This document shows, in pieces, positions 1-64,000 of a stretch of 64,000 bases of DNA (position 1 is its first letter; each line of letters opens with the position of its first letter). The position numbers were made by a program, and so were the translations under genes. This DNA is from Diplolepis rosae (Eukaryota; Arthropoda; Insecta; Hymenoptera; Diplolepididae). The stretch spans positions 1,426,001 to 1,490,000 of the forward strand of contig JAPYXD010000744.1 of assembly GCA_030998225.1 (NCBI GenBank), in the 5' to 3' direction. Below the pieces are notes generated by a model. It was not told the DNA's origin. It worked only from the letters and a program-made list of their open reading frames with translations, and searched no databases.

Positions 1-960
1 TTCTGTAAGTGACCAAACCAATGTATTGTCATGTCAATTTACATGTAAGATAATTAACAGGATGGATGAATGCGAGAGAGAAATGTTAACCTTTTATTAT
101 TTTTGTACCATTCAATTTGCGGATCGTAAATCTCTGTTTTGACGAGGACGTCAAATTGTCGGATGGCCGAACTGTGAGCAATTTTTAGGGTTATTTTAGG
201 CCGAAAAAGTAATAAACGTAGACTTAGCTGGCAAACTGGACGTGCTTTATTCGAGTTCTCTGAGGGCTGCAAAATTAGAAACCTAAGAATTTTATGATGG
301 GAAAATCCCAGAGACCTCGGACTACACGTACTCTTAGGTAGGCGATGAAAATGCCCAGTGGCCGACGAATTGTGATTTAAAGAGCCGTGGGAAACCTGAT
401 AGAGGTAAACTAAGTACGCTAGGTACGATCGGTACAAAAAGGGGAGAGGGTCCTACGCCGGCAGCGGCCAAAAGCCCTTTTTCCTAAATTAGCAGAATTT
501 GTTCGACCGGCAAAGAGTATACACCTCGTCGTCTCGTAGTGGTGGCGTAAACGCATACAATTAGAAATCCGTTTGTGTACTTTAAGTATATTTTTAATAA
601 TTTTAGTAAAGGTAAACGATTTATCCACACAAATCCTGACGAGTCCTATATTAAACTTACCACAGAACCTTCTTTTAAATGTTTTTATACAAGATACTTC
701 TTAATAATAATGCAATTTTTTAATGTACATTTGAAAATTTAGTTTCACTAAACTTCATACGTCGTTATAATAAAAATGTATACTAAATGTAGTTTAATAA
801 TTATATTATATATATCAATAATCATAGTTATAATAATTGATTAATTATATTAATTTTTAAAAATATTATATTAATCATTTATGAAAAAAGTCGATTTATT
901 TTTATTTGAGTAAGGCTAAAAAATTTTATTGACGGCACTTACTCTCACAAGCTCTGAATA
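1..960. other. A+T-rich DNA, no supported gene
   Basis: Minus-strand open frames of 127 and 69 codons lie here, but I see no recognisable domain, signal peptide or splice structure in them. The first 600 bases are less A+T-rich than the rest and could belong to an upstream gene or a repeat. I cannot support a specific call. Confidence 0.5.
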
Positions 961-974
961 ACTCATGCAGTCAC

Positions 975-1207
975 TATATAAGAAAGTTCCAAATATTACA
1001 TCTCAGCATTGTAAGCGAGCGTGTGCGTGATTCGACGAAAGCGTATCGTATTATATTATAAGTGTTGTTATTAGGTTTATATATGTAGGGTTATATGATT
1101 AAGTGTATTTGTAATTGTTAATATGATTGGCTACGTCTGAATGGTGTGAATGCATTTGTGAGTTGTTTATGTTTGTACCGGATGACTATTGATAGGCTGG
1201 AGGTAAG
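975..1207 (+). promoter_or_regulatory. Possible TATA promoter, initiator and first exon with splice donor
   Basis: A TATATAAG box at 975-982 is followed 30 bases later by an initiator-like TCAG (1003-1006). A near-perfect 5' splice site, GAG|GTAAGAA, lies at 1198-1207. An ATG at about 1183 would encode only seven residues before that donor. The spacing is what an insect RNA polymerase II promoter and 5' exon would show. I could not find the next exon, so this may be chance or the start of a gene with a long first intron. Confidence 0.3.
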
Positions 1208-1871
1208 AATTTTTTTTTATTTGAGAGAAGCATACCATTGCCAGTTCAAATAATACGCCCGATGCTCATTTTACCCAACTACGGTTTGAAGCACCTCAAG
1301 CGTCGGTGATATACTTATACATTTCATGTTAATCCACTGACGCATGTTGGTGCCCTGTCGTCGATAACGTTTTAGTCAACTCCTTACTATTCCCTATGTA
1401 ACGCTTATTGTTATTCAATTTGGGTGAATTAGGTATATATCAAATTCATTTTACCCGACTAGGATTTAATAGATGTTCAAATGTCCTTATGTCCCAAGTT
1501 TAATCGACAGAGTTGAGTAAAATTACTTCAACTATTTTTCTCCGTGCGCGAAACTAGAATTGAAACTATATACAACCTAAATCTATGAGAGATATTTTCA
1601 AGAATTTAAAAAAGCAATACGTTTAAAAATTAAATCTTTGAGATTTTAACATTTTTAAGTACATGCGTTAGTAAAATAAACTTTTTATTAAATAAAAATT
1701 ATTGTTTAAATTTGTTACTCATAAATATATATAAAAATCATACTTCGTTTGATACTTATAGGCATGATAATTATTTTATTTATTATGCTAATGTCCTTTT
1801 TACTTCAAATTGAATAACTACCTGAAAAGTCTTGCTCTTTAAATGAAATTTACTTAATACAAACATCTATC

Positions 1872-2762
1872 AAGGGGGTACTATGGTAATCTTTTCTCAA
1901 AAAATCGAAATTTTTTTTTTGCAGTTTCGGTTACATTAAACCCTAAAGTATAATGTATAAACCTCCCTGTACTTCAGATGATATCGAATAGTGATAAAAA
2001 ATGAGATTTGCCGCAAGGAGTCGAGCGATAAAGCATATGCAACTTGAAAAATGTTTCAACACTTGAGAAAATTTATTTTTAAAAATTGTTTAAACAAATT
2101 AATTTTATAAATTTGATAGCAGATTCGTGATCAGCGACCCGAAAAACATATATGTAATGCGATATTCAGGTTGTGAAAAAATAATTTTTATCACTATTCT
2201 TATGATGATGATAGTGATAATTTTTTGCAAAATCTTTAACTGCGTTTTTCTCAAAACTGTGTTTTTGGAACTGTTGCCCACGATTCCGGCCCGTCTACTT
2301 GGCCGATTTGCCTACTTTTTTTTTTTAAATGTTCAAGAAACACCTGGCTATGGAATGACCCATGACCATTGCTGTAAGTTGATATTTAACAACGTTATGA
2401 CACAATCATTTACAAAAAACAGGCGGAAAAAAAAAAATGAAAAGTTGCACTGTTTGTTTATTTATGAAGATATTTTTTTGGTCAAGGTTCATGAGATAGC
2501 CATTCATATGCACTTCAAAATAAAATTTGTTTCGTATGTTTCAGATCATCCACAATGGAGAAATCGTGGGCACCACTTTTAAACATGGCGTCCTATGGTC
2601 CCCTATATCTACACCGGATACTAAAAAAATTAACAACCTAAATTTTTTTATACTTTCCATAACGTGTACTAAAACGTACAAAAATATTTTGACTACAGAA
2701 TAAAAATTTGTGCAAAAATAAAATTCTTGAAAAAAAGGCCATTATTACCATAGTACCCCCTT
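1872..2762. mobile_element. Non-autonomous DNA element, short TIRs
   Basis: The ends are inverted copies of AAGGGGGTACTATGGTAAT (1872-1890, and its complement at 2744-2762). The 0.9-kb interior has one open frame (2127-2582, 151 codons) without recognisable domains, so I treat the element as non-coding. No clear target-site duplication is visible. The element ends about 90 bases beyond the poly(A) signal of the COPI zeta gene. Confidence 0.6.
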
Positions 2763-2852
2763 AAAGTAATGATTTCCTTTCGAGAAATAGGTATATTTAA
2801 ACATAGTTCTAATAAGTAGAACATATAAGGTAAATAACTGTAGAAGAAAATT

Positions 2853-2858
2853 TTTATT
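2853..2858 (-). terminator. Poly(A) signal AATAAA of the coatomer zeta gene
   Basis: AATAAA on the minus strand, about 100 bases downstream of the zeta-COP stop codon and followed by a T-rich stretch. It is the first such hexamer after the stop that I noticed. Confidence 0.5.
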
Positions 2859-2957
2859 AGTGGAATGGTCTTTAATAGTGTATAAATATACATTTCTTAT
2901 AGAATCTGGAATTCTCTTATGCTGCTGAATGTATAATTATGGTACATAAAATATAAA

Positions 2958-4254
2958 TTATTTCAATAATGACCATTTAAGTTGTTCCTTCGCTGATTGT
3001 AGAACCTAAGTGAAGAAAATATATCAATTTCTTACTTGATTTGCTTGTGCAATAACTTAAAAGTTGTAAATTGAATCAAACTATATGACAACTGTAAATT
3101 AATAAATTAAAATAATTATGTAATCTAATTACTAAAACTTTACCTGCGCGACAGTTTGTTCCCCTAGAGGAATATCATCTGTTCTCAGAGCCACTCTTTG
3201 AACTACGCTAGTGGCATCTGCATCCAAAATGATTCTGTAAGCAATACAAAAAATTAATATATAATTATTTAATTCAGAAAACAATAAGATGTAGGTTTAT
3301 CAAAAATATGAACTAACCCTCCATCGCAAATTTCATCTATTGCCAGCATTACTATATCTAAGCTTTCAAAAACGGCTCTTTTTTCGACATTTTTACGCAA
3401 AATGTGACTTACTGAGTCGTATAAACAATTTAGTACACTCATTAATATTAGCTGGAAAAGTTAAATTGGTTATATGAGAATTTTTTTACCTTATAATAAA
3501 AATAAGTTCCCAACAAGAAGTAAGAAATTGAAAATTAAATGTACATGTAATTAAGAGCACAATTTCAAGATTTGTTGTAAGAAAATTCAATAACCTCGTT
3601 TTCATGTGAGCTCCCCATCACGTAGAAAAATAAATCAACATTACTTTTATAAACGCATATTAGTCCATCATGCATAATAATTTGTGTATTAGCCCTGTGA
3701 GTTTTGCTGAATAAACTTTTTTCAAAGTTCTTTTGTTCCTTCGACGTTGGGAATTTGGTTTTGTCGTAATAATTAGCAAGAATTCTATTTCCATCGTTGT
3801 CAAGAATAGCAATTCCCTTAACAGTGTAAAGTGTTGGCTCCTAAAAAAAATATATATAAATGATATGAAAGATACAATTCACCAAATGTAATAGTCTAAA
3901 CATTTAACGAAAGTGAAACTTCCTTCGTTACTTTGCAAATCATCACAACGCTTGAAATATACAAAAAAAAGCAGCAAAAATTAAAAATAAATTTAAAAAC
4001 ACTTCAAAGCAAAAAATAAGACATAAGAACTTAAAAAGCATACTCGAAGATGAGAATGTGCATCGAAATCGCTTTGAAATGATCTGTAGAGGTTAGGTTC
4101 TGAACTTTTAGCCAAAAAACTTCGATTCATGATTTTAACTGTTCCTTATAATGGTTTCAGAAAGAATGCGTGCTCGGATGATGACCTTTCACAAGATATA
4201 ATCAAAAAAACGTCAACAAGTGTTCGAAATACCCACCAATAACTGTCCGTCCAT
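2958..4254 (-). CDS. COPZ: Coatomer subunit zeta (zeta-COP), five exons
   Basis: Zeta-COP is a small subunit of the COPI vesicle coat, which returns proteins from Golgi to ER. It has a longin-like fold and pairs with gamma-COP. Exons (minus strand) are 4237-4254, 3595-3840, 3318-3451, 3144-3234 and 2958-3005. Every intron is GT-AG and the phases join without a break, giving 178 residues; animal zeta-COPs are about 177-180. Visible signatures are [19 protein letters not shown] near the N-terminus, [33 protein letters not shown], and the C-terminal [15 protein letters not shown]. The start MDGQLL comes from a tiny 18-base exon; this is the usual N-terminal length for the family. A longer in-frame exon at 4044-4130 with its own ATG could be an alternative first exon but lacks family similarity. 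No damage is seen, so the gene is probably functional. Confidence 0.96.
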
Positions 4255-6424
4255 GGTCACGTCAATTTGACGTGTCTTCTGCTCTGGCTAAACGTGTCAA
4301 ATTACAGAAATAAGCAGAATAAATACGTAATTCACAGTTAAGAGGATTTTTTAAACAATTTTCCGACAGTTCGCTGTCTGAATTATTCAAAAGTAAAAAA
4401 CCTGCTTTCTTATAAGTCAGATTTATATATATGAAATATGATCAACTTTGCCAACAGACATGAATAGGTTTGTAATTTTAAAGCATAGATTTCAAAAGAC
4501 ATATAGAGATCAGTGTGTCCAGATTTGAAACGGGAACGTTACCAGAGATGAGTTGGGAGATTGCTAAAGTAATGGAATAAGAGAATTTCACAAAAGTGGG
4601 CTGATAAACGCGCCCTCTGAACGCGTTGTGCAAAAGGTGTACTTTGCGCGTCGGTAAATAATGAAAGTTAGAAAATCCAGAAATGATTTACCATCAGAAT
4701 TTCTATGGAGGGGCAGCGGCGCGCGCTGCCCTTGTTTCTTCCTCGTCGCTCTTGCACGCGAGAACGACACGTCCCACTTCTCCTTATTCTCCTCGCTTCC
4801 TTCATGCAATGCTATTTTTAGATTTCACGCTTTCGGTTATCGAGTCAGAATTGAGAATTGTGTATTTCTGTCGAAACCGTGCAAAAGAGGCGCAAAGCAG
4901 ACGACAATTTCAAATTTACGAAATATGTTATTTAAGAGACAACACTTTTTTCCGATATTTTGGAAAAAATCTGCCTAAAATAAAAATCTGAAATATCGTG
5001 TAAAATTTTATAAGCATTTAAACACTTCAAAAATAAACTTTCAGTAAAATTTGATGCCAATAAATGTTCCAAATTTGAATAAATATATATTTTCCTATTC
5101 AAATTTCCATACTTCTTATCAATTTTGTGCATTTAAAAACTTTTTAGTTAGAGAGATATTTTCTATTAAGAAGAGATAAACATAAAATTCAAGTTTAAAA
5201 TTTACATTCTCAGTTTTATGTTAGCAATATTTTCATCTCACATTTTTGTAGCCTAAGCACAGACTTTTCATTAAAAAAATGAAATGGTCTATGGAAAGGA
5301 AAAATTTTCTAATATATGTGGATAAATTAAAAAGTTAAAATACGTGTTCATTAATATCTTCATATGAACATGTAAATAATTATCGATATTAAATTTTACA
5401 TAAAAATTTTTGTCCGAACTGTTCAAATCTTGTTACAATATGACAAGATCATATGGACGAGTTCAATTTTTTTAATGAAATGTTTTGTAATTTTTAATTT
5501 GTCTGTTCTTCTGAAATCGGAGGAAGATTTGAACAATAAACAACAAATTTTCCAATGGAATTCAATGTCAATAAATGCTTAAAGTTTTATATTAAAATTT
5601 TAATTACAAAATTTTGAAGCTTTGTAACTATAACATTTTTTGGAATTTACATCTTCTACATGACAATTTGTATATACATATATATATATAAACTACCATC
5701 GGAAATTACAGAGGTTGACCTGGAGTTTCAATTTTCGTTAAAGTGATTTATTTTATAGAAAGATATTACAAAAGAAATTTTAATTTAGATCTCTTTGAAG
5801 GAAATTAATAAGTATGTAAAAAAATTAAAATTTTAAAAGATTTTTTTAGTATGTCTTCATAGTGATTTGTTAACCTAATTAAAATATTTTTAGAAAGTCT
5901 TTTCTGGATTCTATATGCTGGGGTTGAACACGTTACAAAAAGTCGTGTAATTTTAAAAATGTGTATCCCCATACCAATGAAATCTTAAAGTGTGCTGTTC
6001 GATAAAATATTAGATATAATATATTTTACTTTTGAATAATCAAATCTTTTATTTATACTTATATATTGAAATTTTCATTTATAATATGTTATGTATTCTG
6101 AAAGTTTTTTCAAAATGTTTTATTCTAAAGGATTTATTTTCAATTTTACTTCATACCAAATTAAAGTTAGTGTACGATTTCCTGTGCTAATTTTGATATA
6201 ATTTATGAATTTTTTAAATATTTAAACCTTTTATACTCAAACATTCAGAATTATTTTGAATTCAAAATGTTTTAATAAATTGCATTGGCTTTAGGGTCCA
6301 TAAATGAAGAAGTTTATTATAAATTAAATCAAGGGTCATTACAATTTACTATTTTAATTGTTTTAATAAAACATTGAATAATTTAAAAACTTTAAACATA
6401 TTAATACGTTCATAGTTACATACT

Positions 6425-6530
6425 TAAGTTTAAAGAATTTGAAAATCTTTCTGTGGAAAAAAGACGTTTTCGAATGCACCGGGATTCGAGCCCGGGTATT
6501 TCGATTGCCGGTAGACTGTATGTACATTCG
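6425..6530 (-). repeat. tRNA-derived SINE-like fragment
   Basis: On the minus strand, GGGCTCGAATCCC resembles an RNA polymerase III B box (T-loop). It is followed by TTCGAAAACGTCTTTTTTCCACA. Nearly the same block occurs on the plus strand at 24890-24930. The shared B box plus shared downstream sequence suggest two copies of one tRNA-related SINE. No convincing A box was found. Confidence 0.4.
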
Positions 6531-6879
6531 TGTAAAAATATTAAATATTTTGAAAATGTTTTTTCAAGTATTTTACTTTATAGTAATGATTTGTTGAATT
6601 TACTTCACACCGAATAAATCTCAAAGTGCAAGATCGCATGCGAATTCAAATACAATTTATGCTTTTTTTGTAATATTTAAAACCTTTCTTTACACAGACA
6701 CTTCCATCGGAAATTAGAGGTTCATATGTTATTTAAGCTATTGTTAAAGTAACTTAATTTTTATAATAAAAGGTTAACATTTTTTCATGATGCTAAAATA
6801 AAAGTTAACACAGTTTTGCTTCTAATAAGCCCAAGTTAAGAGCATAATATTAATTTTGTAAAAATATACTACAAAAAAT

Positions 6880-6990
6880 GTGCCCGCTTCGTGGGCACAT
6901 TCTCATGGCGCGCTTCGCTTGCAAGTTTGAGCGCGCCTGGGGCGCGCGATTCTATCGTCGCACTCGGTCTTATATTCTTCGGACCCTAAA
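6880..6990. repeat. GC-rich palindromic patch
   Basis: A short GC-rich block in A+T-rich DNA with repeated GCGCGC / CTTCGC words and a small hairpin, GTGCCCGC..GTGGGCAC. Related CTTCGCGCT words recur near 7235 and 15570. Function is unknown; it probably belongs to a repeat family. Confidence 0.35.
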
Positions 6991-7319
6991 GCCAACTAAA
7001 AACATGAACAATATTTGAATATTAATACTAAGGGCCGATATAAGTCCTGTTTCATTATTATTTGAATTTATTACTTGTAATTTGATACTTAAGTTCAAGT
7101 CAATTTTATAATATTATCGATGTGAATTACATTTTCTCAAAGTTACTAAATTTGTTTTTGATTTCAAATGAAAAACAAATTCAATTTACTTAAAGCTCTA
7201 TCAGCCTCAAAGAACACATTCTTATCATGAAACTTGCGCTTCGCGCTCGATTTTCTGTATACTTTTCTGTAACTTTCTAATAATTTACAAGATTACAAAA
7301 AATCTATTTTCTTCCAAAT

Positions 7320-8700
7320 ATTTAAAAAAGGAGGAGAATTCATAGACTCTTTTAGAGAAAAAGATTTTTTGTATTATCGCTTATTTTGTATCACACATAT
7401 TTTGGTTCAAAAATGGAATTTTTTATTTTCAATATTGTATTTTTTAAAACCAAAACATGAAAGATACATCTTGTCAAAAAATGTCCTACTGAGAATTTGT
7501 AGACCTCATTTAGGCAAATAATTTTCTATCTCAACGTTTTTTTCGTATGTCACATATTTTGTTCAAATAATGGAATTTTTGAATTTTAATCGTATTTTTT
7601 AAATTATAATGAAAAATATACGTTTTATTAGAAACAATATCTGAAAATATTTGTATATATTATTGAAACGAACAATTTTCCATTCTTACGTTTTTTTCGT
7701 ATTTCACATATTTTAGTTAAAAAATTGAATTTCGGATTTTCAATGGTATTTTTTTTTTTAATTAAAAAGAAAAATATACATCTTATGAAAAAATGTTGCA
7801 GTTCAAACTTGTAGATCTTTATATCATATAGGTTTGGTTTCGTCGGTCTTGCGGTCAATAAAACAACATTCTATAAAAAACTCCTTCATTATATTTGGTC
7901 AAAAATTCTCCTATGTTTCAACCTCACTGCGGGTCTTTTTCAAGGAATATATATGTCACTAAAAATTGAACAAATCAATTTACCATGAAATTTCTTTTTC
8001 CAAAGAGAACTATTTTATATGTTGTGTTGATATAATAAATAAGTACTTACATAAATTACAAAAAAACGAAAGCACACATGAAGATTCAGTCTTATTCTTG
8101 AAAATGTTATTAAAATTAAAGCCTCAAAGATTGAGGGCTTCAATAATTTAAAATTACATTATAATACGGTGTGTACAATCCGATGAAGCAACGCAAACTG
8201 TAGGATAGAGAGACGAAGATACGATAAATTGAATTAAATTCACCAATGAATAACCAAAAAAATAATGCCATGGCAACTACGATTAATATTCATCATTTCA
8301 GCCTTACAATTTATTGAAATATTAATATTCTTATTGATATAAATTGATTCAATAATTTTTCTTTAATGTTGCTTTATTGACCCTAAGACCGACGAAACCA
8401 AACCTATATCTGATATAATAATATAACGGTCGAAGAAATGGTCATCCGTTCTTTATAAAGGAAAAAAAACAAACAAAAATTCTAGCCTGTTGTTTACAAA
8501 TTTCTAAGTTATCGAGTATATGACCTATTACTACTGCAGACGGACAGACAGACAGACACTTTCGTAAAAACCGTTTTTTCTGACTCAGAGGATCTCAAAA
8601 CGTAAAGATTTGACGAAAATTCCGAAAATTATTTTTCACATAAAACCAAAACCTTAATGCTCATATGATGAGAATCTAAAAGACATCAAATTTAGATCTT
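7320..8700. repeat. Dispersed repeat: about 150-bp tandem units plus CAGA-rich tail
   Basis: Three to four diverged units share the words GTAGACCT, TTTTTTCGTAT, TCACATATTTT and AAAAATATAC. They are followed by a tail with (CAGA)n and ACACTTTCGTAAAAACCG, then CTCAAAACGTAAAGATTTGA. A second copy lies at 52686-53531, inside a satellite array. This copy is interrupted by a MITE at 7831-8404. The layout (tandem body and a constant 3' tail) suggests a retroelement 3' end, but I cannot name the family. Confidence 0.55.
7831..8404. mobile_element. MITE, TIR GGTTTGGTTTCGTCGGTCTT
   Basis: The ends are inverted: GGTTTGGTTTCGTCGGTCTT at 7831 and its complement ending at 8404. Similarity continues into TGCGGTCAATAAA / TTTATTGACCCTA. 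TATA flanks both sides (7827-7830, 8405-8408), fitting a TA or TATA target duplication. The 574-bp length and lack of a transposase make it non-autonomous. It sits inside the 7320-8700 repeat. Confidence 0.65.
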
Positions 8701-9913
8701 TCTTAATAATATTAATATAACTCTAAAATTAATTAACATTGTCAAAAGTCTGTAGTCTCATTTCAAAGGTAAGTTTTCATAGTATTTTTCTAACTAATTA
8801 AAATGTTTTTGGAATTTTTCTGCTAGGTTCTGCTCTAGAATCAAAGATGGTAATGAAAAATCATCAATATTTTGATAAAAATTTCTAAATTTATTAAAAT
8901 ATGATATACATCGATTTTTAAAAACTTCTTGAAGAAGCTACATATTTTAAAAATTGCATGACTTTTTTGAATTCTGTTCAACCCCAAGATAGAATCCAGA
9001 AAAGAATTTCTAAAAATATTTTGATTAGGTTAAGAAATCACTATGAAGACATACTGAAAAAACCTTTTGAAATCTAAATCTAAATTAAAATTTCTTTTGT
9101 AATATCTTTCTATAAAATAAAACACTTTGACGAAAGTTGAAACTCCAGGTCAATCTGTAATTTCCGATGGTAGTTTATATATATGTATACATACGAATTG
9201 TCATGTAAAAGATGTTAAATTCCAAAAAATTGTATTCAATGTATTTTATTTTTTAGTAACCGTTTGTCGACTTAGCTTCATATCAAGAAAAGTTTGAGGT
9301 GTAAATTCACATATAATTTATGTATTTTCTTAAATCAGCAAACACTTCATTTACATTTATTTATCGAAATTTTCATACCAAAGATGTTACCTATTACAAA
9401 AATGTTCAAACCCTTCATTTTTGAAACTTGTATTTCATCTTGAATGATATCTTATTATAAAATATTCTCTACATAATTTAAAGAAAAAATGCTGAAATCG
9501 ATATTTTGTTTCGAATCTTTAAGCATTTATTGACTTTAAATTTCATTAAAAAATTATTTTTCAAGTATTTAAATCATCTTAAAATTTTACAAAATCTTTT
9601 AGATACTTATTTCAGATCAATATTTTTCAAAGTATATAGAAAAAATGTGTAATTTTTTTAATGTTATATTCCGTAATTTTGAATTCGCGTCTATTTCGCG
9701 CCTCCTTTGCATGAAGTTGAGAAAAATACAATTTCTGATTTTAACTCGACAACCGACAGCGTGAAATCGAAGCGAGTTAGTGGGGATACACTGACATGAC
9801 GCGCTTCATTGTGTGTGCTCCCACATATTATTATAACAGCGCGGACCTTTAATTTTAGTTCGAAAAAGATCCGAAAAAGCTGTATGCAATTGGGGGCGCT
9901 GCAAAAGTAATAA

Positions 9914-10185
9914 TGTAGGGAACGACCATTCGTTATTGTAAACCTCGACTTCGCCATCTTAAACTTCTTTTATAGTCTATGCCACAACGGCGGCCATGCT
10001 TTGGCGTCAGTTAGCAGCGGCCCGCTGCCAGCGGGTCGTTCCCATGACGTGACGCAACGTTTAGTATGACATAGACTCATTTGTTGTTTAATAAAAGTAT
10101 ATTTTTAATGTTAAATCAGTGACTAGTTATTTCTGGCTGACTTGGGAAAGTAGGTTCCCTGAATAAATATATTAAAATACCTACA
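9914..10185 (+). repeat. 5' LTR of retrotransposon 1
   Basis: The LTR starts TGTAGGGAACGACC and ends AATACCTACA, 272 bp. An AATAAA lies near 10090. Compared with the 3' LTR it carries an extra 14 bp in a GCAGCGG-rich palindromic stretch near 10010-10035. Confidence 0.93.
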
Positions 10186-10186
10186 C

Positions 10187-10204
10187 TGGTGACCCCGACG
10201 TGAT
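10187..10204 (+). promoter_or_regulatory. Primer-binding site of retrotransposon 1
   Basis: TGGTGACCCCGACGTGAT begins one base after the 5' LTR. The TGG start pairs with a tRNA 3' CCA. I do not assign the tRNA with confidence. Confidence 0.8.
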
Positions 10205-11841
10205 GAAATTATCACTGGAAAAGGAAAATGACGCTACTTCTACATAATGGCGTTTTCAGTCAGTCGCCAACGATTCTAGTCTTCAATATTATGGGACGAC
10301 CCGCCAATCACTCACAACAATTATTTATTGCTGCCAACGACGCATTTTTGGACTGACCCGAAATTTTATAAAACTGACGCTGCTGGAGGAGTTCTTTTAA
10401 TTTTGAAATTCAACACATCAAAAATGGCATTTTATTGAATTTCAACAACGTCTACAATTTTAATGAAAACTCTTCAACACAACTTGGTCTGCAGCTGGTT
10501 TCTTCGATTGCTTCAAGTTAAGTTAATCTTCTTTTAAACTGCATCTATTAATTATTTCACTGATGCTTTTATTGTATGAGGCTTTATACAATTTCAAATT
10601 TAACGAAATTTTTAAAGTACAATCAAAGGTCGAAAATGTTTTCATCTCTGAAACTTGTCAATCAACTTGTATGTAAACTCACCTTCAAACAATTTTAAAC
10701 ATTCAATCTTAAATCCTGTATTAATTTATTTACAAAATTTTATTTCGATTTCTCTTCGACATTCAAATTTTATATTTAATTCTCAAGTTAAAGCAACTAC
10801 GATCTGTGATATATATCTTCTTTATCATTAGACTATCAGTATTGAATACGATATGGAAATATGCAATATTCCTAGAAATTGATATAATTCAATATCTTTA
10901 AACGATTTAGTTGTAAGTAACTATTGTGATAGCTGCCAGTATTAGTTTTATACATTTGAAACTTCTTTTCAACCAAGCTTCGTAAATTTAATGTCTCCTC
11001 GCGCGTCAAACCAAATGTTTACACTTTGTCTTGTCACCTTTGTGATATATTGAACTTCGTCTACCATTATATTATTTTAATTCGAAATCAATTTTATATT
11101 TGACTTTTGCGAAATTTTTCCGCACTAAATCCATAACACTGTTTTGTATTTAGTCCAAATTCGATTTTTATACGCTCAAATTTGGTTACGTCAGTCTTTT
11201 TCAATTGATGCTCATTTAACGTTTAGAATTATTAATACTGTGATTGACATTTATAATCGATTGAAAAATCATAATTATACATTTATTTTTGTCTATCACC
11301 CCCAGAGTGCTTAGAATTTACACATACTATTTATGTTTTTATCATTTCAATGCGATTTATGATAATTGTGCTTTAACACCTATTTGTTGTGGTCCACATG
11401 ACAGCCTTTGTATTTCGCTTTTTCGTACTGGAGGCTGGAATCTGGACTTCCGCATTTTCGTGTTGAAGGATCTATTTTATTTAGCGTTATTATAATATAA
11501 CCGAAAACACATTTGCGAAACACATTTATTGTCTTTTAACTTTTTTCGCAGCTAACTCTGGATGTTTGATGTTGCAGTTTAACAACTGACGTTTCCAATT
11601 GAATATAATAATTCACAACAAGGAATTCAGAGTTCATTCTGGCGTGACGCTCAATACCACTCTACTGAATCTATTATTATGCATTCTTTTAAATTTGTTT
11701 CTTGTTATAAAAATTATTGATTTTTTTTTTTTTTTTCATTCGAAGATCAAAATTTTATTATTTTATTGCGCTTTGACGTTTTTATTTCTGTTGACTTGCA
11801 TATGTCTCTGGCATTTCTCACTTAACAATAACTATACTACA
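10205..11841 (+). other. Untranslated leader of retrotransposon 1
   Basis: About 1.6 kb of A+T-rich sequence lies between the primer-binding site and gag. Small open frames (11289-11495, 11599-11934) lack recognisable domains. A long leader is common in Ty3/gypsy elements. Confidence 0.6.
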
Positions 11842-12362
11842 ATGGCTGATGGCGGGCAGTCCTCGGAGGGGCCCAATCTCCGGAATCATCCAGAACTTTG
11901 CTCAAATCGAAATGCAGCGCGCCGATGCATATAGAACTCCGAAAATTCCAAAATTTTTTCGGGAAGACCCCGTATCATTTTTTGTAATTGTCGAAGCTTC
12001 TTTTAGACAAGCTCAAATAAATCTCGAGTCAACTAAAGCTGACTACCTGGTCGCCAACCTCGATCATGACTTGATCCCACACATCAAGCATATTCTCGAG
12101 TTGGAGCCAAAACCTCGCGACATTTATACCCAAATTAAAACGCGTCTCATCGCTAGTTTCTCGATCTCGGCGGAGACTCGCCTTCGTCGGCTTTTGCGAG
12201 GTGAAGTCATTTCCGAGGGTAAACCTTCTTTGCTCCTGACCAGACTCAGAGCTTTAAATGACGGCAGTTGCACCGATACGATAATCAAGAGCGTTTTCTT
12301 GGATCAGATGCCTTCCCACATTCGTGCCATTTTGGCCATGTCAAACGTGGAATTTTGCAATT
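11842..12362 (+). pseudogene. gag: gag remnant of retrotransposon 1
   Basis: A Gag capsid-like region is readable from 11849: a PKFFREDPVSFF-type start, then a helical region ending near [11 protein letters not shown]. It resembles the retrotransposon Gag (capsid) family that forms the virus-like particle. The likelier start, ATG at 11842, is in another frame and stops after about 30 codons, so there is an early frameshift. The nucleocapsid zinc knuckle and the protease are missing. At about 12360 the sequence jumps from Gag directly into reverse transcriptase, which marks an internal deletion. Confidence 0.8.
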
Positions 12363-13089
12363 TTTCATCAGATGGTGGAAGACGGTATTTGCCGTCCCTC
12401 CAGCAGTCCTTGGGCAACACCCATTCATATGGTTAAAAAGAAGAGCGGCGAATGGCGCGTCTGCGGCGATTTCCGTCGTTTAAATGCGATTACCATACCC
12501 GATAGATACCCTGTACCTCACCTTCATGACTTCTCATCAATGTTGCGAGATAAGCGAGTATTCACTAAACTGGATCTTCACATGGCATATCACCAGATCT
12601 CTATTGCTCCGAACGATATTCCAAAAACAGCGGTCATAACCCCATTTGGCCTTTTCGAGTATACGGTCATGACCTTCGGCCTAAGAAACGCTGGTCAGTC
12701 GTTCCAGCGATATATCTATCGCGTTCTGGGTGATCTCAATTTCGTATTCGCGTATATCGATGACATTCTCATTGCTTCCTCTACTAAGGAGGAGCATGAG
12801 AATCATCTGCGAACCGTTTTCCAACGTTTAAAGGAATTCTCGCTGCGCATTAACCTCAGGGTTGCCACAAGTCAGGGAAGTCAGGGAAGTCAGGGAAAAG
12901 TCAGGGAAATCGTAGTGGTCTGGAAAAGTCAGGGAATTTAAGGTTTAGTCAGGGAATCGCTGTGGCCAGATCGTGCGTTACTGCGTTTCACTGTGCCGCG
13001 GTCAGTTCTTCCAACTCTTCTTCCTTCTTGCTCGGTTAACTCGCCGCAGCAGACACAGGCTAGCAAAAGTGTTCTCAGATCGTGGAACT

Positions 13090-14872
13090 TTTCGGCCCCC
13101 ACTACTGACTGAAATATGTAACATTTTTTATGAAATGTCGTTTTCGAATCCCAAGTGCGAATAAAAAGTATCATTGTTTAAAAAGAAATCATGCCTGAAT
13201 TTGGATACGAAATTACATCATGAGATTTCTCTACTATAAAGTAAAGTTGAAGACTGTTTCGTTTGAATAAAATGCTTTGAAACAAATTTTGTTTAAATAA
13301 TAGTTTTGTCGATAAATATTAAGGAAATGCCTGTTAAAATCAATATTTTGAAGAAAATTGCTTATTTTATTAATTTTACTTGCATTTTGGTAATGATTAT
13401 CAGCAAATGTATTATACTTTCCAAAAAGCGGTAAATTGTATTAAAATATCTACTAAATTTGCAAAAATTTTGTGCTATAACTATTTAAAATTGTTGAATC
13501 GGTAAAATTATGTATGTTTTTCCTGACTCCGCGCGAAAAAAGCGCAAAAGGCACGCCAATTCATTATTTATGGAATATTTAATTTAAATTTAAATTATTT
13601 AATAATAACTTAAATTATTTGATTTCATATATTTTGAAAAATATTTGCCCAAAAGAAATACCTGAAAAATTTTGTTAAATTTTTAGAATGACTTAGACAC
13701 TTGAAATATGATTTTGCATTAACATTTGAAAGTCAATAAATGTTAATAAAAAAAATATATCGATTTAAACTTTATGTAGCTTTTAAATCTAATATTGTAA
13801 TTTAAAAATTATGCACAAAATTGTGTTTTACAATAAATATGAGGTTCAAGTTTAAAATAAACATTGTGTTTTTGTTGTATATGCAGAGACTCTTAATTTG
13901 AAAATTCAAAAACTCTATAGAAAGGGAAAAAATAAGCTTTTTAGGAAATGTATTGAAGTATTTAAGAGCTAGGTATTTTTTGCTCAAAATTTGCGAAATG
14001 ATAAAGACGATAAAAACGGACGTAGATAGACTACTGCGGTTTCGAAATTAAAAAAAAGTTAAATTAAAAAAAAAATATGTATCAGAAAATTTCGTTTCAT
14101 TGTCAAAACCAAAAGTAGTCTATCTATGTCCGTTTCTATCTTCTTTACCATTTCCAAAATTTTGAAAACAAAAGTTGATGCATGTGCATGTATACATATT
14201 TTCTGTACGTTTCCCTTAGTATCGAGTGAAATCTATCAGATACGAAAAAATTAAGTTTGGTAGATTTCACTGGAAGTTAAGTGGACTGTACAAAAAAACT
14301 GTTAATTGGACCAGATTTCTGGTAATATATATACTCAAAATTCAATTTGTAAAAATAAGTACTGAACTTTCTGTAAATTTTACTAGAATTTTTTTCTGCG
14401 TGTTCAACTTATAAATTCGCTAAGGAATGCCTGTTAAACTAATAAAATAAGAAATTTTCTTCACAATGTTAATTTTAACAGGGATTTCCGTAATGTTTAT
14501 AGATAAAACTATCATTCAAAAAAGTGCGTTAAATAATTAATAATTTTGCTTCATACCAAAGAAATTTCAGTTTTATTTTGTATGCATATTTAAATATAGT
14601 GTATATGTATATATTTATCAAATATTTTAACCCTTTATTTACACTAATATATTGACAAAATATAATAGAATATATATTATAAAATTTGTTTCGAAGCACT
14701 TTATTTGAACGAAATATTCTTCAACTTTCCTTCACAGCACAGAAATCTTATGAAGTAATTTCGTATCCAAATTTAGGCATGATTTCTTTTCAAACAATGA
14801 AACCTTTTATTCGCACTTGGGATTCGAAAACGACATTTCATAAAAAATGTTACATATTTCAAAAACTTTAAA
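13090..14872. repeat. Inverted repeat pair inside the nested DNA element
   Basis: The arms are about 13090-13310 and 14665-14872, in opposite orientation, separated by about 1.35 kb of A+T-rich sequence. Both arms contain the block around CATTTCATAAAAAATGTTACAT (in opposite senses). Apparent open frames in the arms mirror each other and are not genes. Confidence 0.6.
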
Positions 14873-15005
14873 AAATATTTTATTGGAATTTAATGTTTTT
14901 TCATGTTGCTTTCTATCAAAAAAATCTTATTGTCTAATTTTGTGTGTAAATTTAAATACAATTTATGTTTTTTATATTTATAACGTTTTAATGTAAAGTA
15001 TTTTA

Positions 15006-15311
15006 GGGGCCGTTCACATAATACGTCACGCGATTTTTAGCTATTTTTTACCCCCCCCCCGTCCCCCCATGTCACACACGGTCGCAAACCTCAGCCCCCC
15101 CCCCCCCCCCCTCGATGTCACGTCACACCTCTTAATTTTATAAAAAAAATTTCGTTAACGCGTACAAAATCCAGTAAAAAATTTCGTGGGTACACATTTA
15201 ATGTGTGACGTAACGCAGAGGGCAGACCCCCCTCCCGACATGTCACACCACGTCACAATTTGCAGACACCCCCGTCCCATAAACTGTGTGACGTATTATG
15301 TAAACGCTACC
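15006..15311. mobile_element. PIF/Harbinger-type MITE with poly-C tracts
   Basis: The ends GGGGCCGTTCACATAATACG (15006) and the complement of GGTAGCGTTTACATAATACG (ending 15311) are inverted. TTA flanks both sides (15003-15005, 15312-15314). The 306-bp element has no coding capacity. Two long C runs (about 15051-15061 and 15095-15112) lie in it and are likely to be length-variable. Confidence 0.85.
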
Positions 15312-16389
15312 TTAGGCATAATTTTTTATTTGAAAAAGTTTATTTACAATACTAAAAAATATATAAATCTATATTTTGTTTTGAAGCTTTTAACATTTAT
15401 TGAACTACACATTTTACTGAACATTTTTTTTCTCAAGTGTTTAAATCATCCTAAAATTCGAAAAAAATCTTTTAGATATTGATTTTAGGTGAAGGTTTTT
15501 TAAAATATCTAAAAAAGGAGGGTAATTTCTTAAATTATCTATTTAGTAATTTTAAATATGCCGTCTGCTTCGCGCTACGTTTGAACGAAGTTTGATTGTG
15601 TGCAGATCCACACGGGTCAGTGGTGGAGGCCGAAAACGTCCACGTTCTGTGTATACTCGCGTGGTTTCACATGCTTACGGCTAAGTAACAGTAAGTGCTC
15701 CTCTTGCTAGGCAAACATGGTTCGGCCTTTGCTTCTGGACTAGTGATGTGCCGATACCGACATTTTTTGGTCACTGGTAATTTCTTACCGTAATTCGGTA
15801 AATCGGCAGCAAAACTGGTAATTCGTTATTTACTCTGTTATTGGCGAAAATTTTTGAAGGATGACGTTCTGGAATACTTTTTTCAAAAGAAAAGTAGCTA
15901 TAAAAAGAATAAATATCTGTAAAGTAATTTGGAAATAAGAACAACGAATCTTTATTATTCTATTCTGTCAAATTGATATTGCAGAACAAGCATGTATAAA
16001 CTAATTATGAAATGATAACTTTAAAAAAAAAATAATATTACATAAACTTTTATTGTAACTTATATGGGACATTCCTTTGCAAATTGTACGGATTTCAAAA
16101 AAAAAAGATTGTTCACATTTTTAAGTCTTAAATTTTATTCTGTGGCATCTTTTTATTAATTTAATCGACACATATATCAGGATTTTCGAAAGAAAATTTT
16201 TTTTTGAGAGATATATTAATTTAAACTTTTGATAAAATTGGACAAAATGCTAAAGTCTCTTGTGCTTAAAATTCATTATCTCCGGTTGAAATAATTAAAT
16301 CGATTTCGGGTTTGTTTCATTTTTTAGCTTATTACGTTAGGTTTCAGATAAATATTTATATAATTTTTATTTTGTTAATTAAATACAGA

Positions 16390-16611
16390 TATTATTAGTT
16401 TAATTGTTTAAAAAATTTTCGCATGTTTGCCCCCTCAGTGAAAAAATGTGGAAAAAGAAGTATCATATGCGCTATGTCACAATGCAACTAGCGCATATTT
16501 AATAAAAGTAGAGACTCAATTAAATCGGAAGATATTAAATATTTTTTCACATTTTTTCACTGAGGGGTCAAACATGCGAAAATTGTTTAAACAATGAAAC
16601 TACTAATATGT
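16390..16611. repeat. Short fold-back element
   Basis: Arms of about 60 bp are inverted: one contains CGCATGTTTGCCCCCTCAGTG, the other CACTGAGGGGTCAAACATGCG. The roughly 90-bp loop contains a smaller GCGCTA..TAGCGC pair. It is probably a MITE, with no clear duplication. Confidence 0.6.
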
Positions 16612-18963
16612 AAGATTGATCTCTTTAAGTTGACCCCGCTGTGATTGATATAACCAAAAATTTATAAATTCCCTATGATGCCATTTTTTATATTTAACGT
16701 TCGATAGCAACATGCAAGTTATGGCATACCAGTTCGTTTCCTTTTAAGTTTTGATAAAAAATGAATAAATAAAAATACGTTGTTTCTATCTTACCTTCTC
16801 TTATTTAACATCCTCTCTGTTGAAAAATAACAGGGAAAAACACGCAAATATTCTATTATAGGAATATAGTTCCACCGAGATGAGTCCTCTTACAATAGAT
16901 TTTGGTCAGGGAAAAGTCAGGGAAAAGTCAGGGAAATTAGGATACTGAAACTTGTGGCAACCCTGAACCTCAGCAAATGTGAATTCGGTAAATCTGAACT
17001 CGAATTTCTGGGTTATAAATTTAATCATGAAGGTTCATTTTCAACTCTTGACAAAGTGCATGCTATCACTAATTTTGCACGGCCTAAGACAATTGTCGAA
17101 CTACGCCGATTTCTCGGCATGGTAAACTTTTACCGTAGACATCTCAGGCATGCCGCTGAGGTTCAGGCACCTCTTCAGAGATTTATGCATGATTCTCGCA
17201 AGAACGACAACCGTTTGATTCCGTGGAACTCCGAAGCCGAATCCGCTTTTGAGCAAGTAAAATCTGATTTGGCCAACGCAACTCTTTTATCTCATCCGGC
17301 CCGCGACGCCCCAACGCGTTTAGTTAGCGACGCCTCCAATTTTGGCACGGGCGCGTCCCTCGAACAGTGGCTCGACAATGCATGGAAGCCTTTGGCGTTT
17401 TTCTCGCGTAAATTTTCTTCGGCACAACAAGCTTAGAGCGCTTATGACCGTGAACTCACTGTCATTTACGAGGCTGTACGCCATTTCAGGTACTTCCTCG
17501 AGGGGCAAGTATTTACCATCGTCACCGACCATAAGCCGCTAATTTACGTGTTTTCTCAAAAAACAGAAAAAATTCATCAACGTCAACAACGCCAAATTGC
17601 ATTTATCTCTCAATTCACTACCGATATTAAATTTCAACCAGGTAGCGACAACATTGTTGCTGATTCACTCTCTCGGGTCGACAGCGTGCGCGTGCCCACG
17701 GAGTTTGGCTTGTTGGAACTTGCACAAGCTCAGACCGATGACGACGAGCTTAAATCACTTATCACCGATCCTAAATGCTCTCTGAACATCCGCAAGATCC
17801 AATGGGGACCGGAACATACTTCGGTTTACTGTGACCTTACCGGCGAAACACTTCGTCCCGTAATTCCATCTCCACTCAGGGAACGAGTATTTAACCTTTT
17901 CCATAGTCCAGCTCATCCGAGCGCCAGAGTTACGGATCGTGTTATCCGTAAACGTTACGTATGGCCATCGATGCGTCGCGATATCTCCGACTGGTGTAAA
18001 GCATGTCATGAATGCCAACAGTCGAAAATTTCGCGGCACAATCGTTTGTTGCCATCGGATTTTACAGCTCCGGATGGACGTTTTCGCCATGTCCACATGG
18101 ACATAGTTGGTCCGGTTCCCATCAGCAACGGTTTCAGGTACTGTCTTACTATCATCGACCGTTTTTCACGATGGCCTGAGGCAGTCCCGCTCACCAATAT
18201 TGAAGCTCCAACCGTTTGTAGGGCTTTAGTAGATCAATGGATTTCTCGCTACGGTGCTCCGGAAACATTAACAACTGATCAGGGAAGCCAATTCGAGTCT
18301 CAATTGTTTTCAGCGCTTTTGTAACTTATCGGCTGTAATCGCATTCGCACTACCGCTTATCATCCTGCCTTCAACGGCATGATTGAGCGGTGGCATCGCT
18401 CGCTTAAAGCAGCCATCATGTGCCATTCTAACCAAGAATGGTCACGCTCTCTATCAACAGTATTACTTGGACTCCGTACTAACGTTTTGGACGTTGGTGC
18501 GTCTCCAGCGGAATTTGTTTTTGGCACAACTCTTCGGATTCCTGGAGAGTTTGTCCTCCCCGAGGATTTCTCGCCGGATCGGCATATTTTCCTCGAGGAA
18601 TTTCGCGAACACATGCGCCTCGTCAAGCCAGTTCCTGTCGCACATAAATACAAACTCAGAGCGTTCGTTTTTAAAGATTTAAACAGTTGTTCTCATGTTT
18701 TTCTTCGCGATCACGCCAGGAAAGCTTTGGAACGCCCTTACACAGGTCCACACAAAATATTAAAACGTATCTCAGATAGAGTCTATGAAATAGAAGTCAA
18801 CGGCGCCTCACGCCATGTCTCTATCGAAAACATTAAACCCGCATATTTTTTGCGTGACGACATCAACCACCTCGAGTTGTCTGCTAACAGCGGAAACAAT
18901 TCCTTGAATACAGAAGATAAGCTGAAAACTTATACTCGAAAAAGAGTTACTTTTTCTAAATAA

Positions 18964-19598
18964 AATGTTAAAGTGCCTAACTACGATTCTGAACGATGCG
19001 GTTGACCCTTCTCTGGGGACGTCAAAGGAACTTTAGGCCAGATTAAACGTCTGTAGTCTTTGGCACTACTGTTCCTCTTCTCATCTGCTGATTTGGGTTC
19101 TAGCCGCTATCCTTCATAATTTACGTTGGCAAATAATCAACGTTATATTTTTGAAATGTATTACGATATCATGTGCAACAATTGCCTCTTGTTATCAACG
19201 TAATTTCTTAGCGTGTAATTTAATGATTATTGTAAATACATAATTTCGTAACTGTCTATTACAAGGAGATGTTAAAGGCGTTAACTGCAATTTAATGGAT
19301 ATAACTGGAAACATATGTCCGCAATCTTAAGTACTACATTCATGTGCGCACACGAATTATTTTACATATTCCTGAAAAATTTATTTGACTATTAATTTTA
19401 TATCAGTTTAAATAACAACGAATTTTCAATGTTTTAAGCGCAACGGAAACCACGTGTACCTTTTTTATTACCTTGTATGTGTCTAAAATGTATATATTAC
19501 AAATGTGTTTATAGTATGGACGTCTCGTACATTTAATGTCGAGTATAAGTAGATTACAATACCTTTGTACGCGTTTTTCGATAATGATCGTTTTAACT
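18964..19598 (+). other. 3' untranslated region of retrotransposon 1
   Basis: Non-coding A+T-rich sequence between the end of pol and the polypurine tract. I see no envelope-like ORF. Confidence 0.6.
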
Positions 19599-19610
19599 CG
19601 GGGGGAGTAC
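19598..19610 (+). promoter_or_regulatory. Polypurine tract of retrotransposon 1
   Basis: CGGGGGGAGTAC directly precedes the 3' LTR. This is the expected site of plus-strand DNA priming. Confidence 0.8.
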
Positions 19611-19868
19611 TGTAGGGAACGACCATTCGTTATTGTAAACCTCGACTTCGCCATCTTAAACTTCTTTTATAGTCTATGCCCCAACGGCGGCCATGCTTTG
19701 GCGTCAGTTGGCAGCGGGTCGTTCCCATGACGTGACGCAATGTTTAGTCTGACATAGACTCAGTTGTTGTTTAATAAAAGTATATTTTTAATGTTAAATC
19801 AGTGTCTAGTTATTTCTGGCTGACTTGGGAAAGTAGGTTCCCTGAATAAATATATTAAAATACCTACA
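19611..19868 (+). repeat. 3' LTR of retrotransposon 1
   Basis: 258 bp, TGTAGGG...CTACA, matching the 5' LTR apart from a 14-bp deletion and a few substitutions. It is followed by the ATAA duplication. Confidence 0.93.
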
Positions 19869-20053
19869 ATAAACAGTAGCCCTGTTTTACCTTTCAAGTA
19901 GTAGCATGAACCTTTCATTTTAATTCCCAAGAGTATTTCGCAATAGGGCGCGCTGCAGAAAATCACTCGAAATTAAATACATTACTTTAGCAATCTCCCA
20001 ATTCACCTCTGGTTATAACACTCACCTTTGCCGTGGGCAAAGATATTATAAGC

Positions 20054-20192
20054 CTAGATGCGGTGCAGGCCTAGTTCCTCGCGAAGATTGTAGACGGCGC
20101 GTCCGGCGAAAATGTTCAGGTCCCCCCGTCCACCTCTGCCCGCGGATTTGGCCAATCGAAGGAGTTCGCCAACTAAACCTTAGGAGCGTTGT
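20054..20192 (-). other. GC-rich segment with an unexplained 40-codon open frame
   Basis: On the minus strand a 40-codon frame reads LVGELLRLAK ... GRAVYNLREELG ... and stops at TAG (about 20058). Its composition is clearly richer in G+C than its surroundings and its codons look protein-like. It could be the last exon of a host gene or part of a repeat. Its lower edge is shared, inverted, with 37325-37372, which favours a repeat. I do not recognise the protein. Confidence 0.3.
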
Positions 20193-21117
20193 CCACAACT
20201 CTCCCCGTACCCCTCAATACTTTCGAATACCAACAAGCTTACATTTGCTTAAGCTGTATAAATTGCAAATATTCAAGTCCAGCGATAAAACGCAAGATAT
20301 GATATTGAACATTTGGGCGTAAAATATGATGAGTTTGATTTTGAATTTTTTATTGTTTTTAATATCAGAAGCTTATTGGTAGTCACTAAACATTAATTAA
20401 TTAATTATAATATTAAATTATAATTAATTATTAAATATTATATTATAATTAATTATTAAATATTATATTATAATTATATTTTAATTAAATATAATTTAAT
20501 AATAAATTATTAAATTTTAATTAATAAATGAATAAATTTAAAAATCAAGTATTAAATTTTAATGAATAAATAAATTTTAATTTTAATCAATCATTTTAAT
20601 AAATGAATATAAATAATACTTAAACATATATCCACATTAGACTCCCTTTTTACAAAGCTGAATTTCGGAATTATAAAAAATAAAAATAACAAGGATTGTC
20701 TAGTTTGTATGTCGACTCTAATTTACAATCAGAATCAATTTCTTCAGCAAATAAGTACTTGTAATAATGTTTCTTCAAATTGAATTGAATTTATTGTTCA
20801 TTATTTACATTTTTTCGTATTATGAACATAGAAATATATCCGGAACAGAATACAGGAGTACGTGAAAAAAATCCTGTACTGAAATAATAGTGATTCATAC
20901 CTATAAGTTTAAATGAATTTGGGTCAATATAATAGTAGACATGTTATCAAACATGTCACTTTGAAATTCCTAATTAAACTTTTTAAATTTTTTGTAAATT
21001 AAAAATATTCAGAACAAAATTAAGTATAACATTTTTAATAACTAATTACAATTTTATTTAAAATTCATAATATTTTAATTCAATTTTTATCATTATACAT
21101 ACTATTTTCTTTAGGTA

Positions 21118-21398
21118 CACGGAGAAACTCTTTATATCAACTTCTACTGTAGTATTTTTCAATTTAGGGAAAAACGTATCACTCTAAGACCTTTTATAAA
21201 AAAAAATACTAAACTTTAGGAGAATGATATGAAACTGTAGCATAGTTCATAACAAATTTTAATATAATTCAGACTAAAGTTTCATATCATTCTTCTAAAG
21301 TTTAGTATTTTTTTTTTGACAAAAAGTCTTAGAGTGATACGTTTTTCACCAAATTGAAAAATACTTTAGTAAAAATTGATATAAAAAGTTTTATTGTG
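21118..21398. mobile_element. MITE, long TIRs, TA duplication
   Basis: Two arms of about 115-125 bp (from 21118 and ending 21398) form a near-complete hairpin around a loop of about 30 bp. The ends CACGGAGAAACT and the complement of CACAATAAAACT are flanked by TA on both sides. This is the form of Tc1/mariner-type MITEs. Confidence 0.7.
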
Positions 21399-21479
21399 TA
21401 CTATACTATTAATTGAAAGTGCAAGTTGTATTGACCTTTGGTCTTAAATACTGGTTTATTGTTGGAAAAGATTGACTTT

Positions 21480-21882
21480 CTGGTCGAAAATGATGAAGTT
21501 AATATGAATCTGACATTTTGGCTCAGATCGGAGCCCTTATTAGTGATTTTTATTAAAACCTGTTAAAACCTAAAAATACACAGAAAAAGTGGGAAGCTGA
21601 ATTGAGATTTTTCAAAGAAATTCTTTACGTGACATTTTTTGCACGGCAAATTGAGTATGTATTGTATGGGTGTAAAATACATGATTTATATTTCTTGGAA
21701 TAAGTATACTTAGTAAACCCCAAAAACAAACTATTACAATTGTCATATAAAAAAGTTACGTCAATTTAACAACCGACTTTTTCTGTATATTTTCATAATT
21801 TAATAAAAAAAACCCTGATGAGGGTTCCGATCTAAGCTGAAATGTCAGATTGATATTAATTTTATCATTTACGGACCTCAAA
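21480..21882. repeat. Fold-back element with CTGATGAG-type ends
   Basis: The block around TCTGACATTTTGGCTCAGATCGGA (21508-21540) recurs inverted near 21815-21858. The right copy reads CTGATGAGGGTTCCGATCT...GAAAT. The roughly 230-bp centre is A+T-rich. It is related to the element at 24621-25157. Confidence 0.55.
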
Positions 21883-21999
21883 GCAAATATTTTCCAAAAA
21901 TATACTACTATTAATTTCTACTTATATCTCAATATGGTATTCAAATTAATCGATTAATTATAAAAAAAATACAATAATAGAAAAATATTTTTTAAACCC

Positions 22000-24590
22000 T
22001 TTTACAGACAATTTCAAAACAGCATTTAAGAAGAGATATCAAAATATTGAAATAAGACGATAATCTTAGAAATTATAGACCTTTTTTACCTTTGTAAAAA
22101 ACAAGATTCAGATATACTTTCAACTTAAAATTTTCGCATAAAATGTCTTATTTTTTTATTTAAATTTAAAAATTGTTGAACTTCAAATAAAATTATTTAA
22201 GCAAAGAAGTCGAGGCATATCAATTTTATTTTCCGAAGTTGGAAAGTTTATGACTTTATAGCTCCTCTTTATAGCTCTTAGACTTCCTTTTTTACAACAA
22301 AATTATATATAGAGTATAGAACAGAACTTAAAATTATTAGCAACCATCTCCCGCTCAAAAATGCAACAAATAGCATCTATGTGACAAATTTCATTATACA
22401 GAAATTCTCGATGCAATAATCGATGAAAAAAGTTCGTCAAAATATCTCTCTTTAAACATTCTACACTTAACATTACTTGATTGAAATTAAAAAAATAGGA
22501 ATAAATTAAGTTAAATTTATATTTAAGACTATTAATGTACTGAATAATAAACCAGCAATATTTTTATGAATTTTTTTCATTATTTTAATGGAACGAAAGA
22601 AATATATATTATGTATTCGCAAAGAAAGACTCTAACCAAAAAGAAAATTATTCAAACCATAGAAAATATGTTCTCGAAATTGGAAGTTCTGATATTTTAA
22701 TATTGGAAGATATTGCGAGTTGTTTTATTGAATAATGAAAATATTTTGAGTTACGATGGAATAAATATAAGCATTGTTATTTATAAACCATATTTATACT
22801 TTCAAATACAAAAATGCAGTAATATCGTATGAAATTTAATACTTCTATTTTTTACTCAATTTTGTTTATTTTTTAATTTAATTTCCCCGACACTCCAAGT
22901 TGATTAAAATTATTGTCAAAAGAATTTATTTACTTACTTTCATTTTTAAATTTTTACCAAACTTTATTAAATTTATAGTTGAGGAAAAGAATTTGCAAAA
23001 TAAAATAAAGAGGGTATAGAAGTGGTTTGGATTATAATTATAATTATTTTAAAATAATTTATTAAATATACATGAATTGCAAGAATATATGGTGGGTTCC
23101 ATGGCAAATCGGACGGGTTCAGGACTCTATGTTTCCGATTTACTTGAAATTTCAAGGATTGATAGACTAACATAAATAATGAAGAAACCCAAAATTTGAG
23201 ATTATTTTATGCATTATTTAAAAAGTTATGGGATAAACAAAACAAAAAAATATTTTTGTTCTTTTTCAATTATTGTAAAACTGAAACTAGGAAAAATTCT
23301 GAAAAAAATTACACAAACGTATCATTAGATGCCCGATGTAGCAGTACTTTTTGGGAAAATTTTTACTCCAAATTTAATGATAAAAAAAAAATGTTTTTTT
23401 CAAACAAATTGATTTTTTGAAAAAACGCCATCTTTGAAAAATCTGAAAAAATTCATTGTGATAGCTGCAAGTATTACGCAAATTTTAGGTATATAATTAA
23501 GGTGCGCACTCAAAAATTGTACAAAATATGAATTTCGATTTTTCGTAACAACCAAAATTCGCAAAATATTTTGCAAAAATTTTAGCAGTAAACCGTGTTA
23601 GAGGTTTATTAGCAAATAACAATTTTTTTATTTTGACGGTTTTTATTTTTTTACCCCCATCCACACCTTGCAAAAATCTGCAAAAATTCTGTTTTAATTA
23701 TCGATAGGTAACTAATGAATAGCATAATTCAAAAGAGTGGTCGCGCAAATCAAACATGAATAAAATTGTGTGCAAAAATTTTCGCAATTTCTTGCATCAC
23801 GAATTATGTATAACAAAATCTGCAAAAATTCACAAATGTATCGTTTATTGGAAAAAACAATCCTGATTTTTTTCAAAATTTTCCTATTATTAGTTTAGCT
23901 TATAAACGCAATAAACGAAAATGGTAAAATCCATCACTACTCATTCAAAATGGCGAATTATGATCTGAAAATTTGGCAAAATCATCTCTTGCTCAACCTC
24001 TTCCATATAGTCGATGCGAAATTTGATTTGGTTTCAAGGCCGATTTCACATAGAAACCCGGTTATTCCCTTTGGCTCGAAGCGATAAAAAAATAAGTTTG
24101 GGCAAAAATAAAATTTATTAATAAAATTATTTTTTTGTATTTCAAATTTTTTCATGAAAAATAATCTTTTCTCTTTCAAATTAGCCCTTCAATAATAATA
24201 TTGCTATTCCTGAAAGCAAAATTATCTATTTTTGCCTGAGGTCTAATTTTCGTGAATGAACTACCTTAATACAATTACTTTAATACCTAGACAAAATTTC
24301 AAATGTTTATCTTTTTAACTTTTCTCCCGAAAAATTCGAGAAAATGGTATAGCTTTTTGACTCAACAAGGTAGAAATCCCCCTTAACTTGGAACATGAAT
24401 AAAATTTGAGGCAATGAATGAGCTCGATCAGCCTGAGGATTTATTTAGATAGGCATCCTAAAATGTTAAAAAGTGGATAAAAATTATGAAATTTCCACAC
24501 CTAAAAGAAGTCCTAAAAATCATGCTTTAACGAAGTACAAGATCTCGAATCTGTAAATTACCTATTAATATAATTGAATATGTATGAAAT
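22000..24590. other. A+T-rich DNA without supported features
   Basis: Only short open frames without domains are present (for example 23196-23420 and 23982-24179). Many GCAAAAATT words recur at 23560-23840 but show no clear period. Confidence 0.5.
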
Positions 24591-24620
24591 TGAACAATAT
24601 TATTTAGTTTTTCAAAATGT

Positions 24621-25157
24621 GTTTCGGTTCTAATCGGAGCCCTCATCAGAGATTTATTTTTCAAATAAAAAATGCATAATAAAAAGTTGTTAACTTAGGA
24701 TTTCTTTGTTGGAAATTTTTAAAAATCAACATAGTTTTACATGCGAGACAATAAGAAACTTGACATTGTTTCGAAAGAAGAGGTTGAAAGAATTCAACAA
24801 TTTTTAAAATATTTCTTTGGTATAAAATAATTGTAAATAATTTTAAATTAATAGGTTGAGTTCGAAATTTTTCCACTGAGACTTGGACTCAAATCCCAGC
24901 GTAGTCGAAAGCGTCTTTTTTCCACACAAAAATTTCAAATTCTTCAAATTGAAAATAATGTTGTGGGATATAATTATTTGGTTTCATATCGATGAAAGGA
25001 CTTAATGATAATTTTAGGCAGCTTTTTACAAGTTTTCTTTCTCAAATGTTGATTTTTAAAAATTTCCATCAAAGAAATCTTAAGTTAATAACTTTTTATT
25101 ATGCATTTTTTATTTTAAAAATAAATCACTGATGAGGGATTCGATCAGAACAAAAAC
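24621..25157. mobile_element. Fold-back element holding a SINE-like fragment
   Basis: Arms of about 120-140 bp (24621-24760 and 25035-25157) are inverted; both contain TAAAAAATGCATAATAAAAAG or its complement. Both outer ends carry the CTGATGAGGG...GAAAC-type motif pointing outward. The centre has a tRNA-like B box at about 24890-24905. Confidence 0.6.
24880..24930 (+). repeat. tRNA-derived SINE-like fragment, second copy
   Basis: GGACTCAAATCCCAGC resembles a B box and is followed by GTCGAAAGCGTCTTTTTTCCACA, matching the minus-strand copy at 6425-6530. Confidence 0.4.
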
Positions 25158-25347
25158 TTCTATAACTGCGTAAATCTAAGTTTTTATTTACTTTGGAACC
25201 TAGAGTCAAGTATCAACAACACATATCTTCAATTAAAATACTTTTAAAAATTCACTTTTAAAATATTTTGGATCTTAATTATTAATTTAATATAATTTAA
25301 AAGTTCGACACTTATTTAGAAATTATTTTTTATTCGTAATTGTAATT

Positions 25348-26060
25348 GAGCGGCCGGATGCAATAATCGGTCGAGCGCTCGAAAACTCGAAAAAGCCATT
25401 GGACACGTTGTGACGTCACGAGTAAAAACTGAAAGTCCGAAATCACATAAATAAGAAATATAATTTTATAGAATTGTTAAAATTAAATCGAGGTTGTATT
25501 GGAAATTGTTTTGTAAAGTTCATACTTTTGACAATAAAAAATAAAATCAACAGATTTTTCACACTAGAAAAACCGTGCTTTTGAATGCACAACTCGACGA
25601 AACTTAGTTAAGTTATTAGTGAAATTAATAGTTTTTGGTGTCAATCTACTCGTGATGCTTCAGCGATGCCTCCACGCTAATTAAAGTGGTAAAAAATTTA
25701 TAATTTATTAATAATATTTTAATTGAAAGTTAAAACCATGTTTTTCCCTCTTCCAAGAGGAATAACTTTCGAACTGTTAGTGCTATGAAAAACTTTCAGC
25801 GACAAAGTTCTTAATAAATGAGGCAACTTTTAGGAGGTTTGAGAATCAATCAACAAAAAATCAAGTAGTTAAAAGGCGATATGAAACTGTGAACGCTCGG
25901 CACGCGCATGACCGAATCGCACTCAGATTCAACAGTCTTATGTCCCATCGTCGATAAAATATTCTTTTTATTGGTGAACAATGAAAAATAATCTTGAAAA
26001 AATAATATTTATATTTCAGACTCAATTTACATAAGGTTAGATACATTTAAAAAATTTTCA
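25348..26060 (+). repeat. Left terminal inverted repeat
   Basis: About 713 bp, matching the complement of the right end closely, including GACGTCACGAG, CTCTTCCAAGAGGAATAAC and a final TTTACATAAGGTTA block. High identity along the whole arm suggests recent mobility or gene conversion. Confidence 0.85.
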
Positions 26061-26095
26061 GTAAAACAACCGTTGCCGTTTTTTAACACAATCTT

Positions 26096-28024
26096 TTAAT
26101 TTTTAGCTGTCAACAGTTTCTTGAATTTTTTGACTGACGATACATTGAATAAATTATTGAAAAACTGTTGTCCATTATTACTTAGATACTTTGTCAAGGC
26201 TTTAACGTCGGTTATTTTTTCATTGCTTATTCCAACCGAAACAGCCAATGGTCTATTCAACATATCATTGAAAGCAATCATTGAATCCAGAACATGGGTT
26301 TTCGGTTTTTCGTTATAGCCATAAAACAAATCTATTTGTCTATTTGGAAAATATTTTATTTTTACTGTGTCCCTGATACGTAAATTCGTTGGATTTTTAA
26401 TTTCATTCAACAAGGTTTCAAAATCTTTAATGGCATAATCAGTTTCTTTAATTATTTTGAATGGTGGATTTCTAGCCTTTTGTATAATTGTGTAATATTC
26501 TTTGTCGGTTTCTATAATTTCTAATCTTTTCTTTTTTTGTCCATACATTCCAAAGTTTCGGTCACATGAACAATAAGAATGCCCGCGTACAGGAAATAAA
26601 TGTTGGATTTCGACTTGCAATTTTTCAGACAACAGCGACAGAAAATTCATAACCAAATAATTTTTATTCTGACTTCCGCAACCATCAGAAAATAAATAGA
26701 TTTTGTTGAAATAGCCGATTTCAAATTCGCGTCAAATCGTATCATACAGTAGATTGCACACCGTATTTGCCCCTTTTTTGTATTTTCCTTCAAGAAAAAA
26801 ATACATGTAACTATTTTTGTTATTTCCGAAGGTATGAACATTGAAAACATGCAACCATATAAGTCTTCGATAAAATTGATCTGAAACTGGAATTTTTGGA
26901 AGTGGTAAATTCTGGCCAAAATCGAATTCCAAACATAAAACCTGCTTTTCATTAAGCATCAACTTTTTCAAAGATCTGTGTTCTTCAACAGTTTCTTTGT
27001 GTTTTATCAAATTCCCATTGCTTATGTCATTTTTATGTTCGAAACAAAAATTACAAACATCAGTACGTGGTTTTGAGAATGCAAAATTTAAGTTGTGATT
27101 GAAATATTTGCTATAAGTGGACTCGCTCAAGGGAAAATTCAAATTGCCTGTTTTCTCAGTATAATATTCGACAAACAAACTGTATAATTTTGTCAAAGTC
27201 AAATCAGAATTGTCAAAATATTTCAATGAGGAATCTGCACGCTTGTAATGTGACTCAGAATGAGGTATGGATGAGCAATGTTCTTGAATCAATTTTTTAA
27301 TTTCATCCGTCAATCGAACCGAACTCTTGCTGCTTTGTTTGCCTCGATTATCCCTTAAACACTCATTATTTTTAATCTTTTTTTGAGTTATTGCAAATCT
27401 GGATTTATCAATTTTCAGCAGAGAACATAAAAAGCCCCGACAAACGGACAAATTAATTGTTTTGTGGTGAAAAAAATACTCCCAACAAGTAACATCGTTT
27501 GTTTTTTCTTCGAGCGATTTAGGAGTCTTCATGATCATCATTCCCGTCAATATGCAATTTTTAGTTGCATATTCACCCGTTGATTTCCAAAATACGTCGA
27601 AAAACTCTTTTTGTTGCGATATTTCAATTTTTTCACAACACTTCTTTGGGCAGCAAGAATTTACGTTTGTGAACTCTTTCGCACAGACTATTTTTCCCGA
27701 ACGAGACACATATTCTCTCCCCTGAGGAACAAAAATTTTTAGTTGCAGCAAATTAGAAAAAAATATGATCTGTCATAATTTTGAGAAAAAAAACTACATT
27801 TAAAATAATAATAATAAATTTAACAATTAAAATGCTCTTCACAATAACATTTAAAAACTATAATAATCTTTACCAAACGTTAACAGCAACTTACAAAACT
27901 TACAAATTATTGAAGCACTGTAATAACTTACCTCATTTCTGGCAATTTTTCTTGCATTACGTTCCCAGTTACTCTCATTTCTATTTCTTTTTCTTGAAGG
28001 TTTCAAATTTTCCTTATCGGACAT
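26096..28024 (-). pseudogene. Transposase, two exons, one nonsense codon
   Basis: Exon 1 is 27932-28024 (31 codons; M-S-D-K-E-N start) with donor GAG|GTAAGT. Exon 2 begins at 27721 after TTGTTCCTCAG and ends at 26096. The spliced frame is 572 residues with one in-frame TGA at 26732-26734 (residue 361). Features in order: a basic N-terminus (RKRNRNESNWERNARKIARN), GREYVSRSGK, a cysteine cluster CCPKKCC (near residue 50), an HY-rich middle, PRTDVCNFC, FDFGQNLPLPKIP (first candidate catalytic D), and FSDGCGSQNKN (second candidate D) just after the stop. This order is shared by a group of insect transposase-like proteins I know only as uncharacterised. The nuclease role is inferred from the element's TIRs. 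The copy is nearly intact and could be a fresh pseudogene. Confidence 0.8.
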
Positions 28025-28276
28025 TGCTTAGATGATAAATAAACTCTTTTTTGTACAAAAAAAAAATCCAGATACGCGCAAATTTTAGGTAAAAATACAA
28101 GTTCCGTAACAGACAATATGCACGCTTTCGATTGTCTGTGGTGAAACATTTCTCTATTCATAATAATTATCTTACATAAACAAAAGACGCGTGAATATTG
28201 TTCGCTAAGACAGTTGAATTGAATTAGCATTGTATATAAAGTTTTTTAGTCGTTTTAATGTAATTTTTAAAGATGT

Positions 28277-28582
28277 TGTAACGAGGTTACACTAGCGCCC
28301 CGGGAGGACACAGCCCTGCGACCGGAATTCGGGGGAACTTGGCCCGGCATGCCCTACGATGACGCGCCGTCGCCGGTTACCGGTTGCTAGTAGTTGGATC
28401 TAGGTCAGCGTGTCAATACAAGTTGACTACCTTTTTCGTTGTGCCTTTAGACTGTGCTTCGGAGTGTCGCGCACCGACTTGTAAGTTTTAATAAATCTAG
28501 TTACCGCGATTGTGATTTTTATTTGGTGTGCACCTTCTCGGCGTCCCTTCCTTTTCCTCCTCAGTTTGCGACCCAGGTCACA
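28277..28582 (+). repeat. 5' LTR of retrotransposon 2
   Basis: TGTAACGAGGTTAC...CAGGTCACA, 306 bp, relatively GC-rich. It carries a TTTTAATAAATC poly(A) signal near 28482. Confidence 0.95.
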
Positions 28583-28586
28583 AACT

Positions 28587-28598
28587 TGGCGCCCAACC
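28587..28598 (+). promoter_or_regulatory. Primer-binding site, tRNA-Lys type
   Basis: TGGCGCCCAACC lies four bases after the LTR. The first 11 bases are complementary to the 3' end of the tRNA-Lys(1,2) used by many retroelements; the match ends there. Confidence 0.8.
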
Positions 28599-28778
28599 AA
28601 AAAACCCACGAAAATCCTATTTAGCCAAATAGTGGAAAATCCTCCAGCCGAGAAAACACAAAGTAATAAAATTGCCAAGTGACAAAAGAAAAATACAGTG
28701 CGGTGAAAAATTAAGTGAAAAACAAAAATAAAATAAAGGAATAGCAGACATCACGAGTAAGTAACGTAAAATAAGTCG

Positions 28779-30920
28779 ATGAGATTAAGGTCCGGAAAAG
28801 TAAAAAAGAATAGAAAAATGGCCAATAAAAATAAAATTATCGAAAATGAAAAAATAAAAGAAGTAGAATTAGAGATTAGAGAGAGACAGCATGCCAACAA
28901 AACAGGCACAATACCGAAAGCCACAATACGTAGCATAGAGACAATTTCAAAACCACGCGACAAAGACGGACGAAGCAAGGACATATTACAGAAACACAAC
29001 ATGGACACAGAAATAATAAATAGTACTTACAAAGGCATGCTATCTCCTAATACGGAAAATACGGTAGGTTATTGGCGAATATTAGAGGAAGAAGAAAATT
29101 TAGATTTAGATAAAATAAAAGGTCGGGAATTAGAATTAGAGTACTTAGAGAGAGAACGCGAAATAAGAAGAAACGAAATGAAAAAACTAGATAAGGAGAG
29201 GGTAGAGATCGAAAAAATAATTAGGGAAAAATTGGAAAAGGATAAATTAGAGCTAGAAATATACAAAAGAACGCAAAGGGATGAAAAGGATAAAACATTC
29301 GAAATAGACTCATTTATAGAAACGAATAAGGAATTTTGGAAAGAAGCAGAAATACTAATTGAAAACGAGGAACCAAAGAACAACAAATCAAAAATCCTAG
29401 AATTAACCCTAGAAATAAAATCTTTAAAGGAAAAAATGGAACAAATCCTAAATAATACGCAAAATAAAACTTTAGAAATACACAACGCACAGACCATAGT
29501 TAGCCCTACAGTAGAAGGCCAAATAAAAGTAAATAGAAATAGAATAACAAAAACGGACAAAGGGTCAGATAACAGAAGAGTAGAAGAAAACGAAGAAGAC
29601 CAAAGTACGTTTAAATTACCAACACCAGCTCCCCGGAAATTAATAAGAAATACGATAATAACCACCACGGAAAATAAACAAAACGAGACGCAAGCCGAAA
29701 GATACAACGACCAAAGTGGAGAAAATAATAATCTAAGCGATGAAGACGTACAGGACGACGAATTACAAACAATGCGAGCATCGCTTTTCCCATTCGGAAT
29801 GGTCCAAACACCTTTCCAAATTATGTCGAATTGGCCGATTAAATTCGGAAACAATACAAATGACAGCCCAACAATTTTCTTAAGTAATTTATTAAGGTTT
29901 AAAAGGGGATACAAAATCAACGAAGAGGATACTTTAGAAAATTTAGACGCCGTATTGATAGGAGAAGCTCAATGTTGGTACCAAGTAAATAAAAGAAATT
30001 GGCATAACTTGGAAGATTTCATACAAGAATTCAAACAGGTCTATTTGAATGAAAAGTACCTAGAAGTAATTCATAACAAAATAAGATATTGTAATCAAAA
30101 GAAAAATCAAGAAATTCACAGTTTCATAATAGAAATGAGACAGTTATTCGAGAAATTAGAACCACTTCCCAGCTTGGAATGGCAATTAAAAAAAGTTTAC
30201 GAGAATTTAAGACTCGAATATAAAATTTACATTACAAGAAATTCATTCAAAAATTTTACAGAATTAGAAATATTAGGACGCGAATGGGAAGCAGAAATGG
30301 CAAAATCAAGAATGAAAGGGCAAGAAATTAAAATATGGGAGAACAATAGGAATGACAGATTGTATATAAGAGAACAAGAGAGAAACCAAGAGCAACAAAA
30401 CAATCAAAGCCATGAAAATAATTATGAAAGACAAAATAATAGTAAATACGAATTATACAACATACAAAGCAGACAACAATTCCAGCCAAGATATGCCAAC
30501 AACGGGACCAAATATTTCTATAACAACCAAAGAAGCCAAAACACATACCCACAAAACCGAGGTATTAACAAATTTCAAAATAGAGTAGGAGTTAACTATA
30601 ACCAAAATTACAGATACCCAAATCCAAACAATTGGTTTAGGAAAGAGGAAAATCAAATAGCCAGATACAGCAACAGACAACAGCTTGAAGGGAACCCCAA
30701 ATTACCAGAACTAACATACAACCTAAGAGACGAAAACCAAAGAAAGGAACTAGAGGACATGGAACAGAACAAACAGGAAACAAATGACAACAATAAAGGA
30801 AGATATCAAGAAAATAATAAATGGGAGTTGAACCCAAAGGCAAGAGAATTCACCCAGTACAGGGAACAAAAAAGGAGAAAACAGCAGCAATACAGCACAA
30901 CAGCTAATAAAATGTTATAA
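28779..30920 (+). CDS. gag: Gag polyprotein of retrotransposon 2
   Basis: 713 residues. The N-terminal third is highly charged (E/K/R) and predicted coiled coil (about residues 100-240). A capsid-like region lies near 350-520 (GEAQCWYQVNKRNWHNLEDF and following helices), resembling retrotransposon Gag. The C-terminal third is rich in N, Q and Y. The frame ends at TAA 30918-30920. A CX2CX4HX4C zinc knuckle, normally the end of Gag, is encoded across that stop but in the +1 frame (30913-30954). This suggests a one-base indel between about 30832 and 30912, or an unusual frameshift. Gag would form the particle that packages the element's RNA. Confidence 0.85.
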   Translation: MRLRSGKVKKNRKMANKNKIIENEKIKEVELEIRERQHANKTGTIPKATIRSIETISKPRDKDGRSKDILQKHNMDTEIINSTYKGMLSPNTENTVGYWRILEEEENLDLDKIKGRELELEYLEREREIRRNEMKKLDKERVEIEKIIREKLEKDKLELEIYKRTQRDEKDKTFEIDSFIETNKEFWKEAEILIENEEPKNNKSKILELTLEIKSLKEKMEQILNNTQNKTLEIHNAQTIVSPTVEGQIKVNRNRITKTDKGSDNRRVEENEEDQSTFKLPTPAPRKLIRNTIITTTENKQNETQAERYNDQSGENNNLSDEDVQDDELQTMRASLFPFGMVQTPFQIMSNWPIKFGNNTNDSPTIFLSNLLRFKRGYKINEEDTLENLDAVLIGEAQCWYQVNKRNWHNLEDFIQEFKQVYLNEKYLEVIHNKIRYCNQKKNQEIHSFIIEMRQLFEKLEPLPSLEWQLKKVYENLRLEYKIYITRNSFKNFTELEILGREWEAEMAKSRMKGQEIKIWENNRNDRLYIREQERNQEQQNNQSHENNYERQNNSKYELYNIQSRQQFQPRYANNGTKYFYNNQRSQNTYPQNRGINKFQNRVGVNYNQNYRYPNPNNWFRKEENQIARYSNRQQLEGNPKLPELTYNLRDENQRKELEDMEQNKQETNDNNKGRYQENNKWELNPKAREFTQYREQKRRKQQQYSTTANKML

Positions 30921-30990
30921 TTGCGGAGGCAAAGGACATATGCAACGCGACTGTTGGTACAGTCAGGGAAACGCAAACGGAGGCTACTAG
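30913..30990 (+). other. Nucleocapsid zinc knuckle in the +1 frame, with slippery heptamer
   Basis: Reading from 30913 gives CYNCGGKGHMQRDC, a CCHC knuckle, followed by a TAG at 30988-30990. Within this frame G GGA AAC (30966-30972) is a canonical X XXY YYZ slippery heptamer. A -1 shift there enters exactly the pol frame. This frame is open upstream to 30832. Confidence 0.75.
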
Positions 30991-33900
30991 AGGCGAATAG
31001 TAGCCCGCAGAAATACCAAATCAGATCGCCAAAGAAAACCGAAACAAACAACACACCAGACGAAACAAGAATGCACATAATAATAAAATGGGAAAAAACA
31101 AAATATAAAGTATTAGTGGACACAGGTGCAACCCACTCATATATCAGCAAAGAATTCTTTAAACAGATAGAAAAATCGGACTACGAAATCAAAAAACCAA
31201 GCAACGACAAATTAATAGTTGCAAATGGCCAGAAATTAGAGATAACGGGACAAGTACTGATTCCGATTGAGGTAGGCCACATTAAAAAGTATTTATTATT
31301 TAGATTAGTACCCGAACTGCAATCCACAGGAATCTTAGGAACAGATATGATAGAAAGACTGGGATTAAAGTTAGATTTCGAAAAGAGAAACTGGTGGCTA
31401 CCAGAAAAACCACAAATAAAATACAAAATAGAAACAAACCCCAAGGAAAACGAAATAAGAGAAAACGAAAAGGAAAGAATAGGAGAACAGAGAAAAACAA
31501 GCAACTTACAATGGAGAGAAATACCCACTAGTACCCCAACCAACCATACCCGGCCTGTAGTCGTCCAGACAAGGGACACAAAAGGGTCCAAAATACCAGT
31601 AAGACAGAGAAGTCTAATCCCACAAGAAAATAAAAAACAGAGGCAAGAAGTCACTAGTTTTAGTCCCTTAGAAGAAGAAAACGTAATACAAACAGCTCTC
31701 AAAGCAAAAATCAAGAGTGAAGATAAACAAAGAGTAAAGGAAATAGAGAAAGAACCCGAAAAGGAAATAAAAAATAAATTAAAACTGAAAAGAGAACGAA
31801 ACGAAGAAAGCAAGAATGAAGAAGTATCGAGGGAAAGAAAAGAAACAGAAAACGAAAAATGCGAGGGAATAATTGAACTAAATGAAAACCAAGGACAACA
31901 ATTAAGAAAATTAATCGAAAGAAAGGTTAACAAAACAGGAATAAAACTAGAACCTACACACATGACAGAACACAAAATAAACGTACAGGGCCACGAACCA
32001 ATAAAACAAAGATATTACCATGTCTCACCCAAAGTAAGAGAGTACATGTACGAAGAAATAGATAAAATGTTGGAAGAAGACATAATTGAACCCTCAGACA
32101 GCGATTGGTCAAACCCGGTAGTTATGATAAAGAAACCCAACGGAAAATATAGATTCTGCTTGGATTTCAGAAAAGTCAATAAAATAACAAAAAAAGACCT
32201 GTACCCAATACCAATCATGGCAGAAATTTTAGATGCATTGAGGTCAGCAAGATACATATCAAAAATTGATCTCCGCTCAGCATACCACCAAATACCACTA
32301 GAAGAAGAATCAAGAAAAATAACAGCATTCACAGTACCAGGAAAAGGAATGTACCAATTTAAAAGAATGCCATTCGGTTTAACAAACGCTCCAGCTACGT
32401 TCCAGCGTTTAATGGATAAAATAATAACACCAGACTTAAAACCTAACGTATTCTGCTACCTCGATGACATAATTATAGTAACAGAAAACTTCGAAGAACA
32501 TTTGAAAAATTTAGAAATAGTTCTAGAAAAAATAAACCAAGCAAGATTAACAATAAATCTGGAAAAGTGCGAATTTGGATGCTCGGAAGTGAAATACTTA
32601 GGATTTGTAGTAAACGAAAAAGGACTATTAATGGACGAAGACAAAATAAAACCTATACTAGAATTCCCAACACCAAAAAATGTGAAACAACTGCAAAGAA
32701 TTATAGGAATGACATCATGGTACAGAAGATTCATACCAAAATTTTCGGAAATAATGGAACCTTTATACACACTATTAAAGAAAGGAATAGAGTGGAAATG
32801 GGACATAGAACAAGAACAGGCATTAGAAAAAATAAAAAAATTACTAACAACAAAACCAATACTGGCATGCCCAAACTTTCATCATCCATTTCAACTTGAA
32901 ACCGATGCGAGCGATACGGGATTAGGAGCCGTCTTAACCCAAAATATAAATAACGAAAACTACGTAATAGCGTTCGCAAGCAGAAGCCTCAACGAAGCAG
33001 AAAAAAAATATTCAACATCAGAAAAGGAATGCTTAGCAGTGGTATGGGCAATACGGAAATTCAGACCTTACCTAGAAGGATATACCTTCAAAGTACTAAC
33101 AGACCATATAGCTTTAAAATGGCTGCATAATTTAAAAAACCCGACGGGACGACTAGCAAGATGGGCACTGGAACTACTCGAATACGACTACGAGATAGTA
33201 TACAGAAAAGGCTCACTAAATTACGCACCAGACGCATTATCAAGAACACGCGAAAAGTTGGACTCGGTAGCAAGTACGTTATCAATGGCAAAAGAAAAAG
33301 AAAAAGAGAAAAGCAAAGAAACCAACGACGAATGGTATAGTCACAAACTAAAACAAGTAAAGGAAAAACCAACAGAAAACCCAAACTGGCGAATAAGAGA
33401 CGACCAACTTTATTTCTTCAGACCAGATCCGTTAAAATCAAGCTTGAACCTGGATAATAGTCCATGGAAATTAACAATACCGAAGGAATTAAGAGAACAA
33501 GTGTTAAAAGAGAACCACGATAATAAACAAGCAGGACATTTGGGCATGGAGAAAACATATGCAAGAATCGCAGAGAACTATTTCTGGCCAGGTATGTATT
33601 CAGAAACATTAAAATACGTAAAAGAATGCGACACATGCCAAAGAATCAAACCAAAAGTAAACAATCAAGTAGGACTACTGGGAAAAAGAATAATCGAAGA
33701 ACCATGGACAGTAGTAGCAGCAGACATAATGGGCCCACTGCCGAGGTCGAAAGCAAAAAACCAATATATACTTGTTTGCGTGGACATGTTCAACAAATGG
33801 GTGGAAATAATTCCAGTAAAAAACAAGGTAGCAACAACAATAGAAAAGGAATTCCACAGAAGAATCATATCGAAATGGGGAACACCAAGAATATTATTCA

Positions 33901-34562
33901 CAGACAACGGCAAAGAATTCGTGAACAAAATCATGGTAAAGTTAACGCAAAACTTCGGAATACGACATTCGAAAACACCACGATACCACCCACAATCAAA
34001 CCCAACAGAAAGATGTAACAGATCAATAAAAACAGCGATCAAAGCATACCTAGAAAAAGACCATAGAGAATGGGATGAAAATTTAGAAGACCTACAATTC
34101 GCGTTAAACACTAGTAAACATGCGTCAACAGGGTTCACACCAGCATTCTTAAACCTTGGAAGGGAATTAGAACCAATTCAAACCTTAAACAAAGACTTAA
34201 TAAACATAGAAGGAATAGAAGCACAAGAAGTAGGGGAATGGGTAGAAAGACTAAACAGGTTGAAAATAATAAAAGACGAGGTACAGAAAAATTTAGATTT
34301 AGCAAATGAAAGGCAGGCAAAATATTATAACTTAAGACGTAGACCAATTAGCTACGAGATAGGGGAAAAGGTACTAAGAAGCGAAAAAACGTTGTCAAAT
34401 AAAGCAGATAATATAGCAAAAAAATTAAATAAAAATTTTGAGGGCCCATTTTTCATAAAAACAAAAATCTCACCGACAATTTACGAAATAAAAAACAAGA
34501 AAGGTAAGTCACTTGGCAATTGGAACATAAAAGACATTAAAAAATATGTAGAAAAAAATTAA
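30973..34562 (+). CDS. pol: Pol polyprotein of retrotransposon 2 (PR-RT-RH-IN)
   Basis: The open frame runs from 30921, but translation probably enters by -1 frameshift at 30966-30972. Protease: VDTGATHSY (D near 67, counted from 30921). A long charged linker follows. Reverse transcriptase: SKIDLRSAYHQI and YLDD near 513-516. RNase H: ETDASDTGLGAV near 660. Integrase: zinc region with GHLGMEKTY and CDTCQRIKP (about 865-910). Catalytic residues are D in ADIMGPLP, D in FTDNGKEF and E in NPTERCNR, spaced D-35-E. A C-terminal GPFF-type module closes the protein. No stop or missing catalytic residue is seen, so the enzyme may be active. All proteins act in cytoplasmic particles and then in the nucleus. 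Confidence 0.95.
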
Positions 34563-34641
34563 GTAAACAAATAGAAACACACATAAAATAGTAAATTGAC
34601 AAACCGATACAGAGACACAACGAAAATAATTATGTTAACAG

Positions 34642-35454
34642 ATGATGGAGCAGAAACTAAACCTAAAGTGCGAGCGATGTTATCGAGAGATAACAGTGGC
34701 AGAAGCTTTAAAACACAAATGCCCGAGACTTCTTGACCTAATCCAGACCCCGCTTGTCCCAGAATCACCAGAAGAAGAAAAACAGAGAAAAGAAGAAATA
34801 AGAAGAAGAGAGGAAGCAAGAAGAGAAATAGAATTGAAGAATGAGTTTAAGAAGATACATAGAGAGGAAAAACTGAAACAGGAAGGAAAAGAGCCCGAAG
34901 GGAAAAAAGAAAAGAAAATGCAAGAAGAAATACTAAAGATAATCAAAGAAACCAGAGAAAAAATGGGAATAAAAAGCTATGAAGAGGAAAAAAAAGAATG
35001 GGAAGAAAAGAAGAAACAAGAAGAAGACTTTATAAAATGGAGGAAAGAAAAACTGCAAAGAATATATACAAACGAACTAAAAGAAGAAGACAGGAAAAGA
35101 GAACAAGAAAAATGCGATAAAGAATGGAAGAAACAGAGAGAAAGAGCTTAGACGATGGGAAGAAAATCAAGAGCAGGAAAGGAGGGCCTGGAAAGAAGAA
35201 AGAGAAAAAAGAGAAAGAAGAAAAGATAATGTTCCAAAAAATAAGAGAGGAAAAAAGAAGAAAGGGAAAGAAGAACATGGAACGAAGGAATAGAAAGAAA
35301 AAAGAAAGAACTGAGGGAGAAGAAAGAACGCGAAGAAAAAGAAAAAGAACTAAGAAAAACACTTGAAGAATTAGAAAAAGACACAGACAGTGACAGCGAC
35401 ACAGAATCTGATGATTCAACGAAAACGATTATTTACATAGTAAATAAGAACTAA
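34642..35454 (+). pseudogene. 3' ORF A of retrotransposon 2: zinc-binding head, coiled coil, acidic tail
   Basis: It starts MMEQKLNLKCERC. The head has C-x2-C-x11-H-x-C, a possible zinc-binding site. A very long E/K/R-rich coiled coil follows. The first frame stops at 35149-35151, but the same composition continues in the next frame to a stop near 35280, then in the original frame to TAA at 35452-35454, ending in an acidic D/S/T-rich tail. Two indels therefore broke a protein of about 270 residues. No signal peptide or membrane segment is present, so it is not an envelope. Function unknown; nucleic-acid binding is a guess. Confidence 0.6.
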
Positions 35455-35681
35455 AATTAATAAAAAATGTACATTAAATTAATGGAAAAGGATCAAAATA
35501 AGATAATATATTTTCTTTTTTCTATTTCGATTCGTTTATACATCGACCGAATTCAAAGAAGAATCAAAATAATAAAATTTTTTTTCTCGTTGTATAAATA
35601 ATTAAAATAAATAAATAAAATCAAGCAAATCGTCTTGTTTACAATAAAATAATAGTATAAATGTTTAGAATTAGATAAACT

Positions 35682-35693
35682 ATTTAATTTCAG
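35682..35693 (+). promoter_or_regulatory. 3' splice site before ORF B
   Basis: TATTTAATTTCAG|GTACGGCAATGG: an acceptor eight bases before the ORF B start codon. It suggests expression from a spliced RNA. Confidence 0.5.
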
Positions 35694-35701
35694 GTACGGC
35701 A

Positions 35702-36184
35702 ATGGAAGACATCGAGATGTGGGAGTGCAGGTTCTGCGAAAGAAGAGTGCCAAAAGAGTTATATATATTCCATGACACCTTCTGCAAGAAAACACCAAAC
35801 AGGATCAGAAACTACTATACAACACCAAACAGCGCGAAAACCAGATATATGAGGGGCGGATGGATGGATATAAGTAGAAAATTCAAGAAAACCATAGAAA
35901 TTAGCGTGAAAAAGAAAACAAAGCCAACGAACGAAAACAGCCAGAGCGGAGAAGACACATACATTACACTAGACATCGAAACAGACCCAATCTGGCGGAG
36001 TTCGAGGAAGAAATACAAAAAATACAAAAATATAGGGAATAAACCACAACCCGATCAGGAGGGAGGGGGTTGTAACGAGGTTACACTAGCGCCCCGGGAG
36101 GACACAGCCCTGCGACCGGAATTCGGGGGAACTTGGCCCGGCATGCCCTACGATGACGCGCCGTCGCCGGTTACCGGTTGCTAG
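35702..36184 (+). CDS. 3' ORF B of retrotransposon 2: second C2HC zinc-binding protein
   Basis: 160 residues, beginning MEDIEMWECRFC. The head has C-x2-C-x11-H-x3-C, the same spacing as ORF A's head, so the two are probably duplicated domains. The rest is basic and polar. The last 38 or so codons lie inside the 3' LTR, and the polypurine tract is coding. It has no signal peptide or membrane segment. It is not a known retroelement protein to me. Confidence 0.6.
   Translation: MEDIEMWECRFCERRVPKELYIFHDTFCKKTPNRIRNYYTTPNSAKTRYMRGGWMDISRKFKKTIEISVKKKTKPTNENSQSGEDTYITLDIETDPIWRSSRKKYKKYKNIGNKPQPDQEGGGCNEVTLAPREDTALRPEFGGTWPGMPYDDAPSPVTGC
36055..36070 (+). promoter_or_regulatory. Polypurine tract of retrotransposon 2
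   Basis: CAGGAGGGAGGGGGT directly abuts the 3' LTR. Confidence 0.8.
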
Positions 36185-36378
36185 TAGTTGGATCTAGGTC
36201 AGCGTGTCAATACAAGTTGACTACCTTTTTCGTTGTGCCTTTAGACTGTGCTTCGGAGTGTCGCGCACCGACTTGTAAGTTTTAATAAATCTAGTTACCG
36301 CGATTGTGATTTTTATTTGGTGTGCACCTTCTCGGCGTCCCTTCCTTTTCCCCTCCTCAGTTTGCGACCCAGGTCACA
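36071..36378 (+). repeat. 3' LTR of retrotransposon 2
   Basis: 308 bp, the same as the 5' LTR except for CC inserted in a pyrimidine run near 36350. Followed by the ATGT duplication. Confidence 0.95.
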
Positions 36379-36382
36379 ATGT

Positions 36383-37094
36383 ATGAAAAAAATGTATATA
36401 ACCTAATGTAAATTAAGTTTGGAATATAAATATTATTTTTTCAAGATTATTTTTCATTGTACATCAATAAAAAGAATATTTTATTGACGATGGGACATAA
36501 GACTGTTGAATCTGAGTGCGATTCGGTCATGCGCGTGCCGAGCGTTCACAATTTCACATCGCCTTTTAACTACTTGATTTTTTGTTGATTGATTCCCAAA
36601 CCTCCTAAAAGTTGCCTCATTTATTAAGGAACAACTTTGTCGTTGAAAATTTTTCATAGCACTAACAGTCCGAAAGTTATTCCTCTTGGAAGAGGGAAAA
36701 ACATGGTTTTAACTTTCAATTAAAATATTATCAATAAATTATAAATTTTTTACCACTTTAATTAGCGTGGAGGCATCGCTGAAGCAGCACGAGTAGATTG
36801 ACACCAAAAACTATTAATTTCACTAATAACTTAACCAAGTTTCGTTGAGTTGTGCATTCAAAAGCACGGTTTTTCTAGTGTGAAAAATCTGTTGATTTTA
36901 TTTTTTATTGTCAAAAGTATGAACTTTACAAAACAATTTCCAATACAACCTCGATTTGTTTTTAACAGTTCTATAAAATTATATTTCTTATTTATGTGAT
37001 TTCGGACTTTCAGTTTTTACTCGTGACGTCACAACGTGTCCAATGGCTTTTTCGAGTTTTCGAGCGCTCGACCGATTATTGCATCCGGCCGCTC
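36383..37094 (-). repeat. Right terminal inverted repeat
   Basis: Complement of 25348-26060. Its inner edge lies at the target site of retrotransposon 2. Confidence 0.85.
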
Positions 37095-37372
37095 AATTCT
37101 TAAATAATCATCATGCCATAACTTTTGTTTACATTATGTTGTCAAGCTGTCAAATTTGACATTCCTAACCTTAAAAGTCTTTGAAACGAATTTTTGGCTC
37201 TGCTTTATCCAAACGTTATCGACATTTCTTTGCTGGGTTTGATTTGGCTTGGTAGTACGATGAGGGCAGCACTTCAATATGGCGGAAAAAGTGGTCAGCT
37301 ATATATATCGTTCCTCCCCTCTGACGCCCTGCACCGCATCAAGGTTTATAATATCTTTGCCGTGGGTCAACC
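37095..37372. other. Intergenic flank
   Basis: Unique-looking sequence between the transposon and the solo LTR. It ends in a GC-richer block (37310-37372) that is shared, inverted, with 20030-20075. No gene is supported. Confidence 0.5.
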
Positions 37373-38483
37373 TGTAACGAGCGACTATAGAGACTCGCTC
37401 GAAGTCGATTATGTAATCGACCTATCGAATTAAACTCGCGGGATTATCAATTTTGAAATAAATAAAATGCATGTTTAAATTTAGGAAATTCATGTATTAT
37501 CTAAAGAAATGAGTTTCCCACGGAAAGGAACTGAAAATCATAAAAAAAAGACCTTGGGAGAATCGTAGAAACTTTCTCCCTATAGATATTAGTTATAAAT
37601 AATAGATTTAAATATAAGCTTCATAATTGTATTTTCGCAGCCGTAAAACATTTGGTTCGGTTTTAGAAAGTATTGTAAATTGTAAATTAATTGTAAGATT
37701 TCTCTGTAAGTTTTATATCACTACTGTATATACTAGTTTTAAGGATAAGAAAAGGTTAAGTCTAGACGGTAGGATTTAAAGAAATTAAGTTAAGATAGAG
37801 CTAAGAATTTATAGAGGTAATATGCTTTTATATTCTAGATGGAAAAAAACTAAATTGAATGGCTAGGTAAGCAAGTATAGAAACTAGTTAGTCACGTAGA
37901 CCTAAAAAGATTTAAAATAGTACGTCTGGTCGCCAGAAGGAAGTAAAACTAATCCTCTAAGATTTACTGTTTTACTGCCTTCTGCGCTTTCACTGCAAGC
38001 ACCATAAAAAGGTTGCAGCTGAGGCGAGAAGCTGGGACTGGGGTTTCTCCAGTCGGGCTTCTTCAGATTCGGATTTTTCCGGTCGAGCTTCTTCAGACAG
38101 TTGGGCTGGGCCTAGCGAGGGCCAGCGTGTGAATTTGAGTGAGAGGGGATGCGTGGGGGAGAGTTGTGAAAGGGGATGCGTGAGTTTTGTGGAGTGAAAG
38201 AAAAGTTAGAATATACCGGACTTTTGACGTGACTCGATCTTGGTAATTTTCTAACGTGGACCCCTCTTGTTCAGTTTTACTTTGTCGAAGTCCAGACTTA
38301 ACGTTTATATTTACAAACGTTAATATATAAAGTAAATTCATTAAATATCAATTTTACCCGAGCTTTTGTGTTTTAATTATTCTCCAAATTCGCATTTTCC
38401 CGGTTCTTTTTAAAGTTTAACACCGAGCAAGAATCCACCAATTACACGCGTCGCGTAAGTTGGACGTTCCGCGGCTCGTAACA
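37373..38483. mobile_element. Solo LTR
   Basis: It starts TGTAACGAGCGACT and ends GGCTCGTAACA, with inverted TGT..ACA ends, and is flanked by AACC on both sides (37369-37372, 38484-38487). The 1,111-bp length, GC-richer promoter-like part near 37980-38180 and absence of coding sequence fit a solo LTR left by recombination of a full element. The first 60 bp hold two palindromes (CGAGCG..CGCTCG and GTCGATTA..TAATCGAC). It resembles neither LTR 1 nor LTR 2. Confidence 0.75.
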
Positions 38484-38487
38484 AACC

Positions 38488-39898
38488 AAAGGATAGTAGC
38501 CCCCTATCGGCCAGTTCCCACATTCTTGTCACGAACGGGTCTGCAAGAAGGCGCGAAAAACAATTCAATTCGAATTTGTTTTGGCTCAAGCATAAGTTCA
38601 CCACAATTAAGGAGTTGAAACTCCAACCGAAGTTTGAATAAAAACCTTCACAGAATCGAATTAATCACGTTAATTAAAACAAATGAGGAAATTACAATAA
38701 AATAAGAGTACAAAATTTAAAGAGAGAGAATTAACGAATAAATTTTATTTTGATAATTTAAAACAGTTTTCTCCTTTTTTTTTATTATAATAGATATTGA
38801 GCGAAAATGTACACTTCGAGTTTGAGCCAGAAAATCGATCTGATCTGTCACACTCCCACTCATTCCTCCATACTTTCTGGCGTCACCCTTAACCAATCAG
38901 GTCATTTTTCTCTCCCTACTAGTTAACTTGACCTTTTCTTCTCAAAGTTAACCCGAAATGTCTATAGCCCTAACTTCAAAAGTCTTTACCGCTAGCTCTT
39001 AAGTCACGTTTTATAAACTAAAATTCTAAGAGTTTGAAGCTTATGACTGAGTTTATACAGAATACAATCTACGCTTCTAGTTTCGTTTTCTAGTTCATAA
39101 TCTTTGAATTTATGCATCCTGTCTATTCTGACAATTGTTGATTTCTTCAGTCGACTTTCAGTCGCCTATTCTTCATTTTATAAACAAATTTAATTATTTC
39201 ATATGACTTTTCGGCGCCTGGTTCCGATTCAGAATATAATTTATATGATTTCAAACTACTCTTAATCTAAACTGAACTCTAGCTTGAATACAGCTTTGTA
39301 ATTCATGTTTCGTATCTCAGTTCCATATAATTCACTTAATTAAATCATACCCTTTTAATCATATTCATTATACAATAATTCATAATTCAATAATGTCATT
39401 TGAAGTAAGTTAATTATCGTCGGTTCACGTTTTAGCAATCTCTCTCTTAACCCAATTGAGTTTAATATTTTACTTTATAATATCTGATATTCATTTTTAT
39501 TTCAGATTTATATTTTTTTTATATATAATTTATATTTAAATATATATTTTTAAATTCAAATCTTTACCGCTCATTTAACTACCGACATGTACTAGAACTC
39601 TACCTTGCCCACAGCGTATTACACCTCTACGCCCACTCGAAAAGTTGCTACATATAGCAACTTTTCAAAATTGTTACTACAGTACAAATGTTCGTTGGCA
39701 ATTTAGACTGTTCAGCTCATATTCCTTTTTTTCAAACCGTATTTTTATTTCATTTTTATTATATTTCATACACATAAGATATTTTACGGAAACGAAACCA
39801 ATTCTCCACTTATAATCCTTTTCATATTCCATAGTTTTGAGTGCAATATCTTATACATCTATATTGGTAAACCTTGACAGGCACATAAAATTCAAGTG
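38488..39898. other. A+T-rich intergenic DNA
   Basis: No supported gene. The stretch directly after the solo LTR is GC-richer and continues the pre-insertion sequence of 37310-37372. A perfect hairpin occurs at 39639-39666. Confidence 0.5.
39639..39666. repeat. Perfect hairpin
   Basis: GAAAAGTTGCTA, a CATA loop, then the exact complement. A 12-bp perfect stem. Role unknown. Confidence 0.6.
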
Positions 39899-39959
39899 GT
39901 TGCAACTAGAGGTGTGCAAAAAGATTCGATTCGATTTTCGATACGATACTGGCCTCCGT

Positions 39960-40160
39960 CGAATATTCGACACCCGAAGAAGGGTGTTTCGAATGTCGAA
40001 TATTCGACATTCGACATTCGACTATACGGCCGATCGAATCGAAAAAATTCGATCCGAAGAAGGGTGCTTCGAATGTCGAATATTCGACATTCGACTTTAC
40101 GGCCGATCGAATCGAAACAATCCGATCCGAAGAAGGGTTCTTCGGATGGTAGGGTATTAA
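39960..40160. repeat. Subterminal palindromic repeat units, left
   Basis: About 80-bp units, each with GATCCGAAGAAGGGTG and GGCCGATCGAATCGAAA. Perfect 24-bp palindromes centred on AATATT occur at 39990-40013 and 40070-40093. Related units are at 54240-54320, 54985-55085 and 57096-57240. They could be subterminal transposase-binding repeats. Confidence 0.65.
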
Positions 40161-40431
40161 TTGTCTAGAAATCGATTTCTCCAAAAGTTTTTTTCTCCCA
40201 GAAACTGTCAACTTCAGGCTACACTTCTTGATCGCTTATTATTTTCATAATAGAGAGATAAACACTTGTCAGAATGGGTGAATGTAGGTAGTGGAGAAAT
40301 ATGTAATTTTAACATTCAACAATAGATGGCAATTAGAGTAAATTCTTTGAGAAGCATTTTGAAAAGTGAAGTACAAGAGAAAACTATTAAAACTATAGCT
40401 GTGAAAGTTAATGATTATATTTGAACATTAA

Positions 40432-41627
40432 TGGTTACAAAAGCAAATTCTATTGCATTTTCAATGACCCCGTTGTCTAGGATCATGCACCAGGTTGCTA
40501 AAACAATACTCCACAGGAACATTTTTTATATTCATATATTAAGGGTTATAAAAACAACTAATAATGCATTTTTAATGACCCTTTTGTCCAGGATCATAAA
40601 CCAGGTCGCTAAAATAATAATCTACTGGAACTTTTTTTAAATTCGAACACTAATTCTTCAAAAGCAAATTCTATTGCATTTTCAATGACCCCGTTGTCTA
40701 GGATCATGTACCAGGTTGCTAAAACAATACTCCACAGGAACATTTTTTATATTCATATATTAAGGGTTATAAAAACAACTAACAATGCATTTTTAATGAC
40801 CCTTTTGTCCAGGATCATGCACCAGGTCGCTAAAATAATAATCTACTGGAACTTTTTTTAAATTCGAACACTAATTCTTCAAAAGCAAATTCTATTGCAT
40901 TTTCAATGACCCCGTTGTCTAGGATCATGCACCAGGTTGCTAAAACAATACTCCACAGGAACTTTTTTTATATTCATATATTAAGGGTTATAAAAACAAC
41001 TAACAATGCATTTTTAATGACCCTTTTGTCCAGGATCATGCACCAGGTCGCTAAAATAATAATCTACTGGAACTTTTTTTAAATTCGAACACTAATTCTT
41101 CAAAAGCAAATTCTATTGCATTTTCAATGACCCCGTTGTCTAGGATCATGCACCAGGTTGCTAAAACAATACTCCACAGGAACTTTTTTTATATTCATAT
41201 ATTAAGGGTTATAAAAACAACTAACAATGCATTTTCAATGACCCCGTTGACTAGGATCATGCACCAGCTTGCTAAAACAATACTCCACAGGAACTTTTTT
41301 TATATTCATATATTAAGGGTTATAAAAACAACTAACAATGTATTTTTAATGAGCCTTTTGTCCAGGATCATGCACCAGGTCGCTAAAATAATAATCTACT
41401 GAAACTTTTTTTAAATTCGTACACTAATTCTTCAAAAGCAAATTCTATTGCATTTTCAATGACCCCGTTGTCTAGGATCATGCACCAGGTTGCTAAGATA
41501 ATACTCCACATGAACTTTTTTTATATTTATACATTAATAATCATAAAAACAACTGACAATGCATTTCAATAACCCCGTGTTGTTCAGGGTTATACACCAG
41601 ATCGCTAAAATAACACTCCACAGGAAC
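40432..41627 (+). repeat. Satellite array, left arm
   Basis: Tandem copies of a roughly 222-bp dimer of two related 111-bp monomers, each with AATGACCC(C/T)(G/T)TTG, GGATCATGCACCAGGT and (A/T)TAAAACAATACTCCACAGGAAC-like words. About five dimers. Apparent open frames are read-through of the repeat. Confidence 0.9.
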
Positions 41628-41631
41628 TTTT

Positions 41632-44600
41632 GTAATAGTTAATTTGGCATGGGGTCAGTTTTGATACGGATTTATTTTTTTAATTAAGTGATAGAACACA
41701 TAAAAAATACAAAAGGCAAACGTTTCGGCCACAAATGGGGGCCCTCTTCAGTGCCAATTAGCTTAATAGTAACCTTTAAATATTTATTAACTAAGACATG
41801 CAACTTAATAATTATTGTATTTTTTGTTTTTTTCTTTTTTTCCTTTGCTTATTGATATTAGAAAAAGATAGAGTAAACATGCGGAAAGACTTATGGGTAA
41901 GCGAGTTCCTAGGTGTGAAGGAACCAGACCGTTCCAAAAACTGTTCCAACGAGTAATCCTCTCCCACAGGAACCGTGAAAAATGCGACCGCGGAACGCAC
42001 TCTCTCAAGGGCACATATATAAACACAATTATTTCACCAAAGAATGAAACAACACGATGGAGAATATAACGTGGATCCTTGGTAAAGCACGCACAGCAAA
42101 CCACACACATTCACGAGCACCAGAAGTAAAGGACACTGAAGTTAAAACAATAAGAACGATGTAATTGGTACGGAAAAATTTTTATTTTGTATTTTCTCCG
42201 AAGCCGCAGAGATGACAGACGAAAGTAAGTCCACCACTCTGCCACATGGCTAAAAGAAAACTGATTTGGGAAGAAGTCGTATTTAGGAAGACAAGTGTTC
42301 AGAGTTTGACGTGTATAGAAAGCATTCTCCAGATAGGTCAGGTTCCAACACCAAGGGTTATACACAGTAAAACCTTATTTTAATGTCCCCGGCACTTGAG
42401 ATTATTATATGCTCAAGCGTCCGACAAAAGCAAAGACCCACCACATGTTCGAAAAACTCTGTAAGGAAAGGCACTCACTACGGTCCCGACGTCGTAAAAA
42501 TTGTACACATTTCTGTGGATATAGAGAGAAAAATGCAACTAAAGTGGAAATTCACGAAAAATTAATTTCCTGGTTTTTCGAAACCTCTGATTCATAATAA
42601 ATGGAACCCGGAAAAATATAATATTAAGTTTATCAGTATGATGTCCGAGTTTTTCAGATTATAAGACTGTTGTAAAGTGACAAAATATTACGAGAGTTAT
42701 TCGAACTCTGACTTAAATAGAGTGGCCAATTAATACAGTAGCACTACGGATTCTAAGACTGATAAAAAATGGCCAAGTAATGCGCGAGCACTTCGGACTC
42801 TAATTCTGAGTAAGGTGGCCAAGTAATGCGCGAGTTCAATGAACGTCAGGACTGATATAAATGCAAAAATAGCCGCGTAATACGCGAGATCAAACGAAGT
42901 CTGACCTAAATAAGGAGGCAAAGTAATGCGCGAATTCTTAGTACAGGATTTTTATATAAAGTGGCCAAGTAATGCGCGAGATCTTCGGACTCTGGCTTAA
43001 AATTATGTGGCCAAGTAATTCGCGAGTTCAATGGACGTCAGGACTGATATAAATGCAAAAATAGCCGCGTAATACGCGAGATCAAACGAAATCTGACCTA
43101 AATAAGGTGGCAAAGTAATGCGCGAATTCTTAGTACAGAATTTTTATATAAAGTGGCCAAGTAATGCGCGAGCTCTTCGGACTCTGGTTTAAAATTATGT
43201 GGTCAAGTAATGCGCGAATTCTTAGTACAGAATTTTTATATATAAAGTGGCCAAGTAATGCGCGAGTTCAATGGACGTCAGGACTGATATAAATACAAAA
43301 ATAGGCGCGTAATACGCGAGTTGAACGCAGTCTGACCTGAAAAGAGTGGCCAAATAATGCGCGAATTCTTAGGGGTATAGGAATTTTTATAAAGTGGACA
43401 AAAAAATAATTAACACTTAGGGTCCTTAGACTCCTGACCTGAATAAAGCGGCCAAGTACTGCGCGAGCACTTCGGACTCAGATTTTCAGTAAGGTGGCCA
43501 AGTAATGCGCGAGTTCAATGGACGTCAGGACTGATATGAATGCAAAAATAGCCGCGTAATACGCGAGATCAAACAAAGTCTGACCTAAATAAGGTGGAAA
43601 AGTAATGCGCGAATTCTTAGTACAGGATTTTTCTATAAATCGGCCAAGTAATGCGCGAGCACTTCGGACTCTGATTTTCAGTAAGGTGGCTGAGTAATGC
43701 GCGAGTTCAATGGACGTCAGGACTGATATAAATGCAAAAATAGCCGCGTAATACGCGAGATCAAACGAAGTCTGACCTAAATAAGGAGGCAAAGTAATGC
43801 GCGAATTCTTAGTACAGGATTTTTATATAAAGTGGCCAAGTAATGAGCGAGCTCTTCGGACTCTGGCTTAAAATTATGTGGCCAAGTAATTCGCGAGATC
43901 AATGGACGTCAGGACTGATATAAATGCACAAAAAGCCGCGTAATACGCGAGATCAAACAAAGTCTGACCTAAATAAGGTGGCAAAGTAATGCGCGAGCTC
44001 TTCGGACTCAGATTTTCAGTAAGGTGGCCAAGTAATGCGCGAGCACATCAGACTCTGATCCTGAGTAAGGTGGCCAAGTAATGCGCGAGTTCAATGGACG
44101 TCAGGACTGATATAAATGCAAAAATAGCCGCGTAATACGCGAGATCAAACAAAGTCTGATCTAAAAAGAGTGGCCAAGTAATGCGCGAGCTCTTCGGACT
44201 CAGATTTTCAGTAAGGTGGCCAAGTAATGCGCGAGTTCAATGGACGTCAGGACTGATATAAATGCAAAAATAGCAGCGTAATACGCGAGATCAAACGAAG
44301 TCTGACCTAAATAAGGAGGCAAAGTAATGCGCGAATTCTTAGTACAGGATTTTTATATAAAGTGGCCAAGTAATGCGCGAGCTCTTCGGACTCTGGCTTA
44401 AAATTATGTGGCCAAGTAATTCGCGAGTTCAATGGACGTCAGGACTGATATAAATGCAAAAATAGCCGCGTAATACGCGAGATCAAACGAAATCTGACCT
44501 AAATAAGGTGGCAAAGTAATGCGCGAATTCTTAGTACAGAATTTTTATATAAAGTAGCCAAGTAATGCGCGAGCTCTTCAGACTCTGGCTTAAAATTATG

Positions 44601-46348
44601 TGGCCAAGTAATACGCGAATTCTTAGTACAGAATTTTTATATATAAAGTAGCCAAGTAATGCGCGAGTTCAATGGACGTCAGGACTGATATAAATACAAA
44701 AATAGGCGCGTAATACGCGAGTTGAACGCAGTCTGACCTGAAAAGAGTGGCCAAGTAATGCGCGAATTCTTAGGGGTATAAGAATTTTTATGAAGTGGGC
44801 AAAAAATAATAATTAACACTTAGGGTCCTTAGACTCTTACCTGTATAAAGGGGCCAAGTAATGCGCGAGCACTTCGGACTCAGATTTTCCAGTAAGGTGG
44901 CCAAGTAATGCGCGAGTTCAATGGACGTCCCTTATTTAGGTCAGACTTCGTTTGATCTCGCGTATTACGCGGCTATTTTTGCATTTATATCAGTCCTGAC
45001 GACCATTGAACTCGCGAATTACTTGGCCACATAATTTTAAGCCAGAGTCCGAAGACCTCGCGCATTACTTGGCCACTTTATATAAAAATCCTGTACTAAG
45101 AATTCGCGCATTACTTTGCCTCCTTATTTAGGTCAGACTTCGTTTGATCTCGCGTATTACGCGGCTATTTTTGCATTTATATCAGTCCTGACGTCCATTG
45201 AACTCGCGCATCACTTGGCCACCTTACTCAGAATCAGAGTCTGATGTGCTCGCGCATTACTTGGCCATTTTACTGAAAATCTGAGTCCGTAGTGCTCGCG
45301 CATTACTTGGCCGCCTGATTCAGGTCATAGTCTAAGGAGCCTACGTGTTAATTATTATTTTTTGGCCACTTTATAAAAATTCTTATAACCCTAAAAATTC
45401 GCGCATTACTTGGCCACTCTTTTCAGGTTAGACTTCGTTAAACTGCGTATTACGCGGCTATTTTTGTATTTATATCAGTCCTGACGTCCATTGAACTCGC
45501 GAAATACTTGGCCACATAATCTTAAGCCAGAGTCCGAAGAGCTCGCGCATTACTTGGCCACTTTATATAAAAATCCTGTACTAAGAATTCGCGCATTACT
45601 TTGCCTCCTTATTTTAAAATAAGGTTTTACTGTGTATAACCCTTGGTGTTGGAACCTGACCTATCTGGATAATGCTTTCTATACACGTCAAACTCTGAAC
45701 ACTTGTCTTCCTAAATACGACTTCTTCCCAAATCAGTTTTCTTTTAGCCATGTGGCATAGTGGTGGACTTACTTTCGTCTGTCATCTCTGCTGCTTCGGA
45801 GAAAATACAAAATAAAAATTTTTCCGTACCAATTACATCGTTCTTATTGTTTTAACTTCAGTGTCCTTTACTTCTGGTGCTCGTGAATGTGTGTGGTTTG
45901 CTGTGCGTGCTTTACCAAGGATCCACGTTATATTCTCCATCGTGTTGTTTCTTTCTTTGGTGAAATAATTGTGTTTATATATGTGCCCTTGAGAGAGTGC
46001 GTTCCGCGGTTGCATTTTTCACGGTTCCTGTGGGAGAGGATTACTCGTTGGAACAGTTTTTGGACACCTAGGAACTCGCTTACCCATAAGTCTTTCCGCA
46101 TGTTTACAATATCTTTTTCTAATATCAATAAGCAATTGAAAATAAGAAAAAAACAAAAAATACAATAATTATTAAGTTGCATGTCTTAGTTAATAAATAT
46201 TTAAAGGTTACTATTAAGCTAATTGGCACTGAAGAGGGCCCCCATTTGTGGCCGAAACGTTTGCCTTTTGTATTTTTTATGTGTTCTATCACTTAATTAA
46301 AAAAATAAATCCGTATCAAAACTGACCCCATGCCAAATTAACTATTAC
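41632..46348. mobile_element. Satellite-filled inverted-repeat element inside the array
   Basis: Arms of about 740 bp (41632-42384 and 45615-46348) are inverted, with ends GTAATAGTTAATTTGGCATG. The interior is a tandem array (42720-45620). Near both ends is CTGAAGAGGGCC...GGCCGAAACG. The paired open frames in the arms (41805-42110 minus, 45887-46168 plus) are mirror images and no protein is recognised. There is no transposase and no clear target duplication. Confidence 0.75.
42720..45620. repeat. GGCCAAGTAATGCGCGAG tandem array with internal inversion
   Basis: Irregular units repeat GGCCAAGTAATGCGCGAG, TTCAATGGACGTCAGGACTG, GCCGCGTAATACGCGAG and TCTGACCTAAATAAGG, with higher-order repetition every few hundred bases. 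Orientation flips at about 44930, so 44931-45620 is the complement of the rest. GC-rich palindromic words (CGCGTAATACGCG) are frequent. Confidence 0.85.
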
Positions 46349-46352
46349 AAAA

Positions 46353-49300
46353 TTATTATTGTGGGTCAATAAAACATTGAACATGTACAGAAACATGCCA
46401 CGATATAATTTTACTCCACAGGAACTTTTATTATATTTATATATACAGCTACAAATACAAAGTTCATTACTATCTCATTGATCCCATTGTTTTTATTCAT
46501 GCTCCAGGTTACTAAACTAATAATCTACGAAAACTTTTCAAAAACCTTTATATATATAGATAAAAAAACAAATTCTATTGCAGTTTCAATGTTCATGTTC
46601 CCCAGGCTCAAAATCCAGGTTACTTAAACAATAATCTACGGGATTTTTATCATAATTTACGGAAGTTTTCACAATTGTTACAAATAATTACAATTTCCAG
46701 TAGATTATTATTTTAGCAACCTGGTGCATTATCCATGACAACGGGGTCATTGAAAATGCATTATAAGTTGTTTCTATAACTTTTAAATGTGAATATAAAA
46801 AAATTTCCAGTAGATTATTATTTTAGCAATCTGATGCATAATCGTGGACAACAGGGTCATTGAAAATGCATTGTTAGTTGTTTTTATAACTCTTAATATA
46901 TGAATATAAAAAAAGTTCCTGTGGAGTATTGTTTTAGCAACCTTGGGCATGATCTTCGACTACGCGGTCATTGAAAATGCAATAGAATTTGCTTTTCGAA
47001 GAATTAATGTTTGAATTTATAAAAAATCCTGTAGATTATTTTGTTAGCAACCTTGTGCATAATCGTGGAAAACAGGGTCATTAAAAATGCATTGTAAGTT
47101 GTTTTTGTAACTATTTATGTATAAATATAACAAAACTTCCTGTGGAGTATTATTTTAGCAATCTGGTACATGATTCTGGGCAAGCGGGTCTTTGCAAATG
47201 CGAAAGAATGTGCTTTTGGAAGAATTAATGTTTGAATTTAAAAAAAGTTCCAGTAGATTATTATTTTAGCAACCTGGTGCATAATCGTGGACAACAGGGT
47301 CATTAAAAATGCATTGTTAGTTGTTTTTATAACTCTTAATATATGAATATAAAAATAGTTCCTGTGGAGTATTGTTTTAGCAAACTGGTGCATGATCCTA
47401 GTCAACGGGGTCATTGAAAATGCATTAGAATTTGCTTTTGGAAGAATTAATGTTTGAATTTAAAAAAAGTTCCAGTAGATTATTATTTTAGCAACCTGGT
47501 GCATAATCGTGGACAACAGGGTCATTAAAAATGCATTGTAAGTTGTTTTTGTAACTATTTATGTATAAATATAACAAAAGTTCCTGTGGAGTATTATTTT
47601 AGCAATCTGGTACATGATCCTAGTCAACGGGGTCATTGAAAATGCAATAGAATTTGCTTTTGGAAGAATTAATGTTTGAATTTAAAAAAAGTTCCAGTAG
47701 ATTATTATTTTAGCAACCTGGTGCATAATCGTGGACAACAGGGTCATTAAAAATGCATTGTAAGTTGTTTTTGTAACTATTTATGTATAAATATAACAAA
47801 AGTTCCTGTGGAGTATTGTTTTAGCAACCTAGTGCATGATCCTAGTCAACGGGGTCATTGAAAATGCAATAGAATTTGCTTTTGGAAGAATTAATGTTTG
47901 AATTTAAAAAAAGTTCCAGTAGATTATTATTTTAGCAACCTGGTGCATAATCGTGGACAACAGGGTCATTAAAAATGCATTGTAAGTTGTTTTTGTAACT
48001 ATTTATGTATAAATATAACAAAAGTTCCTGTGGAGTATTATTTTAGCAATCTGGTACATGATTCTGGGCAAGCGGGTCTTTGCAAATGCGAAAGAATGTG
48101 CTTTTGGAAGAATTAATGTTTGAATTTAAAAAAAGTTCCAGTAGATTATTATTTTAGCAACCTGGTGCATAATCGTGGACAACAGGGTCATTAAAAATGC
48201 ATTGTAAGTTGTTTTTATAACTCTTAATATATGAATATAAAAAAAGTTCCTGTGGAGTATTGTTTTAGCAACCTAGTGCATGATCCTAGTCAACGGGGTC
48301 ATTGAAAATGCAATAGAATTTGCTTTTGGAAGAATTAATGTTTGAATTTAAAAAAAGTTCCAGTAGATTATTATTTTAGCAACCTGGTGCATAATCGTGG
48401 ACAACAGGGTCATTAAAAATGCATTATAAGTTGTTTTTGTAACTATTTATGTATAAATATAACAAAAGTTCCTGTGGAGTATTATTTTAGCAATCTGGTA
48501 CATGATCCTAGTCAACGGGGTCATTGAAAATGCAATAGAATTTGCTTTTGGAAGAATTAATGTTTGAATTTAAAAAAAGTTCCAGTAGATTATTATTTTA
48601 GCAACCTGGTGCATAATCGTGGACAACAGGGTCATTAAAAATGCATTGTAAGTTGTTTTTATAACTCTTAATATATGAATATAAAAAAAGTTCCTGTGGA
48701 GTATTGTTTTAGTAACCTAGTGCATGATCCTAGTCAACGGGGTCATTGAAAATGCAATAGAATTTGCTTTTGGAAGAATTAATGTTTGAATTTAAAAAAG
48801 TTCCAGTAGATTATTATTTTAGCAACCTGGTGCATAATCGTGGACAACAGGGTCATTAAAAATGCATTGTAAGTTGTTTTTATAACTCTTAATATATGAA
48901 TATAAAAAAAGTTCCTGTGGAGTATTGTTTTAGCAACCTAGTGCATGATCCTAGTCAACGGGGTCATTGAAAATGCAATAGAATTTGCTTTTCGAAGAAT
49001 TAATGTTTGAATTTATAAAAAATCCTGTAGATTATTATTTTAGCAACCTGGTGCATAATCGTGGACAACAGGGTCATTAAAAATGCATTGTAAGTTGTTT
49101 TTGTAACTATTTATGTATAAATATAACAAAAGTTCCTGTGGAGTATTATTTTAGCAATCTGGTACATGATCCTAGTCAACGGGGTCATTGAAAATGCAAT
49201 AGAATTTGCTTTTGGAAGAATTAATGTTTGAATTTAAAAAAAGTTCCAGTAGATTATTATTTTAGCAACCTGGTGCATAATCGTGGACAACAGGGTCATT

Positions 49301-52300
49301 AAAAATGCATTGTAAGTTGTTTTTATAACTCTTAATATATGAATATAAAAAAAGTTCCTGTGGAGTATTGTTTTAGTGACCTAGTGCATGATCCTAGTCA
49401 ACGGGGTCATTGAAAATGCAATAGAATTTGCTTTTGGAAGAATTAATGTTTGAATTTAAAAAAAGTTCCAGTAGATTATTATTTTAGCAACCTGGTGCAT
49501 AATCGTGGACAACAGGGTCATTAAAAATGCATTGTAAGTTGTTTTTGTAACTATTTATGTATAAATATAACAAAAGTTCCTGTGGAGTATTATTTTAGCA
49601 ATCTGGTACATGATTCTGGGCAAGCGGGTCTTTGCAAATGCGAAAGAATGTGCTTTTGGAAGAATTATTCTTTGAATTTAAAAAAAGTTCCAGTAGATTA
49701 TTTTAGCAACCTGGTGCATAATCGTGGACAACAGGGTCATTAAAAATGCATTGTTAGTTGTTTTTATAACTCTTAATATATGAATATAAAAAAAGTCCCA
49801 GTAGATTATTATTTTAGCAACCTGGTGCATAATCCTAGTCAACGGGGTCATTGAAAATGCAATAGAATTTGCTTTTGAAGAATTATTCTTTGAATTTAAA
49901 AAAAGTTCCAGTAGGTTATTATTTTAGCAACCTGGTGCATAATCGTGGACAACAGGGTCATTAAAAATGCATTGTAAGTTGTTTTGGTAACTCTTTATGT
50001 AAAATATAACAAAAGTTCCTGTGGATTATTGTTTTAACAATCTGGTGCATGATTCTGGGCAAGCGGGTCTTTGCAAATGCGAAAGAATGTGCTTTTGGAA
50101 GAATTAATGTTTGAATTTAAAAAAAGTTCCAGTAGATTATTATTTTAGCAACCTGGTGCATAATCGTGGACAACAGGGTCATTAAAAATGCATTGTAAGT
50201 TGTTTTTATAACCCTTAATATATGAATATAAAAAAGTTCCTGTGGAGTATTGTTATAGCAACCTGGTGCATGATCCTAGTCATCGGGGTCATTGAAAATG
50301 CAATAGAATTTGCTTTTGGAAGAATTAATGTTCGAATTTAAAAAAAGTTCCAGTTGATTATTATTTTAGCAACCTGGTGCATAATCGTGGACAACAGGGT
50401 CATTAAAAATGCATTGTAAGTTGTTTTTGTAACTATTTATGTATAAATATAACAAAAGTTCCTGTGGAGTATTATTTTAGCAATCTGGTACATGATCCTA
50501 GTCAACGGGGTCATTGAAAATGCAATAGAATTTGCTTTTGGAAGAATTAATGTTTGAATTTAAAAAAAGTTCCAGTAGATTATTATTTTAACAACCTGGT
50601 GCATAATCGTGGACAACAGGGTCATTAAAAATGCATTGTAAGTTGTTTTTATAACTCTTAATATATGAATATAAAAAAAGTTCCTGTGGAGTATTGTTTT
50701 AGTGACCTAGTGCATGATCCTAGTCAACGGGGTCATTGAAAATGCAATAGAATTTGCTTTTGGAAGAATTAATGTTTGAATTTAAAAAAAGTTCCAGTAG
50801 ATTATTATTTTAGCAACCTGGTGCATAATCGTGGACAACAGGGTCATTAAAAATGCATTGTAAGTTGTTTTTGTAACTATTTATGTATAAATATAACAAA
50901 AGTTCCTGTGGAGTATTATTTTAGCAATCTGGTACATGATTCTGGGCAAGCGGGTCTTTGCAAATGCGAAAGAATGTGCTTTTGGAAGAATTAATGTTTG
51001 AATTTAAAAAAAGTTCCAGTAGATTATTATTTTAGCAACCTTGTGCATTATCCAAGACAACGGGGTCATTAAAAATGCATTGTTAGTTGTTTTTATAACT
51101 CTTAATATATGAATATAAAAAAAGTTCCTGTGGAGTATTGTTTTAGCAACCTTGGGCATGATCTTAGTCTACGGGGTCATTGAAAATGCAATAGAATTTG
51201 CTTTTGGAAGAATTAGTGTTTGAATTTAAAAAAAGTTCCAGTAGATTATTATTTTAGCAACCTGGTGCATAATCGTGGACAACAGGGTCATTAAAAATGC
51301 ATTGTAAGTTGTTTTTATAACTCTTAATATATGAATATAAAAAAAGTTCCTGTGGAGTATTGTTTTAGTGACCTAGTGCATGATCCTAGTCAACGGGGTC
51401 ATTGAAAATGCAATAGAATTTGCTTTTGGAAGAATTAATGTTTGAATTTAAAAAAAGTTCCAGTAGATTATTATTTTAGCAACCTGGTGCATAATCGTGG
51501 ACAACAGGGTCATTAAAAATGCATTGTAAGTTGTTTTTGTAACTATTTATGTATAAATATAACAAAAGTTCCTGTGGAGTATTATTTTAGCAATCTGGTA
51601 CATGATTCTGGGCAAGCGGGTCTTTGCAAATGCGAAAGAATGTGCTTTTGGAAGAATTAATGTTTGAATTTAAAAAAAGTTCCAGTAGATTATTATTTTA
51701 GCAACCTGGTGCATAATCGTGGACAACAGGGTCATTGGAAATGCATTGTTAGTTGTTTTTATAACTATTTATGTATAAATATAACAAAAGTTTCTGTGGA
51801 GTATTGTTTTAGCAATCTGGTACATGATCCTAGTCAACGGGGTCATTGAAAATGCAATAGAATTTGCTTTTGGAAGAATTAATGTTTGAATTTAAAAAAA
51901 GTTCCAGTAGATTATTATTTTAGCAACCTGGTGCATAATCGTGGACAACAGGGTCATTAAAAATGCATTGTAAGTTGTTTTTATAACTCTTAATATATGA
52001 ATATAAAAAAAGTTCCTGTGGAGTATTGTTTTAGTAACCTAGTGCATGATCCTAGTCAACGGGGTCATTGAAAATGCAATAGAATTTGCTTTTGGAAGAA
52101 TTAATGTTTGAATTTAAAAAAAGTTCCAGTAGATTATTATTTTAGCAACCTGGTGCATAATCGTGGACAACAGGGTCATTAAAAATGCATTGTAAGTTGT
52201 TTTTATAACTCTTAATATATGAATATAAAAAAAGTTCCTGTGGAGTATTGTTTTAGCAACCTAGTGCATGATCCTAGTCAACGGGGTCATTGAAAATGCA

Positions 52301-52685
52301 ATAGAATTTGCTTTTGGAAGAATTAATGTTTGAATTTAAAAAAAGTTCCAGTAGATTATTATTTTAGCAACCTGGTGCATAATCGTGGACAACAGGGTCA
52401 TTAAAAATGCATTGTAAGTTGTTTTTGTAACTATTTATGTATAAATATAACAAAAGTTCCTGTGGAGTATTATTTTAGCAATCTGGTACATGATCCTAGT
52501 CAACGGGGTCATTGAAAATGCAATAGAATTTGCTTTTGGAAGAATTAATGTTTGAATTTAAAAAAAGTTCCAGTAGATTATTATTTTAGCAACCTGGTGC
52601 ATGATCCTAGACAACGGGGTCATTGAAAATGCATTGTAAATTATTTTTATAACTCTTAATATATGAATATAAAAAAGTTCCTGTG
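46353..52685 (-). repeat. Satellite array, right arm (main block)
   Basis: The same 111/222-bp satellite as at 40432-41627 in opposite orientation, with roughly 28 dimers. The A-type half carries AATCGTGGACAACAGGGTCATT. B-type halves have two variants, GATCCTAGTCAACGGGGTCATTG and GATTCTGGGCAAGCGGGTCTTTG, arranged as a higher-order pattern. The first 350 bases are more diverged. Confidence 0.9.
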
Positions 52686-53383
52686 TCGTAACCAGAATTT
52701 GTAGACCTCATTTAGGCAAACAATTTTCCATCCAAACTTTTTTTTGTATCTCACATATTTTGTCTAGAAAATGGAATTATTGTATTTTAATCGTATTTTT
52801 TGGATTTGAAACGAAAAATATACATTTTATTAGAAACTATGTTAAACAAAATTTGTAGATATTTTTGAAACGAACAACTTTGTATTCTTACGTTTTTTTC
52901 GTATTTCGAATATTATTGTTAAAAAATTGAATTTTGGATTTTCAATAGTTTTTTTTTTAATTAAAAAGAAAAATATGCATCTTATGAAAAAATGTTACAA
53001 TTCAAATTTGTAGGACTTAATGTAGAAAATAATATTGTATCATAACGTTTTTTCGTATCTCGTATAATTTAACTGGAAAATGGAATTTTGATATTGACTT
53101 TTTTCGAATTTGAATATGCTGTAACATTTCTAATTTTGATTTAATCAAAAAATGTTATCAGGATAATTTTTAGAGATTTATGAGCACTATCTAAAACCAG
53201 TATTGAAATTTTTGATTTTTTCAAAAAATTATTTTCAAAAACACAAAAGTAGTGCTCCATCCCTCAATTTTGATTGGATGTGGCTGGTTAACGAACTTGT
53301 CCTTACTTTTTCGGCTCCGATAAAGTGTACCAAAGCTCAATTCAATCTGATGATTCTATCGAGAGTTATGCCGCACACGACCT

Positions 53384-53414
<31 letters not shown>

Positions 53415-53531
53415 CTTTCGTAAAAACCGTTTTTTCTGACTCAGGGGGTCTCAAAACGTAAAGATTTGATAAAAATTTCAAAAGTCATTTTTCACATAAA
53501 ACCAATACCTTCTCATCCATGATGAGAATGT
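52686..53531. repeat. Dispersed repeat inserted in the satellite
   Basis: A second copy of the 7320-8700 family, here without the MITE. It has the tandem body and a (CAGA)n run at 53384-53414, then ACACTTTCGTAAAAACCG. It interrupts a satellite unit. Confidence 0.6.
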
Positions 53532-53960
53532 AAAAAGTTCCAGTAGATTATTATTTTAGCAACCTGGTGCATTATTCAGGACAACAGGGTCATTAAAAAT
53601 GCATTATAAGTTGTTTTTGTAACTATTTATGTACAAATGTAACAAAATTCCCGTGGAGTATTGTTTTAGCAATCTTTTGCATGATTCTGGGCAACCGGGT
53701 CTTTGCAAATGCAATAGAATTTGCTTTTGAAAGAATTAGTGTTGGAATTTAATTAAATTCCAGTTGATTATTATTTTAGCGACCTGGTGCATGATCATGG
53801 ACAACGGGGTAATTGAAAATGCATTCTAAGTTGTTTTTATAACCCTTAATATATGCATATAACAAAAGTTCCTGTGGAGTATTGTTTTAGCAAACTGGTG
53901 CATGATCCTAGACAACGGGGTCATTGAAAATGCAATAGAATTTGCTTTTGTAACCATAAT
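53532..53960 (-). repeat. Satellite array, right arm (distal block)
   Basis: About two diverged dimers of the 111/222-bp satellite continue beyond the insertion and lead into the unique arm shared with 40165-40431. Confidence 0.85.
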
Positions 53961-54365
53961 TGTTCAAATATTATTATTAACTATCACAGTTATAGTTTTA
54001 ATAATGTTTTCTGTTGTACTTACCTTTCAAAAATGCTTCTCAAAGAATTTACTCTAAGTGCCATCTTTTGTTCAATTTCAAAATTACACATTTCTCCACT
54101 ACCGACATTCACCCATTCTTACAAGCGTTAGTCTCTCTATTATGAAAATAATAAGCGATCAAGAAGTGTAGCCTGAAGTTGACAGTTTCTGGGAGAAAAA
54201 AACTTTTGGAGAAATCGATTTCTAGACAATTAATACCCTACCCTTCGGATGTCGAATATTCGACATTCGACTATGCGGCCGATCTAATCGAAAAAATCCG
54301 ATCCGACAAATGAGGCGAATCGAATCGAATTTGCGACTTTCGATCCGACAAAATGCACACGTCTA

Positions 54366-57095
54366 ATCTAGAGTTCAATATGTCGGACTAACATTTCAAG
54401 AAATACGCATAAACCTTTAGATAATATTATATACTATTATATTATTATATCATAATAATATATAACTATTATATTATAATAATCTATGATAATAACCCAA
54501 AGCCTAAAAAACTCGGCTAGTTCGAACTTTAAATTTCGTGTTTTGGACATCTTTTGTCGAATACATTTCTTTTCAAAGTGTGCATCTATTCAAGTATGTT
54601 CACACAGCATTGTTGTAATAAACTTACATAATTTTTATTGTAAAATTACTACAGAGATTTTTATCAGTGTACTTAAACGCGTTTGAAATCTTTTCATATC
54701 TTTTGGTAAAGATTGTTTGGGAAAAAGGTTTCTAAACATGATCAGGTGTATTGTGAATTGTAGTTGTACTAGTAATCACCAATAAAGAGTAGATTTCTTA
54801 GTTCAAATATAAATTGAAATTATATATGTGAAGCGTTCTCGTACAAACAGACCACCTAGGAAGTGAAGCTGATAATATTCTAGCAACTACTCTCGGCTAA
54901 ATGCTATTCCCGGCATTATTATACATACTTAATATTATCTGCTTTACAATCTACGGATATAAATATGTAATGAACGTTTATGTGTGAAATATTCGACATC
55001 CGAAGTGCGTCCGTCGAATGTGGAATAATCGACATCCGGAGCATGTCCGATCGAATGACAGATTTTTAACTTTCGACCGGCGCAGTATGTAGTTTGCAAT
55101 TTTTAATCAGACATTACACAATAAAGATTGAATAGTTGTATTTTAATTTTATATCGTCATATTTAAAGAATAAACAAATATTAATTATTTCAATTTGACA
55201 CATTAATGTTACATAATTTTAACTAATTTTTTAAAAATATATAATTATTCATTTAATTAAATGTAAATATAATATTAAATGTAAAATAATTTGTGAATAC
55301 ATTTTTCAAGTTATTATTAATAGTTTATCATATCGGAATCGTGAGTCGAAAGAATTCGTTTTTTTCATATGTGATTTATTCATATCATTTAAAGGAATGT
55401 GCATTAAAATTGTTTGAAGAATCAGGCAACGTGATTTGTATTTGATAAAATAACTACAAAATCAAATTCTATACGCCTGAAAACTCGAGAAAAATAATTA
55501 TACGCACAGGGACTATACACAGTACTATATATTTAACAATTTTAATATCTTTAACCAACTCATCAAAATTTATCCTATACTATGAATCTCTACAACTGAA
55601 ACAAGACATAACAATTTTAATTTTGGAATTTTGAATAAACCTTACACAATAAAACTCTGTACGATAAAAGAGTAAACCCTACTGAACATAAGTTTATTAA
55701 TAATTTTTTAAGCACAATGAAATTGTACACTAAATTATAGAAATTAAATTTTGTACATTTAAATAAACTCTATTAGAATCTACGAAAAAATATTATGTAC
55801 CCGATTAAATACTTTTTTATTAGTTTAATTTCAAGGCCACCCGTGCAGAAATTGCCCAACTTGTTTCCAAGTTCCGATCCCGCCTTGATCGGATTTTCCA
55901 CATGTGGCCGCAGGGGGGCATATGGTGTGGCCCGGGTTGGAACCACATCGGATTATGATAGACAAGATTATTTTCACATTTTTTATTGTGGTCATGATAT
56001 TGTAGTGACTATATTGATATTAAAATGCCAAAAGCAAAAAGTACATGGCGAGTTCGGAAGCACAGAATCGTTGGTGAGATTTCTTATATCCGCATTATAG
56101 ATCAAGCTAAGTTAATTTACTAGATTCATTACATAAATCCTAACATTGTAATGAACTAGATTATTACTTGAAATATTTTTTTATTAACGGTAATTTGAAA
56201 AGAAACGAAAATTAAAATTTTAAGTGTAGAACGTTATTGTGTTTCATTATTTTTTATATCGTATATTCAATTTTCCAAAGTGAATTTTGTAGAAAGAAAA
56301 TTATGAATAACGTAATTTATTTTTAGATTCAGAAGAATCGAATAGTTCTACAGATTACGAAGATGGGTTTGAAGATTATACTGTTTTTATACTTTTAATT
56401 ATACTGTTGCATCACGAATCTGGATTTATGAAATACATTTTTTTGAACCAACTATTTATTGTTATTAAACGTAAAGCCTTTAAATTTTACTAAATATTTG
56501 TAGAAATACAAAATTAGAATGGGCCATATCTGGACCAGATCGGGCCCCCATTTTACAGGCGCAGATCTGGGCCCGATCGGGTAGGGCGTTTCATTACTGG
56601 TCTGGCGCTACACAGATTACCCTATCGGGGCCACATTTTTCCCGTTCGGTACCCGATCAGCGCCCCACAAACATTTCTGCACGGGCATGACACACTTACC
56701 CGATTACTACCTTACTTTTTTAGACCAACTTCCAGCCACACGAAATAAGATATCGATTTGAAGTTTTGAGAACTTAAATGAAAGACACTAAGAAATGTTT
56801 ATGATTAAAAAATAATTTTTTTATCTAAATTGTTATTAGAATTGTAAAAATCTAGAAGTAAAAAAAGTCACTTCGTGACTCTTATTCAAGAGCCTAAAAT
56901 TTCAACTCGATATCTTATCTCGATTTCTGAAGATATTCGAAAAAAATGTTATATCTATACACTGCTGCTCAGCATTATTTACAAATTCCTGCAACATCCA
57001 GAAGATCAGACAGATTGTTCACGAGTAAACGAACAATCTCTGAAGAAAAAAGAGGTCTGCAGCCACCCTCTTATGTAAAAGAGTATATTTATTTG
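54366..57095. other. A+T-rich interior with degenerate end repeats and one nested element
   Basis: No gene is supported. 54985-55085 is a decayed copy of the GTCGAATATTCGAC unit. 55840-56685 is a separate inverted-repeat element. Confidence 0.5.
55840..56685. mobile_element. Non-autonomous DNA element, TIR CCCGTGCAGAAAT
   Basis: The ends CCCGTGCAGAAAT (55840) and its complement (ending 56685) are inverted. GC-rich blocks near both ends repeat GATCGGG / CCCGATC words. The centre is A+T-rich and non-coding. No definite target duplication. Confidence 0.6.
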
Positions 57096-57643
57096 TATGA
57101 TCCGAAGAAGGGTGCTTTGGATGTCGAATATTCGACATTCGACTATGCGGCCGATCGAATCGAAAAAATCCGTTCCGAAGAAGGGTGCTTCGAATGTCGA
57201 ATATTCGACATTCGACTATGCGGCCGATCGAATCGAAAAACTCCGATCCGACAAATAAGGCGAATCGAATCGAATTTGCGACATTCGATCCGACAGAATG
57301 CACACGTCTAGTTGCAACCTCTGAATTTCAGCCCAGCATGCCTCATTTAAAAAATATTTCAAGTAAATAAGTTGCGCTTTCTCAAACTTTATGCTAAACT
57401 ATCAATGTAAATAAAATCTCAATCTATTACTTTTCTAAATATTGTTAGGTCAGAAACGTAACATTTCTTTTCTTAAAAGATTCCTCGTTTTATGTAAGGA
57501 TCGAAAAGGATCCTCTCTAAGGGATGAGGAGAAGTCAGTAATTGAGAATGGTTATTGATAAAAAGTATGTTTACTGACAATCAAATTGAGAAACGAATAA
57601 GCATCGTGGAATTGGAAATCGAATTGAAATTTAGATGTACCTT

Positions 57644-58692
57644 TGTAATTACCCTGAGTGAAATTTGTCTGATGATTTATTGAGTCCAGTGGAGCGAAGG
57701 TGGCCAGTTGAGTCTTCGTTGAGATCCTTGAGATAGTACTTGTTTGATGTGAAATTCGTTGTTGAGACGGTTGGTCTAGTCGATTCTTGATCCAAGTTTA
57801 GAGAGAATTTTGGAAGGTGATTCCCCTTCACTTTCTAATGTCGTTGAACTCAGCGTCAAGTAAGAATTCGTCTGAGTAGCGGTAAAATCCGATGAGGCTG
57901 GACTGAACTCGTAGCGTAGATATAATGAAACTGGACTAGACTGAGCTGAATTCACCGTGTAGAGATGATGGTACTGGACTAGATTGAACTGAACTCGCCG
58001 TGTAGATATGGTGGTACTGGACTGACTTCTCTTGGGATTTTTGCCTTTTATAGAACTTTTGCAAGGTTGCTTATGGTGGGAGCAAAACCAAGGTGTACCA
58101 CCTTTGGTATTAAGATCGGATGAGTTGCCCTCTCTGATGACTCGTGCTCCAATGAAATTCATTACCTTGCACTAATGTCGCAATCTATTTTATCTGTTAT
58201 TCGATTCTAACGAAAAGGTCAACTACTGTGGAAGTAAAAACAAGGTGTATCATCTTTTCAATATTTGGTATTTTAAGATCGGATGAGTTGCCTTCTCTGA
58301 TCACTTATGCTTCGATGAAATTTATTACCTGGCATTAGTGTCATAGTCAAATATATCAAGTCTATTTTATCTGTTATTCGATTCTAACGAAAAGGTCAAC
58401 TACTGTGGAAGTAAAAACAAGGTGTACGATCTTTTCCATATTTTGGTGTTTAAAGTCGAATGAGTTGCCTTTATCGATGAGTCAAGTTCCGATGAAATTT
58501 ATTACTTGGCGTTAATGTCACAGCCAAATATATCTATTTAGATTTGCCTTTCGATTTTAACGATCTTCCTATTTCTTGTTAGATCTTGCTGTTGAGTCAA
58601 TATAATCAAGGACGTGGTAATGTTGCCTTGATCTCTTAATTGGTTCCGTAATTTGTTTATTACTCTAGGTGGTAGAGTCGCGGGAATTGACA
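57644..58692 (-). repeat. 3' LTR of element 3
   Basis: On the minus strand it starts TGTCAATTCCCGCG next to a polypurine tract and probably ends GGTAATTACA (57644); an alternative end at 57443 cannot be excluded. It holds three tandem repeats of about 180 bp in U3 (about 58080-58570), a TATA box (58044-58052), three to four repeats of about 45 bp containing CTGGACTGAACTCG-type words downstream of it (57890-58030) and AATAAA (57676-57681). This order, enhancer-like repeats, TATA, poly(A), is that of a promoter-bearing LTR. Confidence 0.7.
58044..58052 (-). promoter_or_regulatory. TATA box of LTR 3
   Basis: TATAAAAGG on the minus strand, in the middle of the LTR between two sets of tandem repeats. 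Confidence 0.65.
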
Positions 58693-58706
58693 CCTCCCCC
58701 CTTAAT
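58693..58706 (-). promoter_or_regulatory. Polypurine tract of element 3
   Basis: AAGGGGGGAGG on the minus strand, directly upstream of TGTCAATT. Confidence 0.75.
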
Positions 58707-58815
58707 TGGAACGCGTGGAGCTAACGATCCGCGATCGAAATTTCGGTAGAAGAATACATTTATAATCCAAGATGCTTACTCAATCAACTACATATTTTTA
58801 ATTTAATTTGACAAT

Positions 58816-60218
58816 TTACAACATAAAAATCTCGTAGAAAATTCTATAACAAGTTTTATATAAGTGAATAGTAATAACAGAGGATATAATACTGAAAATA
58901 TAAAAAATAGGTTTTTTCTCCGTTTCTAACTGTTTCGAGGTAAAAATTTCGTTATTTAAGAATGACAGTGGAATGTCTTCCTTTTCTCCAATTTCTAAAA
59001 GGGTTTTTATTTTGTTTTCAATACCTTTAAGGTGAATTTTTAGGAATGTAGCAGCTGAGAAAATAGAAACGTTTGTATTCACTGAGGTTTTTGATTTATC
59101 TAGAAATATGAAATTTTTCTTTGTGGTTGGGGTAGGTTTATGGATTTGATTTCGCACTCTGGCTTTGTTTGAAGGATTCCTATATTTTGAATGTCGATTG
59201 TGATCCGCAATTTTTTAGGGCAGTTCGAATTGATGGTTTGAGGTGTTGGAGTTGCATAAATCCAACCGTAGTGCTTAGTTAAAGCTGTCCACGGTGGATA
59301 GTTATTAATGCTGAGATGAATTTTGCATTTGTAAGGGTTTGATTTGGTGAAAATTTCCGTTTCGCAAGTAGGGGTTGTCGAGATGTTGAAAAAGGGATTT
59401 GTATTTTGGCATGTTGGACCCATATTGGTTTGGAAACAAGATTCCGTAAGGTCATTAGGTGACAAGAAGTAAGTTTGATTGTTTTTAGATAGTGCCATAT
59501 AAGCAGTTTGTGTTTGAATATAAACGGCTAATGTTTCGTTATTTGCAAATTTTATAAATGTAGGAATGGAATGTGGTTTGAATAAGGTAAATTCTTCTTC
59601 TGAGGGAGTTGGAATACTCAGACTGAAAACTAATGTGCTTTCATAATTAAAATATTGGATTTTTGTGAATGGAAGAATTTCAGAAATATGAGTAGAAAAT
59701 GGAAGTAGAATATTTTTATGTTTAGTGTCAAACAGAGGATGCAGGAGAGAGTAAGGGAAAAGAAAGGGATCCCATTGACCGTTAATAGCATGGGTTAATG
59801 CGTTGGCTAGGTGGTCTAATAGGAAAAGATAAGTGTCTAGTTTTTCGAGTAATGAGTTTAACCAATTTGATGCGTCATGTTGATAGATTGAAATGTCCAG
59901 TTTATCTTTACTATTGAACCAGTCTATGAATGGTACTATTTCTATAAAAATTTTGGAAATACTTTCAATTTTTGGGGTATTTATACAATAATCGAGAAGT
60001 TAGTTGTATGATTTTTTTACCTGATGATGGAAATTAAATATTTGGTATGTATCTAAATAGGATACAAAATGGTATTCTTTATAGAAAACTCGAAAGTTTG
60101 TTATAGGTTCGAAGAATATACCTGGAGAGTTTGAAGATTTTGTATGGATGTAAATGGATGTAGTCGATTTTAGTAGGGAATTTAAGAAAAGGATCGTAGC
60201 TAAAAGTTGAGGATTCAT
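58816..60218 (-). pseudogene. env: Envelope-like ORF 2 (F/errantivirus type), broken
   Basis: Starts with a signal peptide (MNPQLLATILFLNSLLK). A TAA at 60000-60002 interrupts the frame, which then stays open to 59100. The end continues in another frame (58816-59157) with a hydrophobic membrane segment (IFYIFSIISSVITI) close to the C-terminus. The ectodomain has several cysteines near its end (CQNTNPF, PTCETEIF, NCPKKL, PECEIKS). This cysteine spacing and the overall plan resemble the envelope of insect errantiviruses, related to baculovirus F; I do not see the usual furin/fusion-peptide motif. Upstream, TTTATTCTTTTTCCCAG (AG at 60235-60236) is a strong acceptor 17 bases before the ATG. One stop and one frameshift make this copy unable to give a full protein. 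Confidence 0.7.
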
Positions 60219-60234
60219 TGTGCTTCTCGATGGT

Positions 60235-60252
60235 CTGGGAAAAAGAATAAAT
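60235..60252 (-). promoter_or_regulatory. 3' splice site before envelope-like ORF 2
   Basis: TTCTTTTTCCCAG|AC on the minus strand, with a long pyrimidine tract, shortly before the start codon. It implies a spliced subgenomic RNA. Confidence 0.65.
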
Positions 60253-60301
60253 AATTTTGAGATTAAAAATGGTTTCTGTATTAAATGTCCAATAATTTAT
60301 T

Positions 60302-61667
60302 CTAGAGGTTAGTTATTCTAGTGGTCTTTGAAGAAAATGGTTTAAATAGTTGAGCGAAGGTAGTAGGGATTCGAAATGGTAAGGTAGGTGGAAATTGAGT
60401 TGCCTTGTCCTTTTGCCTTTTTATTATTTTTTTAGGGCAGTATGCTATATTGTGCGCTTGTGTATTGCAATATTTGCAAGAATTTTCTCAGGCGACTAAC
60501 TTTGGTCGTGGATCTGTTTGTATTTCTTGGTCTTTTGTTTTTGCTTTACCCTTATATGTTTCTATATTATTGTCGTCGCATAGGTCATAATTTCTCATTA
60601 ACAATTGTAGGAGATTCAAAGCTGCTTTATTTTCTGCTAATTCTTTCATACTACCGGTTTGAATTATTAAGTGATCCTTAAGGTTTGCGTGTGCAATGAA
60701 GAGAGAACTTGATTGCGAATGAAGATCTGGATATATTATTATTTGTGGTTCTGGTAATCCATATTGAATTGCGAAATTTTTTAGTATTTCTTTGTTTAGG
60801 GTTCCCATTGAATTGCGTTTCGACCTTTGTTTTACGTATCTTGGTTTTCTGGTTGGTTGTATCTTGACTATTGAAATTATCACATAAAATTTAAAATAAG
60901 GGTTTAACGGTCTGTATCCGCATTTAATGCATTTTTTGAGTTTTGTTTGATTTTTGAAATGTATCAAAAAATTCTTTTTGCTTTTTGATTATATTTGAAG
61001 ACATGCAAGACGGGTTGTTGTGCTTGTGAATAGGAATTTTTGTTAATTTTTTGGAACCAGTGGTTTGGAATTTATTTTTCATTATTAGGGTATTTCTATG
61101 AGAATTTGGAAAACTCGTTGAAGGTTCTTGAGATGAAATGTGAGTAGTATTTTGTAAGCAGTCGGATATAGATTCTTCGTAATTTTTATTCAGGTGTTCG
61201 GTACTTATTAGCATATGTATTACTTTTAGTGCAGCGAGATTCTTTGCTTCTTTACTGGTATTAGAAATTCCTGTCTGTTTTATTCTTTCGACTGAGCAAA
61301 TTGTTAACCATATGTTGATATTTTGTGAATTTTTAAGTTTTACAGCTGTATAATGTCGTTGACAAAGATTTTGTTGAGCACACAAATTTTGTAATCTTTC
61401 GTCTGATTTTTTATTTAATGAGTTTATGAAATTCAAATTATTTTTATTAATGTTTAATTCGAATAATACATTTTTTGCTGCAGTTTGTTTGGTTGTTTCT
61501 TCATCTTCTGCATTACTGATTATTATATAATTTTTATATCTTAGTTTTACATTAAATTGATTTTGATTTTTCCTATTTTGTCTATTTAGTGTTTTATAAT
61601 GTGGAGGATGATCACCCTTTTGTTTAATCATTTGATCTAGTAACGTTATGTAGTTATTGTGCGACAT
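60302..61667 (-). pseudogene. Triple dsRNA-binding-domain protein with CCHC zinc knuckle, frameshifted
   Basis: The first frame (61667-60924, 247 codons) has dsRBD 1 (about residues 6-75: LLDQMIKQKG, HPPHY, TTKQTAAKNVLFEL) and dsRBD 2 (about 88-155: RHYTAVKL, TGISNTSKEAKNLAALKVI). A second frame (from 60967) carries dsRBD 3 (KNFAIQYGLPEP, TGSMKELAENKAALNLLQLL). It reads through a TGA at 60488-60490 into CKYCNTQAHNIAYC, a CX2CX4HX4C knuckle (60437-60478), and stops at 60302. dsRBDs bind A-form RNA duplexes; three in one protein is the plan of Loquacious/TRBP-type Dicer partners. In a retroelement the likely role is shielding dsRNA from RNA interference, an inference. The ATG lies just past the envelope 1 stop. 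One frameshift and one stop damage this copy. Confidence 0.75.
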
Positions 61668-61677
61668 GATATGTGAG

Positions 61678-62711
61678 TTATATGTCTATGGAATAATCTC
61701 TGTTATTAGATACTTCAAATAGTTGAGAAAGAGGATAAAGAGTGGTTTTTGTATCGTTCTGTCTATTACCTGTATTTATAGGTTGTACTGGTTTTATTAG
61801 AATGACGCTTTCCTGTGTATCTGAGTGTGGCGCCGATGCGTCTGGACCTTCCTTATCTTTTTTGGTAGGCCTTCTCGGTAGTTGTCTCGTTCCTAGGTGT
61901 AAAATTAAATTAGTGACTGAGTCCCAGAATGCGCCTAGTAAGTGAAAAGACCAGCCGAATAAATTATGTAATGCATATCCGTGTATAATAGTGTCTGCTA
62001 TTATTTTAATTCCTCTAATTATAATAATAAAACCTATTAATCCTGCGCTAGTTGTACCAAAATTTACAAACAGAGTCCAGAATCGACCCCACGCGGATTC
62101 AGCGATTTGATCTATTATCTCTTCATTAAATAAGTTCGTTAGGGATATTCCTTGATTTACTGTAGGTCTACCTGATATTTCTCTTGCTAATGAATTTAAT
62201 ATCATGGTTTTTTCTGCAGGGAACATAATGTGATCACGTAATCTATCGAGATCTGATTGTGAGTAAATACCACTCGTTGCTAAGGACGAAGGATTTTGGT
62301 ATCTCCAAGTTACTTTTGTAAGTGGTTTTATTATTGTTGGAGCTATTGATTCTACAGGATTAGCTATCAATTTGTACCATGTTTCACCGAAAAGGTACAT
62401 TGAAGGAATGAGAGTTGCAATTTGTTTGTGTGCCGGATTTTGTTAAGATATGAGTTCGTGGAGAGAGAAAGTAAGACTGGTTTCCTCTAGTTACTGGTAA
62501 TTGAAGATAACATTCTTCAGTTTTCCTATATTTTACTTCAACAGGTATACATTGTATGATGTGTACTACTTCTCCTGCCGTCACTGACATGAGATAATGT
62601 CGTTATATTCGCATTGTTTGAGCCGCAATCAAATCCAATGATGGCGTAAGTTGTTTTCATATAGAGCAATCTTAGAATCAGCAGTACCAAGAGGAAGCCT
62701 CGCAATCCCAT
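61678..62711 (-). pseudogene. env: Envelope-like glycoprotein 1, internally deleted
   Basis: ATG at 62709-62711 opens a clear signal peptide (MGLRGFLLVLLILRLLYMK) followed by FDCGSNNANITT with an N-glycosylation site. The frame is then lost. A second frame (62590-62384) carries VTAGEVVHIIQC and CYLQLPV. A third (62400-61678, 240 codons) carries the rest, with a hydrophobic membrane segment (TSAGLIGFIIIIRGIKII) and a second hydrophobic stretch (LFGWSFHLLGAFW). The layout is that of a type I viral-type glycoprotein whose central ectodomain has been lost. Similar glycoproteins occur in other insect LTR elements; I do not name the viral family with confidence. A strong acceptor CCTCCTTTTTCCAG sits two bases before the ATG. 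Confidence 0.7.
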
Positions 62712-62713
62712 GT

Positions 62714-62728
62714 CTGGAAAAAGGAGGT
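62714..62728 (-). promoter_or_regulatory. 3' splice site before envelope-like ORF 1
   Basis: ACCTCCTTTTTCCAG|AC ATGG on the minus strand. AG at 62714-62715, two bases before the start codon. Confidence 0.65.
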
Positions 62729-62823
62729 TTCAATTAGTAGCTTATATCATTTATTTATTATAGGTTTTTCAATATTACCTAGTAATATTTTTACATGTAC
62801 TGATCTGTATTATAGTTGAGTAC

Positions 62824-63105
62824 TTATTTCATTGAATTTAGAATTTCGGCTAAAGATTTGTGTCCTGACGATCGTAGACTGAGAATTAAATTGTTATAGG
62901 CTTCTGGACCCCGAGTTTTAATTGTCGTAAAAATTTCTCGGATTATAATTGGGTTAGTGAAATCTTTGCTCCACTCAGGTATGTTACAATCGTCGTGATT
63001 GTAGATTCCGTTTTGAATTAGATAAGGCCAAAGTGCTGTCATATCGACTAGATTTACAAATGCATCAATTAGGGCGTCAATATTTTTCCGATGAGTATAC
63101 TCCAT
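62824..63105 (-). CDS. CARD-only protein encoded by a retrovirus-like element
   Basis: 93 residues, intact. The whole length fits one caspase-recruitment domain (six-helix death fold). HRKNIDALIDAFVNL fits helix 1; LWPYLIQNGIYN helices 2-3; IIIREIFTTIKTRGPEAY helices 4-5, and LILSLRSSGHKSLAEIL helices 5-6. The HR..I, GI, TRGP-AY and LA-IL positions match CARDs of insect initiator caspases (Dronc type). CARDs pair with CARDs of adaptors such as the Apaf-1 homologue, so a CARD without a protease could block apoptosome assembly; this role is inferred. The start has a good context (CAAAATGG) six bases after a TTTCAG acceptor. It sits between integrase and envelope 1. Unlike its neighbours it has no frame damage. 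Confidence 0.75.
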   Translation of the reverse strand: MEYTHRKNIDALIDAFVNLVDMTALWPYLIQNGIYNHDDCNIPEWSKDFTNPIIIREIFTTIKTRGPEAYNNLILSLRSSGHKSLAEILNSMK

Positions 63106-63111
63106 TTTGAT

Positions 63112-63122
63112 CTGAAATTCAT
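63112..63122 (-). promoter_or_regulatory. 3' splice site before the CARD ORF
   Basis: ATGAATTTCAG|ATCAAAATGG on the minus strand. AG at 63112-63113; A+T-rich rather than C-rich tract upstream. Confidence 0.5.
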
Positions 63123-63186
63123 ATGTTTCTATATTATAATTTTATTATATTTTTATTATTATTTGTTTCTTCATTTTTTTAAATTA

Positions 63187-63999
63187 TTATGCAATATTCA
63201 TTTGTGATCTTTTTAGTCGGTTGACGTGAACTCCTGTCGGTTTTCCCTTTATGTTGATTTTTACATTTCCTTTTCCTAGTACGTCTAAAACTTCGTGAGG
63301 TCCTGTGTATTGATTATCCAGCTTTTTAATTTTTCCTCCTTTTAATAAAAATACATTGTCCCAAATTTTTATTTCCAAGGGATTTATTTTTCTATCGTGG
63401 TACATTTTTGATTTTTCTTTTGCCTTTATGAGGTTTTCTCTTGCTTGTGTTCGCATTTCATGCAGTTGTGTGACAAAGTTAACCAAATAATCATCATAAG
63501 TTTGCAATTTTTCATTTTGTGGTAGAGGTTCACTAGAGGGTTCACGGGCTAATTTGCCAAAAACTAATTCATAACGCGTACATTTTGTGGCTTCGTGTAC
63601 ACTTGTGTTATATGAAAACATTGCTAATTCTAGCCAATCATCCCATTCTGAGTTTTTTGCTACAAATTGTTTGAGATATTCACCTAAGACATGATGTGAT
63701 CCTTCAAGTGATCCATTGGATTGAGGGTGAAAAGCTGTGGTACGAAATTGTTTGATTCTAAAGCGTTTTGCTAATCTTTTTAATAAATTGTTTAAAAAAT
63801 CTCTGCCTTGATTCGTTAGTACTCCTTTTGGCGATCCAAATATGCAAATAAATGTTTTCACGAATGCGTCTGCTATTGTACCAGCTTGATGATTAGGAAG
63901 CGGTATTGCTAGAGAGTATTTTGTAAAATTACCTTGTATAGTAAGAATATACAGATTTCCAGACTTTGTTTCTGGTAGTGGACCAACAATATCCATTGA
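63187..63999 (-). pseudogene. pol: Integrase, C-terminal part of pol of element 3 (runs off the window)
   Basis: About 270 residues are visible, starting inside the catalytic core at MDIVGPLP (first catalytic D). The second catalytic position reads VLTNQGRDF: the expected D is N (AAT for GAT), which would abolish activity if the sequence is right. The third is E in HPQSNGSLEGS. A GPHEV module (YTGPHEVLDVLG) closes the protein, which ends at TAA near 63187. The type is Ty3/gypsy integrase. The methionine at 63996 is internal; the zinc domain and RT lie beyond the window. Confidence 0.9.
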
Positions 64000-64000
64000 T

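What the first reader, a model, noticed from the sequence alone, without database searches (positions are those of the whole stretch)
62824..63105. CARD-only gene captured by a retrovirus-like LTR element
A full-length, undamaged CARD of insect initiator-caspase type sits between integrase and envelope in an LTR element, with its own 3' splice site. CARD-only proteins can block caspase activation by competing for the adaptor. An endogenous retrovirus-like element carrying such a gene would be an unusual anti-apoptosis strategy. Seen: the ORF, its length, start context and position. Known: the CARD fold and its role in the apoptosome. Inferred: capture from a host caspase and a decoy role.
Basis: partly seen in the sequence, partly recalled or inferred. 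Interest (0 to 1): 0.93.

Follow-up and report, generated by a model that had tools for sequence, protein, structure and literature searches.

The report
Caspase-decoy gene in insect retroelement
A retrovirus-like mobile element in what looks like a wasp-type insect genome carries an intron-free copy of the recruitment domain of a host-type cell-death caspase, probably used as a decoy to keep infected cells alive, and this gene is found at well over a hundred places in the genome.

Summary
Confirmed, with corrections. The 93-residue ORF lies on the MINUS strand (63105..62824). It is a true CARD: Pfam 26.8 bits (cut-off 23.9), a confident six-helix model, and a family profile matching Dronc, CED-3 and caspase-9. 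It is a gene of the element: 50 of 50 top integrase hits of one family are followed by it, and at least 167 CARD places were seen in this genome. Two families, about 62% identical in CARD, keep it at the same place with a candidate splice acceptor before the ATG; pN/pS between them is about 0.3. The host's own Dronc has an intron in its CARD after residue 46; 0 of 55 element loci show it, so the source was probably a spliced Dronc-type mRNA. Against the simple story: 12 of 12 sampled elements with integrase 89-95% like the window's lack the CARD; the one followed to its LTR has no envelope either. The element also carries a chuvirus-type glycoprotein, dsRNA-binding ORFs and a baculovirus-F-type envelope. 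Most likely role, inferred and untested: a decoy against the Dronc/Dark apoptosome. CARD-only viral proteins are known in DNA viruses; my searches found none in a retroelement.

The parts
62824..63105 (-). CARD-only gene, 93 aa (ATG 63105-63103, stop included)
   Evidence: Pfam CARD 26.8 bits; AF2 six helices; Foldseek Apaf-1/caspase-9 CARD; profile of relatives matches Dronc 1.2e-5
63106..63130 (-). candidate 3' splice acceptor and leader before the CARD ATG (AATTTCAG|ATCAAA)
   Evidence: sequence; AG kept in 20/23 family-1 and 25/27 family-2 rows
63187..63999 (-). integrase C-terminal part of pol (runs on beyond the window)
   Evidence: rve; Integrase_H2C2 upstream in L043
62384..62711 (-). 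start of chuvirus-type glycoprotein (signal-peptide-like start, frame-broken in this copy), with candidate acceptor TTTTTCCAG|ACATGG
   Evidence: three-frame reading by eye; the 72-aa piece 62602-62384 matches other copies
61678..62442 (-). C-terminal part of chuvirus-type fusion glycoprotein (Monjiviricetes_fusion, profile positions 429-648)
   Evidence: E=8.6e-68
60924..61667 (-). double-stranded-RNA-binding ORF
   Evidence: dsrm, two stretches, 28.7 bits, cut-off 23
60488..60988 (-). second double-stranded-RNA-binding ORF, overlapping in another frame
   Evidence: dsrm 23.5 bits, cut-off 23
58816..60296 (-). baculovirus-F/errantivirus-type envelope, with in-frame TAA at 60000-60002; the last ORF (59214-58816) is assigned to it by eye
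   Evidence: Baculo_F E=1.3e-17 for 59999-59103, no Pfam hit for 59214-58819; ORFs; stop
58693..58703 (-). polypurine tract (AAGGGGGGAGG)
   Evidence: sequence
57443..58692 (-). 3' LTR (ends set by eye; match 57443-58674); 5' LTR is outside the window at C416:1492687-1493918
   Evidence: blastn 97.8% over 1232 nt; primer-binding-site-like sequence beside the 5' LTR

Best explanation
The ORF is an accessory gene of a complex, envelope-bearing Ty3/Gypsy (errantivirus-like) endogenous retrovirus. Shown: it is related to the CARD of hymenopteran Dronc-type initiator caspases, the intron of the host's genomic Dronc CARD is absent from the element copies (so an RNA intermediate is the likely source), it stands at the same place in at least two element families, and it is under purifying selection between the families and within family 2. 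Inferred: it is made from a spliced subgenomic RNA using the acceptor just before its ATG. It then binds the Dark/Apaf-1 CARD, or Dronc's own CARD, as a decoy without a protease domain. This blocks apoptosome-driven caspase activation, so the producer or newly infected cell survives. Its neighbours, dsRNA-binding ORFs, would in parallel blunt RNA interference.
For: CARD fold and caspase-side similarity. Full-length CARD+caspase relatives at 46-48% identity. The host Dronc CARD is split by an intron after residue 46 and lies about 12 kb upstream of the catalytic exons; the exon phases fit. 0 of 55 element CARD loci (48 distinct places) show that intron. 50 of 50 top family-2 integrase hits have a CARD downstream: 33 by coordinates, 236-261 nt away, and 17 of 17 fetched. 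pN/pS is 0.30 for CARD, 0.13 for integrase (7 loci each) and 0.20 for a glycoprotein piece (6 loci), window copy against family 2. Within-family-2 dN/dS is 0.30. The gene is absent from 12 of 12 sampled copies of a related family, none of which shows the glycoprotein within 1 kb; one was followed to its 3' LTR and has no envelope match. A viral CARD-only protein of grouper iridovirus inhibits apoptosis (PMC4457926: abstract and passages seen).
Against: No expression, binding or cell-death data. CARD changes faster than integrase and glycoprotein (62% against 86-87% aa identity), so its partner surface may have shifted. Elements nearest by integrase mostly lack the gene (25 of the first 30 hits), so the element can multiply without it. 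Two family-2 CARDs score 17.5 and 19.5 bits in Pfam, below the cut-off of 23.9. dS between the two families is saturated in 78 of 210 comparisons, so that ratio is rough, and within family 1 dN/dS is 0.59, weak constraint.
Confidence: 0.66

Rival explanations
1. Same element gene and same decoy-like logic, but the donor was a host CARD-only gene (related to Dronc), like LOC117174601 of Belonocnema kinseyi and LOC127278982 of Leptopilina boulardi, rather than Dronc itself.
For: P0008/P0011 (100 and 126 aa, no caspase domain) are the nearest rows to the element rows in the first tree, 89/84; P0008 is 55% identical to the window CARD against 47% for own Dronc. P0011 has an intron-like insert at the same site as Dronc's intron. 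P0033 of Leptopilina is a 101-aa CARD protein in a public annotation.
Against: That branch is not starred, the alignments have 93-95 columns, and the larger tree leaves the split between caspase CARDs and the rest at 55/91. Public models of 100 aa may be truncated Dronc models. No such gene was located in this genome: the 150 matches scored with P0008 look like element copies, though the context of each was not checked.
Confidence: 0.3
2. The CARD does not block but redirects: it oligomerises Dronc or Dark for non-lethal caspase signalling, or works inside the particle (Gag or core assembly).
For: Dronc has non-apoptotic, partly non-catalytic roles (PMC5313150: abstract and passages). CARDs form filaments and disks (general knowledge; one search hits include filament CARDs).
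Against: The gene sits among what look like anti-host accessory ORFs and changes faster than integrase; relatives without it are numerous.
Confidence: 0.14
3. Passenger: a host exon picked up by chance and amplified by hitch-hiking, without function.
For: Short ORFs survive by chance in young copies; the window copy's other genes are broken while its LTRs are 97.8% alike. A related family does without it. Within family 1 pN/pS is 0.60.
Against: Two families about 38% apart in CARD protein both keep a full-length frame: 37 of 55 loci give an intact 93-aa ATG-started frame, and 7 of 150 scored matches list a stop. pN/pS is 0.30-0.34 in four comparisons: within family 2, between its subgroups, between the families, and window against 7 loci. 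Start and candidate splice acceptor are kept in most rows.
Confidence: 0.06
4. Assembly or annotation artefact, or a host gene that merely lies beside an element in this window.
For: None found.
Against: Integrase lies just upstream in 28 of 30 loci and a glycoprotein piece downstream in 23 of 30 within 1.5 kb; public contigs held elsewhere encode three of the same CARD proteins letter for letter.
Confidence: 0.01

Closest known systems
Ranavirus/iridovirus CARD-only proteins (GIV-CARD, 91 aa; lymphocystis and cod iridovirus CARDs)
   Same: Virus-borne, about 90 aa, one CARD; GIV-CARD inhibits apoptosis and lowers caspase-8/-9 activity (PMC4457926, abstract and passages). Iridovirus CARDs are the top two structural matches in the viral library.
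   Different: Large DNA viruses of fish and amphibians; 10-17% identity in those two structural alignments. Here the carrier is an insect LTR element and the relatives are Dronc-type caspases at 46-48% identity.
Equine herpesvirus 2 and 5 E10
   Same: Viral CARD protein, structural matches ranks 3-4.
   Different: Longer proteins (311 and 511 aa) of herpesviruses; Bcl10-related (recalled).
Human CARD-only decoys (ICEBERG, INCA, COP)
   Same: CARD-only proteins acting as non-enzymatic decoys (passage in PMC4457926).
   Different: Host genes aimed at caspase-1, not carried by a mobile element.
Insect errantiviruses (Ty3/Gypsy with F-type envelope)
   Same: pol with RT, RNase H and integrase, F-type envelope, LTRs. 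PMC12992720 (passages) describes the F-type envelope.
   Different: Extra genes: CARD, chuvirus-type glycoprotein, dsRNA-binding ORFs and, in one family-2 copy, two further Cys-rich ORFs. A word search of PMC12992720 for CARD and apopto gave 0.
Anakin (BEL/Pao element with chuvirus glycoprotein, mosquitoes)
   Same: LTR element that captured a chuvirus glycoprotein (PMC7642597, passages).
   Different: BEL/Pao, not Gypsy; word searches of its main text for CARD and caspase gave 0. PMC10084718 (part of the abstract and passages) reports Gypsy fragments beside such glycoproteins in Hymenoptera and two cases within complete transposon boundaries, but states no clear evidence of capture by Gypsy.

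Membership tests
CARD domain family | Pfam PF00619 above curated cut-off | tested here: met
   26.8 against 23.9 bits for the window ORF; two family-2 copies, P0005 and P0066 fall below it (17.5, 19.5, 13.3, 13.5 bits) and P0033 is above (25.1)
CARD domain family | Six-helix death fold | tested here: met
   Six helices, pLDDT 84.4, pTM 0.77; TM 0.81-0.84 to the leading Apaf-1/caspase-9 CARDs
Dronc-type initiator-caspase CARD | Sequence nearer to caspase CARDs than to adaptor (Apaf-1/Dark) CARDs | tested here: met
   Profile of element and Dronc-type CARDs hits Dronc, CED-3 and caspase-9 at E<=8e-4 and no Apaf-1 chain among 15 hits at E<=1; the profile contains Dronc rows, so it leans that way. 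The single sequence alone gave only CED-3 (0.15) and Dronc (0.43). By fold both caspase-9 and Apaf-1 CARDs match
Dronc-type initiator caspase | Catalytic p20/p10 domain after the CARD | tested here: not met
   Stop codon right after the CARD; CARD-only
CARD-only decoy protein | Blocks caspase activation by binding adaptor or caspase CARD | not testable with these tools
   No binding or cell data
Ty3/Gypsy (Metaviridae) | gag CCHC, RT-RNaseH-integrase order, LTRs, primer site | tested here: met
   zf-CCHC, RVT_1, RT_RNaseH, H2C2, rve in that order, LTRs and primer-site-like sequence; seen in pieces of several copies, not in one; that this set marks Gypsy is recalled
Errantivirus-like (envelope-bearing) | F-type envelope after pol | tested here: met
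   Baculo_F in the window and in L045; both have an in-frame stop
Anakin-like chuvirus-glycoprotein retroelement | BEL/Pao pol | tested here: not met
   Whole-Pfam scans of pol pieces list Gypsy-type domains and no Peptidase_A17 or DUF5641; that those two mark BEL/Pao is recalled

The most novel reading that the evidence does not exclude
A complex insect retrovirus lineage with a module of anti-host genes: a CARD taken from the host's Dronc mRNA as an apoptosome decoy, dsRNA-binding suppressors of RNA interference, and two different envelope glycoproteins (chuvirus-type and baculovirus-F-type). The module is swapped on and off a common Gypsy backbone, so that envelope-bearing infectious forms carry the cell-survival gene and purely intracellular forms do not.
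Probability: 0.45. Interest if true: 0.92.

Novelty: new variant of a known kind. Interest (0 to 1): 0.84.

Why it matters
Insects rely on apoptosis and RNA interference against viruses, and large DNA viruses are known to answer with anti-apoptotic genes (general knowledge; PMC4457926 for the CARD case). A retroelement that took the recruitment domain of an initiator caspase, kept it under selection, and carried it to well over a hundred places would put the insect apoptosome on the list of defences that endogenous retroviruses have to beat. The genome holds a natural comparison: related elements with and without the gene, and the host donor-type gene with its intron. That makes questions about why and when such genes are gained, kept or lost directly testable. 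It also looks like a Gypsy capture of a chuvirus-type glycoprotein, for which PMC10084718 (passages) had found no clear evidence.

Tried and rejected
Rejected: chance ORF; host gene beside an element; nested insertion in one copy; close relation to iridovirus CARDs (10-17% identity in the two best alignments). IMG/VR scans with the single CARD and with alignment A3 found no relative. In four caspase loci the first 10 kb stretches gave no CARD exon (best E 0.35); CARD exons were found about 12 kb upstream of one of them. The Dark CARD was not found: one NB-ARC match only and no CARD beside it by the Dronc-type profile. I first wondered whether the exon-2 stop made the host gene CARD-only; the donor GA|GTAGGT and acceptor TTATAG|TGAAGG join in phase, so I read it as Dronc (by eye). 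Expression could not be tested: three proteins from short public contigs equal copies of this genome letter for letter (P0002, P0003, P0004), so those contigs are probably genomic DNA of the same species. A glycoprotein-selected copy count could not be done.

Limits: genome counts are lower bounds (150 scored of 1141 candidates; 142 of 8388 and of 8003). The 33 coordinate matches among the top 50 hits were first read from the tables and then checked by script with typed coordinates. The 12 CARD-less copies are ranks 4-13 and two from further down, not a random draw; dsRNA-binding ORFs and F were sought only in one of them. P0005 and P0006 are grouped with element CARDs by sequence; their context is unknown. 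The primer site as a tRNA-Gly 3' end is recalled.

Full report
What is there. It reaches Pfam CARD at 26.8 bits, above the cut-off of 23.9. The AlphaFold2 model, from an alignment of 12 sequences, has six helices with mean pLDDT 84.4 and pTM 0.77. Foldseek ranks Apaf-1 and procaspase-9 CARDs first in the PDB (TM 0.81-0.84 for the first seven, probability 1.00, best E 4.0e-3). In the viral library it ranks two iridovirus CARDs and the E10 proteins of equine herpesviruses first, with weak E-values (0.12 and up). By sequence alone the single ORF barely touches solved structures (CED-3 0.15, Dronc 0.43). A profile of element and hymenopteran CARDs hits Dronc at 1.2e-5, CED-3 at 2.6e-5 and caspase-9 at 2e-4, and no Apaf-1 chain among 15 hits. 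That profile contains caspase rows, so it leans to the caspase side.

The element. On the minus strand the order is integrase, CARD, chuvirus-type fusion glycoprotein, two dsRNA-binding ORFs, baculovirus-F-type envelope, polypurine tract, LTR. The 3' LTR (57443-58674 in the match) is 97.8% identical over 1232 nt to a copy at C416:1492687-1493918, next to a primer-site-like sequence. The window copy is damaged. Its glycoprotein is shortened and frame-broken, its F gene has a TAA at 60000-60002, and no RT was found in the roughly 2.7 kb between the window edge in the integrase and the 5' LTR. Pieces of other copies show RT, RNase H and integrase in one 1384-aa frame (L074), a gag-type zinc knuckle (L075), and in L045 glycoprotein profile positions 25-649 spread over three ORFs, dsRNA-binding ORFs, F and two Cys-rich ORFs. 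These belong to different copies and I did not put them together.

Copies. A search of the 757.7 Mb own genome with the CARD scored 150 of 1141 candidates. 23 are 81-100% identical (family 1, with the window) and 127 are 59-63% identical (family 2); 7 of 150 list a stop. In the 30 loci cut out, integrase is upstream in 28 and a piece of the glycoprotein downstream in 23 within 1.5 kb. To avoid choosing by CARD, I searched with a family-2 integrase. Of its top 50 hits, 33 have a CARD row or 44 lying 236-261 nt downstream. I fetched 700 nt downstream of the other 17, and all 17 hold a family-2 CARD: 11 as one full-length match, 6 interrupted or cut. With the 150 this makes at least 167 places.

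The result that does not fit a simple story. Searching with the window's own integrase gave, among the first 30 hits, 5 with a family-1 CARD and 25 without. Twelve CARD-less ones (integrase 89-95% identical) were read for 1 kb downstream, and 0 of 12 hold a CARD or glycoprotein match. One, at C366, was followed for 3.5 kb more. It reaches an LTR of the same kind (pieces 76-87% identical) without any envelope, dsRNA-binding or glycoprotein match (CARD sought in its first kb only), and outside the LTR shares with the window's part after integrase only about 210 nt before the LTR. So in this sample the CARD goes with the envelope-bearing forms. Loss in the other family, or exchange of the 3' module between backbones, would both explain this; I cannot tell which.

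Origin. A search with the gall-wasp relative P0008, padded to reach long proteins, found three CARD+caspase proteins among 102 candidates: P0012 (unnamed), one from Odynerus spinipes and one from Orussus abietinus. Their CARDs are 46-48% identical to the window's. In the own genome the catalytic exons of this caspase lie in L041, and two CARD exons lie about 12 kb upstream in L072. The CARD is split after residue 46 by an intron, and the exon ends join in phase to the catalytic part (read by eye). The element CARDs run straight through: 0 of 55 loci (48 distinct places) show the intron. A spliced mRNA is the natural source. In a 41-row tree of 93 columns the element rows (with P0005 and P0006, whose context is unknown) form one group at 99/96, with P0008/P0011 next at 89/84. 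In a 31-row tree with more relatives the deep split is weak, 55/91. Whether the donor was Dronc or a Dronc-like host CARD-only gene stays open. Belonocnema LOC117169146 (P0066/P0067, two isoforms listed) encodes a CARD of similar type, so the type may not be confined to this genome; its context was not seen.

Selection. Among intact 93-aa frames (37 of 55 loci, 31 unique), dN/dS is 0.30 within family 2, 0.27 between its two subgroups and 0.59 within family 1. Between families pN is 0.253 and pS 0.738, with dS saturated in 78 of 210 pairs. For the window copy against 7 family-2 loci, pN/pS is 0.300 for CARD, 0.133 for integrase and 0.197 for a glycoprotein piece (6 loci); amino-acid identity is 62%, 86% and 87%. 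The gene is constrained, yet changes faster than these two, as expected of a protein facing the host (inference).

How it likely works. In flies Dronc is recruited by CARD-CARD contact with Dark, and mono-ubiquitylation of the Dronc CARD is proposed to block this (PMC5313150, abstract and passages). A free CARD of the Dronc type should compete for that contact. The 91-aa GIV-CARD of an iridovirus does inhibit apoptosis when expressed (PMC4457926, abstract and passages). The candidate acceptor before the ATG suggests a spliced message. Shown: fold (predicted), origin type, intron absence, conservation in place, constraint. Inferred: splicing, binding, survival effect.

Known and new. CARD-only viral proteins and chuvirus- or baculovirus-derived envelopes in LTR elements are known separately. 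I found no report of a caspase-derived CARD in a retroelement (searches; open-access library only). PMC7642597, PMC10084718 and PMC12992720 had no CARD mention in word searches of their main texts. PMC10084718 reports Gypsy fragments beside such glycoproteins in Hymenoptera and two cases in complete transposon boundaries, yet states no clear evidence of capture by Gypsy. I rate it a new variant of a known kind, with high interest.

Noticed in passing
window 60488-61667 (minus); L045:2018-3425: Two dsRNA-binding ORFs follow the glycoprotein (dsrm above cut-off for both window ORFs); weak matches of the L045 one to Loquacious, TRBP and R2D2 (best E 0.017). Candidate suppressors of RNA interference; 34% identical between families at the one locus compared (L029).
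   Followed up: partly
window 61678-62711 and 58816-60296; L045:105-2055 and 3413-5437: One element carries two unrelated envelope-type glycoproteins, chuvirus-type and baculovirus-F-type.
   Followed up: partly
L045:5613-6020 and 6088-6528: Two short Cys-rich ORFs after F in one family-2 copy, each with an AG just before its ATG, no Pfam family above cut-off.
   Followed up: partly
L093-L105 (e.g. C366:2154360-2159666): A numerous family with integrase 89-95% like the window's; 12 of 12 sampled copies lack CARD and glycoprotein within 1 kb, and the one followed to its 3' LTR lacks envelope and dsRNA-binding matches too.
   Followed up: partly
L074:1552-1629: A family-2 copy in which the pol frame opens about 60 nt after the primer site: gag seems missing there, but a gag-type zinc knuckle is present in L075.
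   Followed up: partly
P0008, P0011, P0033: Belonocnema and Leptopilina proteins of about 100 aa (and the unnamed P0011) that hold a Dronc-like CARD only; possible host CARD-only genes.
   Followed up: partly
window 28770-35151: Another element with a 716-aa charged ORF, a 1213-aa pol-like ORF and a further 170-aa charged ORF after it (ORF list only, read by eye).
   Followed up: no
window 26096-27772 (minus): Two adjacent ORFs of 346 and 211 aa, same strand, unidentified.
   Followed up: no
window 57101-57246: 73-bp tandem duplication (95%) with short palindrome-like units (ATTCGACATTCGA) just outside the 3' LTR.
   Followed up: no
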